Shown piece by piece: positions 1-64,000 of a DNA stretch of 64,000 bases. Origin of the DNA: Lachnospiraceae bacterium AM93-12TA (lineage in GTDB: Bacteria > Bacillota > Clostridia > Lachnospirales > Lachnospiraceae). Location: NCBI GenBank assembly GCA_027698105.1, contig JAQERH010000006.1, positions 34,015-98,014 on the forward strand, given 5' to 3'. The position numbers and the translations under genes are program-made. The first letter of the stretch is position 1. Every line of letters begins with the position of its first letter. Below the pieces are notes generated by a model, which did no database searches, had not been told where the DNA came from, and was given only the letters and a program-made list of their open reading frames with translations.

Positions 1-1
1 C

Positions 2-496
2 CGGTTTCTGGAAGGATACCAGGAAGGCGGGCTGGTGACAGTTCTGTTTTCCGGTGACACAGGCTTTTACAGCGGTACGAAAAAGCTGGTCAGGGAGCTG
101 AGACAGAGAAAAATTCCATTTCAGATTCTTCCCGGCATATCCTCTGCAGCCTATCTGGCAGCGCAGCTTGAAATTTCCTGGGAGAATGCAGAATTTCTCA
201 CAGCCCATGGCCGGGAACTGGATCTGGGAAAGCTGGTAAGGCAGCTTCAGACAGAACAGACCCCCCGGTGGGTGTTTATCCTGCTGGCGGGAAAGGAAGG
301 CGCGGGAGAGCTGTGCTGTAAGCTGACAGAGCTTGGGTGCGGAGAACTTCAGGCAGCAGTGGGAGAACGCCTTTCCTATGCAGATGAGAAGATACACCGG
401 GGAACTGTGAAAGAAATGGCAGAAATTGTGACGGAGAGCCTGGCGATTCTGGCCGTGCAGACAGGAGCGCAGGAACTTTTGTCAGAGAGACTTTAG
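2..496 (+). CDS. cbiE: Cobalt-precorrin-7 C5-methyltransferase CbiE, 5'-truncated by window edge
   Basis: C-terminal part of CbiE, the SAM-dependent enzyme that methylates C5 of the corrin ring in the anaerobic cobalamin pathway. The frame is open from the first bases of the window, so the N-terminus lies upstream; the GTG at 35 reads as an internal codon, not a start. The tetrapyrrole-methylase signature FSGDTGFYSG is at the left edge, followed by LPGISS. The gene ends 28 bases before cbiT, which catalyses the partner C15 methylation and decarboxylation; many genomes fuse the two as CbiET/CobL. The assignment rests on motif and neighbour. Any riboswitch controlling the operon would lie upstream of the window. 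Confidence 0.9.
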   Translation, partial: RFLEGYQEGGLVTVLFSGDTGFYSGTKKLVRELRQRKIPFQILPGISSAAYLAAQLEISWENAEFLTAHGRELDLGKLVRQLQTEQTPRWVFILLAGKEGAGELCCKLTELGCGELQAAVGERLSYADEKIHRGTVKEMAEIVTESLAILAVQTGAQELLSERL

Positions 497-524
497 AAGA
501 ATAACAACAGGAGAAGGTAAGCCT

Positions 525-1127
525 ATGCGGGATGAATGGTTTATACGGGGAAATGTTCCCATGACAAAAAGCGAGGTGCGGGCTGTGTCCCTGTCAAAGC
601 TTGAGCTGACACCGGGATCGGTATTGGTGGATATCGGGGCCGGAACCGGTTCCGTTTCTGTGGAAGCGGCACTGTCCTGGGGAGTGAAGTCCGTGTGGGC
701 GATTGAAAAAAATCAGGAGGCCATTGATCTTTTGAAGCAGAATACAGCCCGCGCGGAAGAGGCTGGTTCCGGGACGATTCACCTGCTGGAAGGGGAGGCA
801 CTGGCCCTGCTCACGGATCCGAAGGTTAGGGAAGAGTTCCAGACAGAACGCAGGCTGACACACGCTTTTTTAGGAGGCACTTCAGGAAATATGAAGCAGA
901 TTCTTAAGGAGCTTTTAAGCCTGAACCCCCAGATGCGTATTGTGATCAATGTAATAGCCCTGGAATCAGTGGCTGCTACCATGGCTGCCCTGAAAGAGCT
1001 TTCTATTGAGGCAGAGATCGTCTCTGTTCAGACAGCCAGAGCTAAAAAGGCGGGAAGCTATCACCTGATGCAGGGGCAGAATCCAGTGTACATTATCAGC
1101 TTCGGCGGACAGGAGGAGCTTTTATGA
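525..1127 (+). CDS. cbiT: Cobalt-precorrin-6B C15-methyltransferase (decarboxylating) CbiT
   Basis: 200-residue class I SAM methyltransferase that methylates C15 and decarboxylates the C12 acetate side chain of the corrin intermediate. The opening GNVPMTKSEVR motif (residues 9-19) is typical of CbiT. The SAM-binding glycine loop DIGAGTGS is at residues 36-43. Start ATG at 525 follows an AGGAGAAGG-like ribosome site. The stop overlaps the cbiA start by four bases (ATGA), indicating translational coupling. Length is normal for stand-alone CbiT. Confidence 0.95.
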   Translation: MRDEWFIRGNVPMTKSEVRAVSLSKLELTPGSVLVDIGAGTGSVSVEAALSWGVKSVWAIEKNQEAIDLLKQNTARAEEAGSGTIHLLEGEALALLTDPKVREEFQTERRLTHAFLGGTSGNMKQILKELLSLNPQMRIVINVIALESVAATMAALKELSIEAEIVSVQTARAKKAGSYHLMQGQNPVYIISFGGQEELL

Positions 1128-2530
1128 AATCCATTCTTTTTGCAGCTCCCAGAAGCGGAAGCGGAAAAACTTTAATTACCTGCGGCTTCTTAGAGGCTGT
1201 AAAACGCAGGGGAATCCGGCCAGCTGCCTTTAAATGCGGGCCGGATTATATTGATCCCATGTTTCACCAATATGTGCTGGGAATCCCAGGAGGAAATCTG
1301 GACAGTTTCTTTTTAAATCCTGATGAGGTAAGGCAGCTGTCTGCCTCACGCATGAGGGAAACAAAAGCAGATATAGCTGTGATAGAAGGCGTAATGGGCT
1401 ACTATGATGGGATCGGGGCAGTGTCGAAACAGGCCAGCTCCTGGGACATTTCAGCGATTACAGGAACGCCGTCTGTCTTAATTCTGGACTGTAAAGGGGC
1501 CAGCGTCTCCTTAGCTGCCCAGGTAAAGGGATTTGCAGAATTTGTGGATAACAGCAATATCCGCGGCGTTATTTTAAACCGGTTATCCCCGATGCTGTAT
1601 GAGCGGCTGAAGCCCGTGATTGAGGAGACAGGGATACGCGTGTTTGGATATCTTCCAGAGATTAAGGAGTGCAGTCTGGAAAGCCGCCATCTGGGTCTTT
1701 TCCTCCCAGGGGAAATTAAGAATCTTCAGAGTAAAATTGAAAGACTGGCCGAGGAAATGGAAAAAAGCCTAGATATAGACGGACTGCTTCGGCTGGCTGA
1801 AGAGAGTGAAGCAGAAAACAGCCACGGCATTGTTTCCTGTTCAGAGAAGGCTGAAGAAGACAGAGGGATGGAGGCTGAACATGTCCGAAAGACAGTGATA
1901 GCGGTAGCCAGGGACGAGGCCTTCTGCTTTTATTATCAGGAGAATTTAAGCCTGATGGAGCGCCTGGGGGCAGAGCTTGTCTATTTCAGCCCTCTCAGGG
2001 ATGCCTCTCTTCCGGAGGCGGACGGATATCTGTTTGGAGGCGGCTATCCGGAAAATTTTGCCGCAGAACTGTCTGGGAATCCGTTTATGCTGGCTTCTAT
2101 CAGAGAAGCGTATAAACGAGAGATTCCGATTCTGGCAGAGTGCGGCGGCTTTCTCTATCTGCACCGGGAACTGGAAGGAGCTGACGGCCAGAGGTATCCC
2201 ATGGCAGGTATTATAGATGGAGAAGGTTTTCGTACGGATCGTCTGTCACGGTTTGGATACCTTACCCTGACAGGGCCTGAGGGACAAAAGATACGGGGCC
2301 ATGAATTCCATTACTGGGATACCAGTCTTTCAGGAGGCAGCTGGACAGCTGTAAAACCCATGTCAGACAGAAGCTGGAGCTGTATGGTAGATAAAGAAGG
2401 TCTGTTTGCCGGTTTCCCCCATCTTTATTATCCGTCTAATGAAGAGTGGCTGAAAAAGTGGCTGGAAAAAGCACAGGGAAAACGCGGGAGATGGAAGGAA
2501 CAGACAGAAGAAGGAAGGCAGCAGAGATGA
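1124..2530 (+). CDS. cbiA: Cobyrinate a,c-diamide synthase
   Basis: 468-residue ATP- and glutamine-dependent amidotransferase that amidates the a and c carboxylates of cobyrinic acid. The N-terminal dethiobiotin-synthetase-like ATP domain opens with the P-loop APRSGSGKT (residues 8-16) and the substrate motif CGPDYIDPMFH. The C-terminal class I glutaminase domain has the nucleophile context ECGGFLYL near residue 338 and a histidine in the GHEFHYW segment. A linker rich in Glu and Lys (about residues 210-255) joins the domains. It overlaps both neighbours by 4 bases. The same protein is called CobB in aerobic organisms. Confidence 0.93.
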   Translation: MKSILFAAPRSGSGKTLITCGFLEAVKRRGIRPAAFKCGPDYIDPMFHQYVLGIPGGNLDSFFLNPDEVRQLSASRMRETKADIAVIEGVMGYYDGIGAVSKQASSWDISAITGTPSVLILDCKGASVSLAAQVKGFAEFVDNSNIRGVILNRLSPMLYERLKPVIEETGIRVFGYLPEIKECSLESRHLGLFLPGEIKNLQSKIERLAEEMEKSLDIDGLLRLAEESEAENSHGIVSCSEKAEEDRGMEAEHVRKTVIAVARDEAFCFYYQENLSLMERLGAELVYFSPLRDASLPEADGYLFGGGYPENFAAELSGNPFMLASIREAYKREIPILAECGGFLYLHRELEGADGQRYPMAGIIDGEGFRTDRLSRFGYLTLTGPEGQKIRGHEFHYWDTSLSGGSWTAVKPMSDRSWSCMVDKEGLFAGFPHLYYPSNEEWLKKWLEKAQGKRGRWKEQTEEGRQQR

Positions 2531-3642
2531 AACAGGATGGAATTGTCAGGAAACCCAGTGAATCAGGGAGAAAACAGCTGTCAGAGCTTTTAGCTCTTGT
2601 AACAGAGCCGGATTCAGCTGCCTGTGAAGCGGCGTGGAAGAGATGGGACAGCGTGGCCAAGCCCTTAAGAAGCCTGGGAGTTCTGGAGGAGGCCGTGGTA
2701 CAGGCAGCCGGTATTTATGGAACTGCCCAGGTGGATTTCGGGAAAAAAGCAGTTGTGATCATGTGCGCTGACAATGGTATTGTAGAGGAAAGAATCAGTC
2801 AGACTGGAACAGAAGTAACAGCCATTGTGACAAGAAATTTTACTTATGGAGAGAGCTGTGTCTGTCTGATGGCAGATGAGGCAGGGGCAGATGTATTTCC
2901 GGTAGATATTGGCGTAGCAGAGGTGCTTTCTGATACAGGAAAAAAGCATCCTCTTCTGGAACGGAATATCAGGAGAGGAACCAGAAATTTCCTGAAAGAG
3001 CCGGCCCTCACAGAGGAAGAGGTGATTTCTGCTGTGAAAACAGGCATAGAGCTGGTCGGAAGCCTGAAAAAGCAGGGCTATGGCCTGATTGCAACCGGTG
3101 AAATGGGAATCGGAAATACGACAACCAGCAGCGCGGCAGCGGCGGCAGCTCTCAGGGTTGATCCATATGTGGTGACCGGAAGGGGAGCTGGGCTGGACAG
3201 TCCGGGACTTCTCAGGAAAATTTCTGTGATTCGTCAGGGACTGGAGCTTCATCATCCGGATCCAGAGGATGGAATTGATATCCTTTCAAAGGTGGGAGGG
3301 CTTGACCTGGCAGGGCTGGCAGGCATTTTTTTAGGAGGAGCGGTATACCGAATCCCGGTGCTTATTGACGGCTTCATTTCCGGGACTGCAGCTTTGATGG
3401 CTCAGAAAATCTGTCCGGCCTCTGCCGGATATATGATTGCTTCCCATGTTTCATCTGAGCCTGCAGGAAAACTTCTGCTGGAAGCTCTTCACAAGAAGGC
3501 GGCTGTCTCAGCCGGGCTCTGCCTGGGAGAGGGAACGGGAGCTGTGGCTTTCATGCCCCTGCTTGATATGGCTCTCAGGATTTACAGGGAAATGAGTACC
3601 TTCTGTGATATAAAGATAGAGGATTACAAGCCCCTCACTTAA
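2527..3642 (+). CDS. cobT: Nicotinate-nucleotide:dimethylbenzimidazole phosphoribosyltransferase CobT
   Basis: Makes alpha-ribazole 5'-phosphate, the lower-ligand precursor of cobalamin, from nicotinate mononucleotide and a benzimidazole base. Family motifs ADNGIVEERISQTG, GEMGIGNTTTSSA and GEGTGAVAFMPLLDMAL are present; the glutamate of GEGTGA is the expected catalytic base. I place the start at 2527, where ATGA overlaps the cbiA stop and follows GGAAGGAAGG. This gives 371 residues, near the usual 350. An upstream in-frame ATG at 2446 would force an 85-base overlap and a low-complexity basic leader, so it is less likely. Confidence 0.93.
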   Translation: MKQDGIVRKPSESGRKQLSELLALVTEPDSAACEAAWKRWDSVAKPLRSLGVLEEAVVQAAGIYGTAQVDFGKKAVVIMCADNGIVEERISQTGTEVTAIVTRNFTYGESCVCLMADEAGADVFPVDIGVAEVLSDTGKKHPLLERNIRRGTRNFLKEPALTEEEVISAVKTGIELVGSLKKQGYGLIATGEMGIGNTTTSSAAAAAALRVDPYVVTGRGAGLDSPGLLRKISVIRQGLELHHPDPEDGIDILSKVGGLDLAGLAGIFLGGAVYRIPVLIDGFISGTAALMAQKICPASAGYMIASHVSSEPAGKLLLEALHKKAAVSAGLCLGEGTGAVAFMPLLDMALRIYREMSTFCDIKIEDYKPLT

Positions 3643-3669
3643 AAATTGGGACAGGAAAGGCGGTCTTTT

Positions 3670-4203
3670 ATGATAGCAGTGGTGACAGGAGGAAGCGGAA
3701 GCGGAAAATCAGAATATGCAGAAGCGCTGGCCCAGAAGCTGGAACCGGGAAAGAAGCTTTACATCGCTACTATGAAGGTATGGGATCAGGAGGGAGAGGA
3801 GAGAGTGAAGCGTCACCGGCTGATGAGGGAAAAAAAGCAGTTTGAAACAGCAGAAGTTCCCGAAAAGCTGGAGGAATTTTCCCTTCCACCCTTTTTCCAG
3901 ACAGGCGAAGCTACTGCTCTTCTGGAATGTATGTCCAATCTGGTCTGCAATGAATTTTACAGGCAGGAGGAGGGAGCAGAAGAAAGGCTTAAAGAGGGAA
4001 TTCTTCATTTGGCAGCTCAGTGCCGTTCCCTGATCATAGTGACAAATGAGGTTTCTGCAGACGGAAGATATTACGGAGAGGAAACAGAGCGTTACCGAAG
4101 ACTTTTGGGAAAACTCAATCACTTTCTGGGAGAGCTGGCAGACCTGGGGGTAGAGGTGGTTTATGGCATTCCCGTAGAGTGGAAGCGCAGAGAAGACAGC
4201 TAA
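3670..4203 (+). CDS. cobU: Adenosylcobinamide kinase / adenosylcobinamide-phosphate guanylyltransferase CobU
   Basis: 177-residue CobU-type protein that phosphorylates adenosylcobinamide and transfers GMP to it, preparing the nucleotide loop. The P-loop GGSGSGKS is near the N-terminus. The segment EERVKRHRLMRE contains the histidine expected to carry GMP. A TNEV motif and C-terminal GIPV strand follow. The GxGIVP sequence that normally follows NEV is absent here but present in the second CobU-like protein at 5071. Start ATG 3670 has AGGAAAGG about 9 bases upstream; a TTG at 3646 is possible but lacks a good site. It lies between cobT and cobS. Confidence 0.88.
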   Translation: MIAVVTGGSGSGKSEYAEALAQKLEPGKKLYIATMKVWDQEGEERVKRHRLMREKKQFETAEVPEKLEEFSLPPFFQTGEATALLECMSNLVCNEFYRQEEGAEERLKEGILHLAAQCRSLIIVTNEVSADGRYYGEETERYRRLLGKLNHFLGELADLGVEVVYGIPVEWKRREDS

Positions 4204-4231
4204 GACAGACGAAAACAGAAAAGAAGGAAGA

Positions 4232-5059
4232 ATGATGAACAGTTATCAGGAAGAAGAGAAAACGGAGTCTGTGGCAAAGACTCTCCTGGGAAGCTTTGTA
4301 ATTGCCTGGTCCATGTATTCCAGAATTCCCATGCCTCAGATTCAGTGGACCAGAGAGCGGATGAAATATGCCATGTGCTTTTTTCCGTTGATTGGAACCG
4401 TGACAGGGGCTGTAACAGCTGCCTTTTTCTTTTTGGCCTCCAGTCTGGGAGCCGGTAAGCTTTTTATTGCCTTGACAGGAACTGCCATTCCCCTGGTGAT
4501 TACAGGAGGAATCCATATGGATGGTTTTCTGGATACCACCGATGCCAGGCGTTCCTTTCTGCCGCGGGAACGAAAGCTTGAGATTTTAAAGGATCCCCAT
4601 GCAGGAGCGTTTGCCATGATCGGCTGCTGTGTCTATCTGATCCTTTACTGCGCGCTGTTTTCTGAACTGACGCTCAAAAGCTGCCTGCTGTTTTCAGGCG
4701 CATTTATGACAGAGCGGGCTCTCAGCGCCCTGTCTGTGGTGACCTTTCCTATGGCCAAAGAGGATGGACTGGCGGCTTCCTTTTCCCAGGCAGCCTTAAA
4801 AAAACGGGTCCGCCTGACAGAGGGGGCGTATCTGCTTATCTGCAGCGTCTTTTTCCTGGTATCAGGAAGACTTCTGTTTCACAGTGCCTTGCCGGGAATT
4901 TTGTGCATAGGAACGGCAGGCTTTATTTTTGTCTGGTATTACCGGATGTCAAAACGGGAATTCGGCGGAATCACGGGAGATCTGGCAGGGTATTTCCTGC
5001 AGCTGTGCGAACTGGCTCTCCTGGGGGCAGCCGTACTGTGTGGATGGATCTGGCAGTAA
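4232..5059 (+). CDS. cobS: Adenosylcobinamide-GDP ribazoletransferase (cobalamin synthase) CobS
   Basis: 275-residue integral membrane enzyme that joins adenosylcobinamide-GDP with alpha-ribazole or its phosphate. The signature GGIHMDGFLDTTDA, containing acidic metal ligands, is at about residues 91-104, and the conserved KDPHAGAFA block follows. Several hydrophobic helices run through the rest, and FGGITGDLAGYFLQ near the end is typical of the family. Two adjacent ATGs (4232 and 4235) follow a GAAGGAAG site; either may be used. It lies in the operon between two CobU-type genes. Confidence 0.93.
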   Translation: MMNSYQEEEKTESVAKTLLGSFVIAWSMYSRIPMPQIQWTRERMKYAMCFFPLIGTVTGAVTAAFFFLASSLGAGKLFIALTGTAIPLVITGGIHMDGFLDTTDARRSFLPRERKLEILKDPHAGAFAMIGCCVYLILYCALFSELTLKSCLLFSGAFMTERALSALSVVTFPMAKEDGLAASFSQAALKKRVRLTEGAYLLICSVFFLVSGRLLFHSALPGILCIGTAGFIFVWYYRMSKREFGGITGDLAGYFLQLCELALLGAAVLCGWIWQ

Positions 5060-5070
5060 AGGAGAAAATT

Positions 5071-5508
5071 ATGATTTTTATTATCGGAGGAAGCTATCAG
5101 GGAAAAACAGAGCAGGCACTTAAAAGGCTGGGAGAGGACAGAGAACGCTGTTCTGTCTATGATGGAAGAAAAGGCCAGACAGGTAAACAGTCAGCAGAGG
5201 AACTGAAACAGATGATTCAGTACATAACAGATGCCAGGGCTGTGCTCCATCTGGAGCAGATAGTCAGAAAACTGATGGAGCAGGAAGAATTAGTTCCTGA
5301 GTGGGAGAAAATGCTTTTGCAGGCCTGTGAAGATAGAGAAGGGCAGGAAAAGATCATTACGGCGGATGAGATTGGATATGGGATTGTGCCGCTTCAGGCC
5401 TTTGAGAGAAGATACAGGGAGACGGAAGGGAGAATTTGCCAGAAGCTTGCAGCCAGGGCCAGACAGGTATTTCGAATCGTCTGCGGAATCGAAACGCAGA
5501 TTAAGTAG
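5071..5508 (+). CDS. CobU-like P-loop protein, short second paralog
   Basis: 145-residue protein with a CobU-type P-loop, IGGSYQGKTE, at the N-terminus. Its C-terminal block DEIGYGIVP, followed by a basic helix and the strand VFRIVCGI, resembles the CobU C-terminus more closely than the cobU gene at 3670 does. It lacks the middle segment with the guanylylated histidine, so it may be a kinase only, a subunit partner of CobU, or have another cobalamin role. Start ATG 5071 is preceded by AAAGGAG at the right distance, 11 bases after the cobS stop. Longer upstream extensions would overlap cobS heavily and are not supported. Confidence 0.75.
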   Translation: MIFIIGGSYQGKTEQALKRLGEDRERCSVYDGRKGQTGKQSAEELKQMIQYITDARAVLHLEQIVRKLMEQEELVPEWEKMLLQACEDREGQEKIITADEIGYGIVPLQAFERRYRETEGRICQKLAARARQVFRIVCGIETQIK

Positions 5509-5526
5509 GCGGAAAGGATGAACGGA

Positions 5527-6513
5527 ATGAAGATATATTTTGCAGCGGCAGCAGCCGGATTTTGTCTGGATCTGCTGTTTGGAGATCCCTATTGCCTTCC
5601 TCATCCAGTGCGCTGGCTGGGAACCCTGATCGGAAAGTCAGAGAGGTGGATTCGGGAAAGATTTCCGAAAACAGCAGGCGGAGAACTGGCGGGAGGCGGG
5701 GTTCTGGTTCTGTGGATTCTCTTTGCAGCCGGAGGATGCTCCTGGCTCTTTCTGCATCTGGCAGGAAAACTTGGGACGATTCCCTGGTTTCTGACGGCTT
5801 CTGTCATGAATTATTATCTTCTGGCAGCCAGATCCCTGTACAGCGAAAGCATGAAGGTTTACAGGCCTCTTACGGAAGGAAAGACAGAAGAAGCCCGCCG
5901 GGCGGTATCCATGATCGTAGGGCGGGATACAGAGAGACTGGATGAAGAGGGGATTACAAAGGCAGCAGTGGAAACTGTGGCAGAAAATACGTCAGACGGC
6001 GTCATCGCCCCGCTTTTATATCTGTTGATAGGAGGGCCGGTACTGGGATGGATGTATAAGGCGGTCAATACCATGGATTCCATGGTGGGATACAAAAATG
6101 AAGCCTACCTGTATTTTGGCCGTGCGGCAGCGAGACTTGACGATCTGGTCAATCTGATCCCCGCCAGGCTGTCCGCCCTTCTGATGATTGTCTCTGCATT
6201 TCTGATGGGCTTTGACGGATCAGGGGCAGCGAAAATCTGGCTTCGCGACCGGTATAACCATAAAAGTCCCAATTCAGCCCAGACAGAGGCAGTCTGTGCC
6301 GGTGCGCTGGGCATCCAGCTGGCGGGAGATGCCTGGTATTTTGGGACTCTCTGTAAAAAGCCTTTTATTGGAGATAAATTGAGAAAGACAGAGTATCAGG
6401 ATATTCCCAGGGCAGGCAGGCTCATGTACGGAACCACGGTTTTGATGTTCGCTCTTTGGGGGGTGATTCTGGCTGTTTCTAAATTATTTATCATGAATAT
6501 GCAATTTGTTTAA
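5527..6513 (+). CDS. cbiB: Adenosylcobinamide-phosphate synthase CbiB
   Basis: Membrane protein of about 328 residues that attaches aminopropanol (or its phosphate) to adenosylcobyric acid. Its substrate is supplied by CobD, encoded at 22304 beyond the polysaccharide locus. Family blocks are visible: LDLLFGDP with HPVRW near the N-terminus, ENTSDGVIAPLLY in the middle, then NTMDSMVGYKNE and RLDDLVNLIPAR. An ATG at 5518 is only one base from GGAAAGG, while ATG 5527 sits nine bases away, so 5527 is preferred. The last base of the stop codon is the first base of the terminator/recombination-site hairpin that follows. Confidence 0.92.
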   Translation: MKIYFAAAAAGFCLDLLFGDPYCLPHPVRWLGTLIGKSERWIRERFPKTAGGELAGGGVLVLWILFAAGGCSWLFLHLAGKLGTIPWFLTASVMNYYLLAARSLYSESMKVYRPLTEGKTEEARRAVSMIVGRDTERLDEEGITKAAVETVAENTSDGVIAPLLYLLIGGPVLGWMYKAVNTMDSMVGYKNEAYLYFGRAAARLDDLVNLIPARLSALLMIVSAFLMGFDGSGAAKIWLRDRYNHKSPNSAQTEAVCAGALGIQLAGDAWYFGTLCKKPFIGDKLRKTEYQDIPRAGRLMYGTTVLMFALWGVILAVSKLFIMNMQFV

Positions 6514-6559
6514 AGGAAAAAGTGTCGCTTAACTGTATATTAAGCGACACTTTTTCCTT
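6513..6559 (+). terminator. Hairpin terminator of the cobalamin operon, coincident with recombination site
   Basis: Perfect 20-bp arms (6513-6532 and 6540-6559) enclose a 7-base loop CTGTATA. The descending arm contains TTTTT, so it reads as an intrinsic terminator after cbiB. The complementary A-run gives it U-tract character on the minus strand too. The central 29 bp are the left crossover site of invertible cassette 1. Confidence 0.75.
6522..6555 (+). repeat. Left inverted repeat of invertible promoter cassette 1
   Basis: 34 bp that recur exactly as the reverse complement at 6768-6801. The repeat is itself quasi-palindromic: 11-bp arms GTGTCGCTTAA / TTAAGCGACAC around the asymmetric core CTGTATA (6533-6539). 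That 11-7-11 plan matches crossover sites of tyrosine recombinases. Confidence 0.93.
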
Positions 6560-6767
6560 GCATAAAAGACCAAAATTAGAAAGGGATATTTGATGCTAAT
6601 TAGATTTTTTTGATTTCAACAAAAAATTAATAGAATAATAAGAAAATATTAGAAATAAATGGGAAACAGTCTTGTTTCTGCCAATTGACTCTCCCTGTAA
6701 AGGATGTTATAATCTACAGGAACTGACATAATAATGATAGACTTGTAAAGAATTGAATTTTATATAA
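6556..6767. other. Invertible DNA segment 1 (promoter inverton), present in ON orientation
   Basis: 212-bp AT-rich non-coding segment between the two inverted repeats. With the repeats it fills the gap between cbiB and the antiterminator gene. It holds the promoter at 6685-6713 pointing into the polysaccharide operon. A block at 6627-6661 (TTAATAGAATAATAAGAAAA and following bases) closely matches the reverse complement of 51744-51777 in cassette 2. That shows the two segments are homologous and lie in opposite orientations relative to their operons. Confidence 0.85.
6685..6713 (+). promoter_or_regulatory. Sigma-A promoter inside invertible segment 1
   Basis: TTGACT (6685-6690), 17-base spacer, TATAAT (6708-6713). 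Transcription would start near 6720 and cross the right inverted repeat into the loaP gene at 6820. TATAATCTACA is also found at the homologous promoter of cassette 2, on the other strand. Confidence 0.88.
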
Positions 6768-6801
6768 AAAAAGTGTCGCTTAATATACAGTTAAGCGACA
6801 C
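6768..6801 (+). repeat. Right inverted repeat of invertible promoter cassette 1
   Basis: Exact reverse complement of 6522-6555, with core TATACAG (6784-6790). Only 11-bp arms pair here because the outer flank is ACAAATC rather than a T-run, so the hairpin should not terminate transcription coming from the promoter. In RNA it would form an 11-bp stem ending 18 bases before the loaP start codon. Confidence 0.93.
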
Positions 6802-6819
6802 AAATCAAAGGGGGGCCAA

Positions 6820-7353
6820 ATGGGCTGGTATGTCATACAGTGCAGGCCGGGAGAGGAGGAGCGCCTTATCAGCTCCTGCAAAAGCCGTATTTCCTCAGAT
6901 GCCCTGCAGGAAGCTTTTTTCTTTCGCAGTGAACGTCTCTGGAGAGCAGGGGGAGGAAACTGGAAACGGATTATAAAACCGATGTTTCCTGGATACGTTT
7001 TTCTGCAGAGTGGACGGCCAGAGCTTCTGTTTCAGGAACTGACCCCATACAGGGAGTTTTTGAAGGTGATGGAAGAACCAGGGTATCTGATTTCTCTTTA
7101 TGAGGAAGAGGAAAAAAATCTTCGCAGTCTCTGCGGAGAGAACCATCTGCTGTCTCTGTCCTATGGGTATCGGGAAAATGGAAAAAACTTTATTCTGGAA
7201 GGCCCTTTAAAGGGACGGGAGGAACGGATTCTTCAGGCTGACTGGCACAGGAGATATGCCAGAGTGGAGCTTCCCATTGCCAGACGAAAAACCGTAGTCT
7301 GGGCAGGGCTGGGATTGCCGGGAGACAGGGATCACGCCTGTCTGAAATTTTAA
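6820..7353 (+). CDS. loaP: LoaP/NusG-family transcription antiterminator of exopolysaccharide locus 1
   Basis: 177-residue NusG paralog. The N-terminal NGN domain opens with GWYVIQCRPGEE and carries MFPGYVF near residue 64. The C-terminal KOW-like part has EGPLKGREERI and ARVELPI. Specialised NusG proteins at the head of long polysaccharide operons (LoaP in Firmicutes, UpxY in Bacteroides, RfaH in enterics) ride with RNA polymerase and suppress termination; that role is inferred from position and family. The ATG at 6820 follows AAAGGGGGG. It is about 60% similar by eye to the protein at 51937, and both lie just downstream of an invertible promoter. The symbol follows family usage. Confidence 0.85.
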   Translation: MGWYVIQCRPGEEERLISSCKSRISSDALQEAFFFRSERLWRAGGGNWKRIIKPMFPGYVFLQSGRPELLFQELTPYREFLKVMEEPGYLISLYEEEEKNLRSLCGENHLLSLSYGYRENGKNFILEGPLKGREERILQADWHRRYARVELPIARRKTVVWAGLGLPGDRDHACLKF

Positions 7354-7377
7354 AATACAGAAAAAGGAAGGGATATC

Positions 7378-7581
7378 GTGGCAGATTTATATGAGGAAAA
7401 AGCGGTGAAATGGGAGAAGAGCCAGTCTGCAGAAGAAAAGCAGTGGGAAACCTGTGTCTGCTGCGGAAAGAAAACGCAGGTGCTTAAAAGTGAACCAATC
7501 AGCCGCAGAAAGTTTTATATAGAAGGAGGAGGGCAGCTTTGCCGTGACTGCTACTATGAGCTGTATGGACCTAACCGGTAA
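7378..7581 (+). CDS. Small Cys4 (zinc-ribbon-like) protein of unknown function, locus 1 copy
   Basis: 67-residue protein with CVCCGKK and, about 30 residues later, LCRDCYYELYG: two CxxC pairs that could bind zinc. Between them is RRKFYIEGGGQ. GTG start at 7378 follows GGAAGGGA. A clear paralog occupies the same position (antiterminator, this gene, sugar transferase) at 52568, so the pairing is conserved across both loci. Function is not known. A role in regulation, or as partner of the antiterminator or glycosyltransferase, is only a guess from position. Confidence 0.8.
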   Translation: MADLYEEKAVKWEKSQSAEEKQWETCVCCGKKTQVLKSEPISRRKFYIEGGGQLCRDCYYELYGPNR

Positions 7582-8452
7582 TAATTATTCTGTTCTGATG
7601 TCTGTGTACGGAAAGGAACAGGCTGGCTGGTTTCAAAAAGCAGCAGAGAGTATGATGGCTCAAACCGTTTTGCCGTCTGAGTTTGTGCTGGTGTGTGACG
7701 GGCCTTTGACGAAGGAACTGGATGCAGTGATCGAATACTTGGATGCCAGATACCAGGGAATTTTAAAGGTTTTGAGGCTGAAGGAAAATAAAGGTCTAGG
7801 AGAGGCACTGAGGCGGGGTGTGCTGCTTTGCAGCCATGAACTGATTGCCAGAATGGACAGTGATGATATTGCCTGTCCAAAACGATGTGAAAAGCAGCTG
7901 GAGCTGTTTCATAAAAACAGAAATCTGGCTTTCTGCAGCGGAGCCATTGCAGAATTTTCAGATGAAATAGAGCTTTATACATCAGCTAAAACAGGGATGC
8001 GAAAAAGGCAGCTGCCCTGCAGCCACAGGGAAATCGAGACATTCGCTAAAAGGCGGAATCCTATGAACCATATGGCTGTCATGTTTAGAAAAAGCGCTGT
8101 GCTGAAGACGGGAAATTATCGGAGTATAGAAGGGGCAGAAGATTATGATCTGTGGGCCAGAATGCTGATGCAGGGCTTTCAGGCAGCAAATCTTCCTGAT
8201 GTGCTGGTATGGGCCAGGATCGGAAATGGGATGGCGCTGCGCCGGGGAGGACTCCGGTATACAGCCAGGATTCTGCGTTTTCAGACAAAACTGTTAAAAA
8301 TAGGGTTTCTAAATCCATTTCAATATATGTTTAACTGCTGTGTGAGAGTGCCGGTGTGTCTGATGCCAGGCAGGTTTCGGACGGCTTTTTATCAGATATG
8401 CCTGCGCAGACAGAAGCAGGAAAGAACCAGGGGAGAGAGGATAGTAAAGTGA
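7565..8452 (+). CDS. Family 2 glycosyltransferase
   Basis: About 295 residues of GT2 (AmsE-like) glycosyltransferase, a cytoplasmic enzyme that adds one sugar to the lipid-linked glycan. Visible features: nucleotide-binding start NYSVLMSVYGKE, LVCDGPLT, the metal-binding ARMDSDDI, PMNHMAVMF, and the acceptor motif GAEDYDLWARML. The start is uncertain: ATG 7565 overlaps the Cys4 gene by 17 bases and is probably translationally coupled; a GTG at 7544 with GGAGGAGGG upstream is an alternative adding seven residues. The stop overlaps the next gene as GTGA. Donor and acceptor cannot be told from sequence. Confidence 0.85.
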   Translation: MDLTGNNYSVLMSVYGKEQAGWFQKAAESMMAQTVLPSEFVLVCDGPLTKELDAVIEYLDARYQGILKVLRLKENKGLGEALRRGVLLCSHELIARMDSDDIACPKRCEKQLELFHKNRNLAFCSGAIAEFSDEIELYTSAKTGMRKRQLPCSHREIETFAKRRNPMNHMAVMFRKSAVLKTGNYRSIEGAEDYDLWARMLMQGFQAANLPDVLVWARIGNGMALRRGGLRYTARILRFQTKLLKIGFLNPFQYMFNCCVRVPVCLMPGRFRTAFYQICLRRQKQERTRGERIVK

Positions 8453-9825
8453 AGCAGTATGAACCATATAAGCGTTTAATCAGAATCGGTTCCGCCCTTT
8501 CCGTCATAGGGCTGGAGACAGCCATTTACTGGTATGTGTGGAACGGCTACTATAACAGGATTCTGGAATACCCTTTCTGGCGAAGGGGAAACTGGCTGGC
8601 GGTGGCGCTGTATGGATGTATTTTCGCCTTTTTTCTTCATACGTATGGAGGACTTAAAATTGGATATCTGAAAACGGGAAATCTGATGTGCTCCCAGCTT
8701 CTGTCCCTGATTTTTGTCAATATCATTACGTATTTTCAGATTTCCCTGATTGATAAGAAATTTCACAGCATAAAAGCCATAGCAGTGATGACTGTTGTCC
8801 AGATTCTGACCGCAGCCTTGTGGACCTGGCTGTTTCAGAGGATTTACAGACACCTGTTCCCGCCCAGAAGGCTGCTGCTTGTATCAGGAGACAGGCCTGC
8901 ATTCCATTTGATGGAAAAGGTTCACTCCAGGAAGGATAAGTATTATCTGGCAGGTGCGATGCACATCAGAATGGGAATCAGAGCCATTATGGACGAGGCA
9001 GAGCATTACGATGCAGTTATTATCGGGGACATACCAGCACAAAAGAGAAATGAGATTATGAAACGGTGCTTCGAAAAAAATATCAGAACCTACACCGTAC
9101 CGAAAATATCAGATATTCTGCTTCGGACCTCTTCTGAGCTGGATATCTTTGATTCTCCTCTGCTCCTGTCCAAAAATGAAGGACTGTCAGCAGGGCAGCG
9201 TCTGGTGAAGCGGGCAGTGGATCTGGCAGCATCAGGTATCGGGCTGATTGTAACGGCGCCTTTTTTCCTGATAATTGCCGCAGCCATTAAGCTGACCGAT
9301 GGGGGCCCCGTTTTTTACTGCCAGGAACGGCTGACAGTAAACAGACAGCCCTTTTATATCCGAAAATTCCGGACCATGGTTCAGGATGCTGAAAAAGCAG
9401 GAGGAGCACAGCTGGCCAGTGAAAATGACAGCCGTATTCTGCCAGTTGGAAAATTTTTAAGGAGAACCAGACTGGATGAGCTGCCTCAGCTGATCAACAT
9501 ATGGAACGGTGAGATGTCCCTGGTAGGCCCCAGACCGGAGCGCCCGGAGCTGGCGGAGGAAATAGAAAAGGAAATTCCAGAGTTTTCCTACCGTCTGAAG
9601 GTCAAGGCAGGACTGACCGGCTATGCCCAGATATACGGGAAATACAATACGACTCCTTACGATAAGCTGAAGCTGGATTTGACATATATCAGGAATTATT
9701 CCCTTTTTCTGGATTTGAAGCTGATTCTAATGACACCGAAAATCATGATGTTAAAGGAAAGCACAGAGGGGATTAAAAAAGAAGAGCCTGAAGAGCAGAG
9801 GAGGACTTCATGGAAAAACTCCTGA
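8449..9825 (+). CDS. Undecaprenyl-phosphate sugar phosphotransferase (initiating glycosyltransferase), locus 1
   Basis: 458-residue polyprenyl glycosylphosphotransferase that starts repeat-unit assembly by moving a sugar 1-phosphate onto undecaprenyl phosphate. The first ~130 residues hold several membrane spans, a Rossmann-like middle follows, and the catalytic PglC-like domain occupies the last ~200 residues. Signatures are KFRTMVQDAEK, RTRLDELPQLINI, SLVGPRPERPE and GLTGYAQIYGKYNTTPYDKL. GTG start at 8449 overlaps the previous stop (GTGA). The paralog at 52866 starts at the same point of the alignment (KQYEPYKRL versus KNYEQYKRL), which supports this start. The sugar is unknown. Confidence 0.9.
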   Translation: MKQYEPYKRLIRIGSALSVIGLETAIYWYVWNGYYNRILEYPFWRRGNWLAVALYGCIFAFFLHTYGGLKIGYLKTGNLMCSQLLSLIFVNIITYFQISLIDKKFHSIKAIAVMTVVQILTAALWTWLFQRIYRHLFPPRRLLLVSGDRPAFHLMEKVHSRKDKYYLAGAMHIRMGIRAIMDEAEHYDAVIIGDIPAQKRNEIMKRCFEKNIRTYTVPKISDILLRTSSELDIFDSPLLLSKNEGLSAGQRLVKRAVDLAASGIGLIVTAPFFLIIAAAIKLTDGGPVFYCQERLTVNRQPFYIRKFRTMVQDAEKAGGAQLASENDSRILPVGKFLRRTRLDELPQLINIWNGEMSLVGPRPERPELAEEIEKEIPEFSYRLKVKAGLTGYAQIYGKYNTTPYDKLKLDLTYIRNYSLFLDLKLILMTPKIMMLKESTEGIKKEEPEEQRRTSWKNS

Positions 9826-10859
9826 CAGTGGCAGTACCTGCCTACAATGCAGAAACATATTTAAAAACGAATCTGGACTCTCTCTGCCGGAACGCATTTC
9901 TGGAGAGAATCGAGGTAATCGTCATTGATGACGGATCTTCCGATCAGACGGGAGCCATAGCAGACGCCTATGCAGAGCAGTTCCCCGATACAGTTAAGGT
10001 CGTGCACAAGGAAAACGGGGGACACGGATCCGGTGTCAACACAGGGATGGATCTGGCGTCAGGCTATTATTTTAAAGTGGTAGATGCAGATGACTGGGTG
10101 GATGAGAACGCATTTTCTAATCTTCTGGATCACCTGGAAGTGCAGTGCAGAAACAAAAAATCTGGCAGTGATGCAGTCGTCAGCGGCTTCTACTGGGTGT
10201 ATGACGATGGAACGGGACAGATAGAAGGATTTAGACGGAAAGCAGAGATAAAAGAGCCCTTTCATGGTGTGAAGTACGGCAAGCGATACCGCTTTGACGA
10301 TGTGAGTAGCCGTATTTATATAAAAATGCACGGTCTGACCATTAAGACAGAACTCTTAAAAACACACAGAGACAGGATACGTCTGGACGAGCATTGCTAT
10401 TATGTGGATGCAGAGTACATTCTGTATCCGATTCCGTATATTGAGACAGTCAGCTTTATTCCGGATTTTGTCTATCAGTACCGTCTGGGGAGAGAAGGGC
10501 AGAGCGTAAGCCCTGAAAAAATGATGAAAAATCAGGAAAATTACGACCGGGTGCTCCGTTCCCTGCTTCGTTTTTACGAAAGCTGTCAGACAGGAGAGAT
10601 TCTCTGCACTAGAGCGAAGCTGCGCTATATAGAGGGTATCATTGCCAGGATTGCAGCAGGGCAAGTGAAAATTATTCTCAGTTTTCCTGCATCTGCGGTG
10701 AATAAAAATCAGCTGAAGCAGTCGGAATGCAGGCTTAGGAAAAACTATCCAGGCATATACAGGGCAAACAGAAACTGGGGAGTCAGAGCGCTCAGGCTCA
10801 GCAGTTATGGCCTGTATGGACTGGCTTCCAGGATGGTGAGACGAAAAGCGGAGAGATAG
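9810..10859 (+). CDS. Family 2 glycosyltransferase
   Basis: 349-residue GT2 enzyme. N-terminal VAVPAYNAETYL, VIDDGSSDQTG and the metal-binding VVDADDWVDE near residue 92 are the GT-A hallmarks. GHGSGVNTGMDLASG replaces the common GVSxARN block, as in EpsH-like enzymes. The start overlaps the sugar transferase by 16 bases. It is the last backbone-composition gene before the AT-rich block that begins at 10880. Sugar specificity cannot be read from sequence. Confidence 0.87.
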   Translation: MEKLLTVAVPAYNAETYLKTNLDSLCRNAFLERIEVIVIDDGSSDQTGAIADAYAEQFPDTVKVVHKENGGHGSGVNTGMDLASGYYFKVVDADDWVDENAFSNLLDHLEVQCRNKKSGSDAVVSGFYWVYDDGTGQIEGFRRKAEIKEPFHGVKYGKRYRFDDVSSRIYIKMHGLTIKTELLKTHRDRIRLDEHCYYVDAEYILYPIPYIETVSFIPDFVYQYRLGREGQSVSPEKMMKNQENYDRVLRSLLRFYESCQTGEILCTRAKLRYIEGIIARIAAGQVKIILSFPASAVNKNQLKQSECRLRKNYPGIYRANRNWGVRALRLSSYGLYGLASRMVRRKAER

Positions 10860-10879
10860 AGACAGGAGAATGTGAAGAA

Positions 10880-11668
10880 ATGAATAAGTTTAAACAACGT
10901 ATTAAGGACTGCTATCATTACCGCCACTTATTACAACAATTAGTGGAACGGGATGTAAAATTAAAATATAGAAGAAGCTTTTTGGGATATCTGTGGAGTA
11001 TCTTAAACCCGCTGCTGATTATGATCATTATGGTAGCGGTTTTTTCTAATATGTTTCGATTCGATATCGAAAATTATCCAGTATATTTGATTATTGGTCA
11101 GACAATCTTTAATTTTGTGTCAGAATCTACAAATCAGGCCATGTGGTCTATTACTGGAAATGCAGCATTATTAAAGAAAACATATGTTCCGAAATATATT
11201 TTTACTTTGTCAAAAGTAACTAGTTCCTGTGTGAATACGTTATTTTCTTTGGGAGCTATGCTGATTGTATTTGTAGTGTGTAAAGTACCGTTTAACCGAT
11301 ATATGCTGTTTATTCCTGTTATTATTCTGCAGGTTTATATTTTCTGTGTGGGAATGGGGATGTTCCTATCACAGGCCACTGTTTTTTTCAGAGACATTCA
11401 GTATATCTATGCGGCGTTTATTACAGCCTGGATGTATCTGACACCGATCTTTTATCCTATTAATCAGTTGCCGGAGAGCTTAGCCTGGGGAATTAAAACA
11501 TTTAATCCACTTTACTCCTATGTGACACAATTTCGAACGATTGTATTATCTCAAGTTATGCCAGAACCACACCTGGTAATAGGAGGATTTGCAGTCAGCT
11601 TTGGGGTTCTAATCATAGGAACACTTTTCTTTATGAAAAATCAGGATCGCTTTATCCTGTATATATAG
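10880..11668 (+). CDS. ABC-2 type polysaccharide export permease (Wzm/TagG-like)
   Basis: 262-residue membrane permease of the polysaccharide/polyol-phosphate export family. The cytoplasmic N-terminus VERDVKLKYRRSFLGYLWSILNPL is typical of TagG/RgpC/Wzm. About six hydrophobic helices follow, with the conserved FFRDIQYI and YLTPIFYP segments between them. It pairs with the ATPase gene 22 bases downstream to export an undecaprenyl-linked glycan. Codon use shifts to AT-rich here compared with upstream genes. Confidence 0.9.
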   Translation: MNKFKQRIKDCYHYRHLLQQLVERDVKLKYRRSFLGYLWSILNPLLIMIIMVAVFSNMFRFDIENYPVYLIIGQTIFNFVSESTNQAMWSITGNAALLKKTYVPKYIFTLSKVTSSCVNTLFSLGAMLIVFVVCKVPFNRYMLFIPVIILQVYIFCVGMGMFLSQATVFFRDIQYIYAAFITAWMYLTPIFYPINQLPESLAWGIKTFNPLYSYVTQFRTIVLSQVMPEPHLVIGGFAVSFGVLIIGTLFFMKNQDRFILYI

Positions 11669-11690
11669 TACCGAGCAGGAGGAAGAGAGA

Positions 11691-12461
11691 ATGGATAAGA
11701 GAACAGATACAAAAAATCAGGATTCTGTTGCTGTCAGAGTCAGCCATGCGGCAGTTCGTTTCAATATGGCCTCTGAACGTGTGGATAACCTGAAAGAATA
11801 CTTTATTAAATTGATAAAAAGAGAACTGATGTTTAAAGAATTTATGGCTCTTCGTGATATCAGCTTTGAGGTGAAAAAAGGAGAAGCGTGGGGAATTATT
11901 GGAACGAACGGCTCTGGGAAATCTACTCTTTTAAAGCTGATTTGCGGCATTTTAAAACCGTATTCTGGTACAGTAGAAGTAAACGGAACGATTGCTCCGA
12001 TGATTGAACTGGGTGCAGGATTTGATGGCGATTTGACAGCAAGCGAAAATATTTTTTTGAATGGTGCTGTTCTTGGATATGATAAAAAATTTATGCAGAA
12101 ACACTTTGATGAAATTGTAGAGTTTGCAGAACTTCAGGATTTTTTGGAAATGCCTATTAAAAATTATTCATCTGGTATGGCTGCACGTTTGGGATTTGCT
12201 ATAGCTACAGTAGTACGTCCTGATATTCTTATTTGCGATGAAGTATTAGCAGTAGGAGACTATGCATTTCAGCAAAAATGTGAGCGTAGAATGAATGAAA
12301 TGCGCCAAGAAGGAACAACCCTTCTTTACGTTTCGCATTCAATAGAATCAGTTACCTCTGTTTGTGATCATGCTATGTGGTTGGATAAAGGCATGGTCCG
12401 ACAGATTGGTTTGGTAGATGAAGTGGCAAATGCTTATATGGGGGAGTTGACAAATGAGTAA
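11691..12461 (+). CDS. ABC-type polysaccharide export ATPase (Wzt/TagH-like)
   Basis: 256-residue ATPase. Walker A GTNGSGKST is at about residue 69, signature YSSGMAARLGFA at about 159, Walker B ILICDEVLAVGD just after, and the H-loop in YVSHS. The segment NLKEYFIKLIKRE before Walker A is a mark of the polysaccharide exporter subfamily. It lacks the C-terminal carbohydrate-binding domain of O9a-type Wzt. It overlaps the next gene by 8 bases. Confidence 0.92.
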   Translation: MDKRTDTKNQDSVAVRVSHAAVRFNMASERVDNLKEYFIKLIKRELMFKEFMALRDISFEVKKGEAWGIIGTNGSGKSTLLKLICGILKPYSGTVEVNGTIAPMIELGAGFDGDLTASENIFLNGAVLGYDKKFMQKHFDEIVEFAELQDFLEMPIKNYSSGMAARLGFAIATVVRPDILICDEVLAVGDYAFQQKCERRMNEMRQEGTTLLYVSHSIESVTSVCDHAMWLDKGMVRQIGLVDEVANAYMGELTNE

Positions 12462-14292
12462 AGTTAAAATCTTAGTAGCATGTCATAAACAGGTTCCCAA
12501 GTTGAAAAGTAACATGATGGATTGGATTCAGGTAGGTGCTGCCAACCAGAAAGAACATTTTGCAGATATGATTCACGATGATGGAGGAGAAAATATTTCC
12601 TCAAAAAATCCCAGTTTCTGTGAACTGACGGCACAGTATTGGGCCTGGAAAAATTTGAAGGCAGATTACTACGGTTTTTTTCATTATCGTCGTTATCTGA
12701 ATTTTTCGGAAAAAAAATATGTCACAGATGGCTGGGGAAATGTGTTGGAAGACAAATTGTCCAGTCAGATGCAGAAGAAATATGGACTGACAGATGGCAG
12801 AATAGAAAAAGTTGTTTCGCAGTACGACCTGATTATTGCAGAAGAAAAAGATGTAAAGAAAATGCCTTCAAAAAACCATAGTGTATATGAACAATATAAA
12901 GAAGGAAATTCTTTGCACATAGAAGATTTGGATAGGGTATGTCAGATCGTATTAAGAAAATATCCAGAATACAAAGAAGATTTGGAGCAATATTTAAAGG
13001 GAACAAAAACATGCCTTTGTAATATGTATATCATGAAAAAAGAATTATTTTATGAATATATGCAATGGCTTTTTGATATTTTATTTGAATTTGAGGCGAA
13101 AGCAGATATGTCGGACTATTCCACAGAGGGATTCCGCACTCCGGGACATTTAGCAGAACGTCTTTTTACTCTATTTTATCTTCATGCTAAGCGTACCCGT
13201 AATTTAAGAATAAAAAGTCTGCAGACAGTGGTGGTTTTAAATACAGATTATCATGGACAAGAGGATGTGCTGCCAGCTTTTGAACAAAATAATATTGCCA
13301 TTGCACTGGCAAGCAATGATTATTTTGTTCCATATATGTCTACTTTGCTGGAGAGCATTCTGGAGCATTCGTCTGGGAACGTGAATTACGATATTTTGAT
13401 TATGACACAGGATATTTCTGATGTAAATCGAACGATAATCAAAAAAATATGTGATAACTATACAAACTTCAGGGTTCGCTTTTTGGATCCTACAGAATTT
13501 ATAGAAGGATATGAGTTCTTTGTACGTGGGCATTTCAGCATGGAGACGTATTACCGCCTTGTACTTCCAGAGTTGCTTCCAGCATATGATAAGATTCTGT
13601 ATCTGGATTCAGATATGGTTGTCCAGGATGATGTGGCGAAGCTGTATCAGGAGAATATAGGTGGATATTTGATTGGGGCCTGCCATGATGCTGACACAGC
13701 AGGTCTTTATAACGGATTTGAGCCAAATAAAAAAGAGTATACGGACCACTTACTCAAACTGAAAGAACCATACCAGTATTTCCAAGCTGGTACGCTGTTA
13801 ATAAATTTAAAGGAGTTCAGAAAGAGATATACAGTAGAAAAGATTCTGAAATACGCAGTTTCTATGAAATTTCAGCTGTTAGATCAGGATATTTTAAATA
13901 AACTTTGTGAAGGTAGTGTGAAATTCGTAGATATGTCGTGGAATGTTATGGTGGACTACGGGAGAATTCGTCAGTCACAGATTATTGCCTTAGCGCCAAA
14001 ATGGCTGAATGATTTATATAAAGAGAGCAGAAAACAGCCGAAAATTATCCATTATGCAGGACCGGAAAAACCATGGATACACCCGGAAATGGATTTTGGA
14101 ATCGAATTTTGGAATTACGCGAAAAAAACGCCTTACTATGAATATATGATTGCAAGAATGATAGAGAACCGCATGACAGACGTTTATAGAAAATATCATC
14201 GCCCAACAATTCAGAGCGGTATTCAGTGCGTTCGCGATCATGGGGTGGCATATACTGTGAAATATGGGGTTAAAAAGCTAAAGAGGAGGTAA
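12454..14292 (+). CDS. Bifunctional glycosyltransferase: DUF4422 domain fused to GT8 domain
   Basis: 612 residues in two parts. The first ~260 resemble DUF4422 (capsular polysaccharide synthesis) proteins, with KILVACHKQVPK, SFCELTAQYWAWKN and YYGFFHYRRYL. From about residue 275 the chain is a GT8 domain: IAIALASNDYFVPYMSTLLES, metal-binding LDSDMVV near residue 384, FQAGTLLINL, LLDQDILN and a C-terminal HYAGPEKPW. GT8 enzymes are retaining galactosyl/glucosyltransferases. Two glycosyltransfers by one protein are inferred. Start ATG 12454 is within the end of the ATPase gene. Confidence 0.85.
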   Translation: MSKVKILVACHKQVPKLKSNMMDWIQVGAANQKEHFADMIHDDGGENISSKNPSFCELTAQYWAWKNLKADYYGFFHYRRYLNFSEKKYVTDGWGNVLEDKLSSQMQKKYGLTDGRIEKVVSQYDLIIAEEKDVKKMPSKNHSVYEQYKEGNSLHIEDLDRVCQIVLRKYPEYKEDLEQYLKGTKTCLCNMYIMKKELFYEYMQWLFDILFEFEAKADMSDYSTEGFRTPGHLAERLFTLFYLHAKRTRNLRIKSLQTVVVLNTDYHGQEDVLPAFEQNNIAIALASNDYFVPYMSTLLESILEHSSGNVNYDILIMTQDISDVNRTIIKKICDNYTNFRVRFLDPTEFIEGYEFFVRGHFSMETYYRLVLPELLPAYDKILYLDSDMVVQDDVAKLYQENIGGYLIGACHDADTAGLYNGFEPNKKEYTDHLLKLKEPYQYFQAGTLLINLKEFRKRYTVEKILKYAVSMKFQLLDQDILNKLCEGSVKFVDMSWNVMVDYGRIRQSQIIALAPKWLNDLYKESRKQPKIIHYAGPEKPWIHPEMDFGIEFWNYAKKTPYYEYMIARMIENRMTDVYRKYHRPTIQSGIQCVRDHGVAYTVKYGVKKLKRR

Positions 14293-14296
14293 ACAA

Positions 14297-15409
14297 ATGT
14301 ACGACTATATAATTGTAGGGGCAGGACTTTACGGCGCTGTGTGCGCCCATGAGGCAAAAAAGGCAGGCAAAAAAGTTCTTGTGATTGATAGACGTTCTAC
14401 TATTGCAGGAAATGTATACACAGAAAAAATAGAAGGAATTCATGTCCATAAATATGGGGCGCATATTTTCCATACGAATAATAAAAAAGTATGGGAATAT
14501 GTAAATCAGTTTACAGAATTTAACCGTTTTACAAACTCACCGGTGGCAAATTATAAGGGAGAATTATATTCTCTTCCGTTCAATATGTATACATTTAATA
14601 AAATGTGGGGAGTAGTTACTCCTAAAGAGGCAGAAGAGAAGATACAGGAGCAGAGAAGCAAGGCTGGAATTACAGAACCAAAAAACCTGGAGGAGCAGGC
14701 CATCAGCCTGGTAGGCACAGATATTTATGAGAAATTAGTAAAAGGATATACGGAAAAACAGTGGGGACGTGACTGTGCCGAGCTTCCAGCTTTTATTATT
14801 AAACGACTTCCAGTTCGTTTAACTTTTGACAACAATTATTTTAACGCTCTTTATCAGGGAATCCCAATAGGCGGATATACGAAAATGGTTGAAAATATGT
14901 TAGAGGGAATTGAAGTCCGCCTGGGAATTGATTATTTGAAAGAGAAAGAGTATTTTGATGCTATGGCTGAAAAAGTGATTTATACAGGACCGATAGATGC
15001 GTATTTTAATTATTCTTTGGGAATCTTAGAGTATCGTTCTGTACGTTTTGACACAGAAGTTTTGGACATGCCCAATTTTCAGGGAAATGCGGCAGTGAAT
15101 TATACAGATAGAGAGACTCCATGGACTCGAATCATTGAACATAAATGGTTTGAATTCGGAAAAGACGAAAATGGAGAGGACTTGTCTAAAACAGTGATTT
15201 CCAGAGAATACAGCTCTGAATGGAATGTCGGAGACGAGCCATATTATCCGGTAAATGATGAGAAAAATGGGGCTTTGTATCAGAAATATCAGGCCTTGGC
15301 AGAAAATGAGAAAAACGTAATTTTTGGAGGACGCTTAGGTGAGTACAAATATTACGATATGGATGCGGTAATTAATTCTGCATTGGAAATGATAGGGGCA
15401 GAATTATAA
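14297..15409 (+). CDS. glf: UDP-galactopyranose mutase
   Basis: 370-residue flavoprotein converting UDP-galactopyranose to UDP-galactofuranose. The FAD-binding VGAGLYGAVCA starts at residue 7, and HKYGAHIFHTN, the PFNMYTFNKMWG block, GYTEKQWGRD and the C-terminal GGRLGEYKYYDMD all match the family. AAGAGGAGG precedes the ATG. Its presence indicates that the locus 1 polymer contains galactofuranose, and the GT2 enzymes nearby are candidates for the galactofuranosyltransferase. Confidence 0.95.
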   Translation: MYDYIIVGAGLYGAVCAHEAKKAGKKVLVIDRRSTIAGNVYTEKIEGIHVHKYGAHIFHTNNKKVWEYVNQFTEFNRFTNSPVANYKGELYSLPFNMYTFNKMWGVVTPKEAEEKIQEQRSKAGITEPKNLEEQAISLVGTDIYEKLVKGYTEKQWGRDCAELPAFIIKRLPVRLTFDNNYFNALYQGIPIGGYTKMVENMLEGIEVRLGIDYLKEKEYFDAMAEKVIYTGPIDAYFNYSLGILEYRSVRFDTEVLDMPNFQGNAAVNYTDRETPWTRIIEHKWFEFGKDENGEDLSKTVISREYSSEWNVGDEPYYPVNDEKNGALYQKYQALAENEKNVIFGGRLGEYKYYDMDAVINSALEMIGAEL

Positions 15410-15425
15410 AAGGAGATAAAAAAAT

Positions 15426-17741
15426 ATGCAAATATATAAAAGAATCGCGCTGATGGGCTCTATTGCGAATCCTAATGTAGGGGATGAAGCTATTGTAGAA
15501 GCGAATTTGCAGAGAATTAGGAAAATGTACGGAAATAATTGTAAAGTATATATTTTTACAAAAGATGCTTCCTATACTTCATTATATACTAATAGTGTTG
15601 GAAATATTGTTCCCGTAGACTACTTACATAAGTTTACGAAACAGTGCGGTTATGATGTAAATATAATGAAAGATAAGATGGAAGAGTTGATTACTTTTTC
15701 AGAAGAAATGCAGAACCCTAATATAGAATATATATCTCTTCATAATTTAATGAAAGAAATAGATGTATTACATATTATTGGTGGAGGATATTTGAATTCT
15801 ATTTGGCCTGATATACTATATGAGGTATTAATTTTAACCCGATTAGCAAAAAAATACAATAAAAAATATTGTCTAACAGGAATTAGTATTTCACCTTTAA
15901 AAAGAGAATATATTGAAGAAGTGAAAGAAATTTTTAATGGAGCGGAAATAGTCGATTTTCGCGATCATTCATGTATGCAGTATGATATTGAAAAAATGGA
16001 TAACGGTATCACCACAGTAGATGATGCGGTATATATGGACGATTACTATAATGATAGTAATTACGAAAATTATGCGACGGTAGTTTTTCATGACTGGAAA
16101 AATAGAACAGATGACATTCGGATCCTAATTAAAAACCAAGTGATTCCACTTATAAAAAGATGTTTACAAGAAAAAAGGGTAGAATATTTTTATATTTTGT
16201 ATTTTGCAATTGAAGACAAAAATTTATGGAATTCTATGCAAATTTCATGGGACAAATTTGAGAATAAGATCAAATATATTAACGCATTTAGTGAAAATTG
16301 TGTATATGCTAAACATTTAGTAGGGAATGCAAAATTCAATATTGGAAGTCGATATCACCAAGCAGTATTTTCATTATCATCGAAAGTACCAGTATTAAGC
16401 ATTTATTATGATACTTATTATGAAAATAAATTAAAAAGCATACACGAACAGTTTCACTCAACAGAAGTGTTTTCGTTAGAAAATATAAATCAGACTATAT
16501 TTGATGAATTTATAGAATCTGTAGATAAATCTACCTTCACTATTCAAAGTAATAGTAATAATATCGCAAAGCTAGTAAATGAGAAAAATAGAAAAATAGC
16601 GCAAGCCTATGGAATTAATGAAAAAGATAAGCATTACCTTTTTAAGAAGTTAAGTGGAAATGTTAGTACACCTAAAATTTCTGTCATTATTCCGATTTAT
16701 AATATGGATGCATACTTAAGAGAGAGTTTAGATAGTGTATTAAGTCAATCAATAAAGGATATCGAAGTAATCTGCATTGATGATGGTTCTACTGACTATA
16801 GCTCTATGATTTTAGCTGAATATGCTTGGCAGGATCCTCGTATAAAAGTAATTTCGCAGTCTAATCATGGGGTTGGATTTGCAAGAAATAAAGGAATACT
16901 AAATGCGACAGGAGAATTTTTATTCTTTTTAGATCCTGATGATTGGTTGCCAGATCCTGATGTTTTTACTGATTTATATAATGCAGCTAAAAAAAATAAT
17001 GTATTGATATGTGGAGGAAATTTCAGAGAACATTCTGCAAATGGTGTCATTGAATCATGGGAGGGGACTCTGAGTAAATACACGTTTTATAAAGAAGGAT
17101 TGATGGCATATTCAGATTACCAATTTGATTATGGCTGGGTTCGATTTATTTATAATCGTGATTTTATTATTTATAATAATTTAAAAATACCTGAATTGAC
17201 ATTTTTTGAGGATCCTGTTTTTTTTGTTAAAGCAATGCATGAGGCACAAAAATTTTACTGTTTGAATCGCTGTACATATTGCTATCGAACAGGATATAAA
17301 ACATTACAACTCCCATATGAAAAAGTGCTTGATTTAATAACAGGTTTGTCAATGAATATTCAATTTGCAATAGAGCATAATTATCAGAGTTTATTGTCCC
17401 TAGAACTTTCGAGAATTGAAAATGATTATTCAGAATTCATTGTCAAGTATTTGGTGAGTTCGAATAATATAGAGTTGCAAAAGAAACTTGATGAAATCAA
17501 TCAGCTGTTATATCAAGGGGAAAATAAAATTGAGTATAAAATGTATAATCGAGTTCTTGAAAGAACAAATTATAATTTGTTTGAACTTCAAAAAAGGCTA
17601 GAAAAAGAAAAAAGAGAAAATGAGCAGCGATTAGAAGAAAATCAAAAAGTATTTTATGGTTCTACGACATGGAAAGTAGGACATGCGATTTTATATATTC
17701 CTAAACTAGTAAAAAGGGTATTACGGGGAGGTAAGTCATGA
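15426..17741 (+). CDS. Fusion of polysaccharide pyruvyl transferase and GT2 glycosyltransferase
   Basis: 771-residue fusion. Residues 1 to ~390 look like the WcaK/CsaB polysaccharide pyruvyl transferase family: ALMGSIANPNVGDEAIV near the start, LHIIGGGYLNS, and NIGSRYHQAVFSLSSKVPV. From about residue 416 a GT2 domain begins (PKISVIIPIYNMDAYLRES), with IDDGSTDYSS and FLDPDDW near residue 501. The C-terminus (about 700-745) is a charged coiled coil ending in STTWKVGHAILYIPK. It would add a sugar and a pyruvate ketal to the same repeat unit. Strongly AT-rich. The stop overlaps the next start as ATGA. Confidence 0.83.
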   Translation: MQIYKRIALMGSIANPNVGDEAIVEANLQRIRKMYGNNCKVYIFTKDASYTSLYTNSVGNIVPVDYLHKFTKQCGYDVNIMKDKMEELITFSEEMQNPNIEYISLHNLMKEIDVLHIIGGGYLNSIWPDILYEVLILTRLAKKYNKKYCLTGISISPLKREYIEEVKEIFNGAEIVDFRDHSCMQYDIEKMDNGITTVDDAVYMDDYYNDSNYENYATVVFHDWKNRTDDIRILIKNQVIPLIKRCLQEKRVEYFYILYFAIEDKNLWNSMQISWDKFENKIKYINAFSENCVYAKHLVGNAKFNIGSRYHQAVFSLSSKVPVLSIYYDTYYENKLKSIHEQFHSTEVFSLENINQTIFDEFIESVDKSTFTIQSNSNNIAKLVNEKNRKIAQAYGINEKDKHYLFKKLSGNVSTPKISVIIPIYNMDAYLRESLDSVLSQSIKDIEVICIDDGSTDYSSMILAEYAWQDPRIKVISQSNHGVGFARNKGILNATGEFLFFLDPDDWLPDPDVFTDLYNAAKKNNVLICGGNFREHSANGVIESWEGTLSKYTFYKEGLMAYSDYQFDYGWVRFIYNRDFIIYNNLKIPELTFFEDPVFFVKAMHEAQKFYCLNRCTYCYRTGYKTLQLPYEKVLDLITGLSMNIQFAIEHNYQSLLSLELSRIENDYSEFIVKYLVSSNNIELQKKLDEINQLLYQGENKIEYKMYNRVLERTNYNLFELQKRLEKEKRENEQRLEENQKVFYGSTTWKVGHAILYIPKLVKRVLRGGKS

Positions 17742-18841
17742 TCAATCCGGCAGTTTCAATAATAATGCCAATATATAATGCATCAAAATTTTTGAAAGAA
17801 AGCCTTGGAGGATTAGTGCAGCAGACTTTACACAATATAGAAATTATATGTGTAAATGATGGCTCTACAGATGATTCTTTAGAAATTATAAAGCAATATG
17901 CTTTTAATGATTCGAGAATCAAAATTATTGATAAAAGAAATAGCGGTTATGGAAATACCATGAACGAAGGCATGAAAATTGCAACAGGAGAATACATAGG
18001 AATTTTAGAACCAGATGATTTTTGCGATATTTACATGTTTGATAAGCTCTATTCAATAGCTAAAAGTAATAACGCAGAAGTTGTTAAATCTAATTATTTT
18101 GAATATAGTCAAAAAGAAAATAAAAATACTTTTTTTGAAGTGTTAAATGGTTTGGAATACAATCATGTAACTTCAGCTGAAGAAAACGAAAGAATTATTT
18201 TTATGCGTCCCTGCATCTGGAGTGCAATTTACCAGAGAAAATTTTTAGAATATAATCATATAATGTTCAATGAGACTCCAGGAGCATCGTATCAAGATAC
18301 AGCTTTTGCTTTTAAAGTGTGGGTATGTGCGAAACGAGTTCTTTTTGTGAAAGAAGCTTACCTACACTATAGAATTGATAATGATAATTCTTCTGTAAAA
18401 TCTTCTGGAAAAGTTTTTAGTATTTGTGATGAGTTTTGGAGTATGCAGTCATTTTTGAACGAGGACAAAAAAAGGAAAGATAGGTTTTCTAAAATTCTTC
18501 AATCACTAAAATTTGATTCATATACATGGAACTTAAATCGGATATCAGAAGAATACCAGACAATTTTTAGTGATCAATTTGCTTTAGAATTCATTAAATC
18601 TGAATATGAGGGTGTGCTTGAAGAATCATATTTTGATGAAGAACGTTGGAGGCGTGTTAAAAGCTTAATGAATTCTTATAAAAAAACGCGCGGAGAATTA
18701 AGCTTATCAAAACAGCAAGAAATAGAATTTTTGAAAAGACGAGTAAAAGATTTAGAAGAAAGCCATTCATATAAATTTGGCCACTTTTTTATGCTTGTAC
18801 CAGGGAAAATAAAAAGATTATTTTCACGCAAAAGTAAGTGA
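17738..18841 (+). CDS. Family 2 glycosyltransferase
   Basis: 367-residue GT2 enzyme: SIIMPIYNASKFLKES, CVNDGSTDDS, GYGNTMNEGMKIATGEYIG and the acidic motif LEPDDFCD near residue 92. The C-terminus has a short coiled coil and the segment SYKFGHFFMLVPGKIK, like the tail of the preceding fusion protein. ATGA overlap with the upstream gene. AT-rich codon use. Specificity unknown. Confidence 0.85.
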   Translation: MINPAVSIIMPIYNASKFLKESLGGLVQQTLHNIEIICVNDGSTDDSLEIIKQYAFNDSRIKIIDKRNSGYGNTMNEGMKIATGEYIGILEPDDFCDIYMFDKLYSIAKSNNAEVVKSNYFEYSQKENKNTFFEVLNGLEYNHVTSAEENERIIFMRPCIWSAIYQRKFLEYNHIMFNETPGASYQDTAFAFKVWVCAKRVLFVKEAYLHYRIDNDNSSVKSSGKVFSICDEFWSMQSFLNEDKKRKDRFSKILQSLKFDSYTWNLNRISEEYQTIFSDQFALEFIKSEYEGVLEESYFDEERWRRVKSLMNSYKKTRGELSLSKQQEIEFLKRRVKDLEESHSYKFGHFFMLVPGKIKRLFSRKSK

Positions 18842-18851
18842 GGAATATGAT

Positions 18852-19877
18852 TTGAAAAATGGAATAACCAATATATGGAGATTGATTTTTACGTTGCTAA
18901 TAATGTATTACCATACCTTTGTTTTTGGTGTTACTGAACCATATCATTTTTCAACAGCTTATTTGTTTGTTGACTATTTTTTTATTTTAACGGGCTATTT
19001 GACAATGAAGCATTTTGCTTCTGCTGGTTATGTAGGTATAAATAAGCGAGCAGAGCAGAGTATACAATATACATTCAAGAAATTTGGCAAATTTATGCCG
19101 TATACAACAATTGCGATTTTTTTTGAGTATATAATGGATAATTTTCATTTGCTAAAGCACTCTACACTTGAATTTGTAGTGAGTTTTTCTGATATGCCAT
19201 ATGAAATGTTGCTTTTGAGCCAATTTTATAAAAATTATCCAAATGTAAATACTTTATGGTATTTATCTGCTATGCTAATTGTTTTCCCAATATTTTGTTA
19301 TACTTTGCAGTCTACAAATAAATCTTTTTTAAAAATAATTTCACCTTTATTTCCTATGTTTTTTTGAGGGGCATGTAGGGCGGAATTGGGTTCTTGGGCT
19401 GCAATAGTCAGAGCATTTTGTGTGATGATGGGAGGTGTTTTATCTTACTTTTTAAGTTGTTATTTAAAAGAAAAAAAGTATGGAAATAAGGTGAAAATTT
19501 TATTGACAATAGCTGAATTTACCTCTATAGCAATTATGATTGGAATTTCATATTTTAGTTTAGAAAATATATTGTGGATTGATGGACTATCAATTATTAA
19601 TATTGCAATCATGTTTTCTTGTCAAAGCTACACTGTTAAGATTCCAGAAACTAAAATTTTATTTTATTTCGGAAAACTGAGTATGATTATGTATATTTGG
19701 CATTGGGTTATAGCAACTTTTATTAACTGTTTTTTTTCTGCATATAGATTGTTTGATAAAATTTTACTACTTTATATAATAACATTTATTGTTTCCAATA
19801 TTCATCTAATGATAAATAAAGTTTTAATGATTAATGTGGAAAATAAAAGGTTGTTAAAAGTGAAAAGACAATGTTGA
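18852..19877 (+). pseudogene. Acyltransferase family 3 gene interrupted by an in-frame TGA
   Basis: Two open stretches in the same frame, 18852-19364 and 19368-19877, are separated by one TGA at 19365-19367. Together they would encode about 341 residues, the usual size of an integral membrane acyltransferase (O-acetylation of sugars). The first half has NIWRLIFTLLIMYYH and FVDYFFILTGYL, characteristic of the family start; the second has MGGVLSYFLS and SMIMYIWHWVI. The TTG start at 18852 has GTGAGG upstream. No frameshift is needed, only one base change (for example TGG to TGA). Either a recent nonsense mutation or a sequencing error. Confidence 0.8.
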
Positions 19878-19914
19878 AGAGGATTGCATCTAGCATAAAA
19901 AGGAGACAGGTTCG

Positions 19915-20835
19915 ATGAACGCAACACTTATCATCATGGCTGCAGGTATCGGCTCCCGTTTTGGAAAAGGTATCAAGCAGCTGGAGAAAATGTCGGATGC
20001 AGGGGAAATTATCATGGATTATTCCATTTATGATGCTATCTCCGCAGGATTCAATAAAGTTGTCTTCGTAATCCGGAAGGAGATTGAAGAAGAATTTCGA
20101 CAGGTAATTGGGGATCGGATTGCTGAAAAGATAACGGTAGAGTATGCTTTTCAGGAACTGGAAGATCTGCCGGAAGGGTTTACTGTGCCGGAAGGCAGGA
20201 GAAAACCCTGGGGAACGGGACAGGCAGTTCTGGCCTGCAGGGATGTGGTGAAAGAGCCGTTTGTTATTATCAATGCAGATGATTATTACGGAAGAAGCGC
20301 TTACAAAATGCTTTATGAGTTTTTGCTTCGGACAGCGGAAAAGAGCACAGATGGAGTGTTAAAACTTGCCATGGCCGGATTCCGACTAAAGAATACATTA
20401 AGTGAAAATGGAACGGTCACACGGGGACTTTGTGTGGCAGATGAAAATGGAATGCTGAAACGTGTTGTGGAGACGAGAGGGATTCGGACACAGGAAGGCC
20501 GTGTGATCTGTGACAATGAAGATGTGATGGATCTTTTAACGCCTGATTCCATCGTTTCCATGAATATGTGGGCTGGAACGCCAGAACTGTTTCCGGTTCT
20601 TGAACAGGGATTTCGGGAGTTTTTAAATAAGACAGACGGGGATCCTTTGAAAAAAGAATACCTTCTGCCTGATATTGTGGCAGATTTACTGGACAAAAAG
20701 CAGGCGGAGGTAACCGTTTTAAGTACAGATGATCACTGGATCGGAATCACCTATCAGGAAGATGTTGAGAAAGCGAAGGCAGATTTCAATGCGTTAGTGG
20801 AAGCGGAAATCTACCATATGCCATTGTGGAGATAA
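19915..20835 (+). CDS. Nucleotidyltransferase family protein (sugar-1-phosphate nucleotidylyltransferase-like)
   Basis: 306-residue GT-A-fold nucleotidyltransferase: TLIIMAAGIGSRFGKGIKQL at the N-terminus, then KPWGTGQAVLACRDVV, and the metal site VIINADDYYGRSAY near residue 120. Such enzymes make an NDP-activated precursor, but the sugar is not evident. AAAAGGAGACAGG precedes the ATG. Base composition returns to that of the chromosome backbone, so it marks the right edge of the AT-rich block. Confidence 0.82.
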   Translation: MNATLIIMAAGIGSRFGKGIKQLEKMSDAGEIIMDYSIYDAISAGFNKVVFVIRKEIEEEFRQVIGDRIAEKITVEYAFQELEDLPEGFTVPEGRRKPWGTGQAVLACRDVVKEPFVIINADDYYGRSAYKMLYEFLLRTAEKSTDGVLKLAMAGFRLKNTLSENGTVTRGLCVADENGMLKRVVETRGIRTQEGRVICDNEDVMDLLTPDSIVSMNMWAGTPELFPVLEQGFREFLNKTDGDPLKKEYLLPDIVADLLDKKQAEVTVLSTDDHWIGITYQEDVEKAKADFNALVEAEIYHMPLWR

Positions 20836-20841
20836 ACGATC

Positions 20842-22137
20842 ATGAAGCTGTGTGGAATTTCAACTTCCCTTTTTTACCTTTTCATCCTTCTGAAACCCCT
20901 CTACATCTTCCCCTCTGGCTCTGTAGGAATAGCGGATATCTGCCTGATGCTGTCCTTCCTCACGGCTCTTCTTGGTAAAAAGCAGAGCGGCCAGGGGATT
21001 CGCCTGTTCCGGGAGGATGTTCCCTTTTACCTGTTTCTGGGGTTTGTGGTGCTGATTAATGGATGCTGGTACGTCCATTACGGAAACAGGGAATTTCTCC
21101 TTTATACTATGTACTGGATGTATTCAGCGGCAGCCATCTGGACGTTCCGCGTTCTGTATTCTCACGTATTTATGCGTGGAGTGGTGCTGGCCTGCAGCGT
21201 CAACATACTAGTGCAGGCAGCGGTTCTTTTTTCCGGACAGGGCCGGTATTTTCATGAGAGCTGGGGCGGTTCCCGATTTATGGGAACATTTAATGATCCG
21301 AATCAGTTTGCATTCTTTCTGTTTACCATGTTTCTGGTTCTTTTTATGGCATACTGCCAGAGAAACAGGAACGGTTCAGGAGATACCAGACAGCAGATAC
21401 TTCTGCAAGGATTGTTTTTTCTGGTGTCTGCGCTGGTACTGTTTTTAATCGGCTGCTCGAAATCGACAGGTGTCTTTCTGGGACTTCTGGTATTCTTTTT
21501 CGTCCTGCTGTGGCAGTGGCTCTGGGACAGGATGCGACATTCAGGAAGGCGTCTGTCCTGGCAGCTGGGAGTGATTGGGCTGGCAGTGGCGGGAGGAATT
21601 CTGCTGTGGCAGCTCTGGCCGTCTGCAGATTTTGATATCTCTAAAACAGATTATTCTCTGATTTCCAGAGTCCAGCAGAAAATCTGGAAGCTTTCCAATG
21701 GGAATCTGGCGGATCTTTTATATGACCGCAGCGCAGAACGCCTGGTTCTGGAGCCCCATTATCTTCTGTTCGGGGCAGGAGAGGGATATTTTGAACGCTT
21801 TATTCCCTGGGGATTTGAAGCCCGTCTGAGTCCTGGCGTATTTCATGTGTTCCATGTCAATGAAATTCATTCCAGTTTCTTTGATGTCTGGTTTTCTTAT
21901 GGACTGATTCCAATGGCGCTTCTTACATATTGGATTATGAAACATGCAGTGCGCTGCAGCCGGAGACAGAGGGCGGCTGTGATTGCCCTGCTTGCTGAAA
22001 GTTTTACCCTGATGAATCTGCGCCAGCCATTTTTCTGGTTTATTCTGGTACTGGCCGGAATAGGCGCAGGATCTGCTTTAAACAGGAATTTATCTAAAAA
22101 AGAAACAGAATATAAAACAGTCTTGACTGGTTCATAG
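20842..22137 (+). CDS. O-antigen polymerase/ligase-like membrane protein (Wzy/WaaL family)
   Basis: 431 residues with about eleven hydrophobic helices and the periplasmic-type motif FMGTFNDPNQFAFFLF near residue 148, which is typical of O-antigen ligases and polymerases. A large extracellular loop follows (about residues 270-350, with LLFGAGEGYFERF and HVNEIHSSFFDVW). Probably polymerises the repeat unit or ligates finished chains. It starts six bases after the nucleotidyltransferase gene and is the last gene of locus 1. No strong terminator follows. Confidence 0.82.
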   Translation: MKLCGISTSLFYLFILLKPLYIFPSGSVGIADICLMLSFLTALLGKKQSGQGIRLFREDVPFYLFLGFVVLINGCWYVHYGNREFLLYTMYWMYSAAAIWTFRVLYSHVFMRGVVLACSVNILVQAAVLFSGQGRYFHESWGGSRFMGTFNDPNQFAFFLFTMFLVLFMAYCQRNRNGSGDTRQQILLQGLFFLVSALVLFLIGCSKSTGVFLGLLVFFFVLLWQWLWDRMRHSGRRLSWQLGVIGLAVAGGILLWQLWPSADFDISKTDYSLISRVQQKIWKLSNGNLADLLYDRSAERLVLEPHYLLFGAGEGYFERFIPWGFEARLSPGVFHVFHVNEIHSSFFDVWFSYGLIPMALLTYWIMKHAVRCSRRQRAAVIALLAESFTLMNLRQPFFWFILVLAGIGAGSALNRNLSKKETEYKTVLTGS

Positions 22138-22303
22138 CCAGAAGCAGTCCTGCGGCAGAGCTTGAAAGTATCTGTCTCAGGGCTGTTTCTGCTTTTCAGA
22201 AAAGTTTGTCTTTTTGCGGTTTTCAGGAGACTTTCTGACGGTTCTGTGATAAAATGGGAACGCTTACTACATATGCATACAATAAAAATAAGGAGGCTTT
22301 TCT

Positions 22304-23473
22304 ATGCCTTATCTGCACGGCGGCGATGTTTACGGCGCTGCCAGTATAGAGATTGATTTTTCGGTGAATACCACGCCTTTAGGTGTTCCTCCGGCTGTCC
22401 TTCAGGCGGTCTTTTCCTGCCAGGAGGAGATTCTCCGCTACCCGGACAGTCAGTGCAGAGCCTTGAGGCAGGCTCTGTCTGAGTTCTGGACCCGCTTTCT
22501 GGCTTCTGACAGTTCTGCTGGTCTGAGTCTGCCCGCTTCCTGCTTTATCTGCGGAAATGGAGCGGCAGATCTGATTTTTGCCCTGGCGAGGGCTTTAAAG
22601 CCGAGGAAAGCTGTGTTATTTGACCCCTGTTTTTCTGAATATGAGGAGGCGCTGAAAGCAGAGGACTGCAGTATCATAAGAATACCGCTTGTGCCAGAAC
22701 AAGACTGGCTGCCATCTTTAGAGGATTTTCTGGAATGTATGAAACGGTCTGGAGGAGCAGATCTTGTTTTCCTGGGAAATCCCAACAATCCAACCGGCAT
22801 GGTTCTGGAATCGGTTCAGACAGAGAAACTGCTTCAAATTTGCAGCCGTTTTTCAGCTGTTCTGGTGGTAGATGAGTGTTTTAATGGATTTCTGGATCAT
22901 CCGGAGCAGTTTACTGTGGCAGGACTGACAAAAAACTATCCCAATCTGTTTGTGCTGAACGCATTTACAAAGGTGTATGGAATGGCCGGGCTGCGTCTGG
23001 GATACGGAATCTGTTCAGATACAGAACTTCTGGAACGGATGACAGCAGTCAGACAGCCCTGGAGCGTTTCCGGGGTGGCCCAGAAGGCAGGGATTGCGGC
23101 GCTTTCGGAAGAGTCCTTTGCAGCGAGAGCCAGAGAACTGGTCAGCCGGGAACGGGCATTTCTGACAGAGGAAATGAAAAAACTGGGATTTACGGTATAT
23201 CCTTCTATGGTAAATTATCTGTTATTTTCCCATCCCTGGGAAACAAAGCCAGAGCTGAAGGCTTTTTTAATGAAGCGAGGTATCCTGATCCGTTCCTGTT
23301 CCGATTACAGGAGCCTGAATTCTTCCTTTTACAGGATTGCCGTGAAGACGCGAAGAGAAAACAAAAGGCTGCTGCAGGAACTTAAAGCGTGGAAGGACTG
23401 CAGCCAGGAGAATGACCGTGTACAGCAGGAAAACGGGCAGGAAGCACAGAAAACACAGCAGGGAGGAAGATGA
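22304..23473 (+). CDS. cobD: Threonine-phosphate decarboxylase-like aminotransferase CobD
   Basis: 389-residue fold-type I PLP enzyme. CobD decarboxylates L-threonine phosphate to (R)-1-amino-2-propanol phosphate, the linker used by CbiB. Visible: N-terminal [45 protein letters not shown], and the PLP lysine in [15 protein letters not shown] (Lys223). The last residues are low-complexity and charged. AAGGAGG precedes the ATG. The 166-base gap upstream has only a weak 6-bp hairpin (TTTCTG/CAGAAA, near 22186-22203) before a T-rich run, so read-through from the polysaccharide operon is possible. The next gene, cbiP, starts after one base. Confidence 0.88.
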
Positions 23474-23474
23474 C

Positions 23475-25025
23475 ATGGCAAAAGCGATTATGATTCAGGG
23501 GACAATGTCAAATGCAGGAAAAAGTCTGCTGGCTGCCGGGCTCTGCCGCATCTTTAAGCAGGATGGTTTTCGGACAGCGCCGTTTAAGTCACAAAATATG
23601 GCTCTCAATTCATACATTACCATGGAGGGACTGGAAATGGGCCGGGCCCAGGCTGTTCAGGCCCAGGCGGCAGGAGTGGAGCCAGAGGCGGCTATGAACC
23701 CGATCCTTCTAAAACCTTCCAGTGATACTGGTTCCCAGGTTATTGTTATGGGAACGCCGGTGGGAACCATGCCTGCCAGGGAATATTTTCAGTATAAAAA
23801 GACACTGATTCCAGAGATTCAGAAGGCCTATGAAAAGCTGGATCAGGAATATGACATTATTGTGATTGAAGGCGCAGGCAGTCCTGCTGAGATTAATCTG
23901 AAGCAGGATGATATTGTAAATATGGGGATGGCAAAACTGGCAGGAGCTCCTGTTCTCCTGGCAGGAGATATTGACCGGGGAGGCGTATTTGCCCAGCTTT
24001 ATGGCACCGTAATGCTTCTGGAGGAAGATGAGCGCTCCTATATTAAAGGACTTTTGATTAATAAATTCAGGGGAGATCGGACGATTCTGGAGCCGGGAGC
24101 CAGAATGATAGAAGATCTGTGCCAGATTCCTGTGGCAGGGATTATCCCGTATATGAATGTAGACATTGAGGATGAGGACAGTTTGAGCAGCCGACTGCAG
24201 GAAAAACGGGACGGCGCACTGATTGATATAGCGGTGATTCGTTTCCCGCGCCTGTCCAATTTCACAGATTTTAACGTATTTTCCTGCATCAGCGGAGTAT
24301 CGGTCCGCTATGTAAAAGAAGCAGGAGAGCTGGGAAGCCCGGATCTGGTGATTCTGCCGGGAACGAAAAACACGATCCAGGATCTGCTGTGGATGAGGCA
24401 GAACGGTCTGGAGGCGGCTGTACTGAAAGCAGCGGCTGTCGGGATTCCGGTGTTTGGCATCTGTGGAGGATATCAGATGCTGGGAAAAGAACTAAGGGAT
24501 CTGTCTGGGCTGGAATCTGGCATTTCCGGAACCAGACTGCGGGGAATGAGACTGCTGGAAACAGAGACAGACTTTGAAGAGGAGAAAATGAGAACAAGGG
24601 TAACTGGGAAGTTCCAGCCTGTTTCGGGAATGTTTTCTGCTCTTTCCGGCCGCAGCTTTTCCGGATATGAAATCCATATGGGACGTACCAGGTACCTGGA
24701 GAAAGGAAGGGCCCTGGCGCAGCTGGAGGAGCACCAGCTTAATAAGACAGAGGGTTCACCGGAAGGGCGACTGGATGGGTGTGTCTCAGGGAATGTGTTT
24801 GGAACCTATGTGCATGGTATCTTTGACGAGCCGGGAATTGCAGAAACTGTGGCAGAAGCGCTTTTTAAGCGAAAGGGTCTGGGGCTGTCTTCTGTAGAGA
24901 CGTTTGATTACAGGGTCTACCGTGAGGAACAGTTTGATCTTCTGGCTTCTGAGCTGAGAAAAAGCCTTGACATGGAGATGATTTACAGAATTCTTGAGGA
25001 AGGAATTCCACAGCAGGAAGGATAA
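23475..25025 (+). CDS. cbiP: Cobyric acid synthase CbiP
   Basis: 516-residue glutamine-dependent amidotransferase that amidates four carboxylates of adenosylcobyrinic a,c-diamide. The N-terminal ATPase starts [15 protein letters not shown], with [11 protein letters not shown] and [10 protein letters not shown]. The C-terminal glutaminase has [10 protein letters not shown] and, near the end, GTYVHGIFD. Start ATG 23475 follows GGAGGAAG; an in-frame ATG at 23412 inside cobD would add an unrelated basic leader. It pairs functionally with CobD and CbiB in completing cobinamide. Also called CobQ. Confidence 0.94.
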
Positions 25026-25041
25026 GGAGGGAAGGACAGAT

Positions 25042-25695
25042 ATGAAAACAGAGTTAGAACAGGTGCTTCCAGAGGATATTGAGAAGAGAAGCTTTGAAAT
25101 CATTTCAGAGGAACTCTTGACATTGTATCCGGAATTTAAGTGTACACCGCAGGAGGAACTGATCTTAAAGCGTGTCATCCACACGACAGCGGATTTCGAC
25201 TACGCTGAAAATCTGATTTTTTCGGAGGGTGCTGTAAAACAGGCTTTGGAAGCATTAAAGAACGGAGCCGTGATTGTGACAGATACTAACATGGGAAAGG
25301 CTGGAATTAACAAAAAGAGCCTGGAAAAGCTGGGATCCCAGGTTTACTGCTTTATGGCTGATCCGGATGTGGCAGAAAAGGCTGCAAAAGAGGGGACAAC
25401 ACGAGCTGCAGCCAGCATGGATAAGACTGCAGAGATGGGAAAAGACTGTATTATCGCTGTGGGAAATGCTCCGACAGCTCTGGTACGTCTCTATGAGCTG
25501 ATTCAGGAGGGCAGGCTGTCTCCGAAGCTGATCATCGGAGTGCCTGTAGGCTTTGTCAATGTAGTCCAGTCGAAAGAGATGATACTTTCTCTGGAGCATA
25601 CTCCTTATATTGTGGCCAGAGGGAGAAAAGGAGGCAGCAATGTGGCAGCTGCCATCTGCAACGGCCTGATTTACCAGCTGGCCAGAGAGCGTTAA
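25042..25695 (+). CDS. cbiC: Cobalt-precorrin-8 methylmutase CbiC
   Basis: 217-residue enzyme moving the methyl group from C11 to C12 to form cobyrinic acid. The catalytic histidine lies in VIHTTADFDY (His47). TDTNMGKAGI, GNAPTALVRL and GVPVGFVNVVQSKE are all family blocks, and RKGGSNVAAAICNGL closes it. ATG 25042 has AAGGAGGGAAGG upstream, 16 bases after the cbiP stop. Last gene of this cobalamin sub-cluster. Confidence 0.95.
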   Translation: MKTELEQVLPEDIEKRSFEIISEELLTLYPEFKCTPQEELILKRVIHTTADFDYAENLIFSEGAVKQALEALKNGAVIVTDTNMGKAGINKKSLEKLGSQVYCFMADPDVAEKAAKEGTTRAAASMDKTAEMGKDCIIAVGNAPTALVRLYELIQEGRLSPKLIIGVPVGFVNVVQSKEMILSLEHTPYIVARGRKGGSNVAAAICNGLIYQLARER

Positions 25696-25727
25696 AAGAA
25701 AATTTTTTTTAAACATTTAGAAAGAAC

Positions 25728-25756
25728 CTGCCGGCAGAGCTTTCTTCTGCCGGCAG
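25728..25756. terminator. Hairpin between convergent cbiC and high-cysteine protein gene
   Basis: 11-bp perfect arms CTGCCGGCAGA (25728-25738) and TCTGCCGGCAG (25746-25756) with a 7-base loop. No clean U-tract follows on the plus strand; on the minus strand GTTCTTTCT follows. It is placed to end both convergent genes, but efficiency is uncertain. Confidence 0.6.
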
Positions 25757-25796
25757 CTGTCGGTTTAGAAAAGCGGTTTTTTAATGCCGTTTAAAA

Positions 25797-26048
25797 TCAG
25801 CAGCAGAAGCCGCCGCCTCCGTTACCGCCTCCACAGCAGCAGCACAGCAGAATGATCCAGATCAGGCATTCACAGCCTCCTCCGAAGCCTCCGCATCCAC
25901 CGCCGCAGCCATTATGTTCACAGCAGAAGCCGCCGCCGCAGCCACCGCAGCACAGCAGGATCAGAATCAGGAAAATCATGTTATTTCCGCCTCCTGCTGT
26001 CTCGCACCCACATCCGCATCCGCAGTTAGTTGCTGATAAATCACTCAT
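25797..26048 (-). CDS. Gly/Cys-rich small protein (chorion class high-cysteine HCB protein 13-like)
   Basis: 83 residues of which 19 are Cys and 27 Gly, by count. It starts MSDLSATNCGCGCGC, then has two short hydrophobic stretches (NMIFLILILL and CLIWIILL) embedded in Cys/Gly runs. Clostridial genomes often annotate such proteins as chorion class high-cysteine HCB protein 13; their function is unknown (metal binding, spore or envelope roles have been supposed). Start chosen at 26048, where GGAGGAA lies 8 bases upstream on the minus strand. Upstream in-frame codons lack a site. Confidence 0.72.
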   Translation of the reverse strand: MSDLSATNCGCGCGCETAGGGNNMIFLILILLCCGGCGGGFCCEHNGCGGGCGGFGGGCECLIWIILLCCCCGGGNGGGGFCC

Positions 26049-26152
26049 ACCAAGTTCCTCCGACTTTTTCTTTACACTCCATCTTATGCCTGACTGCTTG
26101 CCACAGTTTCCATGAAAATCTAAATAATCTGAAAAATATGCAGGACAGGTGA

Positions 26153-26180
26153 TTGAAGGTACACAGAAAGTGTGTATAAT
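26153..26180 (+). promoter_or_regulatory. Promoter of the alaX-type gene
   Basis: TTGAAG (26153-26158), 16-base spacer, TATAAT (26175-26180), about 48 bases before the start codon. It lies in the divergent gap with the high-cysteine gene. Confidence 0.65.
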
Positions 26181-26227
26181 TATAATCATTGACCGGACAG
26201 GTCTTAAAACAGGAGGTTAGACGGAAT

Positions 26228-27400
26228 ATGGAAAAATTATTTTATGAGGAACCATATCAGAAAACTTTTACAGCAGAGGTAGTTTCCTGCGTAAAAGGAA
26301 AGAAGGGATTTGAGATAGAGCTTGACCGGACTGCGTTTTATCCGGAGGGCGGCGGGCAGCCGGCTGACAGGGGAATGCTGGGAGAGGCAGAGGTTGCGGA
26401 CGTACAGGAGAAAGAAGGAAGAATTCTTCATTTTACAGACAGGGAGCTTCCTGTTGGAACAGAGGTGACAGGAGTCATCGACTGGGAGGAGCGTTTTTCC
26501 AATATGCAGCAGCATTCAGGAGAACATATCGTATCCGGGCTGATTCACAGTACCTTTGGATATGACAATGTAGGCTTTCACATGGGAAAAGAGGAGATGA
26601 CCATTGATTTAAATGGCCCTATGACCTGGGAACAGCTGATGGATATTGAGCGCAGGGCCAATCAGATTGTGTGGGATAATCTTCCGGTACATATTTCTTA
26701 TCCGTCTCCGGAGGAGCTGGCTGAGATTCCCTACAGAAGCAAAAAGGAGCTGACTGGGCAGGTCAGGATTGTGGAGGTGCCGGGAGCAGATATCTGCGCA
26801 TGCTGTGGAACCCATGTGGCCCGGACAGGAGAGATTGGCCTGATTAAGTTTTTTTCTATGATCAATTATAAAGGAGGAGTCCGTATTTCCATGCTCTGCG
26901 GAAAAAAGGCTCTTTTGGCCTGTGAGAGAAGAGTAGAGCAGGCAGATGCCATTTCAACGCTGCTGTCTGCAAAGGTGGAGGAAATCGTGGAGGCAGTCAC
27001 CCGCCAGAAGGAGGAACTGGCAGCGGAAAAGTTTTCGTCAGCAGCTCTGTCGCGGCAGCTGATGGACTTAAAGGCAGCATCCTATCCAGATTCAGAGGGA
27101 GTGCTGGCTGTTTTTGAGGAGAGCTTTTCACCGGTGCAGGTGCGCCAGTTCTGCAATCTTTTGGTGGAGACAGGAAAGGGAAGGATTACGGCTGTATTTG
27201 GCGGAGGAAAGGAAGGATTTTCCTATGTCATGGCCAGCCAGAAGGAAAATATGCGGGAACTCAGCCGCGATTTAAACCGTGATTTAAATGGACGGGGCGG
27301 TGGCAGTGAAAAAATGGTTCAGGGAAGCCTGAGCGCATCTAAAACAGAGATTGAAGCCTGGTTTAAGCGTTTGGAAGCTGGAATGAGGCAGGACTCATAA
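26228..27400 (+). CDS. Alanyl-tRNA editing protein, AlaX-like with C-terminal DHHA1 domain
   Basis: 390-residue free-standing homolog of the alanyl-tRNA synthetase editing region. It should hydrolyse mischarged Ser- or Gly-tRNA(Ala). The zinc site is visible as HSGEH (His96 and His100) and CCGTHVARTGEIG further on. The N-terminal part has FYPEGGGQPADRG. The C-terminal ~150 residues have a coiled region and GGGKEGFSYVMAS with NGRGGGSEKMVQGS, typical of DHHA1. Start ATG 26228 follows AGGAGG by 11 bases. It is 11 bases from the next gene, so probably co-transcribed. Confidence 0.9.
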   Translation: MEKLFYEEPYQKTFTAEVVSCVKGKKGFEIELDRTAFYPEGGGQPADRGMLGEAEVADVQEKEGRILHFTDRELPVGTEVTGVIDWEERFSNMQQHSGEHIVSGLIHSTFGYDNVGFHMGKEEMTIDLNGPMTWEQLMDIERRANQIVWDNLPVHISYPSPEELAEIPYRSKKELTGQVRIVEVPGADICACCGTHVARTGEIGLIKFFSMINYKGGVRISMLCGKKALLACERRVEQADAISTLLSAKVEEIVEAVTRQKEELAAEKFSSAALSRQLMDLKAASYPDSEGVLAVFEESFSPVQVRQFCNLLVETGKGRITAVFGGGKEGFSYVMASQKENMRELSRDLNRDLNGRGGGSEKMVQGSLSASKTEIEAWFKRLEAGMRQDS

Positions 27401-27411
27401 GAAAGGAAGCT

Positions 27412-28626
27412 ATGGAATTAAATAAAGAAAATATGAAAAAAATTATGCTGCTGATTCTGTATACCATCGTCATTTTGTCGCTGGCTTTTCATATAGAATA
27501 TGCGGCGAAATTTCTGAAAACAGGACTCCAGCTTTTATTTCCATTTTTAGTGGGAACGGCGATTGCCTTTATTTTGAACGTGCCCATGCGGTTTATTGAG
27601 ACAAAGGTTTTAGGCGGGCTGCTGGGAATGAAGGAAAAAAGCAGACTGAAACGTCCAATCAGCCTTCTGCTTGCCATTTTGTTTGTCCTGGTGATTGTAG
27701 CAGTTGTCAGCCTTGTGGTAGTTCCGGAGCTGACGGGAACCTTAATAGGACTGAAACGTCTGGTGCCGGCCTTTTTTGAAAACCTCCAGATCCAGTCAGA
27801 GCGCGTATTTGCCCAGTACCCGGAGATTGTCGATTATATTAACAGTATTGAGGTGGACTGGAAAGCTTTGATGGAAGAAGTGGCCGCTTTTGTTACTGTG
27901 GGAGCTGGAAGCATTCTGTCCTCTACCGTAACGGCAGCTGTTTCTATTGCAAGCGGTCTGGCGACACTGAGTATTTCCTTTATTTTTTCGCTGTATATCC
28001 TTCTGCAGAAGGAGACTCTGGCCAGACAGTTTAAGCGTCTGTTTTATGCTTATTTTCCAGAAAAGACAGTTGACAGAGGCCTGACTGTGCTGCGCATGAC
28101 AGAACGGATTTTTTCTAAGTTTTTTACAGGACAGTGCGCAGAGGCAGTCATTCTCGGCACAATGTTCTTTGTAACCCTGACTGTACTTCGCATGCCATTT
28201 GCCCTGTTAATCGGTGTACTGATTGCTTTTACCGCCCTGATTCCTATTTTTGGCGCTTTTATCGGCTGTGCGGTGGGAATTTTCCTGATGCTGATGGTAA
28301 GCCCTGTCCAGGCGTTCTGGTTTACAATTATTTTCTTTGTACTCCAGCAGATAGAGGGCAATCTGATTTATCCTCATGTAGTAGGAGGTTCTGTGGGACT
28401 TCCTTCTATCTGGGTGCTGGCAGCTGTTTCTTTAGGCGGAAGCATGATGGGAATCGTGGGAATGCTGGTATTTATTCCGCTCTGTTCGGTAGGCTATGCG
28501 CTTTTAAAAGAAAATGTGGGACACCAGCTGGCCAGAAAACACATCAGCGGAGAGAAGACTGCTGTTCCTGTGGCGAAGCAGGAAAAAAAGCAGGAAAAGA
28601 AAACAGATTCTGAAAAAACAGATTAA
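27412..28626 (+). CDS. AI-2E family transporter (PerM-like membrane protein)
   Basis: 404-residue membrane protein of the AI-2E/PerM family with about eight transmembrane helices. Helices cluster at residues ~10-50 and 75-100, a soluble segment lies at ~100-160, and the family block PFALLIGVLIAFTALIPIFGAFIG precedes GNLIYPHVVGGSVGLPSIWVL. The C-terminus is Lys/Glu-rich and cytoplasmic. The family name comes from one member; substrate here is unknown. Preceded by GAAAGGAAG. Confidence 0.88.
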   Translation: MELNKENMKKIMLLILYTIVILSLAFHIEYAAKFLKTGLQLLFPFLVGTAIAFILNVPMRFIETKVLGGLLGMKEKSRLKRPISLLLAILFVLVIVAVVSLVVVPELTGTLIGLKRLVPAFFENLQIQSERVFAQYPEIVDYINSIEVDWKALMEEVAAFVTVGAGSILSSTVTAAVSIASGLATLSISFIFSLYILLQKETLARQFKRLFYAYFPEKTVDRGLTVLRMTERIFSKFFTGQCAEAVILGTMFFVTLTVLRMPFALLIGVLIAFTALIPIFGAFIGCAVGIFLMLMVSPVQAFWFTIIFFVLQQIEGNLIYPHVVGGSVGLPSIWVLAAVSLGGSMMGIVGMLVFIPLCSVGYALLKENVGHQLARKHISGEKTAVPVAKQEKKQEKKTDSEKTD

Positions 28627-28635
28627 AAGACAGAA

Positions 28636-28674
28636 ACCGGCAGCCATACATATCTTTCCTGCATGGCTGCCGGT
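28636..28674. terminator. Bidirectional hairpin terminator
   Basis: Perfect 12-bp arms ACCGGCAGCCAT (28636-28647) and ATGGCTGCCGGT (28663-28674) with a 15-base loop, followed by GTTTC. It sits between convergent genes ending at 28626 and 28695. Confidence 0.7.
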
Positions 28675-28694
28675 GTTTCAGGGGACAGGACTTC

Positions 28695-28949
28695 CTAGTC
28701 AAAATCAGCGTGAAAGGTCTGTCCGCCGGAGGTAATCGTTACATAGGCCAGATTAAATTCTTCCTGCAGAACATCCACCCGGTATTCAAAGACGTCTCCA
28801 TTATCCCGCTTTGACATGAACAGGTAGGATCCTTCTTCCTTGTCCTCGATTTCATCACAGATTTCATTATAAAATTCTTCACCGTCTACCGGTCCGGTGT
28901 ATCCACTTTCCCGGATGGTATCTTCGATTGCTTTAAAAAACTCTTCCAT
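28695..28949 (-). CDS. Small acidic protein of unknown function
   Basis: 84 residues, strongly acidic at the N-terminus (MEEFFKAIEDTIRESGYTG) with a basic/beta-rich second half (LFMSKRDNGDVFEYRVDVL) and a TFHADFD end. I recognise no domain. The start is convincing: AAAAAGGAGA lies a few bases upstream on the minus strand. It is flanked by a bidirectional terminator and divergent from the tetrapyrrole operon. Cytoplasmic by composition. Confidence 0.7.
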   Translation of the reverse strand: MEEFFKAIEDTIRESGYTGPVDGEEFYNEICDEIEDKEEGSYLFMSKRDNGDVFEYRVDVLQEEFNLAYVTITSGGQTFHADFD

Positions 28950-29026
28950 GGTAAATCTCCTTTTTCATTTACTTAAAATCAGTATACAGGTCTGAACGTG
29001 TATCGTCAATCGCAGGATAAATTTAT

Positions 29027-29054
29027 TTGAAATTGCAGGCGTTTTGTGTATAAT
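29027..29054 (+). promoter_or_regulatory. Promoter of the sirC-hemC-cobA/hemD operon
   Basis: TTGAAA (29027-29032), 16-base spacer, TATAAT (29049-29054). The leader to the first start codon is only about 55 bases, too short for a cobalamin riboswitch. Confidence 0.7.
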
Positions 29055-29113
29055 AGGATGAGCAAAGATGAAATGCTTCAGCGTACATGAAAAACGGGAA
29101 GGCGGAGAATGGC

Positions 29114-29653
29114 ATGTCATATTTTCCAATGTTTGTAGATCTTGAAAAAAAGCAGATCCTGGCAGTGGGAGCCGGAACCGTAGGATTCAGAAGGATATCT
29201 GTACTTTTGAGTTTTGGAGCCTGTGTTACAGTGGTGGATCCGGAAAGTGTGTTTCTGGAGAAACTGGTGAAGCCTGGTGAGGAGACATTTTTACAGGGAG
29301 GCAGCATCTGCTGGCTGAAAGGAACCTATGAGGAATATAGGGACACTGTGCTGAGCAGACAGCCTTATTTTATGGTTCTGACCTCGACAGGACACCCTGA
29401 TACAGATAGCCAGGCGGCAGCTGATGGCAGGAGAGCAGGGGCTTTTGTCAGTATGGCCTCAGACAGAACTCAGTCCGATTTCTATTTTCCAGGAATTGCA
29501 GCAGCCGGCCCTGTAACGGCAGGCGTTACGGCAGGCGGAGAGAATCACCGCCTGGCCCGGATTGCTTCCCAGGAAGTGAGAGAACTGTTTGAAAGAAAGG
29601 CAGAGGAATGGAAACAGGCAGCAGGGGAAGATAAAAGGAGAGACAGCCAATGA
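29114..29653 (+). CDS. Precorrin-2 dehydrogenase (SirC/Met8-like)
   Basis: 179-residue NAD-dependent enzyme oxidising precorrin-2 to sirohydrochlorin, feeding siroheme and anaerobic cobalamin synthesis. It opens YFPMFVDLEKKQILAVGAG, with the Rossmann glycines in VGAGTVGFRR. SDFYFPGIAAAGPVTAGVTAGG matches the Met8/CysG conserved region. Start ATG 29114 has GGAAGGCGGAG upstream; an ATG at 29087 would add nine residues without a site. The stop overlaps hemC as ATGA. It may also chelate metal, as Met8 does, but that cannot be told here. Confidence 0.87.
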   Translation: MSYFPMFVDLEKKQILAVGAGTVGFRRISVLLSFGACVTVVDPESVFLEKLVKPGEETFLQGGSICWLKGTYEEYRDTVLSRQPYFMVLTSTGHPDTDSQAAADGRRAGAFVSMASDRTQSDFYFPGIAAAGPVTAGVTAGGENHRLARIASQEVRELFERKAEEWKQAAGEDKRRDSQ

Positions 29654-30573
29654 GCAGAAAAACAGTAAAAGTGGGAAGCAGGGAAAGCCGACTGGCAGTG
29701 CGTCAGACAGAGCTTGTGATGGAGGCAGTCCGGAAGGCTGATCCGAAGATAGAGACTCAGCTGATTACCATGAAGACAACAGGGGATCGGATTTTAAACC
29801 AGGCCCTTGATAAAATAGGCGGAAAAGGTCTGTTTGTGAAAGAACTTGACAAAGCGCTTATGGAAGGAACGATAGATCTGTCTGTCCATAGCCTGAAAGA
29901 TATGCCTATGGAGGTTCCAAACGAACTTCCGATTTTAGCCTGTCCGTTTGCTGAAGACAGAAGAGATGTATTGATTTTAAGAGCCGGTCTGACGGAACTT
30001 CCAAAAGATCCTGTGATTGGGACAGGGAGCAGACGAAGGCAGCTTCAGGCGGCTTTGCTTTATCCGGAGGCAGAATTTAAAGGTATCCGGGGAAATATTC
30101 ATACAAGACTGAAAAAGCTGGATGATGGAGAGTATGATGCGCTGATTCTGGCGGCAGCCGGGATTCTGCGTATGGGGCTTGGAGACCGGATCAGCCGATT
30201 TTTCTCAGTAGAGGAAATGATCCCGGCTGCGGGACAGGGGATTTTAGCAGTACAGGGCAGGCGGGAGGATTCCTGGCCTTTTCTTGAGCTGGTTCATTCC
30301 AGGGAGACTTATCTGGCTGCCCAGGCAGAGAGAAGTTTTGTGCGGACTCTTGACGGGGGCTGTTCTTCACCGGTAGCTGCCTGTGCCGTAGTAGAAAACG
30401 GGCTTCTGCTTCTCAGAGGACTTTATTTCGATGAAGAGACAGGAAGAATGACGACAGGCACAGCAGAGGGAAAGCCGGAGCAGGCAGAAGAAATCGGGCG
30501 TCGCCTGGCTGTGAAGCTGAGAGACGGACAACAGGATAAGGGAGAGAATCACCATGACAAACAAACAGAATAA
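29650..30573 (+). CDS. hemC: Hydroxymethylbilane synthase
   Basis: 307-residue porphobilinogen deaminase that polymerises four porphobilinogens. It opens KVGSRESRLAVRQTE; GGKGLFVKELDKAL and DLSVHSLKDMP follow; the dipyrromethane-cofactor cysteine is in LDGGCSSPVAA (Cys238). Overlaps the preceding gene by 4 bases and the following one by 20. With the neighbours it provides uroporphyrinogen III and precorrin-2. hemA, hemL and hemB are not in this window. Confidence 0.95.
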   Translation: MSRKTVKVGSRESRLAVRQTELVMEAVRKADPKIETQLITMKTTGDRILNQALDKIGGKGLFVKELDKALMEGTIDLSVHSLKDMPMEVPNELPILACPFAEDRRDVLILRAGLTELPKDPVIGTGSRRRQLQAALLYPEAEFKGIRGNIHTRLKKLDDGEYDALILAAAGILRMGLGDRISRFFSVEEMIPAAGQGILAVQGRREDSWPFLELVHSRETYLAAQAERSFVRTLDGGCSSPVAACAVVENGLLLLRGLYFDEETGRMTTGTAEGKPEQAEEIGRRLAVKLRDGQQDKGENHHDKQTE

Positions 30574-32113
30574 GGGAAAGGTATGGCTGGTGGGAGCCGG
30601 ACCGGGAGATGCAGGGCTTCTGACACTGCGGGGACGGGAGGTGCTTGAACAGGCAGAATCCGTGGTTTACGATGCTCTGGTAGGAGATGGGATTCTGGGG
30701 TGGATTCCCGAAGCTGCCAGACAGATTTATGTAGGAAAACGGGGAGGCTCCCATACAAAATCTCAGGATGAAATTAATGAAATTCTGGTAGAAGAGGCTT
30801 CCAGAGGCAGGCGGGTAGTCCGCTTAAAAGGCGGAGATCCCTTTGTCTTCGGACGGGGAAGTGAGGAGGCAGAAGTGCTTCGCGCCCATGGGATTCCTTT
30901 TGAAGTAGTTCCGGGAGTCACATCTGCGGTAGCTGTTCCTGCTTACTGTGGAATTCCTGTGACTCACAGAGGCATTGCCCCGTCCTTCCATGTGATTACA
31001 GGACACAGGAAGAATGGAGAACCGGCTCAGATGGATTACAGTTCTATGGTAAAAGAGGGGGGAACCCTGATTTTCCTGATGGGAGTTACGTCAGCAGAAC
31101 ATATCTGTCAGGAACTGATAAAGGGAGGGATGGATAAAAATACTCCTGCTGCTCTTCTGGAAAAGGGAACTACTGCAGGACAGAAAAAGGCAGTTTCTAC
31201 AGTGGAACATCTCTGGGAGGAAGGAAAAAGGCAGGGAATCCGTCCGCCGGCTATTATCGTGGTAGGAGGTGTCTGCGGGCTTGCCGATACCTGCAGCTGG
31301 CTGGAGGAAAAGCCTTTATTTGGAGAAAAAATCCTGGTAACAAGGCCAAAACGCCGCTCTCATGGAATGGCAGCGCGCCTTCGGGAGGCCGGGGCAGAGG
31401 TAGTGGAGCTTCCAGCGGCAGAGCCGAGACTGATTCAAAAAGAAGAGGAGAGGGCTGCCCTGAAACAGGCAGTTCTGGAAAGCAGCCGCTATGGATGGGC
31501 TGTGTTTACAAGTCCCAGCGGCGTGGAGCTGTTCTTTGAATTTATGAAGGAAGAACGAATTGATATCAGAGCCCTTGGCAGTCTGCGATTTGCGGTCATT
31601 GGAGAGGGCACCAGAAAAAGCCTCGAAGCTTATGGCTTTTATGCAGATTATATGCCGGGACGGTACTATGCAGAGGATTTGGGGGCAGGACTGGCTGATT
31701 TTATTGCAAAAGAAAAAGCACAGGGCAGCACAGCATCGGAAACCGTTCTTCTTCTGAGAGCCAGAAAGGCTTCAAAAGCGCTGACAGAAAAGCTGAAAGA
31801 AGCTGGAATTGATTTCGAGGAAAGGGTGCTCTATGATACAGAAACAGCAGATGTATCGCCTCAGGCAGAGAGGGTAAAGAATCTTCTTTCTAAAAAAGCG
31901 TTTTCCTTTGTTACCTTTACCAGTGCCTCAACAGTGGAAGGATTTCTGAACATGCTGAATCCCAGCGAAGAGGAAAAGGAAGGCTTTACAGCCGTGTGTA
32001 TCGGAGAACAGACAAGGCAGGCAGCTGAGGCAGCCGGTATGAGAACGGTTGTCTCTGCCATTCCGTCCATGGACAGCATGGCAGAGCGTATGGAAGAGCT
32101 TTGCAGGCATTAA
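30554..32113 (+). CDS. cobA-hemD: Fused uroporphyrinogen-III C-methyltransferase and uroporphyrinogen-III synthase
   Basis: 519-residue bifunctional protein. Residues ~8-250 are the SAM-dependent methyltransferase (CobA/SUMT): [31 protein letters not shown] and [21 protein letters not shown]. Residues ~255-519 are HemD, which closes and inverts ring [36 protein letters not shown] and [14 protein letters not shown]. The fusion channels hydroxymethylbilane to precorrin-2 and is common in clostridia. Its TAA and the stop of the convergent gene share the sequence TTAA at 32110-32113. Confidence 0.94.
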
Positions 32114-32994
32114 CGGGAACTATTAGCCCTAAACTCTATAATATCTTTTAAAAGCAGGTCTGACACCCGCATTCCGCCGTACCCGGTGCCTATGTGGATG
32201 TCAGGCTTTTTTGCACCGTGGAAATCGGAACCGCCGGTTGGAAGCAGATGAAACAGGCGGCACAGACTGCGGAGCCGTCTGCTCTGTTCCGCTGTGTGGG
32301 AAGAATAGTAGACCTCCATCCCCTGAAGCCCTGCCCCGGAAAGCTCTGCTGTGAGCGCTTCAATTTCCCGCCAGGACAGGTGGTAGCGCATGGGATGTGC
32401 AAAGACAGGAAATCCGCCTGCCTTTAAAATCAGGGAGACCGCATCCTTTGGCTCAACTGTCTTTTTCAGGGGACAATATTTTCCGCCAGAAGCAAGATAC
32501 CGTTTAAAAGCCTGTTCGACAGTGGAAACATACCCGCGTTTAATCAGAGCTGAAGCAAAATGGGCTCTGGTAATTACTGTGTCAGAAATGCCTTCTGTCA
32601 GATCTTCCATGGATAAAAGGATCCCATCTGCTGCCAGGCGGCGGAGAATTTCGCTGTTTCGTGACTCTCTGGCCGATATCATATCTTCCAGAAATGCCTT
32701 AAAATCTTTCTGTTCCGGTTCAATAAAAAGTCCCAGAATGTGAATTTCTGTTTCTTTTCCGTCATGAAACCAGCTGCAGGAAAGCTCGGTTCCGGGAATC
32801 ACTGCCGGAGCAAACAGACCGGCATCCCTTCTTTTTTTCTCAGCAGCCAGCGCCTTTGAAACTCCGGCTGTCGTATCGTGATCCGTCAGCGCGATGGCAG
32901 ACAATCCTGCTTTTGCAGCGCAGTCCACCACCTCCTCTGGAGTCATCGTTCCGTCAGAAGCGTTGGAATGTACGTGAAGATCAATATAGCCCAT
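32110..32994 (-). CDS. PHP-domain phosphoesterase
   Basis: 294-residue metal-dependent hydrolase of the PHP family, similar to the YciV/RNase AM type that acts on nucleoside 3',5'-bisphosphates or short RNA. Metal-ligand motifs are all present: DLHVHSNASDG, LTDHDT, GTELSC, VFAHPMRYH and GGSDFHG. Start chosen at 32994, with AGGAGGGATC upstream; upstream in-frame codons read as a hydrophobic non-homologous leader in the promoter region. Cytoplasmic. Exact substrate inferred only from family. Confidence 0.88.
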   Translation of the reverse strand: MGYIDLHVHSNASDGTMTPEEVVDCAAKAGLSAIALTDHDTTAGVSKALAAEKKRRDAGLFAPAVIPGTELSCSWFHDGKETEIHILGLFIEPEQKDFKAFLEDMISARESRNSEILRRLAADGILLSMEDLTEGISDTVITRAHFASALIKRGYVSTVEQAFKRYLASGGKYCPLKKTVEPKDAVSLILKAGGFPVFAHPMRYHLSWREIEALTAELSGAGLQGMEVYYSSHTAEQSRRLRSLCRLFHLLPTGGSDFHGAKKPDIHIGTGYGGMRVSDLLLKDIIEFRANSSR

Positions 32995-33209
32995 AAAAGG
33001 ATCCCTCCTGAAAAATATTAATAGAATTAAAACTGCTGTAACGGTTCTGTAACAACCCTTAGTAAAAAGATACAATGTATCATACCACAAAACTGGCTCC
33101 GGGTAAAATTTCGACAGAAATAAAATTTTTAAGAAATAAGTCATTTCATTTTTAGTAAATTGTGCTATACTTGTTCCATAATACTATACTAAGATTTCAG
33201 GTGATAAGC

Positions 33210-34988
33210 ATGAGTGAATTTAACAGAAGTTCGTCCAGAGGAAGGACGTCAAATACAGGAAGCAGAAGATCGGCTCCCTCCCGAACGGGAAGAAGCAGTT
33301 CCGGCCGTTCTTCTTCCAGAAACCATTCCGGTTCTTCCAGATATGGAAAGTCAAATTATTCCTACAGCGCCAGAAATATGCACAACCGCAGGCGGCGCAG
33401 AAACAGGGACATTACCCAGTGGATTGTCTACGGTGTAGCCCTGGTAATTGTCATTCTGGCAGTAGTACTCCTTTTTAAGGGATGCAAGGGAGGCGGAGAC
33501 ACTGCTGAAAGCATCGAAGAGACGATGGCTGAAGATGCAGCTAAGGATGGAATCACAGTCGATGGAATTTCGATTGACGGCATGACTCAGGAAGAAGCCC
33601 GCGAAGCAATCCTGGAGAAATATGGCTGGGATATGAAGGTTATTTATAATGACAAAACGGCATCTGTCGGCAATCTGATGGAAGACCGGGTAGACGAGCT
33701 GCTGGAAGAGATTTATGGAGGAAGCACTGAGACTTCTTTCGAGGTAAATACCGACAATATGCTGGATGCAGCCAAGGCAGAAGCTTCCCTGATTGCAGGA
33801 AACTGGAGCATGGTTGCCAAGAAGGGCGGTATCTCCGGCTATGATAAGGATACTGGAAAATTTACCTTCACAGAGGGAACAAACGGAGCTGTGATTGATC
33901 AGGATAAGCTGGCGGAAAATATTGTGGCAGCCATTGCGGCTAAGGATTACAAGGCCCAGATCGAAGCCCAGGTAAAGGATGTAGAGCCGGAGCTGACAGC
34001 CTCCCAGCTGGAAGCCAAGTATACGACAATTGCGACCTATACGACGACAGCTACCAACAATAAAGCGAGAAATCAGAACCTGAAACTGGCAACACAGGCG
34101 ATTCACGGCATAATTGTGAAACCGGGACAGGAATTCTCTTTTAATGAAGCAACAGGTCCCCGCTCCACAGAGAAAGGATATCAGCCAGCTTCGGCCTATC
34201 TGAATGGAGAGGTTGTCCAGGAGCCGGGAGGCGGTGTGTGCCAGGTTTCCTCTACGCTGTATAACGCAGTTATATTTGCCGGTCTGAAGAGTACAGAACG
34301 TCATGCTCACAGCTATGAGCCGTCCTATGTAACTCCGGGAGAGGATGCGGCAGTCAGCTACGGAGGACCGGATTTTAAGTTTGTTAATAATTCGGACTAC
34401 CCTATTGCAATTAAAGCCAGCTTCTCTGACCAGAAGGTCACCTGCTCTGTTTATGGTATTCCTGTACTGGAGTCAGGCGTAAAGGTTCGCATGGAATCAG
34501 AGAAGACAGCAGAGCTGGATCCCCCGGCTCCGGTCTATGAGGAAGATCAGACTCTGCAGCCAGATGAGGAAAAAACAGTAAAAAATGCGACCCCAGGAAG
34601 CAGATGGAGTACAAAGCTGGTAACCTATAAGGACGGAAAAGAAATTGAAAAAATCGATTTCCACAACAGTGTATACAGAGGCAAGGCAGCGATTATTAAA
34701 AGAAATACTTCCGGTGTGGTAATTACTACAGGTGCGCCGGAACAGTCAGAAACAGCTGCAGAAGCTTCTTCACAGGCAGCCGGCGAATCTGTCTCTGCTT
34801 CGACAGAAGCGGCTCCAGGCCCCAATTCACCAACAGACGGCGGTCCATCCGAAGAGGCGCAGGAGAGTCAGCCAGCAGGAGGAAGTCAAACCCCGGAGGG
34901 AGAAGTGCAGTCTCCGGCTGAAAATCCTGTCGTACCGGCAGCTCCAGGTTCCAATTCGCCGGCAGGCGGAAGCGGACCAGCAAATTAA
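33210..34988 (+). CDS. VanW-family cell-envelope protein
   Basis: 592 residues. The N-terminal ~66 are Ser/Arg-rich and cytoplasmic, a single transmembrane helix (IVYGVALVIVILAVVLLF) follows at about 73-90, and the rest should be extracellular. A YoaR/PG-binding-4-like domain occupies ~110-270 and the VanW domain ~290-420, with GPRSTEKGYQPASAYLNGE and EPGGGVCQVSSTLYNA. A G5-like segment (KTVKNATPGSRWSTKLVTYK) and a long low-complexity Ser/Glu/Pro/Gly tail close it. Named after a vancomycin-cluster gene but function is unknown. ATG 33210 follows AGGTGA. Confidence 0.85.
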   Translation: MSEFNRSSSRGRTSNTGSRRSAPSRTGRSSSGRSSSRNHSGSSRYGKSNYSYSARNMHNRRRRRNRDITQWIVYGVALVIVILAVVLLFKGCKGGGDTAESIEETMAEDAAKDGITVDGISIDGMTQEEAREAILEKYGWDMKVIYNDKTASVGNLMEDRVDELLEEIYGGSTETSFEVNTDNMLDAAKAEASLIAGNWSMVAKKGGISGYDKDTGKFTFTEGTNGAVIDQDKLAENIVAAIAAKDYKAQIEAQVKDVEPELTASQLEAKYTTIATYTTTATNNKARNQNLKLATQAIHGIIVKPGQEFSFNEATGPRSTEKGYQPASAYLNGEVVQEPGGGVCQVSSTLYNAVIFAGLKSTERHAHSYEPSYVTPGEDAAVSYGGPDFKFVNNSDYPIAIKASFSDQKVTCSVYGIPVLESGVKVRMESEKTAELDPPAPVYEEDQTLQPDEEKTVKNATPGSRWSTKLVTYKDGKEIEKIDFHNSVYRGKAAIIKRNTSGVVITTGAPEQSETAAEASSQAAGESVSASTEAAPGPNSPTDGGPSEEAQESQPAGGSQTPEGEVQSPAENPVVPAAPGSNSPAGGSGPAN

Positions 34989-35062
34989 CGAACTATGTTT
35001 GTTATAAAGTTATCAGTAAAAAATAAAAAGTGTCCATAAAAAAGTGCATAAAAGCAGCAGAG

Positions 35063-35094
35063 AAGAGGCAGATTCATAAACGAACCTGCCTCTT
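35063..35094 (+). terminator. Hairpin after the VanW gene
   Basis: AAGAGGCAG (35063-35071) pairs with CTGCCTCTT (35086-35094), 14-base loop, followed by TCC. The 317-base gap 34989-35305 otherwise holds the PFOR promoter and its leader; I see no gene in it. Confidence 0.6.
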
Positions 35095-35202
35095 TCCGCT
35101 TTCTTTCAGTATTTCCAGCCAGGAGAAAACGGAACTGTCCGGGTTTCATCATGGTTTGGCAGATTGTTTCTAATTAAGTACGAAGGAAACTTTTTTTTTC
35201 GT

Positions 35203-35230
35203 TTGCATTTTAACAAAAAGTTGGTATAAT
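35203..35230 (+). promoter_or_regulatory. Promoter of the PFOR gene
   Basis: TTGCAT (35203-35208), 16-base spacer, TATAAT (35225-35230). The leader has a small hairpin TTCCC-AAAA-GGGAA (35245-35258) and then AGGAGGAA just before the start codon. Confidence 0.75.
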
Positions 35231-35305
35231 ATGTACAGGTAATTTTCCCAAAAGGGAACTATCTCATAAATATTTTTATATTTATATTTACAGGAGGAAT
35301 ATTCA

Positions 35306-38300
35306 ATGGCAAGAAAAATGAAGACCATGGATGGAAACCATGCAGCAGCTCACGCTTCCTATGCGTTTACAGACGTTGCAGCTATCTATCCTATTACCCC
35401 ATCTTCTCCTATGGCGGAAGCCACAGATGAGTGGGCAACAGACGGAAGAACTAATATCTTCGGCCAGGAAGTACAGATTACAGAGATGCAGTCTGAGGCT
35501 GGTGCAGCAGGTGCTGTACACGGTTCTCTGGTAGCAGGCGCTTTAACTACTACCTACACAGCTTCTCAGGGACTTTTACTGATGATTCCGAACCTGTACA
35601 AGATTGCAGGTGAGCAGCTTCCAGGCGTATTCAACGTGTCCGCACGTGCCGTTGCTTCCCACGCATTAAATATTTTCGGCGATCATTCTGATATTTATGC
35701 CTGTCGTCAGACTGGATGCGCTATGCTCTGCGAGTCCAGCGTACAGGAGGTTATGGACTTAACTCCAGTTGCCCACCTGGCAGCTATCAAGGGAAAAGTT
35801 CCGTTCATCAACTTCTTCGACGGTTTCCGTACATCCCACGAGATCCAGAAGATCGAGACATGGGACTACGAGGATCTGAAGGACATGGCTGATATGGATG
35901 CTATTGACGCATTCAGAAAGAACGCATTAAACCCGAATCATCCATGCCAGAAGGGTTCCGCTCAGAACCCGGATATTTTCTTCCAGGCAAGAGAGGCATG
36001 CAACCCATACTATAATGCTCTTCCGGCTATCGTTGAGGAGTACATGAACAAGGTAAATGAGAAGCTTGGAACAGATTACAAGCTGTTCAACTACTACGGA
36101 GCTCCGGATGCAGAGCACGTAATCGTTGCCATGGGTTCTGTAAACGATACAATCGAGGAGACCATCGACTACCTGTTAAAGATGGGACAGAAGGTCGGCG
36201 TTGTAAAGGTTCGTCTGTACAGACCATTCTGCACAGAGGCATTTATCAATGCAATTCCTGATACAGTTAAGAAGATTTCTGTTCTCGACAGAACAAAAGA
36301 GCCAGGTTCTCTCGGCGAGCCGTTATACTTAGACGTAGTAGCAGCTTTAAGAGGTACTAAGTTCAATGATGTTGAGATCTTCACAGGACGTTACGGTTTA
36401 GGTTCCAAGGATACTACACCGGCACAGATCGTTGCTGTATACAACAACACAGAGAAGCCGGTATTTACAATCGGTATCGTGGACGACGTTACAAACCTTT
36501 CCCTGGAACTGGGCGAGCCGCTTGTAACAACTCCAGAGGGTACAATCAACTGCAAGTTCTGGGGACTTGGAGCTGACGGTACAGTAGGCGCTAACAAGAA
36601 CTCCATAAAGATCATCGGCGACAACACAGATATGTACGCTCAGGCTTACTTTGACTATGACTCCAAGAAGTCCGGCGGTATCACAATGTCCCACCTGCGT
36701 TTCGGACATTCCCCGATTAAGTCTACTTACCTGATTCGCCGTGCAAACTTCGTAGCATGCCATAACCCGGCATATGTACGCAAGTACAACATGGTTCAGG
36801 AGCTGGTTGACGGCGGAACATTCCTGTTAAACTGCCCATGGGATATGGAAGGTCTTGAGAAGCACTTACCAGGACAGGTTAAGAAATACATTGCTGATCA
36901 CAATATCAAGTTCTACACCATCGACGGTGTGAAGTTAGGTATTGAGACAGGTATGGGCCCGACACGTATCAACACAATCCTTCAGTCTGCATTCTTCAAG
37001 CTGGCTGACATCATCCCGGCTGAGAAGGCAAACGAGCTGATGAAGGCTGCTGCAAAGGCAACCTACGGCCGTAAGGGTGAGGATGTTGTTATGAAGAACT
37101 GGGCTGCTATCGATGCAGGCGCTCAGCACGTAGTTGAGATCCAGGTACCAGAGAGCTGGAAGAACTGCGAGGACGAAGGTCTTGACATGACTCACGCTGA
37201 GTCTGGACGTGCAGACGTTGTGAAGTTTGTCAATACCGTTCAGGCTGCTGTAAACGCTCAGGAAGGAAACAACCTGCCTGTATCTGCATTCGTAGACTAT
37301 GTAGACGGTTCCACACCATCCGGTTCCTCTGCATACGAGAAGCGCGGTATCGCTGTCAATGTTCCGCAGTGGAATCCAGACAACTGTATCCAGTGTAACT
37401 TCTGTTCCTATGTCTGCCCGCACGCAGTTATCCGTCCGGTTCCGATGACAGAGGACGAGCTTTCCAAGGCTCCAGAGGGAACAAAGTCTGTTGATATGAC
37501 AGGTATGCCGCAGTACAAGTTCGTTATGACTGTATCTGCACTTGACTGTACAGGATGCGGTTCCTGTGCAAATGTCTGCCCAGGAAAGAAGGGTGAGAAG
37601 GCCCTTACTATGGTTCCGCTTGACACAGTTCTCGACGAGCAGAAGACATTCGACTACGGCCAGACACTTGATATTAAAGAGGATGTTATCGCTAAGTTCA
37701 AGGAGACAACTGTAAAGGGCAGCCAGTTTAAGCAGCCTCTCTTAGAGTTCTCCGGCGCATGCGCAGGCTGCGGCGAGACACCATACGCTAAGTTAATTAC
37801 ACAGCTGTTCGGTGACAGAATGTACATTGCAAATGCTACAGGATGTTCCTCCATCTGGGGTAACTCTTCACCGTCCACACCTTACACAGTAAACAAGAAG
37901 GGCCAGGGTCCGGCTTGGGACAACTCCCTGTTCGAGGATAACGCTGAGTTTGGTTACGGTATGTTATTAGCTCAGAATGCTATCAGAAACGGCTTAAAGG
38001 ATAAGGTTGAGGGCATCGTTGCCAGCGCTGAGGCTTCTGATGAAGTGAAGGCTGCCTGCAAGGAGTGGCTTGACACTTACACAGTAGGCGCATTAAACGG
38101 CGCTGCTACAGATAAGATGGTAGCTGCATTAGAGGGTATTGACTGCCCGGTATGCAAGGACATCGTAAAGAACAAGGACTTCCTTGGAAAGAAATCCCAG
38201 TGGATCTTCGGCGGTGACGGATGGGCATACGATATCGGATTCGGCGGTGTTGACCACGTTCTGGCTTCCGGCAAGGACATCAACATCATGGTATTCGATA

Positions 38301-38839
38301 CAGAGGTTTACTCCAACACAGGCGGACAGTCCTCCAAGGCTACACCAACAGGTGCTGTTGCACAGTTCGCAGCAGGCGGTAAGGATGTAAAGAAGAAGGA
38401 TCTGGCTTCCATCGCTATGAGCTACGGTTATGTATACGTTGCCCAGATTTCCATGGGTGCTGACTACAACCAGACTGTAAAGGCTCTGGCTGAGGCTGAG
38501 GCATATCCGGGACCATCCTTAATCATTGCTTACGCTCCATGTATCAACCATGGTATTAAGAAGGGCATGAGCAAGGCTCAGACAGAGGAGAAGCTGGCTG
38601 TAGAGTGCGGTTACTGGCACAACTTCCGCTTCAATCCGGCTGCTGAGAAGAAGTTCTCCTTAGACAGCAAGGCTCCGACAGGAGACTACCAGGAGTTCTT
38701 AAAGGGCGAGGTTCGTTACGCATCTCTGGCTCTGAAGAATCCGGAGAGAGCAAAAGATCTGGCAGCTAAGAACGAGGCTGAGGCAAAAGAGAGATACTCT
38801 TACCTGACAAGACTCGTTACTCTGTACGGAAACGACTAA
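35306..38839 (+). CDS. nifJ: Pyruvate:ferredoxin (flavodoxin) oxidoreductase
   Basis: 1177-residue single-chain PFOR, converting pyruvate and CoA to acetyl-CoA, CO2 and reduced ferredoxin; central to clostridial fermentation. The N-terminal domain has the YPITPSSPMAE pyrimidine-binding motif. Two ferredoxin-type clusters are bound by CIQCNFCSYVCP and CTGCGSCANVCP. The proximal cluster and thiamine-diphosphate domain follow with CAGCGETPY, GDGWAYDIGFGG and SNTGGQSSKATPTG. Codon use is strikingly uniform (many TCC, GAG, AAG, CTG), as expected for a highly expressed gene. Full length, with a strong terminator after it. Confidence 0.96.
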   Translation: MARKMKTMDGNHAAAHASYAFTDVAAIYPITPSSPMAEATDEWATDGRTNIFGQEVQITEMQSEAGAAGAVHGSLVAGALTTTYTASQGLLLMIPNLYKIAGEQLPGVFNVSARAVASHALNIFGDHSDIYACRQTGCAMLCESSVQEVMDLTPVAHLAAIKGKVPFINFFDGFRTSHEIQKIETWDYEDLKDMADMDAIDAFRKNALNPNHPCQKGSAQNPDIFFQAREACNPYYNALPAIVEEYMNKVNEKLGTDYKLFNYYGAPDAEHVIVAMGSVNDTIEETIDYLLKMGQKVGVVKVRLYRPFCTEAFINAIPDTVKKISVLDRTKEPGSLGEPLYLDVVAALRGTKFNDVEIFTGRYGLGSKDTTPAQIVAVYNNTEKPVFTIGIVDDVTNLSLELGEPLVTTPEGTINCKFWGLGADGTVGANKNSIKIIGDNTDMYAQAYFDYDSKKSGGITMSHLRFGHSPIKSTYLIRRANFVACHNPAYVRKYNMVQELVDGGTFLLNCPWDMEGLEKHLPGQVKKYIADHNIKFYTIDGVKLGIETGMGPTRINTILQSAFFKLADIIPAEKANELMKAAAKATYGRKGEDVVMKNWAAIDAGAQHVVEIQVPESWKNCEDEGLDMTHAESGRADVVKFVNTVQAAVNAQEGNNLPVSAFVDYVDGSTPSGSSAYEKRGIAVNVPQWNPDNCIQCNFCSYVCPHAVIRPVPMTEDELSKAPEGTKSVDMTGMPQYKFVMTVSALDCTGCGSCANVCPGKKGEKALTMVPLDTVLDEQKTFDYGQTLDIKEDVIAKFKETTVKGSQFKQPLLEFSGACAGCGETPYAKLITQLFGDRMYIANATGCSSIWGNSSPSTPYTVNKKGQGPAWDNSLFEDNAEFGYGMLLAQNAIRNGLKDKVEGIVASAEASDEVKAACKEWLDTYTVGALNGAATDKMVAALEGIDCPVCKDIVKNKDFLGKKSQWIFGGDGWAYDIGFGGVDHVLASGKDINIMVFDTEVYSNTGGQSSKATPTGAVAQFAAGGKDVKKKDLASIAMSYGYVYVAQISMGADYNQTVKALAEAEAYPGPSLIIAYAPCINHGIKKGMSKAQTEEKLAVECGYWHNFRFNPAAEKKFSLDSKAPTGDYQEFLKGEVRYASLALKNPERAKDLAAKNEAEAKERYSYLTRLVTLYGND

Positions 38840-38852
38840 TCAGAAATCATAT

Positions 38853-38892
38853 AGGCGGGAAATCTGCTCTGCAGGCTTCCCGCCTGTTTTTT
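38853..38892 (+). terminator. Intrinsic terminator of the PFOR gene
   Basis: AGGCGGGAA (38853-38861) and TTCCCGCCT (38877-38885) enclose a 15-base loop and are followed by G and six T. Textbook Rho-independent form. Confidence 0.9.
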
Positions 38893-39001
38893 GCTGATAG
38901 TTATCTTTTATTTGCAAAAAATGAAATTTTGTGAGACAATAAAAAAGGAAAAGTCGGCAGACTGTATGGCAGACAGAAGCGGAAGAAAAGGAGAAGATTT
39001 C

Positions 39002-39928
39002 ATGGTTAAGACTGAATTTTATATTCCATCCAGTAAAGCGGGAACAAGGCTCCATGGAATTCAGTGGATTCCTGACATTCCTGTCCGGGCATCTCTTCAG
39101 ATCTGTCACGGTATGATAGAGCACATCGGCCGCTATGAAGAGCTGGCAGTCCATCTGTGCGAACAGGGAATCGCCGCAGCTGGCTGCGATCATCTGGGCC
39201 ATGGCAGAACTTCAGAGCCTGCAGACTGGGGATTTTTCGATGAAAGGGACGGAGAACTTCGAGTGCTGGAGGATATTCAGATTACAGCTGATTATCTGAA
39301 GCGTCAGTACCCATCGGTACCCCATTTTATTCTGGGCCACAGCATGGGCTCCTTTTTTCTCAGGTATTATATGCAGGAGAAAAGCCATGAGATTGACGGA
39401 GTGCTGCTTCTGGGAACAGGAGGGCAGACTCCGCTTTTAGCGAAGGCAGGATGCCTGCTTACGGAGGCTGTGACATTCTGGAAAGGAGGCAGGTACAGGA
39501 GTCAACTGCTCCATCAGCTTTTGATTGGGCGCTTTGGACGCATGACAGACAAAAACGGCGGCAGCCACTGCTGGCTTTCCAGGGAGGAAGCACAGGTGCA
39601 GGCCTACACAGAGGATCCTCTGAATCAGTTTATGTTCACCAGCAGCGCATGCCGTGATTTTATGAAAATCATAGCTCTGGCAGGGGAGAAACAACGTCAG
39701 CAGACAATCCGCAGGGATCTGCCGGTTTTTTTGCTGTCAGGAGACAGAGATCCGGTTGGAGAAAATGGCCGCGGTGTAAGGCGCGTATATAAAGGATTCA
39801 GGCAGGCAGGTCTTTTGGACGTGTCTTTCAAGCTGTATCCTGGAGCACGCCATGAGCTGATTCATGAGACAAACAGGGAGGAGGTATTTGAAGATATTGC
39901 AGCGTGGATCCGGGAGAAATTATCATAA
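39002..39928 (+). CDS. Alpha/beta hydrolase, monoacylglycerol-lipase/lysophospholipase type
   Basis: 308-residue serine hydrolase. The nucleophile elbow is GHSMGS (Ser114); the acid is likely in SGDRDPVG and the base His in PGARHELIH. HGMIEHIGRYEELA and CDHLGHGRTSEP are typical of the Hydrolase_4 group. Likely cytoplasmic: no signal peptide is seen. ATG 39002 follows AAAAGGAGA; an earlier in-frame codon at 38891 lies in the PFOR terminator and is rejected. Substrate unknown. Confidence 0.87.
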   Translation: MVKTEFYIPSSKAGTRLHGIQWIPDIPVRASLQICHGMIEHIGRYEELAVHLCEQGIAAAGCDHLGHGRTSEPADWGFFDERDGELRVLEDIQITADYLKRQYPSVPHFILGHSMGSFFLRYYMQEKSHEIDGVLLLGTGGQTPLLAKAGCLLTEAVTFWKGGRYRSQLLHQLLIGRFGRMTDKNGGSHCWLSREEAQVQAYTEDPLNQFMFTSSACRDFMKIIALAGEKQRQQTIRRDLPVFLLSGDRDPVGENGRGVRRVYKGFRQAGLLDVSFKLYPGARHELIHETNREEVFEDIAAWIREKLS

Positions 39929-40081
39929 ATCCACGTTTATAAACATTTTTTTCTAATGTTCTGATTTTTCTTACAATCCAGATATTGTGATTCATTCTAT
40001 CAATTCAGTTTTCATTACAAGATCTAGTTCAATTCAAATGTTCAAATCAAATTCAAATCCAATAAAAAAAGGAGTATTTCT

Positions 40082-41647
40082 ATGTTCAGTAAAATCATAA
40101 GCTGCGGTATCCGAGGTGTAGAAGGTTACCAGGCGGCCATAGAAACAGACATCAGCAGCGGAGGACTGCCGTCTTTGACGATGGTAGGATATCTGTCAGA
40201 AGAGGTGAGGGAAGCGCAGGAGCGGGTGCGGACTGCTCTCAGAAATTCTGGTTTTCTGCTTCCGCCAAGAAGAATTACCATCAATCTCTCGCCGGCAGGT
40301 CTGAGAAAGGATGGAACAGCGTTTGATCTGGCTATCGCTGTATCGATTCTGTGCTGTCTGGAGGAAGGGCTTTCGGAGGCAGCTTCCCAGGCAGTATTTC
40401 TGGGGGAGCTGGGGCTAAACGGAGAAGTGAAGCCAGTGAACGGGATGATTTCACGAGTTTACTGTGCCAGGCAGGCGGGCTTTTCCAGATGCTTTGTACC
40501 ACGGGAAAATGTAAAGGAAGGTACGGCAGTAGAAGGAATGGAAATTATAGGAGTGTCAAATCTGCTGGAGCAGGCAGAATTTTTAAGGCATCCTGAAACA
40601 GCAGCAGGCCATTGGTTTGATGGAAAAAGCTTTGAAAAAAGTCTGGAACAGGCAGAGGAAAATTTTCCTGACTATGCAGATATATGCGGACAGACAACAG
40701 TGAAGCGGGCAATGGAAACAGCTGCCGCGGGCCGTCACAGCTGCCTTCTGATCGGCCCGGCCGGAACGGGAAAAACCATGGCAGCCAGGAGACTTCCCTC
40801 GATTCTGCCGCCGATTACACTGGAAGAGAGTATAGAAGTCTCAAAGATCTACAGTATCTGCGGCCTTTTGCCGAAGGATCCTCCTCTGATTACGAAGCGT
40901 CCGTTCCGCGCTCCCCACCACAGTGTTACAGCCCAGTCTTTGGCGGGAGGAGGACGCAATCCCAGACCTGGAGAAATATCCCTGGCTTCCGGAGGTGTTT
41001 TGTTTCTCGATGAGCTGGCAGAGTTTCCAGGAAGAATTCTGGATCTGCTGCGTCAGCCTCTGGAGGAAAAACGGATTACTGTCACAAGATTGAACGGCAT
41101 ACTGGAATTTCCGGCAGATTTTATGCTGGTCTGCGCGATGAATCCCTGCCGCTGCGGACAGTTTCCATCTGAACGCTGCACCTGTTCAGAATCACAGATT
41201 AGACGGTATCTGGGAAAAATTTCAGGCCCGTTTTTAGACCGGATCGATATTGGAGTGGAGGTTCCACCTGTTCCCTACGGCGAATTGAGAGGGACAGGCA
41301 GAGCTGAAAAGAGCCAGGCAGGAGAATCCTCAGCTTCTATGAGAAAACGGGTGGAAAAGGCCAGAAAGATGCAGGAAAAACGGTTTGCAGGCTCTCCTGT
41401 CCGGTGCAACAGCGAGATGGGATCTGTCGAGATAAAGGAATTTTGCTCCCTTCTGCCGGAGGATGAAACTTTTCTCCAGGCTGTTTACAGACAGTATGGC
41501 TTCAGCGCCAGAGGATTTGACAAGCTTTTAAAGGTAGCCAGAACCGCAGCAGATTTAGACGGGGAATGGCAGATTGGACGAGTTCATCTGTGCGAAGCCG
41601 TTTCTTACAGGAGCTTTGAGCAAAAATACTGGGGGGCTAAAAAATGA
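40082..41647 (+). CDS. comM: YifB/ComM family Mg-chelatase-like AAA ATPase
   Basis: 521-residue protein. N-terminal Lon-protease-S5-like domain (GLPSLTMVGYLSEEVREAQERV, NLSPAGLRKDGTAFDLAIA), then the AAA core with Walker A GPAGTGKT and Walker B GVLFLDELAEF, and a C-terminal part with NPCRCGQFPS and CTCSE. ComM helicases extend branch migration during natural transformation. It overlaps dprA by four bases, another competence/recombination gene, a pairing common in bacteria. AAAAGGAG precedes the ATG. Confidence 0.93.
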   Translation: MFSKIISCGIRGVEGYQAAIETDISSGGLPSLTMVGYLSEEVREAQERVRTALRNSGFLLPPRRITINLSPAGLRKDGTAFDLAIAVSILCCLEEGLSEAASQAVFLGELGLNGEVKPVNGMISRVYCARQAGFSRCFVPRENVKEGTAVEGMEIIGVSNLLEQAEFLRHPETAAGHWFDGKSFEKSLEQAEENFPDYADICGQTTVKRAMETAAAGRHSCLLIGPAGTGKTMAARRLPSILPPITLEESIEVSKIYSICGLLPKDPPLITKRPFRAPHHSVTAQSLAGGGRNPRPGEISLASGGVLFLDELAEFPGRILDLLRQPLEEKRITVTRLNGILEFPADFMLVCAMNPCRCGQFPSERCTCSESQIRRYLGKISGPFLDRIDIGVEVPPVPYGELRGTGRAEKSQAGESSASMRKRVEKARKMQEKRFAGSPVRCNSEMGSVEIKEFCSLLPEDETFLQAVYRQYGFSARGFDKLLKVARTAADLDGEWQIGRVHLCEAVSYRSFEQKYWGAKK

Positions 41648-42741
41648 TAACAGAAAAGGAATACCTGTACTGGCTGTGCCATGTACCCGGACTGAAGGCC
41701 GATAAAATGAAACGTCTGCTGGAACAGGCGGGCAGCTTTAAAGATATATATTATATGAAGGAACAGGAACTGAAATCCTGTCGGTTTCTTACTGCCAGAG
41801 AGAGGAATGCTGTGCTGGAAGTAAAAAAGCAGTTTGATTTGACGCGGGAGGAGTATCATAGGCTGAAGGAACGCAGAATAGAATTTATCACCATCTTTGA
41901 CAGCGGATATCCGGTTCGGCTCCGGAACCTGCCGGGAATGCCCCTGGGATTATTTGTAAAAGGAAAGCTGCCTGAAGACAGCCGTCCGTCGGCAGCGATT
42001 ATAGGAGCCAGAGGCTGCAGCTATTATGGAAAGGAGGAGGCCAGGTATATAGGCCGGGAGCTGGCCAGGGCAGGTGTACAGATTGTCAGCGGTCTGGCTG
42101 TGGGGATTGACGGAGCTGGCCATACGGGAGCTATGGAGGCGGGAGAGGAAACCTATGGCGTGCTGGGATGCGGCATTGATATCTGCTATCCAAAGGAAAA
42201 CTTCCGCCTGTTTGAGCGGATGGAGCGCCAGGGTGGTATTGTAACAGAATTCCTTCCGGGAACACCCCCCTATTCCCGGAATTTTCCCATGCGAAACAGA
42301 ATTATCAGCGGCCTTTCTGATTTAGTTATTGTAGTAGAGGCCAGAAAAAGAAGCGGTTCCCTGATTACTGTAGGCTGTGCCCTGGAACAGGGAAAAGAGG
42401 TGCTGGCGGTTCCGGGCCGGGTGACAGACCCTTTAAGTGCAGGATGTAATGAACTGATACAGACAGGAGCCGGAGTGTTCCTGACGCCGGATGATGCCCT
42501 GGATTTACTGGGCATGAAAAGTGAAAAAAACGGGAACATTGTGAAAAAACCTGAAAATGGGCTTGTCAAGAACGAGAAAATGGTGTATAGTTGCCTAGAT
42601 TTACAACCAAAGCATTTGGAACAGATTGTAACAGAAAGCGGGCTGCCTGCCGGGGAATGTACGGCAGTCCTTTTAAAGCTGGAGCTGGACGGATTTGCCG
42701 TTCAGACGTCAAACCAGTATTATGTTAGGAAATTCAAGTAG
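41644..42741 (+). CDS. dprA: DNA-processing protein DprA
   Basis: 365-residue DprA/Smf. The Rossmann-like core has IGARGCSYYGKEEA, VSGLAVGIDGAGHTGAM, LGCGIDICYPKEN, then FPMRNRIISGLSD, EARKRSGSLITVGCALEQG and VPGRV. An N-terminal SAM-like helical part and a C-terminal winged-helix-like tail (VYSCLDLQPKHLEQI) flank it. DprA protects incoming single-stranded DNA and loads RecA. Coupled to comM by ATGA and nine bases from topA. Confidence 0.95.
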   Translation: MITEKEYLYWLCHVPGLKADKMKRLLEQAGSFKDIYYMKEQELKSCRFLTARERNAVLEVKKQFDLTREEYHRLKERRIEFITIFDSGYPVRLRNLPGMPLGLFVKGKLPEDSRPSAAIIGARGCSYYGKEEARYIGRELARAGVQIVSGLAVGIDGAGHTGAMEAGEETYGVLGCGIDICYPKENFRLFERMERQGGIVTEFLPGTPPYSRNFPMRNRIISGLSDLVIVVEARKRSGSLITVGCALEQGKEVLAVPGRVTDPLSAGCNELIQTGAGVFLTPDDALDLLGMKSEKNGNIVKKPENGLVKNEKMVYSCLDLQPKHLEQIVTESGLPAGECTAVLLKLELDGFAVQTSNQYYVRKFK

Positions 42742-42750
42742 GAGTTGGCT

Positions 42751-44850
42751 ATGGCTAAAAATTTGGTAATTGTGGAGTCGCCGGCAAAGGTGAAAACGAT
42801 CAAAAAATTTCTTGGGGCAAATTATGAGGTGGACGCCTCTAACGGGCATGTGAGGGATATGCCCAAGAGCCAGCTGGGAATCGATATAGAGCATGACTAT
42901 GAGCCCAAGTATATCACAATCAGGGGCAAGGGAGATATTCTGGCAAAGCTCAGAAAAGAAGTGAAGAAGGCAGATAAAATTTATCTGGCAACTGACCCTG
43001 ACCGGGAGGGTGAAGCTATTTCCTGGCACTTGTCCAAGGCACTCAAGCTGGAAGACTGCAAGGATAAAAAAGTATACAGAATTACGTTCAATGAAATTAC
43101 AAAAAATGCGGTAAAGGCGGCATTAAAATCACCGAGAGCGATTGATATGAACCTGGTAGACGCTCAGCAGGCAAGACGTGTATTAGATCGAATGATCGGC
43201 TACCGTATCAGTCCTTTACTCTGGGCGAAGGTAAAGAGAGGCCTCAGCGCAGGCCGCGTCCAGTCGGTAGCTCTGCGCATGATTTGCGACAGAGAGGAGG
43301 AGATCAGCTCCTTTATTCCGGAGGAATACTGGAATCTGGAAGCAGAACTCCGGGCAAAGGGCTCCAGAAAGAAACTGGAAGCCAAATTTTATGGAACCAG
43401 AGAGGGAAAGCTGACCCTCAAAACAAAAGATGAGGTAGAGCAGGTCATTCAGAACCTGGAGGGCGCACAGTATATAGTAGATGAGGTGAAGACAGGAGAA
43501 AGGATTAAAAAAGCTCCGATTCCTTTTACTACCAGTACTCTTCAGCAGGAAGCGTCAAAAACACTGAATTTTTCCACCCAGAAAACTATGCGCCTGGCTC
43601 AGCAGCTGTATGAGGGCGTTGATATTAAGGGAAAGGGAACCATTGGACTGATCACTTACCTGCGTACGGACTCTACCCGTGTTGCAGAAGAGGCAGATCA
43701 GGCAGCCAGAGCCTTTATCAGCGAAACATATGGGGCCCAGTATGTGGCTACAGAGGAGACCTCAAAGAAAAGCAGTGCTAAAATTCAGGATGCCCACGAG
43801 GCTATTCGTCCCACGGATATTTCCCTGACTCCTGTTCTGGTAAAGGAATCCCTGGCAAGGGATCAGTTCCGTCTGTACCAGCTGATTTGGAAACGGTTTG
43901 CCGCCAGCCGTATGCAGGCAGCCGTCTATGAGACTACCTCTGTCCGTGTAGCGGCAGGAGAGGAAAAGGGAGGATATCTGTTTACCCTTTCTGCTTCCAA
44001 GCTGAAATTTGACGGTTTTATGTCGGTCTATGTCCAGGAGGATGAGAAGGAAGAAAACACGGTTCTCTCTGAGAAGCTGGAAAAGGGCGCAGTCCTTACC
44101 TGCGACCAGCTGACAAACAGCCAGCATTTCACACAGCCTCCGTCTCACTACACAGAGGCGTCTCTTGTCAAAGCGCTGGAAGAGCAGGGAATCGGCCGTC
44201 CCAGTACCTATGCGCCTACGATTACAACAATTCTGGCCAGACGTTATGTGGTAAAAGAAAACAAAAATCTCTACGTAACCGAGCTGGGTGAGGTTGTCAA
44301 CGGCATGATGAAAAAGGCCTTTCCAAGCATTGTAGACACTACATTTACTGCTAATATGGAATATCTGCTGGACAGAATTGGAGACGGTACTGTACCGTGG
44401 AAGACTGTAATTGAAAACTTCTATCCAGATCTGGAGGAAGCAGTGACAGAGGCAGAAAAGAAGCTGGAAGCAGTTAAGATTGCCGATGAAGTCAGTGATG
44501 TTCCCTGTGATCTGTGCGGCCGGATGATGGTAATTAAATACGGTCCTCACGGAAAATTCCTGGCCTGTCCCGGTTTCCCGGAATGCAGGAATACAAAGCC
44601 TTATCTGGAAAAAATCGGCGTAGCCTGCCCGAAGTGCGGAAAAGAGCTGGTTATCCGGAAAACTAAAAAAGGCAGAAAATACTATGGTTGTGAAAATAAT
44701 CCGGAGTGTGATTTTATGTCATGGCAGAAACCTTCTCCAGAACCGTGTCCAGAGTGCGGCAGCCTGATGGTGGAGAAGGGAAGTAAGCTTCTCTGTACCA
44801 ATGAAGAATGTGGTTATGTGAAAGTGAACAAAAAACAGTCCCAGGAATAG
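42751..44850 (+). CDS. topA: DNA topoisomerase I
   Basis: 699-residue type IA topoisomerase relaxing negative supercoils. TOPRIM domain: LVIVESPAKVKTIKKFLG and the acidic triad in ATDPDREGEAISWHL. Active-site tyrosine in LITYLRTDSTR. Three C-terminal Cys4 zinc ribbons begin near CDLCGRMMVIKYG, CPKCGKELVIRK and CPECGSLMVEKG. ATG 42751 follows TAGGAG; a TTG at 42745 is less likely. Sits in the usual clostridial order dprA-topA-codY. Confidence 0.96.
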   Translation: MAKNLVIVESPAKVKTIKKFLGANYEVDASNGHVRDMPKSQLGIDIEHDYEPKYITIRGKGDILAKLRKEVKKADKIYLATDPDREGEAISWHLSKALKLEDCKDKKVYRITFNEITKNAVKAALKSPRAIDMNLVDAQQARRVLDRMIGYRISPLLWAKVKRGLSAGRVQSVALRMICDREEEISSFIPEEYWNLEAELRAKGSRKKLEAKFYGTREGKLTLKTKDEVEQVIQNLEGAQYIVDEVKTGERIKKAPIPFTTSTLQQEASKTLNFSTQKTMRLAQQLYEGVDIKGKGTIGLITYLRTDSTRVAEEADQAARAFISETYGAQYVATEETSKKSSAKIQDAHEAIRPTDISLTPVLVKESLARDQFRLYQLIWKRFAASRMQAAVYETTSVRVAAGEEKGGYLFTLSASKLKFDGFMSVYVQEDEKEENTVLSEKLEKGAVLTCDQLTNSQHFTQPPSHYTEASLVKALEEQGIGRPSTYAPTITTILARRYVVKENKNLYVTELGEVVNGMMKKAFPSIVDTTFTANMEYLLDRIGDGTVPWKTVIENFYPDLEEAVTEAEKKLEAVKIADEVSDVPCDLCGRMMVIKYGPHGKFLACPGFPECRNTKPYLEKIGVACPKCGKELVIRKTKKGRKYYGCENNPECDFMSWQKPSPEPCPECGSLMVEKGSKLLCTNEECGYVKVNKKQSQE

Positions 44851-44975
44851 ACAGATAAAAAGAGGGAAAGTGTCTGAATTGCTTTGAACTATTCCCACAG
44901 AAGCAGTATACAGAATAGATTCGCCGAACTGTAACAAAAGAATTATTAAAAAAATTGAAAAAACCAGAAAAACTC

Positions 44976-45004
44976 TTGTTATTAATCGAAAGTCATGTTA
45001 CAAT
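44976..45004 (+). promoter_or_regulatory. Promoter of codY
   Basis: TTGTTA (44976-44981), 17-base spacer, TACAAT (44999-45004), about 58 bases before the codY start. It gives codY a promoter of its own besides any read-through from topA. Confidence 0.65.
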
Positions 45005-45062
45005 TTAGTTGAGCAAGCAGTAATTTTAAAATACTAAGATTAAGAAAAGGAGGTAACTGGTA

Positions 45063-45842
45063 ATGAGCGTTCAGTTGTTGGATAAAACAAGGAAAATCAA
45101 TAAATTATTGCATAATAATCACTCCCATAAGGTGGTCTTCAACGACATCTGCGAAGTCCTCAGTGAAATCCTTCAGTCCAACATTCTTGTAATCAGTAAA
45201 AAAGGAAAGGTTCTCGGCGTAGCCATCTGTCCTGGAATCGATGAAATTGAGGAGCTGATTGAAGATCAGGTAGGCGGATTTGTTGACAATATGCTGAATG
45301 AAAGACTGTTAAACGTACTTTCCACAAAAGAGAATGTGAATCTGGCAACTTTAGGCTTTGCAGAGGAGAATGTAAAGAAATATCAGGCGATTATCACACC
45401 GATTGATATGTCAGGCGAGCGTCTGGGAACTTTATTTATCTATAAATCAGATGAACAGTATGATATCGACGATATTATCCTGAGCGAGTACGGCACAACA
45501 GTTGTAGGACTTGAGATGATGCGTTCGGTCAATGAGGAAAACGCTGAGGAAACCAGAAAAATTCAGATTGTGAAATCTGCTATCAGCACCTTATCCTTCT
45601 CTGAGCTGGAAGCAATCACACACATTTTCGACGAACTGGAAGGCAATGAGGGCATCCTGGTTGCAAGTAAGATTGCGGACAGAGTAGGAATTACAAGATC
45701 CGTTATTGTCAATGCGCTGCGTAAATTTGAGAGTGCCGGCGTTATCGAATCACGTTCGTCAGGAATGAAGGGAACGTATATTAAGGTGTTGAACGATGTG
45801 GTATTCGACGAATTAAAAGCTCTCAAAGCGGAAAATAAATAA
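45063..45842 (+). CDS. codY: GTP-sensing transcriptional pleiotropic regulator CodY
   Basis: 259-residue CodY: an N-terminal GAF domain that senses branched-chain amino acids (residues ~1-155) and a C-terminal winged helix-turn-helix with ASKIADRVGITRSVIVNALRKF. Represses nutrient-scavenging and stationary-phase genes while amino acids and GTP are plentiful. AAAAGGAGG upstream. Followed by a strong terminator. In several Firmicutes CodY also controls polysaccharide operons, but I see no convincing CodY box at either inverton here. Confidence 0.96.
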   Translation: MSVQLLDKTRKINKLLHNNHSHKVVFNDICEVLSEILQSNILVISKKGKVLGVAICPGIDEIEELIEDQVGGFVDNMLNERLLNVLSTKENVNLATLGFAEENVKKYQAIITPIDMSGERLGTLFIYKSDEQYDIDDIILSEYGTTVVGLEMMRSVNEENAEETRKIQIVKSAISTLSFSELEAITHIFDELEGNEGILVASKIADRVGITRSVIVNALRKFESAGVIESRSSGMKGTYIKVLNDVVFDELKALKAENK

Positions 45843-45857
45843 AAATCGTTTGTTTTG

Positions 45858-45899
45858 AAAAAGGAAGAAAAAGGCATCCTGCTTTTTTCTTCCTTTTTT
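45858..45899 (+). terminator. Intrinsic terminator of codY
   Basis: An A/G-rich arm AAAAGGAAGAAAAAGGCA pairs with TGCTTTTTTCTTCCTTTTTT around a short loop (ATCC region), ending in a T-run. The A-rich side would serve the other strand as well. Confidence 0.85.
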
Positions 45900-45946
45900 A
45901 AATGCAGTAAAAAGAGTGGAAAAACACAAAAAAACAGAAATTTCTA

Positions 45947-45975
45947 TTGACATTCAGCTGAAAAAAGAGTATTCT
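45947..45975 (+). promoter_or_regulatory. Promoter of the rubrerythrin gene
   Basis: TTGACA (45947-45952), 17-base spacer, TATTCT (45970-45975), about 40 bases before the start codon. Confidence 0.75.
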
Positions 45976-46014
45976 AAAAGCAGGAATAATTACTATAATT
46001 AAGGAGGAGTTATC

Positions 46015-46548
46015 ATGGAATTAAAGGGAAGCAGAACAGAGCAGAATTTATTAACAGCGTTTGCAGGGGAGTCTCAGGCCAGAAACAAGTATACTTATTT
46101 TGCAAGTGTTGCAAAAAAGGAAGGCTATGAGCAGATCGCTGCTATCTTTGAGCAGACAGCTAATAATGAAAAAGAGCATGCAAAGATGTGGTTCAAGGAG
46201 CTGCACGGAATTGGAACCACTCCTGAAAACCTGAAGGCTGCTGCTGAGGGAGAGAACTATGAGTGGACAGATATGTATGCTTCTTTTGCAAAGGATGCAG
46301 AAGAGGAAGGCTTTAAGGAATTAGCCGCAAAATTCCGAATGGTGGCAGAGATTGAAAAGCACCACGAGGAGAGATACTTAAAACTGCTTCACAATGTAGA
46401 GATACAGCAGGTATTTGAGAAGGCAGAGGAGACCATGTGGGAGTGCAGAAACTGCGGACACCTGGTAATCGGCAAAAAAGCGCCGGAGGTTTGCCCGGTA
46501 TGTGCTCATCCTCAGAGCTACTTCGAAGTGCGTAAAGAAAATTATTAA
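46015..46548 (+). CDS. rbr: Rubrerythrin
   Basis: 177-residue non-haem iron peroxidase protecting anaerobes from peroxide. The N-terminal four-helix di-iron domain carries ExxH-type ligands in [10 protein letters not shown] and [11 protein letters not shown]. The C-terminal rubredoxin-like centre is CRNCG and CPVCAHP. TAAGGAGG precedes the ATG. Cytoplasmic. No terminator is evident before the T-box promoter that starts 8 bases after the stop. Confidence 0.96.
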
Positions 46549-46555
46549 AAAACAG

Positions 46556-46584
46556 TTGACAAATCTGACAAATGGCGGTAAAAT
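46556..46584 (+). promoter_or_regulatory. Promoter of the metNIQ T-box transcript
   Basis: TTGACA (46556-46561), 17-base spacer, TAAAAT (46579-46584), just upstream of the T-box leader. Confidence 0.8.
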
Positions 46585-46599
46585 AGTCACAACTTCAGC

Positions 46600-46924
46600 A
46601 AAGAAGAGATTTTAATAAGAATAAGGCAGAGAAGAGAAGAGTAGTAGGCGGATGCTTTTACAGAGAGTTCCCGGTTGGTGGAAGGGAATAAAGGGAGGCT
46701 TATGAAGATGGTCTTAGAGCCGCATAGTTGAAATAGATATCTGATTTATTTAGACTATGACGGGATCGCCCGTTACAGCGACAGAGTATAACCTGGAGGA
46801 GGGATTTCATCCGTCAGGCGTACTTGCAGAGGCTTGCCGTGTGAGCGGCAGGTAAAATTAGGTGGTAACACGGGAGCAGATGCCCTCGTCCTGATAGATT
46901 TGATCGGGACGGGGGCTTTTTTAA
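46600..46924 (+). ncRNA. T-box riboswitch, methionine specifier, upstream of metNIQ
   Basis: Stem I features are visible: AGAGAGTTCCC, the distal GGTTGGTGGAAGGGAA, and a specifier context GAAG-ATG-GTCTTAGAGC with ATG at 46708-46710. The T-box antiterminator sequence is AGGTGGTAACACGGGAGC near 46860. The terminator arms GCCCTCGTCC and GGGACGGGGGC (about 46882-46916) are followed by TTTTTT. Uncharged tRNA(Met) should pair at the specifier and the TGGT bulge and allow read-through into the methionine transporter genes. Together with its promoter it fills the 455-base gap before metN. Confidence 0.9.
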
Positions 46925-47003
46925 TATAGAAAAGATGCAGAATTTCTGTATAAATCACTCCCGAATCGTATATAACCACAGAAAAGGGAAAGGAAGAAAA
47001 GTC

Positions 47004-48035
47004 ATGATTCAACTGGAGCACATAAGCAAATCATTTGTGACGGCATCAGGGACTGTTCATGCAGTCCAGGATGTAAATCTTCAGATAGGAGAAGGAGAAA
47101 TTTTCGGAATTATCGGATTTTCAGGAGCAGGAAAATCTACGCTGGTTCGGTGTATTAATCTGCTGGAGCGTCCTACAGAGGGCCGCGTGATAGTAGACGG
47201 AGACGATCTGACAGCCATGGATTTAAAAAAACTCAGGGAAGTACGAAAGAAAATCGGAATGATTTTCCAGCACTTTAACCTGATGCGCTCCAGAACTGTA
47301 TTTCAGAATATTGCCTTCCCGTTGAAAAAAAGCGGGCTGTCTAAGGAAGAAAAAGAGAAAAAGATAGAGAGTCTGCTGGAACTGGTAGGTTTATCTGATA
47401 AAAAGAACGCCTATCCATCTCAGCTTTCCGGAGGACAGAAGCAGAGAGTCGCTATCGCCAGAGCGCTGGCCAACGATCCGAAGGTGCTTCTCTGCGACGA
47501 GGCAACCAGCGCCCTGGATCCTCAGACAACACAGTCTATTTTAAAGCTGTTAAAGCAGGTCAATGAAACCCTGGGGATTACGATTGTACTGATTACCCAT
47601 GAAATGGCAGTAGTGAAGGATATCTGTGACAGAGTAGCGATTATGGAGCAGGGCTGCGTTGTAGAGGAAGGAGATACGGTTTCCGTATTCAGCCATCCGA
47701 AAGAGGCTATGACGAAAGATTTCATCGACACGGCCAGCAACCTTGGAAAAATCCATGATTTAATTGCAGAAGGACACAGCCTGACCGAGATTCAGCCTGG
47801 TGAGCAGATGGTGCTTTTAACCTATTCAGGAAGCAATGCCGGTCAGCCTCTGATTTCAGCTCTGGCTGAGAAATTCGGAGTCAGCGCCAATATCATCTAT
47901 GGAAATATTGATTATCTGAAGGGAAAACCTTTGGGTAAGCTGGTGGTAACGCTTTCCGGAGAGAAAGAGGCCATGGATCAGGCGATTGAATATATCCGCT
48001 CACTGGGAGTAGAAATGGAGGTAATAAAACGATGA
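47004..48035 (+). CDS. metN: Methionine ABC transporter ATPase MetN
   Basis: 343-residue ATPase: Walker A GFSGAGKST, signature LSGGQKQR, Walker B LLCDEATSALD, and a C-terminal NIL domain (about residues 265-343), which binds methionine for trans-inhibition. ATG 47004 follows AAAGGAAG; it gives the standard MetN length. Overlaps metI by four bases. Controlled by the T-box upstream. Confidence 0.96.
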   Translation: MIQLEHISKSFVTASGTVHAVQDVNLQIGEGEIFGIIGFSGAGKSTLVRCINLLERPTEGRVIVDGDDLTAMDLKKLREVRKKIGMIFQHFNLMRSRTVFQNIAFPLKKSGLSKEEKEKKIESLLELVGLSDKKNAYPSQLSGGQKQRVAIARALANDPKVLLCDEATSALDPQTTQSILKLLKQVNETLGITIVLITHEMAVVKDICDRVAIMEQGCVVEEGDTVSVFSHPKEAMTKDFIDTASNLGKIHDLIAEGHSLTEIQPGEQMVLLTYSGSNAGQPLISALAEKFGVSANIIYGNIDYLKGKPLGKLVVTLSGEKEAMDQAIEYIRSLGVEMEVIKR

Positions 48036-48709
48036 GTATTCTTTATAAAATTGCTCCTCATCTGGAGAGCCTGGGTGGAGAGCTTCTCACAAGCCTGGGA
48101 CAGACTTTTCAGATGCTTCTGGTATCCGGTGTTCTGGCATTTTTTCTGGGAATTTTCTTTGGAGTATTATTGATTGTAGCGAAAAAGGGCGGCATCATGC
48201 AGAATCAGATTTTGTACAGCATAATCGACAAGGCCATCGATGTCATCCGCTCCATTCCCTTCATTATATTAATGGTACTCTTAATTCCTGTAAGCCGGGC
48301 GATTGTGGGAACTGGTTCCGGTGTGAAGGGCGCTTATGTGGCTCTGATTGTGGGAACCGTTCCATTTTTTGCAAGACAGATTGAATCTGTTCTGGCAGAT
48401 GTGGATAAGGGGCTGATTGAAGCCAGTCAGGCGATGGGCTTTTCCCCAGTGGAAATTATTTTCAGTGTTTACTTAAAGGAAAGTATTCCTGGAATTACCC
48501 GTGTAACCATGATCACCTTTGTAAGCCTGGTGGGAATTACCGCTATGGCAGGAGCCATCGGAGCCGGAGGTCTGGGCGATTTTGCCATTCGCTACGGATA
48601 TCAGATGGGATATACGGATATGAGCTGGGTAACAGTGATTCTGATTCTGATTATTATCAGTGTAATTCAGTTCGTGGGAAATGCAGTGATTAAAAAGACC
48701 ACCCATTAA
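48032..48709 (+). CDS. metI: Methionine ABC transporter permease MetI
   Basis: 225-residue permease with about five membrane spans. The EAA loop that contacts MetN is visible as DVDKGLIEASQAMGFSPVEI. GTVPFFARQIESVL and AMAGAIGAGGLGDFAIRYGYQ are characteristic of MetI. Coupled to metN by ATGA overlap. Confidence 0.95.
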   Translation: MSILYKIAPHLESLGGELLTSLGQTFQMLLVSGVLAFFLGIFFGVLLIVAKKGGIMQNQILYSIIDKAIDVIRSIPFIILMVLLIPVSRAIVGTGSGVKGAYVALIVGTVPFFARQIESVLADVDKGLIEASQAMGFSPVEIIFSVYLKESIPGITRVTMITFVSLVGITAMAGAIGAGGLGDFAIRYGYQMGYTDMSWVTVILILIIISVIQFVGNAVIKKTTH

Positions 48710-48788
48710 ACATAAAACCATGCAGACGTTTATTATGAAAATCACCCTGCTTCAGGGGAATTTATAGAAGATAAAAGGAGAAAAAATT

Positions 48789-49745
48789 ATGAAAAAGGTA
48801 TGGAAGAAGACAGCATTGGCAGCAGTAACAGCAACAGCAGCATTAGCCCTTTACGGCTGTGCAGGGGGCTCTGATAAGGCAGAGACAGGCGCAGAAGGCA
48901 CGGATAAGGCTGCAGAAGCAACGGTAATAGAGATTGGTGTAGTAGGCGAGTATAATGATCAGTGGGATACCATTAACGAGCTGCTGGCTCCGGAAAATAT
49001 TCAGGTAAAGCTGGTAAAGTTTACCGATTATGCTGCTCCCAACAGAGCGTTAGCAGACGGAGACATTGACTTAAATGCATTCCAGACAAAGACATTCCTG
49101 GACAACGATATGGCTCAGAAGGGATATGAACTGACTGTAGTGGGAGATACGATTATCGCACCGTTAGCAATTTACAATAATAAGGATAAGATTTCTTCTG
49201 TCGAAGATATTAAGGATGGAGATATTATCGCAATTCCAAACGATCTGACAAACGGCGGACGCGCTCTCAAGCTGCTGGAGCAGGCAGGACTGATTGAGTG
49301 TGATCCGGAGAAGGGATTTGTACCTACCAAGGCAGATATTACAAAATATAATGTAGAAATCGAGATCCGCGAAGCAGAGTCTGCAACCTTAGCTAATATT
49401 CTTCCAGACTGCGCTGCAGCTATTATTAACGGAGGAAATGCCTTTACAGCCGGTTTAAATCCAGTTAAGGATTCTATTTTTACAGAGGATGTAAATCCTG
49501 ATACAAACGAGCAGGTTCCGCAGCTGGTCAATGTCATTGCAGCCCGTGCAGAGGACAAGGACAATGAGGTATATCAGAAAATTGTAGCAGCTTACCAGAC
49601 TCCGGAAGTGGAAAAGACCATTGCCGATTCTTACCAGGGAGCATTCCTCTGTGCATGGGAAGGCGCAGGAAACACAGAAGCGGAGGATGGCGAGGCAGCC
49701 ACAGAAGCTGCTGAGGAGACTGTGGCTGAGACAGAAGCAGAATAA
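48789..49745 (+). CDS. metQ: Methionine-binding lipoprotein MetQ
   Basis: 318-residue substrate-binding lipoprotein. Signal peptide with lipobox LYGC (Cys about residue 24), a short low-complexity linker, then the NLPA/MetQ fold: GVVGEYNDQWDTINELL, VKFTDYAAPNRALADGDID, NAFQTKTFLD and AIPNDLTNGGRALKLLEQAG. The last ~20 residues are an acidic Glu/Ala/Thr tail not usual in MetQ. AAAAGGAG precedes the ATG. Its terminator is at 49811. Confidence 0.94.
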   Translation: MKKVWKKTALAAVTATAALALYGCAGGSDKAETGAEGTDKAAEATVIEIGVVGEYNDQWDTINELLAPENIQVKLVKFTDYAAPNRALADGDIDLNAFQTKTFLDNDMAQKGYELTVVGDTIIAPLAIYNNKDKISSVEDIKDGDIIAIPNDLTNGGRALKLLEQAGLIECDPEKGFVPTKADITKYNVEIEIREAESATLANILPDCAAAIINGGNAFTAGLNPVKDSIFTEDVNPDTNEQVPQLVNVIAARAEDKDNEVYQKIVAAYQTPEVEKTIADSYQGAFLCAWEGAGNTEAEDGEAATEAAEETVAETEAE

Positions 49746-49810
49746 TCAGGCAGACAAAAACAGAAATCAATATAAAATAATTGAATAGCAATACGCAGTG
49801 AAGATTTTGC

Positions 49811-49845
49811 GGGGCCTGAATACTCAGATGAGACAGGCCCCTTTA
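49811..49845 (+). terminator. Terminator after metQ
   Basis: GGGGCCTG (49811-49818) pairs with CAGGCCCC (49834-49841) around a 15-base loop, followed by TTTA. Confidence 0.75.
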
Positions 49846-49874
49846 TCGAAGGAACAACAGGAGGAAGGGTTTTC

Positions 49875-51074
49875 ATGGCATTAAAGGAGTATGTATTAGA
49901 ACAGAAAGAATATCTGACAAACATGAGGCAGTATTTCCACGCTCATCCAGAGGTGAGCCTGCAGGAATATCATACCTGTGAGAAAATAGAAGAAGAGCTT
50001 AATCTGGCAGGAATTCCCCACAGGAGAGTGGGAGAAACAGGAGTGTACGCCTGGATTGATGGAAAGAAAGAAACAGCAGATCAGAAAAAAGCATCCCGGA
50101 TTGCAGCGCTGCGGGCAGATATTGACGCTCTGGCCATGGAGGATTTAAAAACAGTTTCCTACCGCTCGGCGAATCCCGGCGTGTGCCATGCCTGCGGCCA
50201 TGACGCTCATGCGGCTACCCTTTTGACGGCTGCCAAAATTTTAAAATCAAAAGAGCAGGAATTTTCCGGACAAATCCGCCTGTTTTTCCAGCAGGCAGAG
50301 GAAATCGGCGCAGGAGCACGCCTGTTTGTTCAGGATGGTTTGTTAGAGGGAGTGTCCAGAGTATTCGGCGCCCACGTATCCAGCCGTCTGGAAAGCGGGA
50401 AAATCGCCCTGACAGCAGGTCCGCAGAATGCCAGCTGCGACTACTTTAAAATCAAGGTGACAGGAAGAGGCGCTCACGTATCTACGCCTCACCTGGGAGT
50501 GGATGCGGCCTATGTTGCCTCTCAGATTGTAGTGAATCTGCAGAGTATTGCAGCCAGAAGCACCAATCCCCTGGATACCATAGTAGTCGGCGTCGGTGTC
50601 GTGAGGGCAGGAACTCAGTACAATATCGTGGCAGAGCATGCAGAGCTTGAGGGAACTACCAGAACGTTCCTTCCGGAAGTCAGAGAATTTACAAACAGGA
50701 GAGTGCGGGAGATTGCAGAGCAGACGGCCCATATGTACGGGGCAGAGGCTGAGGTGGAATTCAAAGATTTCGCCGCTCCGCTGATTAACGATCCCCAGGC
50801 AGTGAAAGAAGTAACTGCAGTGACAGAGCAGCTCATTGACCGGGGACAGATTGTGGGCGATTTTGAAAAGGCTCTGGGTGCAGATGACTTTGCCGACTAC
50901 CTGGCAGTAACCAGAGGAATGTATGCCTTTGTGGGAACACACAGTGAGAAGAAGCCAGGAAGCGGAGTTGCCCACCACCACGGTCTGTTTGATGTAGATG
51001 AGGAAGCGCTTCTCTTATCCTGCAATGTGTATGTGGATTACGCGCTGTGGGTGCTGGGAGCAGAGGAAATTTAA
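49875..51074 (+). CDS. M20 family amidohydrolase/peptidase
   Basis: 399-residue metal-dependent hydrolase of the M20D (aminoacylase/N-acyl-amino-acid amidohydrolase) group. Metal-ligand motifs: HAHPEVSLQE, RADIDALAM, CHACGHDAH and QQAEEIGAGA; a lid domain lies about residues 185-300. These enzymes often sit beside metNIQ, where they may release methionine from N-acyl forms; that role is inference. AGGAGGAAGG precedes the ATG. A long hairpin terminator follows. Confidence 0.88.
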   Translation: MALKEYVLEQKEYLTNMRQYFHAHPEVSLQEYHTCEKIEEELNLAGIPHRRVGETGVYAWIDGKKETADQKKASRIAALRADIDALAMEDLKTVSYRSANPGVCHACGHDAHAATLLTAAKILKSKEQEFSGQIRLFFQQAEEIGAGARLFVQDGLLEGVSRVFGAHVSSRLESGKIALTAGPQNASCDYFKIKVTGRGAHVSTPHLGVDAAYVASQIVVNLQSIAARSTNPLDTIVVGVGVVRAGTQYNIVAEHAELEGTTRTFLPEVREFTNRRVREIAEQTAHMYGAEAEVEFKDFAAPLINDPQAVKEVTAVTEQLIDRGQIVGDFEKALGADDFADYLAVTRGMYAFVGTHSEKKPGSGVAHHHGLFDVDEEALLLSCNVYVDYALWVLGAEEI

Positions 51075-51123
51075 GAGCAGGAACCGTAAAAATATAAAAC
51101 AGGAAACATATAAATTTGAAGAA

Positions 51124-51187
51124 AAATCTCCAGTCATTGCGGCAGACTATTTTTATAGGCTTCTGCTGCCGGGACTGGAGATTTTTA
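51124..51187 (+). terminator. Long hairpin terminator after the M20 gene
   Basis: Perfect 12-bp outer arms AAATCTCCAGTC (51124-51135) and GACTGGAGATTT (51173-51184), with a second inner pairing GGCAG/CTGCC. T-runs on both strands make it suitable for the convergent acyl carrier gene as well. Confidence 0.85.
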
Positions 51188-51211
51188 TGCAAAGAGAAAA
51201 GATTAAAAGAG

Positions 51212-51493
51212 TTAAAATTTATGTGCGGACGAGAAAATATAATCTAAAATATCTTCAACAAACACAATATGTTCATATTCTGTCTCATCAATCTGAATAC
51301 CGAATCGTTCTTCTACCTGGGTCAAGAAATAGACCATTAAAAAAGAATCCAGCCCCATATCCTCGATCAGACGCGAAGAAGGAGTGAGGGGGGCAAAAGA
51401 TTCGGCATAGTCTTTGAGTATATCAGAGAACTCATCCAGGCAGCGCTGTCTGGCCTGTTCCATGTCCATTTCGTAGAGTATTTCAGAAACCAT
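51212..51493 (-). CDS. Acyl carrier protein-like
   Basis: 93-residue acyl carrier protein. The phosphopantetheine attachment serine is in the DMGLDSF motif (Ser50), followed by VYFLTQVEERFGIQI and the closing VEDILDYIF helix. It is more divergent than fatty-acid ACP (DSF instead of DSL), so probably a stand-alone carrier for a specialised pathway, unknown here. Start at 51493 has TGGAGG seven bases upstream on the minus strand. A small hairpin (GGGCT/AGCCC) lies in the leader. It faces invertible segment 2, whose promoter presently points at it across a strong terminator-like hairpin. Confidence 0.82.
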   Translation of the reverse strand: MVSEILYEMDMEQARQRCLDEFSDILKDYAESFAPLTPSSRLIEDMGLDSFLMVYFLTQVEERFGIQIDETEYEHIVFVEDILDYIFSSAHKF

Positions 51494-51594
51494 ATATTTG
51501 CCTCCAGTCTTCCGGGCTTTATACAGCCCGATACTCTGATTATACAGAATTTGATAAAAAATGAAAAGGATTTTCAAATCTATGCATAAAGCAT

Positions 51595-51635
51595 AAAAAA
51601 GTGTCGCTTAATAATCTGTTAAGCGACACTTTTTT
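51595..51635. terminator. Bidirectional terminator-like hairpin coincident with left crossover site 2
   Basis: 17-bp perfect arms (51595-51611 and 51619-51635), loop TAATCTG, with six A before and six T after. It reads as stem plus U-tract in both directions. It should stop a transcript from the currently inverted promoter before it reaches the ACP gene. Confidence 0.75.
51603..51633 (+). repeat. Left inverted repeat of invertible promoter cassette 2
   Basis: 31 bp repeated exactly as the reverse complement at 51873-51903. Same arms as cassette 1 (GTCGCTTAA / TTAAGCGAC) but a different 7-bp core, TAATCTG (51612-51618). Confidence 0.92.
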
Positions 51636-51872
51636 GACTATTTATAAGAATGATTCTGTATAATTTTCAAGATTCTTTTAGACTCTTGTAGATTATAGCA
51701 TTCTTTCAAAAGGGAGTCAATTCCTATCAGCAGGTACATATTTCATTTACTTCTAAATTTTTCTTATTTTTTTATTAAAAGTCAGATTTTTTCTATTAAA
51801 TTCCTGTTTTTTGATATTTTCCCAGAACGAAACGTGATACGGCTGGCAGAGCCGAAAATAAGAGTTTCTTAT
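51634..51872. other. Invertible DNA segment 2 (promoter inverton), present in OFF orientation
   Basis: 239-bp AT-rich non-coding segment between the cassette 2 repeats. Its reverse complement matches segment 1 around the promoter and in the block 51744-51777. So relative to its operon it lies the opposite way round to segment 1. It makes up most of the 443-base gap between the ACP and loaP genes. Confidence 0.83.
51692..51720 (-). promoter_or_regulatory. Sigma-A promoter inside invertible segment 2, pointing away from the operon
   Basis: On the minus strand: TTGACT (51720-51715), 17-base spacer, TATAAT (51697-51692), then CTACAAGAG, matching CTACAGGAA after the locus 1 promoter. The -10 lies about 60 bases from the nearer repeat in both cassettes. 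Inversion would point it at loaP (51937). Confidence 0.87.
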
Positions 51873-51903
51873 AAAAGTGTCGCTTAACAGATTATTAAGC
51901 GAC
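51873..51903 (+). repeat. Right inverted repeat of invertible promoter cassette 2
   Basis: Reverse complement of 51603-51633, core CAGATTA (51888-51894). The outer flank reads GTAAAAC instead of ACTTTTT, so the arm is cut to 9 bp of pairing and there is no U-tract toward the operon. Confidence 0.92.
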
Positions 51904-51936
51904 GTAAAACAGCATAAAAAGGAGGGAGTCTGCCCT

Positions 51937-52467
51937 ATGAGCTGGTATATTCTGCAGTGCAGAACCGGGCAGGAAAGAGAAATCATTGCTTCTTTGAAAC
52001 AGCATTTGTCCAGTGAAGCATTATCAAAGGCCTTTTTATTTCAAAGTGAACGTCTGTGGCGGGCCGGAGGCGGAAATTGGAAGCTGATTGAAAAAGATAT
52101 GTTTCCTGGCTACGTATTTATGGAAAGTGAAAATCCAAAGAGGCTGTCAGAGGAACTGGAGCAGTACAGAGGGATTGTCCGGATTATGGAGGATCCAGGA
52201 TATCTGTATTCTGTCTATGAGGAAGAAAAAAAGCGTCTTCTTATGCTGTGCGGAAAGGAACATATATTGCGTCTTTCTTATGGCTATAGAGAAAACGGCG
52301 TAAACTGCCTGTTGGCAGGGCCGTTAAAAGGGATGGAACATCAGATTATAAAGGCAGACTGGCATAGAAGGTTTGCCCAGGTAGAGGTTCCTCTTTCTGG
52401 GAAGAAAACGATAATCTGGGCTGGTTTGGGACTGCCGGAAGAGAGAACACTGTGGAAAGCAGGGTAG
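51937..52467 (+). CDS. loaP: LoaP/NusG-family transcription antiterminator of exopolysaccharide locus 2
   Basis: 176-residue NusG paralog closely similar to the protein at 6820. N-terminal SWYILQCRTGQEREI, SERLWRAGGGNWK (identical in both), MFPGYVF near residue 60, and KOW-like AGPLKGMEHQIIKADWHRRF. Start ATG 51937 lies 11 bases after AGGAGGG; an earlier GTG at 51877 falls inside the crossover site. In the present orientation of segment 2 the gene lacks the usual promoter, so it is probably silent, along with the long operon behind it. Confidence 0.85.
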   Translation: MSWYILQCRTGQEREIIASLKQHLSSEALSKAFLFQSERLWRAGGGNWKLIEKDMFPGYVFMESENPKRLSEELEQYRGIVRIMEDPGYLYSVYEEEKKRLLMLCGKEHILRLSYGYRENGVNCLLAGPLKGMEHQIIKADWHRRFAQVEVPLSGKKTIIWAGLGLPEERTLWKAG

Positions 52468-52567
52468 AGGCAGCTGCAGAAAATGGTATGCCATATTAGG
52501 GAAACAGTAAAGAAATACAATTACTGATAAAAGGAGCAGAGGCTGAAAGAAACAGTCCAAAAAACAG

Positions 52568-52783
52568 ATGGATAAGAACAGGTTAGAACAGGAAAACGGT
52601 AACAACCGTATAGAAAAAAACGGCGAGTCAGAATCATTTGAAATCTGTGTTTCCTGCGGAAAACAGACGGATATTCCCAGAGAAATGCATGTCTCAGAAC
52701 GCAGATTTTATATCGAGGGGGCAGGGCAGCTCTGCAGGGACTGCTATTATCAGCTGTATGGTCCCGGCCGTTTTGGAAAATAA
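52568..52783 (+). CDS. Small Cys4 (zinc-ribbon-like) protein of unknown function, locus 2 copy
   Basis: 71-residue paralog of the protein at 7378. Shared core: CVSCGKQT, then RRFYIEGAGQLCRDCYYQLYGPG. The first ~30 residues (Asn/Glu-rich) differ between copies. The start has no strong ribosome site, so it may be slightly misplaced, but the Cys-rich core is certain. Same position relative to antiterminator and sugar transferase as in locus 1. Function unknown. Confidence 0.78.
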   Translation: MDKNRLEQENGNNRIEKNGESESFEICVSCGKQTDIPREMHVSERRFYIEGAGQLCRDCYYQLYGPGRFGK

Positions 52784-52865
52784 GGGTTCAGATGGAAAGG
52801 CTGGTAAATAAAATAAGCTGTTAAAAATGACAGAATTATTGTGAAAATCAGGATGGAAGATACAG

Positions 52866-54248
52866 ATGAAAAATTATGAACAGTACAAACGGCTGATGAG
52901 AGGAGTGTTCTGTCTCCTTCTTTTGGCTGTTCAGGCTGGTATGTTTTGGTATGTGTGGAAAAGGGAATACAGCCCTTTAATGGAGAGTCCTTATTGGAGA
53001 AAGGGACACTGGCTGATCGCAGCCATTTATATTCTCCTTATCTTTATTTTTCCTAAAATATACGGCGGATGGAAGGTAGGATATCTGCGAGTGTTCAATC
53101 TGCTGTATTCGCAGTTTTTAGGAACGCTGCTGGCGAATGGAACCATGTACCTTATTATCACGCTGCTGACGAAGCATTTTGAAAATCCGGCGATGATGGG
53201 GCTTATGACACTTTGCCAGACAGCAGCCATGACAGTGTGGGGATTTTTTGCCAACCGGATTTATCAGAAGGCTTATCCACCCAGAAAAGTGCTGATGGTA
53301 TATGGAGAACGTCCGGCAGCAGGCCTCTTGCAGAAGCTCCATACCAGAGAAGATCGCTTTGAAATCGGGGAAATGGTACATATTTCAGAGGGAGTTCAGA
53401 AGATAGAAGCTTTGATCGGAGACAAAATCAAAGGCTATGGGGGCGTTGTCATCTGCGATATTCCCAGCAGGGAACGGAATCAGATTTTAAAATACTGCTA
53501 CGGAAAAGGGGTCAGAACCTACACCACCCCTAAAATTTCAGATGTCATTATCAGAAGCGCAGAGAGTCTTCATATGTTCGATACACCTCTTCTTATGTCG
53601 CGAAATACAGGGCTGACGGTAGAGCAGAGGGCCGTTAAACGAGCTGTGGATATCATTATTTCCCTGATTGCCTTTATTCCAGCTGCCCCGATTATGGCGC
53701 TTGTAGCCCTGTGCATTAAGCTGGACGATGGCGGAAGTGTGTTTTATAAACAGAAACGTCTGACCGAAGGAGGAAAGGAATTTTTCGTCTATAAATTCCG
53801 CAGCATGAGAGAGGATGCGGAAAAGGATGGTGTGGCCCGGCTGGCAGGGGAAAATGATGACCGCATTACACGGGTGGGCCATGTGATACGAACCATCCGC
53901 TTCGACGAACTGCCTCAGCTGATTAATATTCTGAGGGGAGATATGAGCATTGTTGGCCCCAGACCAGAACGGCCTGAAATCGCTAAAGATTATGAAAAGG
54001 AAATACCAGAGTTCACCTATCGCCTGAAGGCAAAAGCAGGGCTTACCGGTTACGCACAGGTATACGGTAAATACAACACCACGGCCTACGACAAGCTGAA
54101 ACTGGATCTGATGTATATCCAGAATTACAGCCTGCGCCTGGACTTTGAAATCATGTTCAAAACGGTACAGATCCTGTTTATGAAGGAAAGTACGGAAGGA
54201 GTGGAAGAAGGACAGGTGACGGCGATGGATGTAAAACGAGAAGATTAA
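52866..54248 (+). CDS. Undecaprenyl-phosphate sugar phosphotransferase (initiating glycosyltransferase), locus 2
   Basis: 460-residue paralog of the enzyme at 8449, same domain plan: several N-terminal membrane spans (residues ~12-130), middle domain, and C-terminal PglC-like catalytic core with KFRSMREDAEKDG, TIRFDELPQLINI, SIVGPRPERPE and GLTGYAQVYGKYNTTAYDKL. It would transfer a sugar 1-phosphate to undecaprenyl phosphate. Last gene of the GC-richer locus head; the AT-rich variable part begins with the next gene. Confidence 0.9.
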   Translation: MKNYEQYKRLMRGVFCLLLLAVQAGMFWYVWKREYSPLMESPYWRKGHWLIAAIYILLIFIFPKIYGGWKVGYLRVFNLLYSQFLGTLLANGTMYLIITLLTKHFENPAMMGLMTLCQTAAMTVWGFFANRIYQKAYPPRKVLMVYGERPAAGLLQKLHTREDRFEIGEMVHISEGVQKIEALIGDKIKGYGGVVICDIPSRERNQILKYCYGKGVRTYTTPKISDVIIRSAESLHMFDTPLLMSRNTGLTVEQRAVKRAVDIIISLIAFIPAAPIMALVALCIKLDDGGSVFYKQKRLTEGGKEFFVYKFRSMREDAEKDGVARLAGENDDRITRVGHVIRTIRFDELPQLINILRGDMSIVGPRPERPEIAKDYEKEIPEFTYRLKAKAGLTGYAQVYGKYNTTAYDKLKLDLMYIQNYSLRLDFEIMFKTVQILFMKESTEGVEEGQVTAMDVKRED

Positions 54249-54263
54249 AAGGATGTAAGTTTC

Positions 54264-55484
54264 ATGAAAATTGTGGAATTTGACTATAGGAAAAATGAAT
54301 GTGGAAACCAAAAAAAATGTGTTCTTCTTTTACCGCGCCCTATTTTTCCCTTGATCAGTGGATATTCCAATAAAAATTACAATTTAATTGCAGGACTATC
54401 TAAGAAATACAATTTGTTTTTAATTGTGCTGTCTCAGCGAGAACTTTTATCTGAAGAGATAGAGTATTATAAAACTACGGTTTGTCATACAACATTAATT
54501 GTTATGCCCAAAATAGAAAATATATTTGGAGCGTTAAGAACTGTTCCTACATTAGTTCCTCTTCAGGTTGGATATTATTATAAAAAGAAAATCCAGAAAA
54601 TTGTTGATGTGAAAATAAAAGATGCAGATATAGTAATTGGCGCTTTAATAAGAACAATAAAATACTTAGATAGTGTTTCTAACAAATGTATTAAAATTTT
54701 TGATATGGTTGATTCTATTGGATTAAATTATTCACATTCAGCGGGGCAGTCCACATCATGGTTTTGGAAGATGGTGTATAGAATTGAAGGAAAGCGACTT
54801 ATTCGTTATGAAATCGAAAAGATAGGTAGTTCTGACTGCACTTTTTTTGTAAATAAAAATGAAGAGAACTATTATAGTCAATATGGAAAAACAGTTTGGA
54901 TTCCTCATGGAGTAAAAGAAGAATTATTTAACTACCAACAATCAGATAAAACTTATCAAAATTGTGTAGCATTTATCGGAAAAATGGATTATCAACCTAA
55001 TATTGATGCAGTGAAATGGTATGCCGAGTCGGTACATAGTAAACTAGGGAAAACAGTACCTTTTATTATAGTAGGAGCGAATCCTGCTCCTGAAATAGTA
55101 AATTTGCAAAAAAGATATCCCAATATTAAAGTAACTGGATTTTGCGAGGATCCTTATCTGTATTTAAATTCAGCTATGGCGATAGTAGCTCCAATGCAGA
55201 CTGGCGGCGGTATTCAGAATAAAGTTCTGGAGGGAATGGCTCTGGGAAAAATTAATATTATTTCAACTTTAGCAGCTAGACCAATTATAGGAGCAGAAGA
55301 TGGAAAACATTTTCTGATTGCGGATACAGCAGGAGAGTATTGTGAATTAATTGAAAAAATTATTGGCAATCGAGAGCAGTATGCTCAGATTGGAAGAAAT
55401 GCCAGAGAGTTTATAAAGAAAAATTATACATGGGAAGCGTACATAAGGATATATTTGAAAACGCTAGAAGAATGCGAGGAATAG
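54264..55484 (+). CDS. Family 4 glycosyltransferase
   Basis: 406-residue GT-B enzyme. N-terminal acceptor-side domain starts LLLPRPIFPLISGYSNKNYN; the C-terminal donor domain has VAFIGKMDYQPNIDAVKWY, the VTGFCEDPYLYLNSAMAIV strand and GGGIQNKVLEGMALG, a GT4 pattern close to TIGR03087/PslH-type proteins. Strongly AT-rich compared with the preceding gene. Specificity unknown. Confidence 0.85.
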   Translation: MKIVEFDYRKNECGNQKKCVLLLPRPIFPLISGYSNKNYNLIAGLSKKYNLFLIVLSQRELLSEEIEYYKTTVCHTTLIVMPKIENIFGALRTVPTLVPLQVGYYYKKKIQKIVDVKIKDADIVIGALIRTIKYLDSVSNKCIKIFDMVDSIGLNYSHSAGQSTSWFWKMVYRIEGKRLIRYEIEKIGSSDCTFFVNKNEENYYSQYGKTVWIPHGVKEELFNYQQSDKTYQNCVAFIGKMDYQPNIDAVKWYAESVHSKLGKTVPFIIVGANPAPEIVNLQKRYPNIKVTGFCEDPYLYLNSAMAIVAPMQTGGGIQNKVLEGMALGKINIISTLAARPIIGAEDGKHFLIADTAGEYCELIEKIIGNREQYAQIGRNAREFIKKNYTWEAYIRIYLKTLEECEE

Positions 55485-55515
55485 AATAGAAAAAAGAGAA
55501 AGAAGAGATAAGACG

Positions 55516-56277
55516 ATGGAATATCAAATAGAGTATATTCATGAAAAATTGTTTGAGATGATGACAGTTTTTGATAGTTTTTGTAAAGAAAATCATTTGG
55601 AATATTATTTAATCGGAGGTTCTGCACTTGGTGCTTTAAGGCACAATGGATTCATTCCGTGGGATGATGATGTGGATGTTGCATTAAAACGGAAAGATTT
55701 TGAGAAAATGGAGGACATTTTGAAAAATCAGATGGGAAATCACTTAGGAAGAACATTTGCATATGTTCCGACTGAACACAATGGGCCTACAGGACATTTG
55801 TATTATTATTTCAAGGATGTGAAACAAAAAGAAAAATGGATTGCAATTGACATATATCCCTTAGATAATGTTCCCTCTTCTATATTAGCACAAGAAGTCC
55901 AAAGAATATTTTGTCAGGTATATCATCTAGCCACCTATCGTATGCCACCTAAAAATAGAGGCAGGTTAATGCGAGTAGGGAGTCAATTGGTATTAAAATG
56001 TTCGACTAAAGCTTTTTTGGACAGGATTGAAAGCATGTCAAAGAAGATTATTACCTATTGGAATAGTAAAAATACACAAATGATCAGTAATCTGTTTGGA
56101 ATAGCTGGGTATAAAAAAGAAATGGTTCCTAATATTTATTTTGGAAATTCTATCCCGCATAAATTTGAAACAGGAGTATTTCCAATTCCAGAAAGAAGTC
56201 ACGAATATATGCAACATATTTATGGAAACTATATGGAACTGCCACCAATAGAGAAGCGTGTACCCAAACATTTATAA
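55516..56277 (+). CDS. LicD-family phosphotransferase
   Basis: 253-residue LicD/FKTN-type protein. The nucleotidyltransferase-like core is visible in YYLIGGSALGALRHNGFIPWDDDVDVALKR, with the acidic metal site in DDDVD, and WIAIDIYPLDNV later. LicD proteins transfer phosphocholine or a polyol phosphate from a CDP carrier onto glycans. The cytidylyltransferase, reductase and epimerase genes that follow favour a polyol phosphate (inference). Confidence 0.87.
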   Translation: MEYQIEYIHEKLFEMMTVFDSFCKENHLEYYLIGGSALGALRHNGFIPWDDDVDVALKRKDFEKMEDILKNQMGNHLGRTFAYVPTEHNGPTGHLYYYFKDVKQKEKWIAIDIYPLDNVPSSILAQEVQRIFCQVYHLATYRMPPKNRGRLMRVGSQLVLKCSTKAFLDRIESMSKKIITYWNSKNTQMISNLFGIAGYKKEMVPNIYFGNSIPHKFETGVFPIPERSHEYMQHIYGNYMELPPIEKRVPKHL

Positions 56278-56299
56278 TAATCAAATAGTAGGAGAGGAA

Positions 56300-57022
56300 A
56301 TGATGAACTATCTCATTTTTTTGGCAGGTGGCATCGGAAGCCGTATGAAATCTTTAGATTGTCCTAAACAATATTTACTGGTGGATGAAAAACCAATTTT
56401 TTTATATTCGTTAGAGACTTTCGAAAAGAGCGGAGATATCAATGGAATTATTATTGTTGCACATAAAGAATGGAGAGAATTTATTTCTAAGTGGATCAAA
56501 AAAGCAGATATTAAAAAATTTATTACATTTGCTGATGCAGGTGAAGCTAGGCAAAGTTCTATTTATAATGGATTAAAATTATTAAAAAAACTAGCAAAAC
56601 AAGAAGATAATGTTATTATTCATGATGCTGCAAGGCCATTAGTTTCGGGAAAACTCATACATAATTGTCTGCGACAGCTTGATAAATACGATGGTGTCAT
56701 GCCTGTACTTCCTGCAAAAGATACTTTTTATCAAAGTGCAAATGGAAAAAATATAGGAGGTTTGTTACCTAGAGAACATTTGTTTGCTGGTCAGGCACCA
56801 GAAAGCTTCAAAATGGTTCCATATATGTTAATTCATGAAGAAAAAACAGATGATGAAATTAACAAAATGACTGGCAGTACTGAAATTGCATATAAAGCAG
56901 GATTAACAATAAAAATGATTCCAGGAGAAGAACAAAACTTTAAAATTACAACTGAAGAAGATATAAGATTGTTTAAAATATATTTGCAGGGAGAAAGAGT
57001 GAAAAATAAATTACTGGTTTAG
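56300..57022 (+). CDS. IspD/TarI-like cytidylyltransferase
   Basis: 240-residue CTP-dependent nucleotidyltransferase. N-terminal LIFLAGGIGSRMKSLDCPKQYL binds CTP; VIIHDAARPLVS and FAGQAPESFKM are the family's substrate blocks; TDDEINKMTGS follows. TarI and Bcs1-type members make CDP-ribitol or related CDP-polyols from the polyol 5-phosphate. Start ATG 56300 or 56303, both close to AGGAGAGG; an earlier GTG would overlap licD. Followed by the structured non-coding stretch. Confidence 0.85.
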   Translation: MMNYLIFLAGGIGSRMKSLDCPKQYLLVDEKPIFLYSLETFEKSGDINGIIIVAHKEWREFISKWIKKADIKKFITFADAGEARQSSIYNGLKLLKKLAKQEDNVIIHDAARPLVSGKLIHNCLRQLDKYDGVMPVLPAKDTFYQSANGKNIGGLLPREHLFAGQAPESFKMVPYMLIHEEKTDDEINKMTGSTEIAYKAGLTIKMIPGEEQNFKITTEEDIRLFKIYLQGERVKNKLLV

Positions 57023-57350
57023 AAAGATTTAATCAAACACAAATAGGGAGTCTTTCGGCTCCCCCAAAAATATTTTAGGAACAGCGACAGTGACTGTCAT
57101 CCTGCGACTGAATAAACATGGTTTATTACCAATGATAAGAGTCCGGGCTCAAAGTCCCACTTGTTTCTGCTTGAAAGGATGACGGCACATATAAATTATA
57201 CGGGGTCGAAATAGATTCGCCACTCCTCCTTCCGTGCTCTGTAGTGTATTGCTATTCCCTACAAGAATTATAAATCAAAGAGTGGAGGGGCACAATATTT
57301 TTTCATAACTTGTTTGTGCCTTGAGCGAAGCGAAAGGAATGATAAGAAAT
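57023..57350 (+). other. Structured non-coding stretch in mid-operon, possible ncRNA or non-autonomous mobile element
   Basis: 328 bases with no gene but many complementary arms: GGGAG/CTCCC at 57046-57063, GACAG/CTGTC (57085-57098), GTCATCC/GGATGAC (57096-57102 with 57177-57183), AATAAAC-ATG-GTTTATT (57111-57127), CGAA/TTCG (57207-57219), CCACTC/GAGTGG (57220-57225 with 57280-57285), TGTAG/CTACA (57240-57263) and GGCACAA/TTGTGCC (57289-57295 with 57314-57320). The last is followed by CCTTGAGCGAAGCGAAAGG, a small stem with tandem G-A pairs. No Rfam family was recognised with certainty. It could be a HEARO/omega-RNA-like or IS200/IS605-derived element, or an operon-internal antitermination RNA. 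Confidence 0.5.
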
Positions 57351-58394
57351 ATGAAAGCATTAGTGCTAAAAGAAATAGGGAAATTGGTTTTAGAAAAAAA
57401 AGAGAAACCAAAGCCTAAAGACAATGAGGTATTGATAAAAGTTATTGCTTCTGGAATTTGTAATAGTGATATTGATCGAGTTTTCAAAACGGGAACTTAT
57501 CATTTCCCAACAATTCCAGGTCATGAATTTTCAGGAATCATAGTAGAAACGGGAAAAAATGTAGATACGAGATATTTGAATAAAAGGGTTGTGATCTTTC
57601 CATTGCAACCTTGCATGGAGTGCGTCTATTGTAGAAATGAAGAGTATGCGCGCTGTGAAAATTATAATTATTTTGGTTCGAGATGTGATGGAGGTTTTGC
57701 TGAGTATATTGCAGTACCTATTTGGAATGTGGTTTGCTTTTCTGAAAATTTATCTTTCGAAGAAGCGGCAATGTGTGAACCGGCTTCAGTAGCTCTTCAC
57801 GGAATTCAGAGAGCAAATATAAAAAAGGGAGAATCTGTATTGATACAAGGCTCTGGAACAATTGGGCTGCTTACAGGACTTTGGTTAAAAAATTTAGGAC
57901 TTAGAAATTTGATTTTTGCTGTGAGAAATACCTACAAAAAGAATCTTCTTATGAAATTGGGTTTTACTTCTGTTATAAATTTAGAGATGGAAACTGAATT
58001 AGAAGGGCTCAAACGTTTAGGCATTAATGAAGACGTTGATGTGGCATTTGATTGTGTTGGAAGTGTACAAGCGGTTTCTTCCTGCATACAGTTTGTAAAA
58101 AAAGGAGGACGAATTCTTCTTTTTGGAAATCCTATAGAAGATATTATTTTACCAAGGAACATTTATTGGAAAATTCTTCGCAATGAACTTTCTATAATTG
58201 GGAGCTGGAATTCATCGTACAATTCTATAGAAAATAATTGGAAAACAACCATAGAAGCAATGGAAGAAAGAAAGTTACAAGTAACTCCATTAATTACACA
58301 TAGATTTAGCCTCGAAGAATCAGAATCGGCATTTCATATTTTAAAAGATAAAGTAGAGCCGGCAATTAAGATTATGTTTATAATGAAAGGATAA
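57351..58394 (+). CDS. Zinc-dependent medium-chain alcohol dehydrogenase, probable pentulose-5-phosphate reductase
   Basis: 347-residue MDR dehydrogenase. Catalytic zinc ligands: SGICNSDIDR (Cys), PGHEFSG (His-Glu). Structural zinc ligands lie in PCMECVYCRNEEYARC. The NAD(P) loop is IQGSGTIGLLTG. Between a TarI-like cytidylyltransferase and a ribulose-phosphate epimerase it most plausibly reduces a pentulose 5-phosphate to a pentitol phosphate, as TarJ does; galactitol-1-phosphate dehydrogenase-like activity cannot be excluded. Start ATG 57351; AAAGGA lies 13 bases upstream at the edge of the structured element. Confidence 0.82.
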   Translation: MKALVLKEIGKLVLEKKEKPKPKDNEVLIKVIASGICNSDIDRVFKTGTYHFPTIPGHEFSGIIVETGKNVDTRYLNKRVVIFPLQPCMECVYCRNEEYARCENYNYFGSRCDGGFAEYIAVPIWNVVCFSENLSFEEAAMCEPASVALHGIQRANIKKGESVLIQGSGTIGLLTGLWLKNLGLRNLIFAVRNTYKKNLLMKLGFTSVINLEMETELEGLKRLGINEDVDVAFDCVGSVQAVSSCIQFVKKGGRILLFGNPIEDIILPRNIYWKILRNELSIIGSWNSSYNSIENNWKTTIEAMEERKLQVTPLITHRFSLEESESAFHILKDKVEPAIKIMFIMKG

Positions 58395-58397
58395 TTT

Positions 58398-59075
58398 ATG
58401 GAATATAAAAAGAAGGGAAAAATATCAGTTTCTATGATGTGTGAAGATTTGGTACACTTGAAAGAGGATATTTTGCTTTTTGAAAAAATGGGAATAGAAT
58501 ATTTGCATATTGATGTGATGGATGGAAAATTTGTTCCTAATTATGGATTGGGAACTGACTATATAAGAGGATTGCGCGAGTTAACCAATATTCCTTTGGA
58601 TTTGCATTTAATGATTGAAAGTCCGGAAGAAAAACTTAAGTGGTTTCATATTCAGCCTACAGATTTGGTAACATTGCACTACGAAAGTACTCCTCATATA
58701 CAAAGAGCTTTAGAGAAAGCTAAACAGTATGGATGTAAAGTAAATTTAGCGATTAATCCAGGTACACCTATTTGTTTCGTAGAAGAACTGTTAGATGATA
58801 TTGATGGAGTTACTATGCTAACAGTTAATCCTGGATTTGCAGGACAAAAAATAGTAAAAAACTCTTTTGAAAAAATGAAAAAATTAAATCAGTATTTAGA
58901 AAAAAGAGGATACCAAGATATGGAAGTGGAAGTGGATGGAAATGTTAGTTTCGAGAATGCAGAAAAACTACATTCCCTCGGAGCAACGATTTTTGTCGCT
59001 GGGACAAGTAGTGTATTCAAAGATGATCGTGAACTGAGACACAATATTTTCAAGTTAAGAGAAAGTATTTCTTAA
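58398..59075 (+). CDS. rpe: Ribulose-phosphate 3-epimerase
   Basis: 225-residue TIM-barrel epimerase interconverting ribulose- and xylulose-5-phosphate. Motifs SVSMMCEDLVHLKED, HIDVMDGKFVPNYGLG, DLHLMIESPEE, NPGTP, TVNPGFAGQKIV and EVDGNVSFEN are characteristic. Its presence in the polysaccharide operon, three bases after the dehydrogenase, suggests the polyol precursor is made from the pentulose pool, perhaps xylulose-5-phosphate. AT-rich, so this is a dedicated copy rather than the housekeeping one. Confidence 0.9.
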   Translation: MEYKKKGKISVSMMCEDLVHLKEDILLFEKMGIEYLHIDVMDGKFVPNYGLGTDYIRGLRELTNIPLDLHLMIESPEEKLKWFHIQPTDLVTLHYESTPHIQRALEKAKQYGCKVNLAINPGTPICFVEELLDDIDGVTMLTVNPGFAGQKIVKNSFEKMKKLNQYLEKRGYQDMEVEVDGNVSFENAEKLHSLGATIFVAGTSSVFKDDRELRHNIFKLRESIS

Positions 59076-59117
59076 GACTGTTCAAGAAAAAAAGAAATTA
59101 TTGGTGAGGATATGGGT

Positions 59118-60170
59118 ATGAATCCTGTAATTAGTATAGTAATGCCAGTGTATAATTCGGAAAAATTTATTCAACAGACTATAGACAGTATAATACGGCA
59201 GTCATTTTCCGATTGGGAATTGATATTAATTGACGACGGCTCCGATGATAAAAGTGGAACAATTTGTGATATGTATGCGGCTAAAGAGCCAAGAATAACC
59301 GTATTGCATCAAAAAAACTGTGGCATTACAAAAACTAGAAATTTAGGACTTTCTAAGGCCAAAGGAAAATATATTGCATTTGCTGATGATGATGATTATT
59401 GTGATGAGAATTGGCTGAAAATTAATTATAAATATATCAAAGAATATAAAGCAGATTTTGTTAAATGTGGTGCGATACAAAAAATATATGATGAAGCTGG
59501 AAATGAGTCAAACATTATTTACAGAACGATAGACAAGTTTGTTGTTTTGGAAGAAGAGGATTTTTTCAACCAATATTACTACCTAAAACAGTCTTTGATT
59601 TTAAATACTATTTGGAATGGCCTATATAGTATAGAATTTTTAAACAACAATAAAATTTCTTTTGATGAAAGTATGAAATGGGGATCAGATGATCAATTGT
59701 TTAATTTGGATATATATAAGAAAGCAAAAAAGGGAGTTATAATTCCTGATACTTACTATACGTGGATGCAAAGAAAAAAACATAGTAAATCTAAAGAATA
59801 TAACTTAAATCGATTAGATGAATACTATAGATTATATTTATCAGAAATTGCTCTTTTGAATAAGATATTTCCCGATACAATAAAAGAGAGGTTTTGGTGC
59901 ATTCGAGTCATGCAATATATAACACATAGTATTTTTGAAATTTCTTCTTTAAATAAAGCTTTGCTTTGGAAAGAAAAAAAGGAAGCTCTAAAAAAACTAT
60001 ATAAATATCCTGTTTTAAAAAAGAAGTATTTTAATTCAGTATTCCAAAATTTGCTTAAAGAAAAACCTCTATTTGCATTAGTTCTTTTATTGATGCACTT
60101 TGATTTGTGGAGAACTACATTGCTATTTTCAACTATCTATTTGCGCATAATAGATATTATAAAGAGGTAA
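59118..60170 (+). CDS. Family 2 glycosyltransferase
   Basis: 350-residue GT2 enzyme: SIVMPVYNSEKFIQQTIDSI, LIDDGSDDKSG, GITKTRNLGLSKAKGKYI and the metal-binding FADDDDYCDENW near residue 92; MKWGSDDQLFNLD is the acceptor-site acid motif. A helical, basic C-terminus (to residue 350) probably associates with the membrane. ATG 59118 is 7 bases from GGTGAGGA; ATG 59112 is too close to it. Specificity unknown. Confidence 0.85.
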   Translation: MNPVISIVMPVYNSEKFIQQTIDSIIRQSFSDWELILIDDGSDDKSGTICDMYAAKEPRITVLHQKNCGITKTRNLGLSKAKGKYIAFADDDDYCDENWLKINYKYIKEYKADFVKCGAIQKIYDEAGNESNIIYRTIDKFVVLEEEDFFNQYYYLKQSLILNTIWNGLYSIEFLNNNKISFDESMKWGSDDQLFNLDIYKKAKKGVIIPDTYYTWMQRKKHSKSKEYNLNRLDEYYRLYLSEIALLNKIFPDTIKERFWCIRVMQYITHSIFEISSLNKALLWKEKKEALKKLYKYPVLKKKYFNSVFQNLLKEKPLFALVLLLMHFDLWRTTLLFSTIYLRIIDIIKR

Positions 60171-60176
60171 CAATAT

Positions 60177-61163
60177 ATGGTTAGTATAATAATTCCTGTT
60201 TACAATGCAGAAAAATATTTGGCTGAATGTGTAGATTCAGTATTAGCACAAACATATAGAAATATTGAAGTAATATTAGTAAATGATGGTTCTAATGATT
60301 CTACCAAAACAATTTGTGATGCTTATCTAAAAGTAGATGATCGAGTGAAAGTATTTCATCAGAAAAATAAAGGTGTGAGCAGTGCAAGAAATGTAGGGAT
60401 AGATAATTCACGTGGAGAATATATTACATTTATTGATGCTGATGATGTCGTAGATAAAAAATTTATAGAGAAACAACTGCTATGTATTCAATTTACAAAA
60501 GCAGACATTTGTATGAGTGAATATTTAATAACACTAACACCATTATCAGTTACTGGAAAAAATCATGAATTAAATTACATATGCTATTCAGCCAAAGATA
60601 TTTTGAAGGATGTACTCAATAAAAAAATATCTAATGTAGGGGCAACTACAAAGTTGATTCACAGATCGTTGATTGATGATTTGAGATTTCAAGAGGATAT
60701 TTTCATAGCAGAAGATATGTTATTTACAATTCAATTATTAGGAAAAGCACAGAAAGTAGTTTATCTTCCGGAAAGTTTATATTTCTACCGCCAAAATATC
60801 GAGGAGAGTACAACTAAAAGAAATTTCACTAAAAAAGTTAACACATTATTTTTGGCATATGATAGGATGCAAAAGATATTATCAACAGTAGATGTAGAAC
60901 TGATATCTGCATTAGAAAATCACAGATATAGAATTAGCTTTCATGTAATTAATTTGATGATTTTGTTAGGGATTCCATTTTGCGATAAAACATTTCAAAC
61001 TGTTTATTGTGAAATAAAGTGCAATCGACGTAGAATTTTAAAAGATCCAGTATTATCTTTGAAAGCAAAGATGGGCATCATTATACTGGTTAACTCAGAA
61101 AAAAAATACAGAAAAATAAAACTGTTTTTAACCAAAAAAAGAAGGAATAGATGCAATAGGTGA
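60177..61163 (+). CDS. Family 2 glycosyltransferase
   Basis: 328-residue GT2 enzyme: SIIIPVYNAEKYLAECVDSV, LVNDGSNDST, GVSSARNVGIDNSRGEYI and FIDADDVVD near residue 86; FIAEDMLFTIQLL supplies the acceptor-site motif. AGAGGTAA precedes the ATG, six bases after the previous stop. Distinct from the upstream GT2 in its C-terminal half. AT-rich. Confidence 0.85.
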   Translation: MVSIIIPVYNAEKYLAECVDSVLAQTYRNIEVILVNDGSNDSTKTICDAYLKVDDRVKVFHQKNKGVSSARNVGIDNSRGEYITFIDADDVVDKKFIEKQLLCIQFTKADICMSEYLITLTPLSVTGKNHELNYICYSAKDILKDVLNKKISNVGATTKLIHRSLIDDLRFQEDIFIAEDMLFTIQLLGKAQKVVYLPESLYFYRQNIEESTTKRNFTKKVNTLFLAYDRMQKILSTVDVELISALENHRYRISFHVINLMILLGIPFCDKTFQTVYCEIKCNRRRILKDPVLSLKAKMGIIILVNSEKKYRKIKLFLTKKRRNRCNR

Positions 61164-61201
61164 TTTCTGGTTTTGAAACATTGCGATTTTAGGGAAATGG
61201 A

Positions 61202-62395
61202 ATGAGATATTATTTGATAAAAAAAGAAAAAAATTATGATTTATACATTTATATTTGTTTGTTTTTCTTTTTGCCTGTTACTTATATGGAAAGGATATTG
61301 GAGTCAACTATTTTTTTTCCAATAGGAAGAGTATTATTATGTACTTGTTCATTTATTTTATATTTTTTTCGTGGAAAAATATCGTTGAATCTTATTTTTA
61401 TTTTCTTTTTTTCCTGTATGATGAATATTAGTACATTTTTTTATGGAGGTTCAATTGCGTCAGCAGTATACGGACATTTTTATCTATTATTGGGAATTTG
61501 TTGTTTTGTAGAATACCATTTAGAAAAGTCACAGCTGTTAATATTATATTATAGATATTGCTTTTTTTGGATTGTTTTAAATTTATTTTCAATTGTCATA
61601 TGGCCTAGCGGAATGTTTATAGCCCCTGGAGATGGAGGAGAAGGGATTAATTTTTTACTAGGCAATTATAATTCATTTATCAAATTTATTTTGCCCGCTT
61701 TAGGAATTGGATATTTTTTGCTGGATCAAAAGAAAATATCTAAAAGACAATATTTTTTCTTGTGGATGTGTGTTATAGTAACATACTCTTTAGTTAATTC
61801 GGTAACTTCAAAAATAGGAGTACTAATTTTCGGGATTTTTTTATTATTATTTAATAGACATATTTTTTCGTGGGGAGTTAATCCGATATTTTCAGTTTGT
61901 ATTATGACAAGCATGACATCTGTATTTGCACTATTTCCAGTAAAGAGTTTGCAGACAAAATTAGCAGAAATTACCGGAAAAAGTGTCACGTTTTCCGGGA
62001 GAACTCTTCTGTGGGAGCGGATGGTAAATGAAATAAAAAATTCTCCTATATTGGGTCACGGGATCCAAAACGGTGAATTTCTAATGGAAAAATTTCAACT
62101 TCAGTATGCTGGGGAAGCCCACAATTTGATTATACAAATATTATATCAAAATGGAATAGTTGGAATTTTGTTATTCTTATTTATCTTTTTTTCGATATCT
62201 TATTGCTTTTTTAGAAAAACAGATGGGAAGACAAAGAGAGCTCTTAAATGTGTTTTGTTGGTTATGTTAGTGATGTCATGCTTCGATTTTTATTCATATA
62301 TTTGGATGTTTCAGATGTTTTTGATTATTTCTTATTGCATGAAACAGAGTAACTTAAATAAATTATCTAATACAATGAATAAGGTAACTAGATAA
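61202..62395 (+). CDS. Wzy-like polysaccharide polymerase
   Basis: 397-residue membrane protein with about ten to twelve hydrophobic helices, no sequence motif beyond the family pattern. An extracellular segment near residues 255-300 (KSVTFSGRTLLWERMVNEIK, HGIQNGEF, EAHNLIIQILYQNG) is typical of O-antigen polymerases and ligases. With the Wzx gene that follows it points to Wzx/Wzy-dependent assembly for locus 2. Confidence 0.82.
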   Translation: MRYYLIKKEKNYDLYIYICLFFFLPVTYMERILESTIFFPIGRVLLCTCSFILYFFRGKISLNLIFIFFFSCMMNISTFFYGGSIASAVYGHFYLLLGICCFVEYHLEKSQLLILYYRYCFFWIVLNLFSIVIWPSGMFIAPGDGGEGINFLLGNYNSFIKFILPALGIGYFLLDQKKISKRQYFFLWMCVIVTYSLVNSVTSKIGVLIFGIFLLLFNRHIFSWGVNPIFSVCIMTSMTSVFALFPVKSLQTKLAEITGKSVTFSGRTLLWERMVNEIKNSPILGHGIQNGEFLMEKFQLQYAGEAHNLIIQILYQNGIVGILLFLFIFFSISYCFFRKTDGKTKRALKCVLLVMLVMSCFDFYSYIWMFQMFLIISYCMKQSNLNKLSNTMNKVTR

Positions 62396-62422
62396 AATAG
62401 TTTAGAAAAATAGAGGGAATAC

Positions 62423-63940
62423 TTGAGAACAAAATATACTATTTATAATTCTATAGCTAGTTTAATTTTTTATTTTATAACCATTATTATTGGGTTAGTA
62501 AATCGTAAATGTTTGATTACACTATTGGGTATCGAATATCAGGGTATCAACGGACTTTTCAGTAATGTTTTATCTATGTTGTCCATTGCTGAATTGGGAA
62601 TTGGAATTACGATTATTTATCATTTGTATCGGCCCTTGGCGGAACATGATACTCAAATGACAAAATGTTTGATGGCATTTTATAAAAAATGCTACAATGT
62701 GATTGCTTTAGTCGTAGCAGGATGTGGTCTTTTGTTTATTCCTTTTTTACCATACTTTGTACCGGATTATAGCCTGCCACAGAGCTTGAATCAAATTTAT
62801 ATTTGGTTTTTGCTGGACTCTGTATGTTCTTATCTATTTACATACAAGCGCTCTATTCTTATTGCTGATCAGAAAAACTATATTGTTACATTTTGCGATA
62901 TTTTATATCAGCTTACTTCCAAATTGGGGCAAGTTGCTGTTCTCCTGGTTACAGAAAATTTTATTTTATATCTAATAACTATGGTTATTTGCCGTTTGGC
63001 AGAAAATTTTCTTTTAAACTTTCTGGTGCTGTGGAAGTATCCGTTTTTAAAAGAAAAGACAGAGGACAAACTTCCGGCCTATATTTTAGAAGATATTAAG
63101 AAGAAAGTAAAGGGAACTATTTTTCACAAAATGGGGAGCTTTTTTGTATTAGGTGTTGATAATATCTTGATTTCTAGATTTTTTGGCCTTGCAGTTGTTG
63201 GTATTTATTCTAACTACCAGCTTATTATTAATACTTTGAAAAATGTTGCTGTTCAATTTGTAACTGCTGCTACTGCCGGTGTGGGACATCTTTTGGTAGA
63301 AAAAGATGAAGAAAAGAACTACGGTATTTTTTGTCAGCTTCAACTTGTGAATGCTGGAATTATGAATTTTTCGGCTTCGGGATTGTTTTGCGTGGTAACT
63401 CCACTAATACAATTTATATTTGGAGAAGAACTTGTTTTTTCGGATATAGTTGTTTTTTCATTAGCGGTTAAATTTTACATTACTGGTATGAGACAAGTTT
63501 ATGCAGTATTTAAAGAAGCGGCTGGAATTTTATACGAAGATAGATTTATACCACTCATAGAATCTGCGCTTAATGTAGTAGCTTCTTTAGTATGTTTGCA
63601 TTTTTTTGGCGTTATAGGAGTGTTTATCGGAACAATTATAAGTTCTTTTGCACTATTTGGTTATACCTATCCAGTTTTGGTTTATAAAGGTCTATTAAAA
63701 CGAACGATAAAAGAGTATAGTATTAATTTGCTTCATCTTACTGCAATAGCAGTTTTAAGTATGATAGTTTCTTACCTGTTTGTAAATACTTTCTACATAG
63801 ACACTCTTTTTATAAGAATCATTTTTAATTGTCTAGTATGCTGTATCATACCAAATTTTCTTTTTTATCTGCTGTATGCACGTAGAAAATTAGAATGGCA
63901 AGAGCTTCTTACCAGAATACAAAAAAGAATAACCCGTTAA
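62423..63940 (+). CDS. Wzx-type oligosaccharide flippase (MOP superfamily)
   Basis: 505-residue membrane protein with about twelve to fourteen helices. It moves lipid-linked repeat units across the membrane. The N-terminal segment IYNSIASLIFYFITIIIGLV with LGIEYQGINGLFSNVLSML is typical of Firmicute Wzx-like proteins. TTG start at 62423 follows GAGGGA. The window ends 60 bases after the stop, so further locus 2 genes may follow. Confidence 0.86.
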   Translation: MRTKYTIYNSIASLIFYFITIIIGLVNRKCLITLLGIEYQGINGLFSNVLSMLSIAELGIGITIIYHLYRPLAEHDTQMTKCLMAFYKKCYNVIALVVAGCGLLFIPFLPYFVPDYSLPQSLNQIYIWFLLDSVCSYLFTYKRSILIADQKNYIVTFCDILYQLTSKLGQVAVLLVTENFILYLITMVICRLAENFLLNFLVLWKYPFLKEKTEDKLPAYILEDIKKKVKGTIFHKMGSFFVLGVDNILISRFFGLAVVGIYSNYQLIINTLKNVAVQFVTAATAGVGHLLVEKDEEKNYGIFCQLQLVNAGIMNFSASGLFCVVTPLIQFIFGEELVFSDIVVFSLAVKFYITGMRQVYAVFKEAAGILYEDRFIPLIESALNVVASLVCLHFFGVIGVFIGTIISSFALFGYTYPVLVYKGLLKRTIKEYSINLLHLTAIAVLSMIVSYLFVNTFYIDTLFIRIIFNCLVCCIIPNFLFYLLYARRKLEWQELLTRIQKRITR

Positions 63941-64000
63941 AAATTTCGCTGACTTGAAATTTTAAATTCCAGTGCATGATTAAATTCCACATGGGTTTAA

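What the first reader, a model, noticed from the sequence alone, without database searches (positions are those of the whole stretch)
51595..51936. Phase-variable promoter cassette 2, in OFF orientation, heads exopolysaccharide locus 2
Seen: 31-bp inverted repeats (51603-51633, 51873-51903) flank 239 bp. The homolog of the locus 1 promoter lies on the minus strand (51720-51692), about 60 bases from the left repeat, with the same bases CTACA after the -10. The match to segment 1 extends 35 bases upstream of the promoter, so the opposite orientation is not a chance motif. Inference: locus 2 was silent in the cell that was sequenced.
Basis: partly seen in the sequence, partly recalled or inferred. 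Interest (0 to 1): 0.9.

Follow-up and report, generated by a model that had tools for sequence, protein, structure and literature searches.

The report
Flippable promoter before polysaccharide genes
A gut-type bacterium carries a short DNA segment with a promoter that can be flipped toward or away from a surface-sugar gene cluster; here it points away, in a relative it points toward, and it belongs to a large set of such switches built on one recombination-site design.

Summary

Inversion is supported by comparison. A related genome (G014) has the same locus on both flanks, but its interior aligns only to the reverse complement of the window's, so its promoter faces the LoaP-like gene.

Each repeat is a palindromic GTGTCGCTTAA-N7-TTAAGCGACAC site. 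In 45 of 45 distinct cassettes the 7-nt core is identical at both ends, yet only 30 of 990 cassette pairs share a core: what a tyrosine recombinase would leave. A candidate acting in trans is present in 12 of 12 genomes with paired sites and 0 of 6 without.

The far site is an exact hairpin in 38 of 38 cassettes, mostly with a T-run; the near site is usually weakened.

'Silent' is likely but unproven: a weaker plus-strand TTGACT-19-TATAAT lies at 51634-51664, and there were no reads or RNA. Invertible promoters are known; LoaP pairing, cassette-specific cores and terminator-like far sites make this a new variant.

The parts
51601..51629 (.). Far (distal) recombination site, GTGTCGCTTAA-TAATCTG-TTAAGCGACAC; with its A- and T-runs (51594-51636) also terminator-like on both strands
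   Evidence: fold -24.2 kcal/mol on the minus strand
51877..51905 (.). Near (proximal) recombination site, same arms, core CAGATTA (reverse complement of the far core); outer arm ends GCGACGT, no outward T-run
   Evidence: fold -16.4 kcal/mol on the plus strand
51603..51903 (.). Invertible segment between and including the 31-nt repeats
   Evidence: inverted orientation at the orthologous locus of G014
51692..51720 (-). Main promoter TTGACT-17-TATAAT, facing away from the LoaP-like gene
51634..51664 (+). Second, weaker promoter-like match TTGACT-19-TATAAT facing the LoaP-like gene; function unknown, possibly chance
   Evidence: 28 of 2000 dinucleotide shuffles have a match this good (spacer 15-20)
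51937..52467 (+). LoaP-like NusG paralogue (176 aa), first gene of locus 2
   Evidence: NF033641 120 bits, cut-off 125; NusG domain; 60% identical to the one of locus 1
52866..63940 (+). Polysaccharide genes of locus 2: sugar transferase, glycosyltransferases, LicD, IspD-like, dehydrogenase, epimerase, Wzy_C; last ORF (62423-63940) without a Pfam match
51212..51493 (-). Acyl-carrier-protein-like gene on the far side, reading away; a similar gene is at the same place in G014 (59% over 63 aa)
6522..6801 (.). Homologous cassette 1 (34-nt repeats, cores CTGTATA/TATACAG), promoter 6685-6713 facing LoaP-like gene 6820-7353

Best explanation
This is an invertible-promoter switch. A tyrosine recombinase encoded elsewhere in the genome binds the 9-11-bp arms shared by all cassettes and exchanges strands within the 7-bp core, which must match, so it pairs the two ends of one cassette and flips the promoter toward or away from a LoaP-like antiterminator that then carries RNA polymerase through the long polysaccharide operon. 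The far site also acts as a terminator: in the present orientation the promoter's transcript ends there, and in the other it runs through the weakened near site into the LoaP-like gene. Shown: anatomy, opposite orientation at an orthologous locus, core identity, asymmetry of the two sites. Inferred: the recombinase, switching within a strain, transcription, termination and antitermination.
For: Orthologous locus of G014 inverted between matching flanks (score 107 to the reverse complement, 18 forward; orthology). Core identical at both ends in 45 of 45 cassettes, shared by 30 of 990 cassette pairs; between ends, arms differ at 52 of 810 positions, cores at 0 of 315. 44 of 45 cassettes hold a promoter-like match of 11-12 of 12; of 38 with a located LoaP-like gene, 4 face it and 34 face away. 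Far site exact in 38 of 38, near site not in 31; outward T-run of 4 or more at 33 of 38 far and 10 of 38 near sites. Recombinase B in 12 of 12 genomes with paired sites, 0 of 6 without, and best two of 397 are the two site-bearing genomes, one being the query's own.
Against: No read-level or RNA evidence. No recombinase is in the window (tblastn of the fetched candidates against the whole window empty) and no genome is held for it. Recombinase B was picked after the fact among several shared families from a partial sample; at a looser threshold its relatives occur in 94 of 397 genomes, and the third-best, G404 (44% identity against 50% for G279), has no site. G279 has sites and B but no LoaP-like match. 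For cassette 1 the terminator scan did not flag the far site, only the near one on the minus strand, although it folds well (-30.6 kcal/mol). 10 of 38 near sites do have a T-run. A plus-strand promoter-like match may keep locus 2 active.
Confidence: 0.85

Rival explanations
1. A two-way switch: when facing away, the promoter expresses the acyl-carrier-protein-like gene at 51493-51212, so the cassette chooses between two outputs instead of on and off.
For: The gene reads away from the cassette, and G014 has a similar gene in the same place.
Against: The far site between promoter and gene scores as a terminator on the minus strand. The gene was not found by tblastn in the 54 loci, and in cassette 1 the far-side gene (5518-6513, plus strand) would only be read antisense.
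Confidence: 0.1
2. Inversion is real but is carried out by another enzyme, for example the tandem tyrosine recombinases (group A), a Xer protein or a serine recombinase.
For: Group A occurs in 9 of the 10 scanned genomes with the sites and in G014; Xer-like proteins are in all ten.
Against: Group A is absent from G002, which has 20 sites, and present in five genus-mates without sites and in 36 of 397 genomes of which only one has sites. A 7-bp core between palindromic arms fits tyrosine, not serine, recombinases (recalled).
Confidence: 0.25
3. The repeats are only terminators or a static structure, and the different orientation reflects old rearrangement.
For: The far site looks like a terminator. 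Exact matches also occur singly in unrelated bacteria (L004, L005, L009, L013, L026).
Against: Terminators do not explain cores that are equal within and different between cassettes, nor an inverted interior between matching flanks. None of those five single sites has a partner within 600 bases.
Confidence: 0.05

Closest known systems
Bacteroides capsule loci with invertible promoters ahead of UpxY antiterminators
   Same: Invertible promoters near antiterminator genes of the NusG kind and polysaccharide genes (PMC11892184, passages)
   Different: There UpxY and, as I recall, the serine recombinase Mpi; here LoaP-like proteins, palindromic 11-7-11 sites and a candidate tyrosine recombinase; the UpxY model scores 25 bits against a cut-off of 100
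Clostridioides difficile RecV switches
   Same: A recombinase inverts several regulatory segments in a Clostridia genome (starts of abstracts)
   Different: Different targets (flagella, CmrRST and others); site architecture and relation of RecV to recombinase B were not compared
LoaP antiterminator (Bacillus velezensis and others)
   Same: Best family of the first gene of both loci
   Different: Both proteins fall below the curated cut-off (120 and 111 bits, cut-off 125); no invertible promoter is linked to LoaP in the papers found (0 papers)
Eggerthella lenta capsule inversions (preprint PMC13174815)
   Same: Site-specific inversion rewires capsule loci and LoaP (passages)
   Different: Megabase inversions at a 16-bp repeat GATAAGCGCGGTTATG; here promoter-sized cassettes with other sites
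Inverton groups 139 and 125 of the hCom2 community
   Same: New inverted-repeat motifs mainly from Firmicutes_A (PMC11892184, passages)
   Different: The motifs are in supplements that could not be read, so overlap with this site is unknown

Membership tests
Invertible promoter (phase-variable switch) | Inverted repeats flank a promoter next to a regulated gene | tested here: met
Invertible promoter (phase-variable switch) | Both orientations of the same locus exist | tested here: met
   Between two related genomes; not within one strain
Invertible promoter (phase-variable switch) | Expression follows orientation | not testable with these tools
   No RNA data; plus-strand promoter-like match noted
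Tyrosine-recombinase site | Palindromic arms around a 6-8-bp asymmetric core (definition recalled) | tested here: met
   11-7-11
Tyrosine-recombinase site | Cores of partner sites match | tested here: met
   45 of 45 cassettes, 0 of 315 core positions differ
Tyrosine-recombinase site | A cognate recombinase in the same genome | tested here: inconclusive
   No genome held for the window; candidate B in relatives
LoaP | Curated model NF033641, 125 bits | tested here: not met
   120 and 111 bits, best family for both; hence 'LoaP-like'
Bacteroides UpxY capsule switch | UpxY antiterminator (NF033644, 100 bits) | tested here: not met
   25 bits for locus 2, not listed for locus 1
Rho-independent terminator (far site) | GC-containing hairpin followed by a T-run | tested here: inconclusive
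   Cassette 2: flagged on both strands. Cassette 1: far site not flagged, though it folds at -30.6 kcal/mol. T-run of 4 or more at 33 of 38 far sites

The most novel reading that the evidence does not exclude
One tyrosine recombinase, encoded in a polysaccharide cluster and often beside a chain-length-determinant-like gene, flips many unlinked LoaP cassettes per genome (up to 8 paired ones counted in one genome here). The cassettes share arms but carry their own 7-bp cores, a natural counterpart of orthogonal lox sites, and each far site doubles as terminator of the outgoing transcript. Related species have exchanged the arms, and presumably the recombinase, as a unit.
Probability: 0.5. Interest if true: 0.78.

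Novelty: new variant of a known kind. Interest (0 to 1): 0.62.

Why it matters
Capsule switching by many invertible promoters is well known in Bacteroides. This shows a parallel arrangement in Clostridia of the C. symbiosum and Hungatella kind, with a candidate recombinase, on/off orientation readable from sequence (4 facing, 34 away), and a site design that predicts which ends can recombine with which. It makes surface-sugar switching in these bacteria directly testable and offers a naturally varied set of cores for one enzyme.

Tried and rejected
Group A tandem recombinases as the inverter: profile speaks against them. Active avoidance of shared cores within a genome: no support (4 of 96 pairs within, 26 of 894 between genomes). 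Exact sites in viral contigs: 0. Inverted repeats of 15 nt or more beside recombinase genes: one unrelated pair in 19 loci. Literature: LoaP + invertible + promoter, 0 papers; invertible promoters + tyrosine recombinase + Lachnospiraceae, 0; symbiosum + inverton, 0; Clostridium symbiosum + phase variation + capsul, 1 review, not read. These cover open-licence PMC papers only; supplements could not be read.

Rows dropped before counts: the scan gave 54 stretches. 42 gave distinct cassettes. 12 had only unpaired sites: L004, L005, L009, L013, L026 (unrelated taxa), L046 (a Clostridia MAG), L011, L027, L042 (contig ends), L016, L018, and L035, whose core-matched partner is 1.5 kb away. One search also lists L055 and L102 as unpaired. 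Two window cassettes and one from L074 make 45. Seven of the 45 (L010, L014, L023, L029, L043, L049, L051) had no LoaP-like gene located and are not among the 38 oriented ones. The scan demanded one exact site per stretch, so cassettes with two altered sites are missed; which of the two ends was exact was not imposed. Recombinases were fetched for comparison only in part. In one search only up to 5 candidates per genome were scored.

Full report
Observation. Aligning the interiors of cassettes 1 and 2 gives 68 for the reverse complement, 18 for the forward strand and at most 38 in 2000 mononucleotide shuffles. The four sites are the only ones in the window and none is expected by chance.

What the repeats are. 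Each repeat contains GTGTCGCTTAA-N7-TTAAGCGACAC (the near site of cassette 2 ends in GT instead of AC), a palindrome with an asymmetric 7-base middle: CTGTATA/TATACAG in cassette 1, TAATCTG/CAGATTA in cassette 2. A scan of genome contigs for GTCGCTTAA-N7-TTAAGCGAC gave 54 stretches: 48 in ten genomes (titles Hungatella, Clostridium symbiosum, C. transplantifaecale, Clostridiaceae bacterium, Bacterium 1XD21-70 and uncultured bacteria), five in unrelated taxa and one in a Clostridia MAG. None of those last six has a partner within 600 bases. Whole-genome counts with up to 2 mismatches are 17, 20, 18, 4, 4, 13, 4, 8, 4 and 7 for the ten, and 1 for the MAG; the backwards control is 0 in all eleven.

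Core rule. With the window's two and one from G014 there are 45 distinct cassettes, 157-284 bp from site to site. The core is identical at both ends in 45 of 45; two different cassettes share a core in 30 of 990 pairs. Pairing did not require equal cores. Between the ends of a cassette the arms differ at 52 of 810 positions, the cores at 0 of 315. This is what a tyrosine recombinase that needs a matching overlap would leave (knowledge of that enzyme class, recalled). Sharing within a genome (4 of 96 pairs) is not rarer than between genomes (26 of 894), so cores vary but there is no sign of selection against sharing.

Inversion. G014, listed in the genus of C. transplantifaecale's genome, has the orthologous locus: M20 peptidase upstream (75% over 120 aa), LoaP-like gene 73%, sugar transferase 77-80% over the parts held, and an ACP-like gene on the far side, 59% over 63 aa. 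Both flanks align in place, but the interior scores 107 to the reverse complement of the window's and 18 to the forward strand. The cassette has thus been inverted since the lineages parted. The cores differ between the two species (CTAACAG/CTGTTAG in G014) yet match within each, so both ends changed together.

State. 44 of 45 cassettes hold a promoter-like match of 11 or 12 of 12 (the exception is L010). Of 38 with a located LoaP-like gene, 4 face it (L033, L048, L074, window cassette 1) and 34, this one included, face away. After reflection, the -10 of cassette 2 would lie 122 bases before the start codon, against 106 in cassette 1. Caveat: TTGACT-19-TATAAT on the plus strand at 51634-51664 faces the LoaP-like gene. 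28 of 2000 dinucleotide shuffles have a match that good (spacer 15-20), and one other away-facing cassette (L001, spacer 15) has one. I do not see it in the printed G014 sequence (by eye). A 19-bp spacer is poor (recalled), but silence is not proven.

Terminator design. The far site is exact in 38 of 38 cassettes; in 31 the near one is not, the reverse never occurs, and 37 of 42 near-site mismatches lie in its outer arm. The outward T-run is 4 or longer at 33 of 38 far and 10 of 38 near sites. Median fold energy of the outgoing strand is -23.5 against -13.4 kcal/mol. I infer that the far site ends the outgoing transcript and the near site lets the incoming one pass. Against this: the terminator scan flagged the far site in cassette 2 but not in cassette 1. 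Related cassettes are not independent, so p-values overstate.

Recombinase. None is in the window: no integrase domain in the ORFs scanned, and tblastn of the candidate recombinases against the whole window is empty. No genome is held for it. Among tyrosine recombinases of relatives, sampled in part, three clusters were widely shared. One of them (B, about 317-330 aa) is present at E 1e-60 in 12 of 12 genomes with paired sites (G001-G010, G014, G279) and 0 of 6 without (G011, G012, G013, G015, G016, G017). In 397 genomes of the family of G007 the two best matches are the two genomes with sites, one of them the query's own. The next, G404, is not far behind (44% against 50% identity), and relatives at E 1e-40 occur in 94 of 397, so the boundary is not sharp. 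B carries an integrase domain; the solved chains that align over most of it are named Int protein (6emy and others). In L226 and L191 it sits among polysaccharide genes. In 8 of 10 loci compared a homologous gene follows it, which in L191 weakly matches chain-length determinants (22.7 bits, cut-off 25.5) and in L226 and L228 has no Pfam match.

Sister systems. The five genus-mates without these sites have LoaP-like genes. In loci of four of them (G013, G015, G016, G017) these lie beside repeats with other arms, TTCGTAGAA-N7-TTCTACGAA or TACAACATAA-N6-TTATGTTGTA, and the cores match within the pairs listed, 11 of 11 and 5 of 5. The first type (up to 3 mismatches) counts 7, 27, 27, 13 and 5 in G012, G013, G015, G016 and G017 (backwards control 1, 4, 2, 0, 1) and 0-3 in the other 13 genomes (control 0-7), that is, not above background. 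In G012 and G002 a recombinase 29-36% identical to B lies between two such sites. This supports the view that this enzyme family works on sites of this design.

Literature. Invertible promoters near UpxY antiterminators and exopolysaccharide genes are known in Bacteroidota (PMC11892184, passages), and C. difficile RecV inverts regulatory switches (starts of abstracts). No paper joining LoaP with invertible promoters was found. Catalogues of invertons may already list some of these segments; I could not read their supplements.

Noticed in passing
L260:2880-4290 (G012); L262:1785-3285 (G002): A tyrosine recombinase gene (384 and 387 aa) lies between two inverted sites of the TTCGTAGAA/TTCGCAGAA type with equal 7-nt cores, so the recombinase itself may sit on an invertible segment.
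   Followed up: partly
L229-L258 (G012-G017): LoaP-like genes of genus-mates lie beside repeats with two other arm types, TTCGTAGAA-N7-TTCTACGAA and TACAACATAA-N6-TTATGTTGTA, again with equal cores within pairs.
   Followed up: partly
L259:2389-3927 (G002): Two sites with matching cores ATGCCCC/GGGGCAT lie 1.5 kb apart and enclose a 290-aa ORF instead of a promoter-sized segment.
   Followed up: no
L261:3379-3770 (G279): A paired site (core TGTTGTA) in a genome with a recombinase B relative but no LoaP-like match; what it controls was not examined.
   Followed up: no
window 55516-59075: LicD, IspD-like cytidylyltransferase, dehydrogenase and epimerase genes in a row suggest a polyol-phosphate-decorated polysaccharide (reading of the set is mine).
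   Followed up: no
L001, L002, L003, L006, L007, L025, L048 and others: Many relatives have two LoaP-like genes in tandem after the cassette, whereas each window locus shows one.
   Followed up: no
L011, L017, L023, L027, L042, L043, L051: Contigs end within about 140 bases of a site in these seven loci, perhaps because palindromes or mixed orientations break assembly.
   Followed up: no
window 51634-51664: Plus-strand TTGACT-19-TATAAT inside the cassette, facing the LoaP-like gene in the present orientation.
   Followed up: partly
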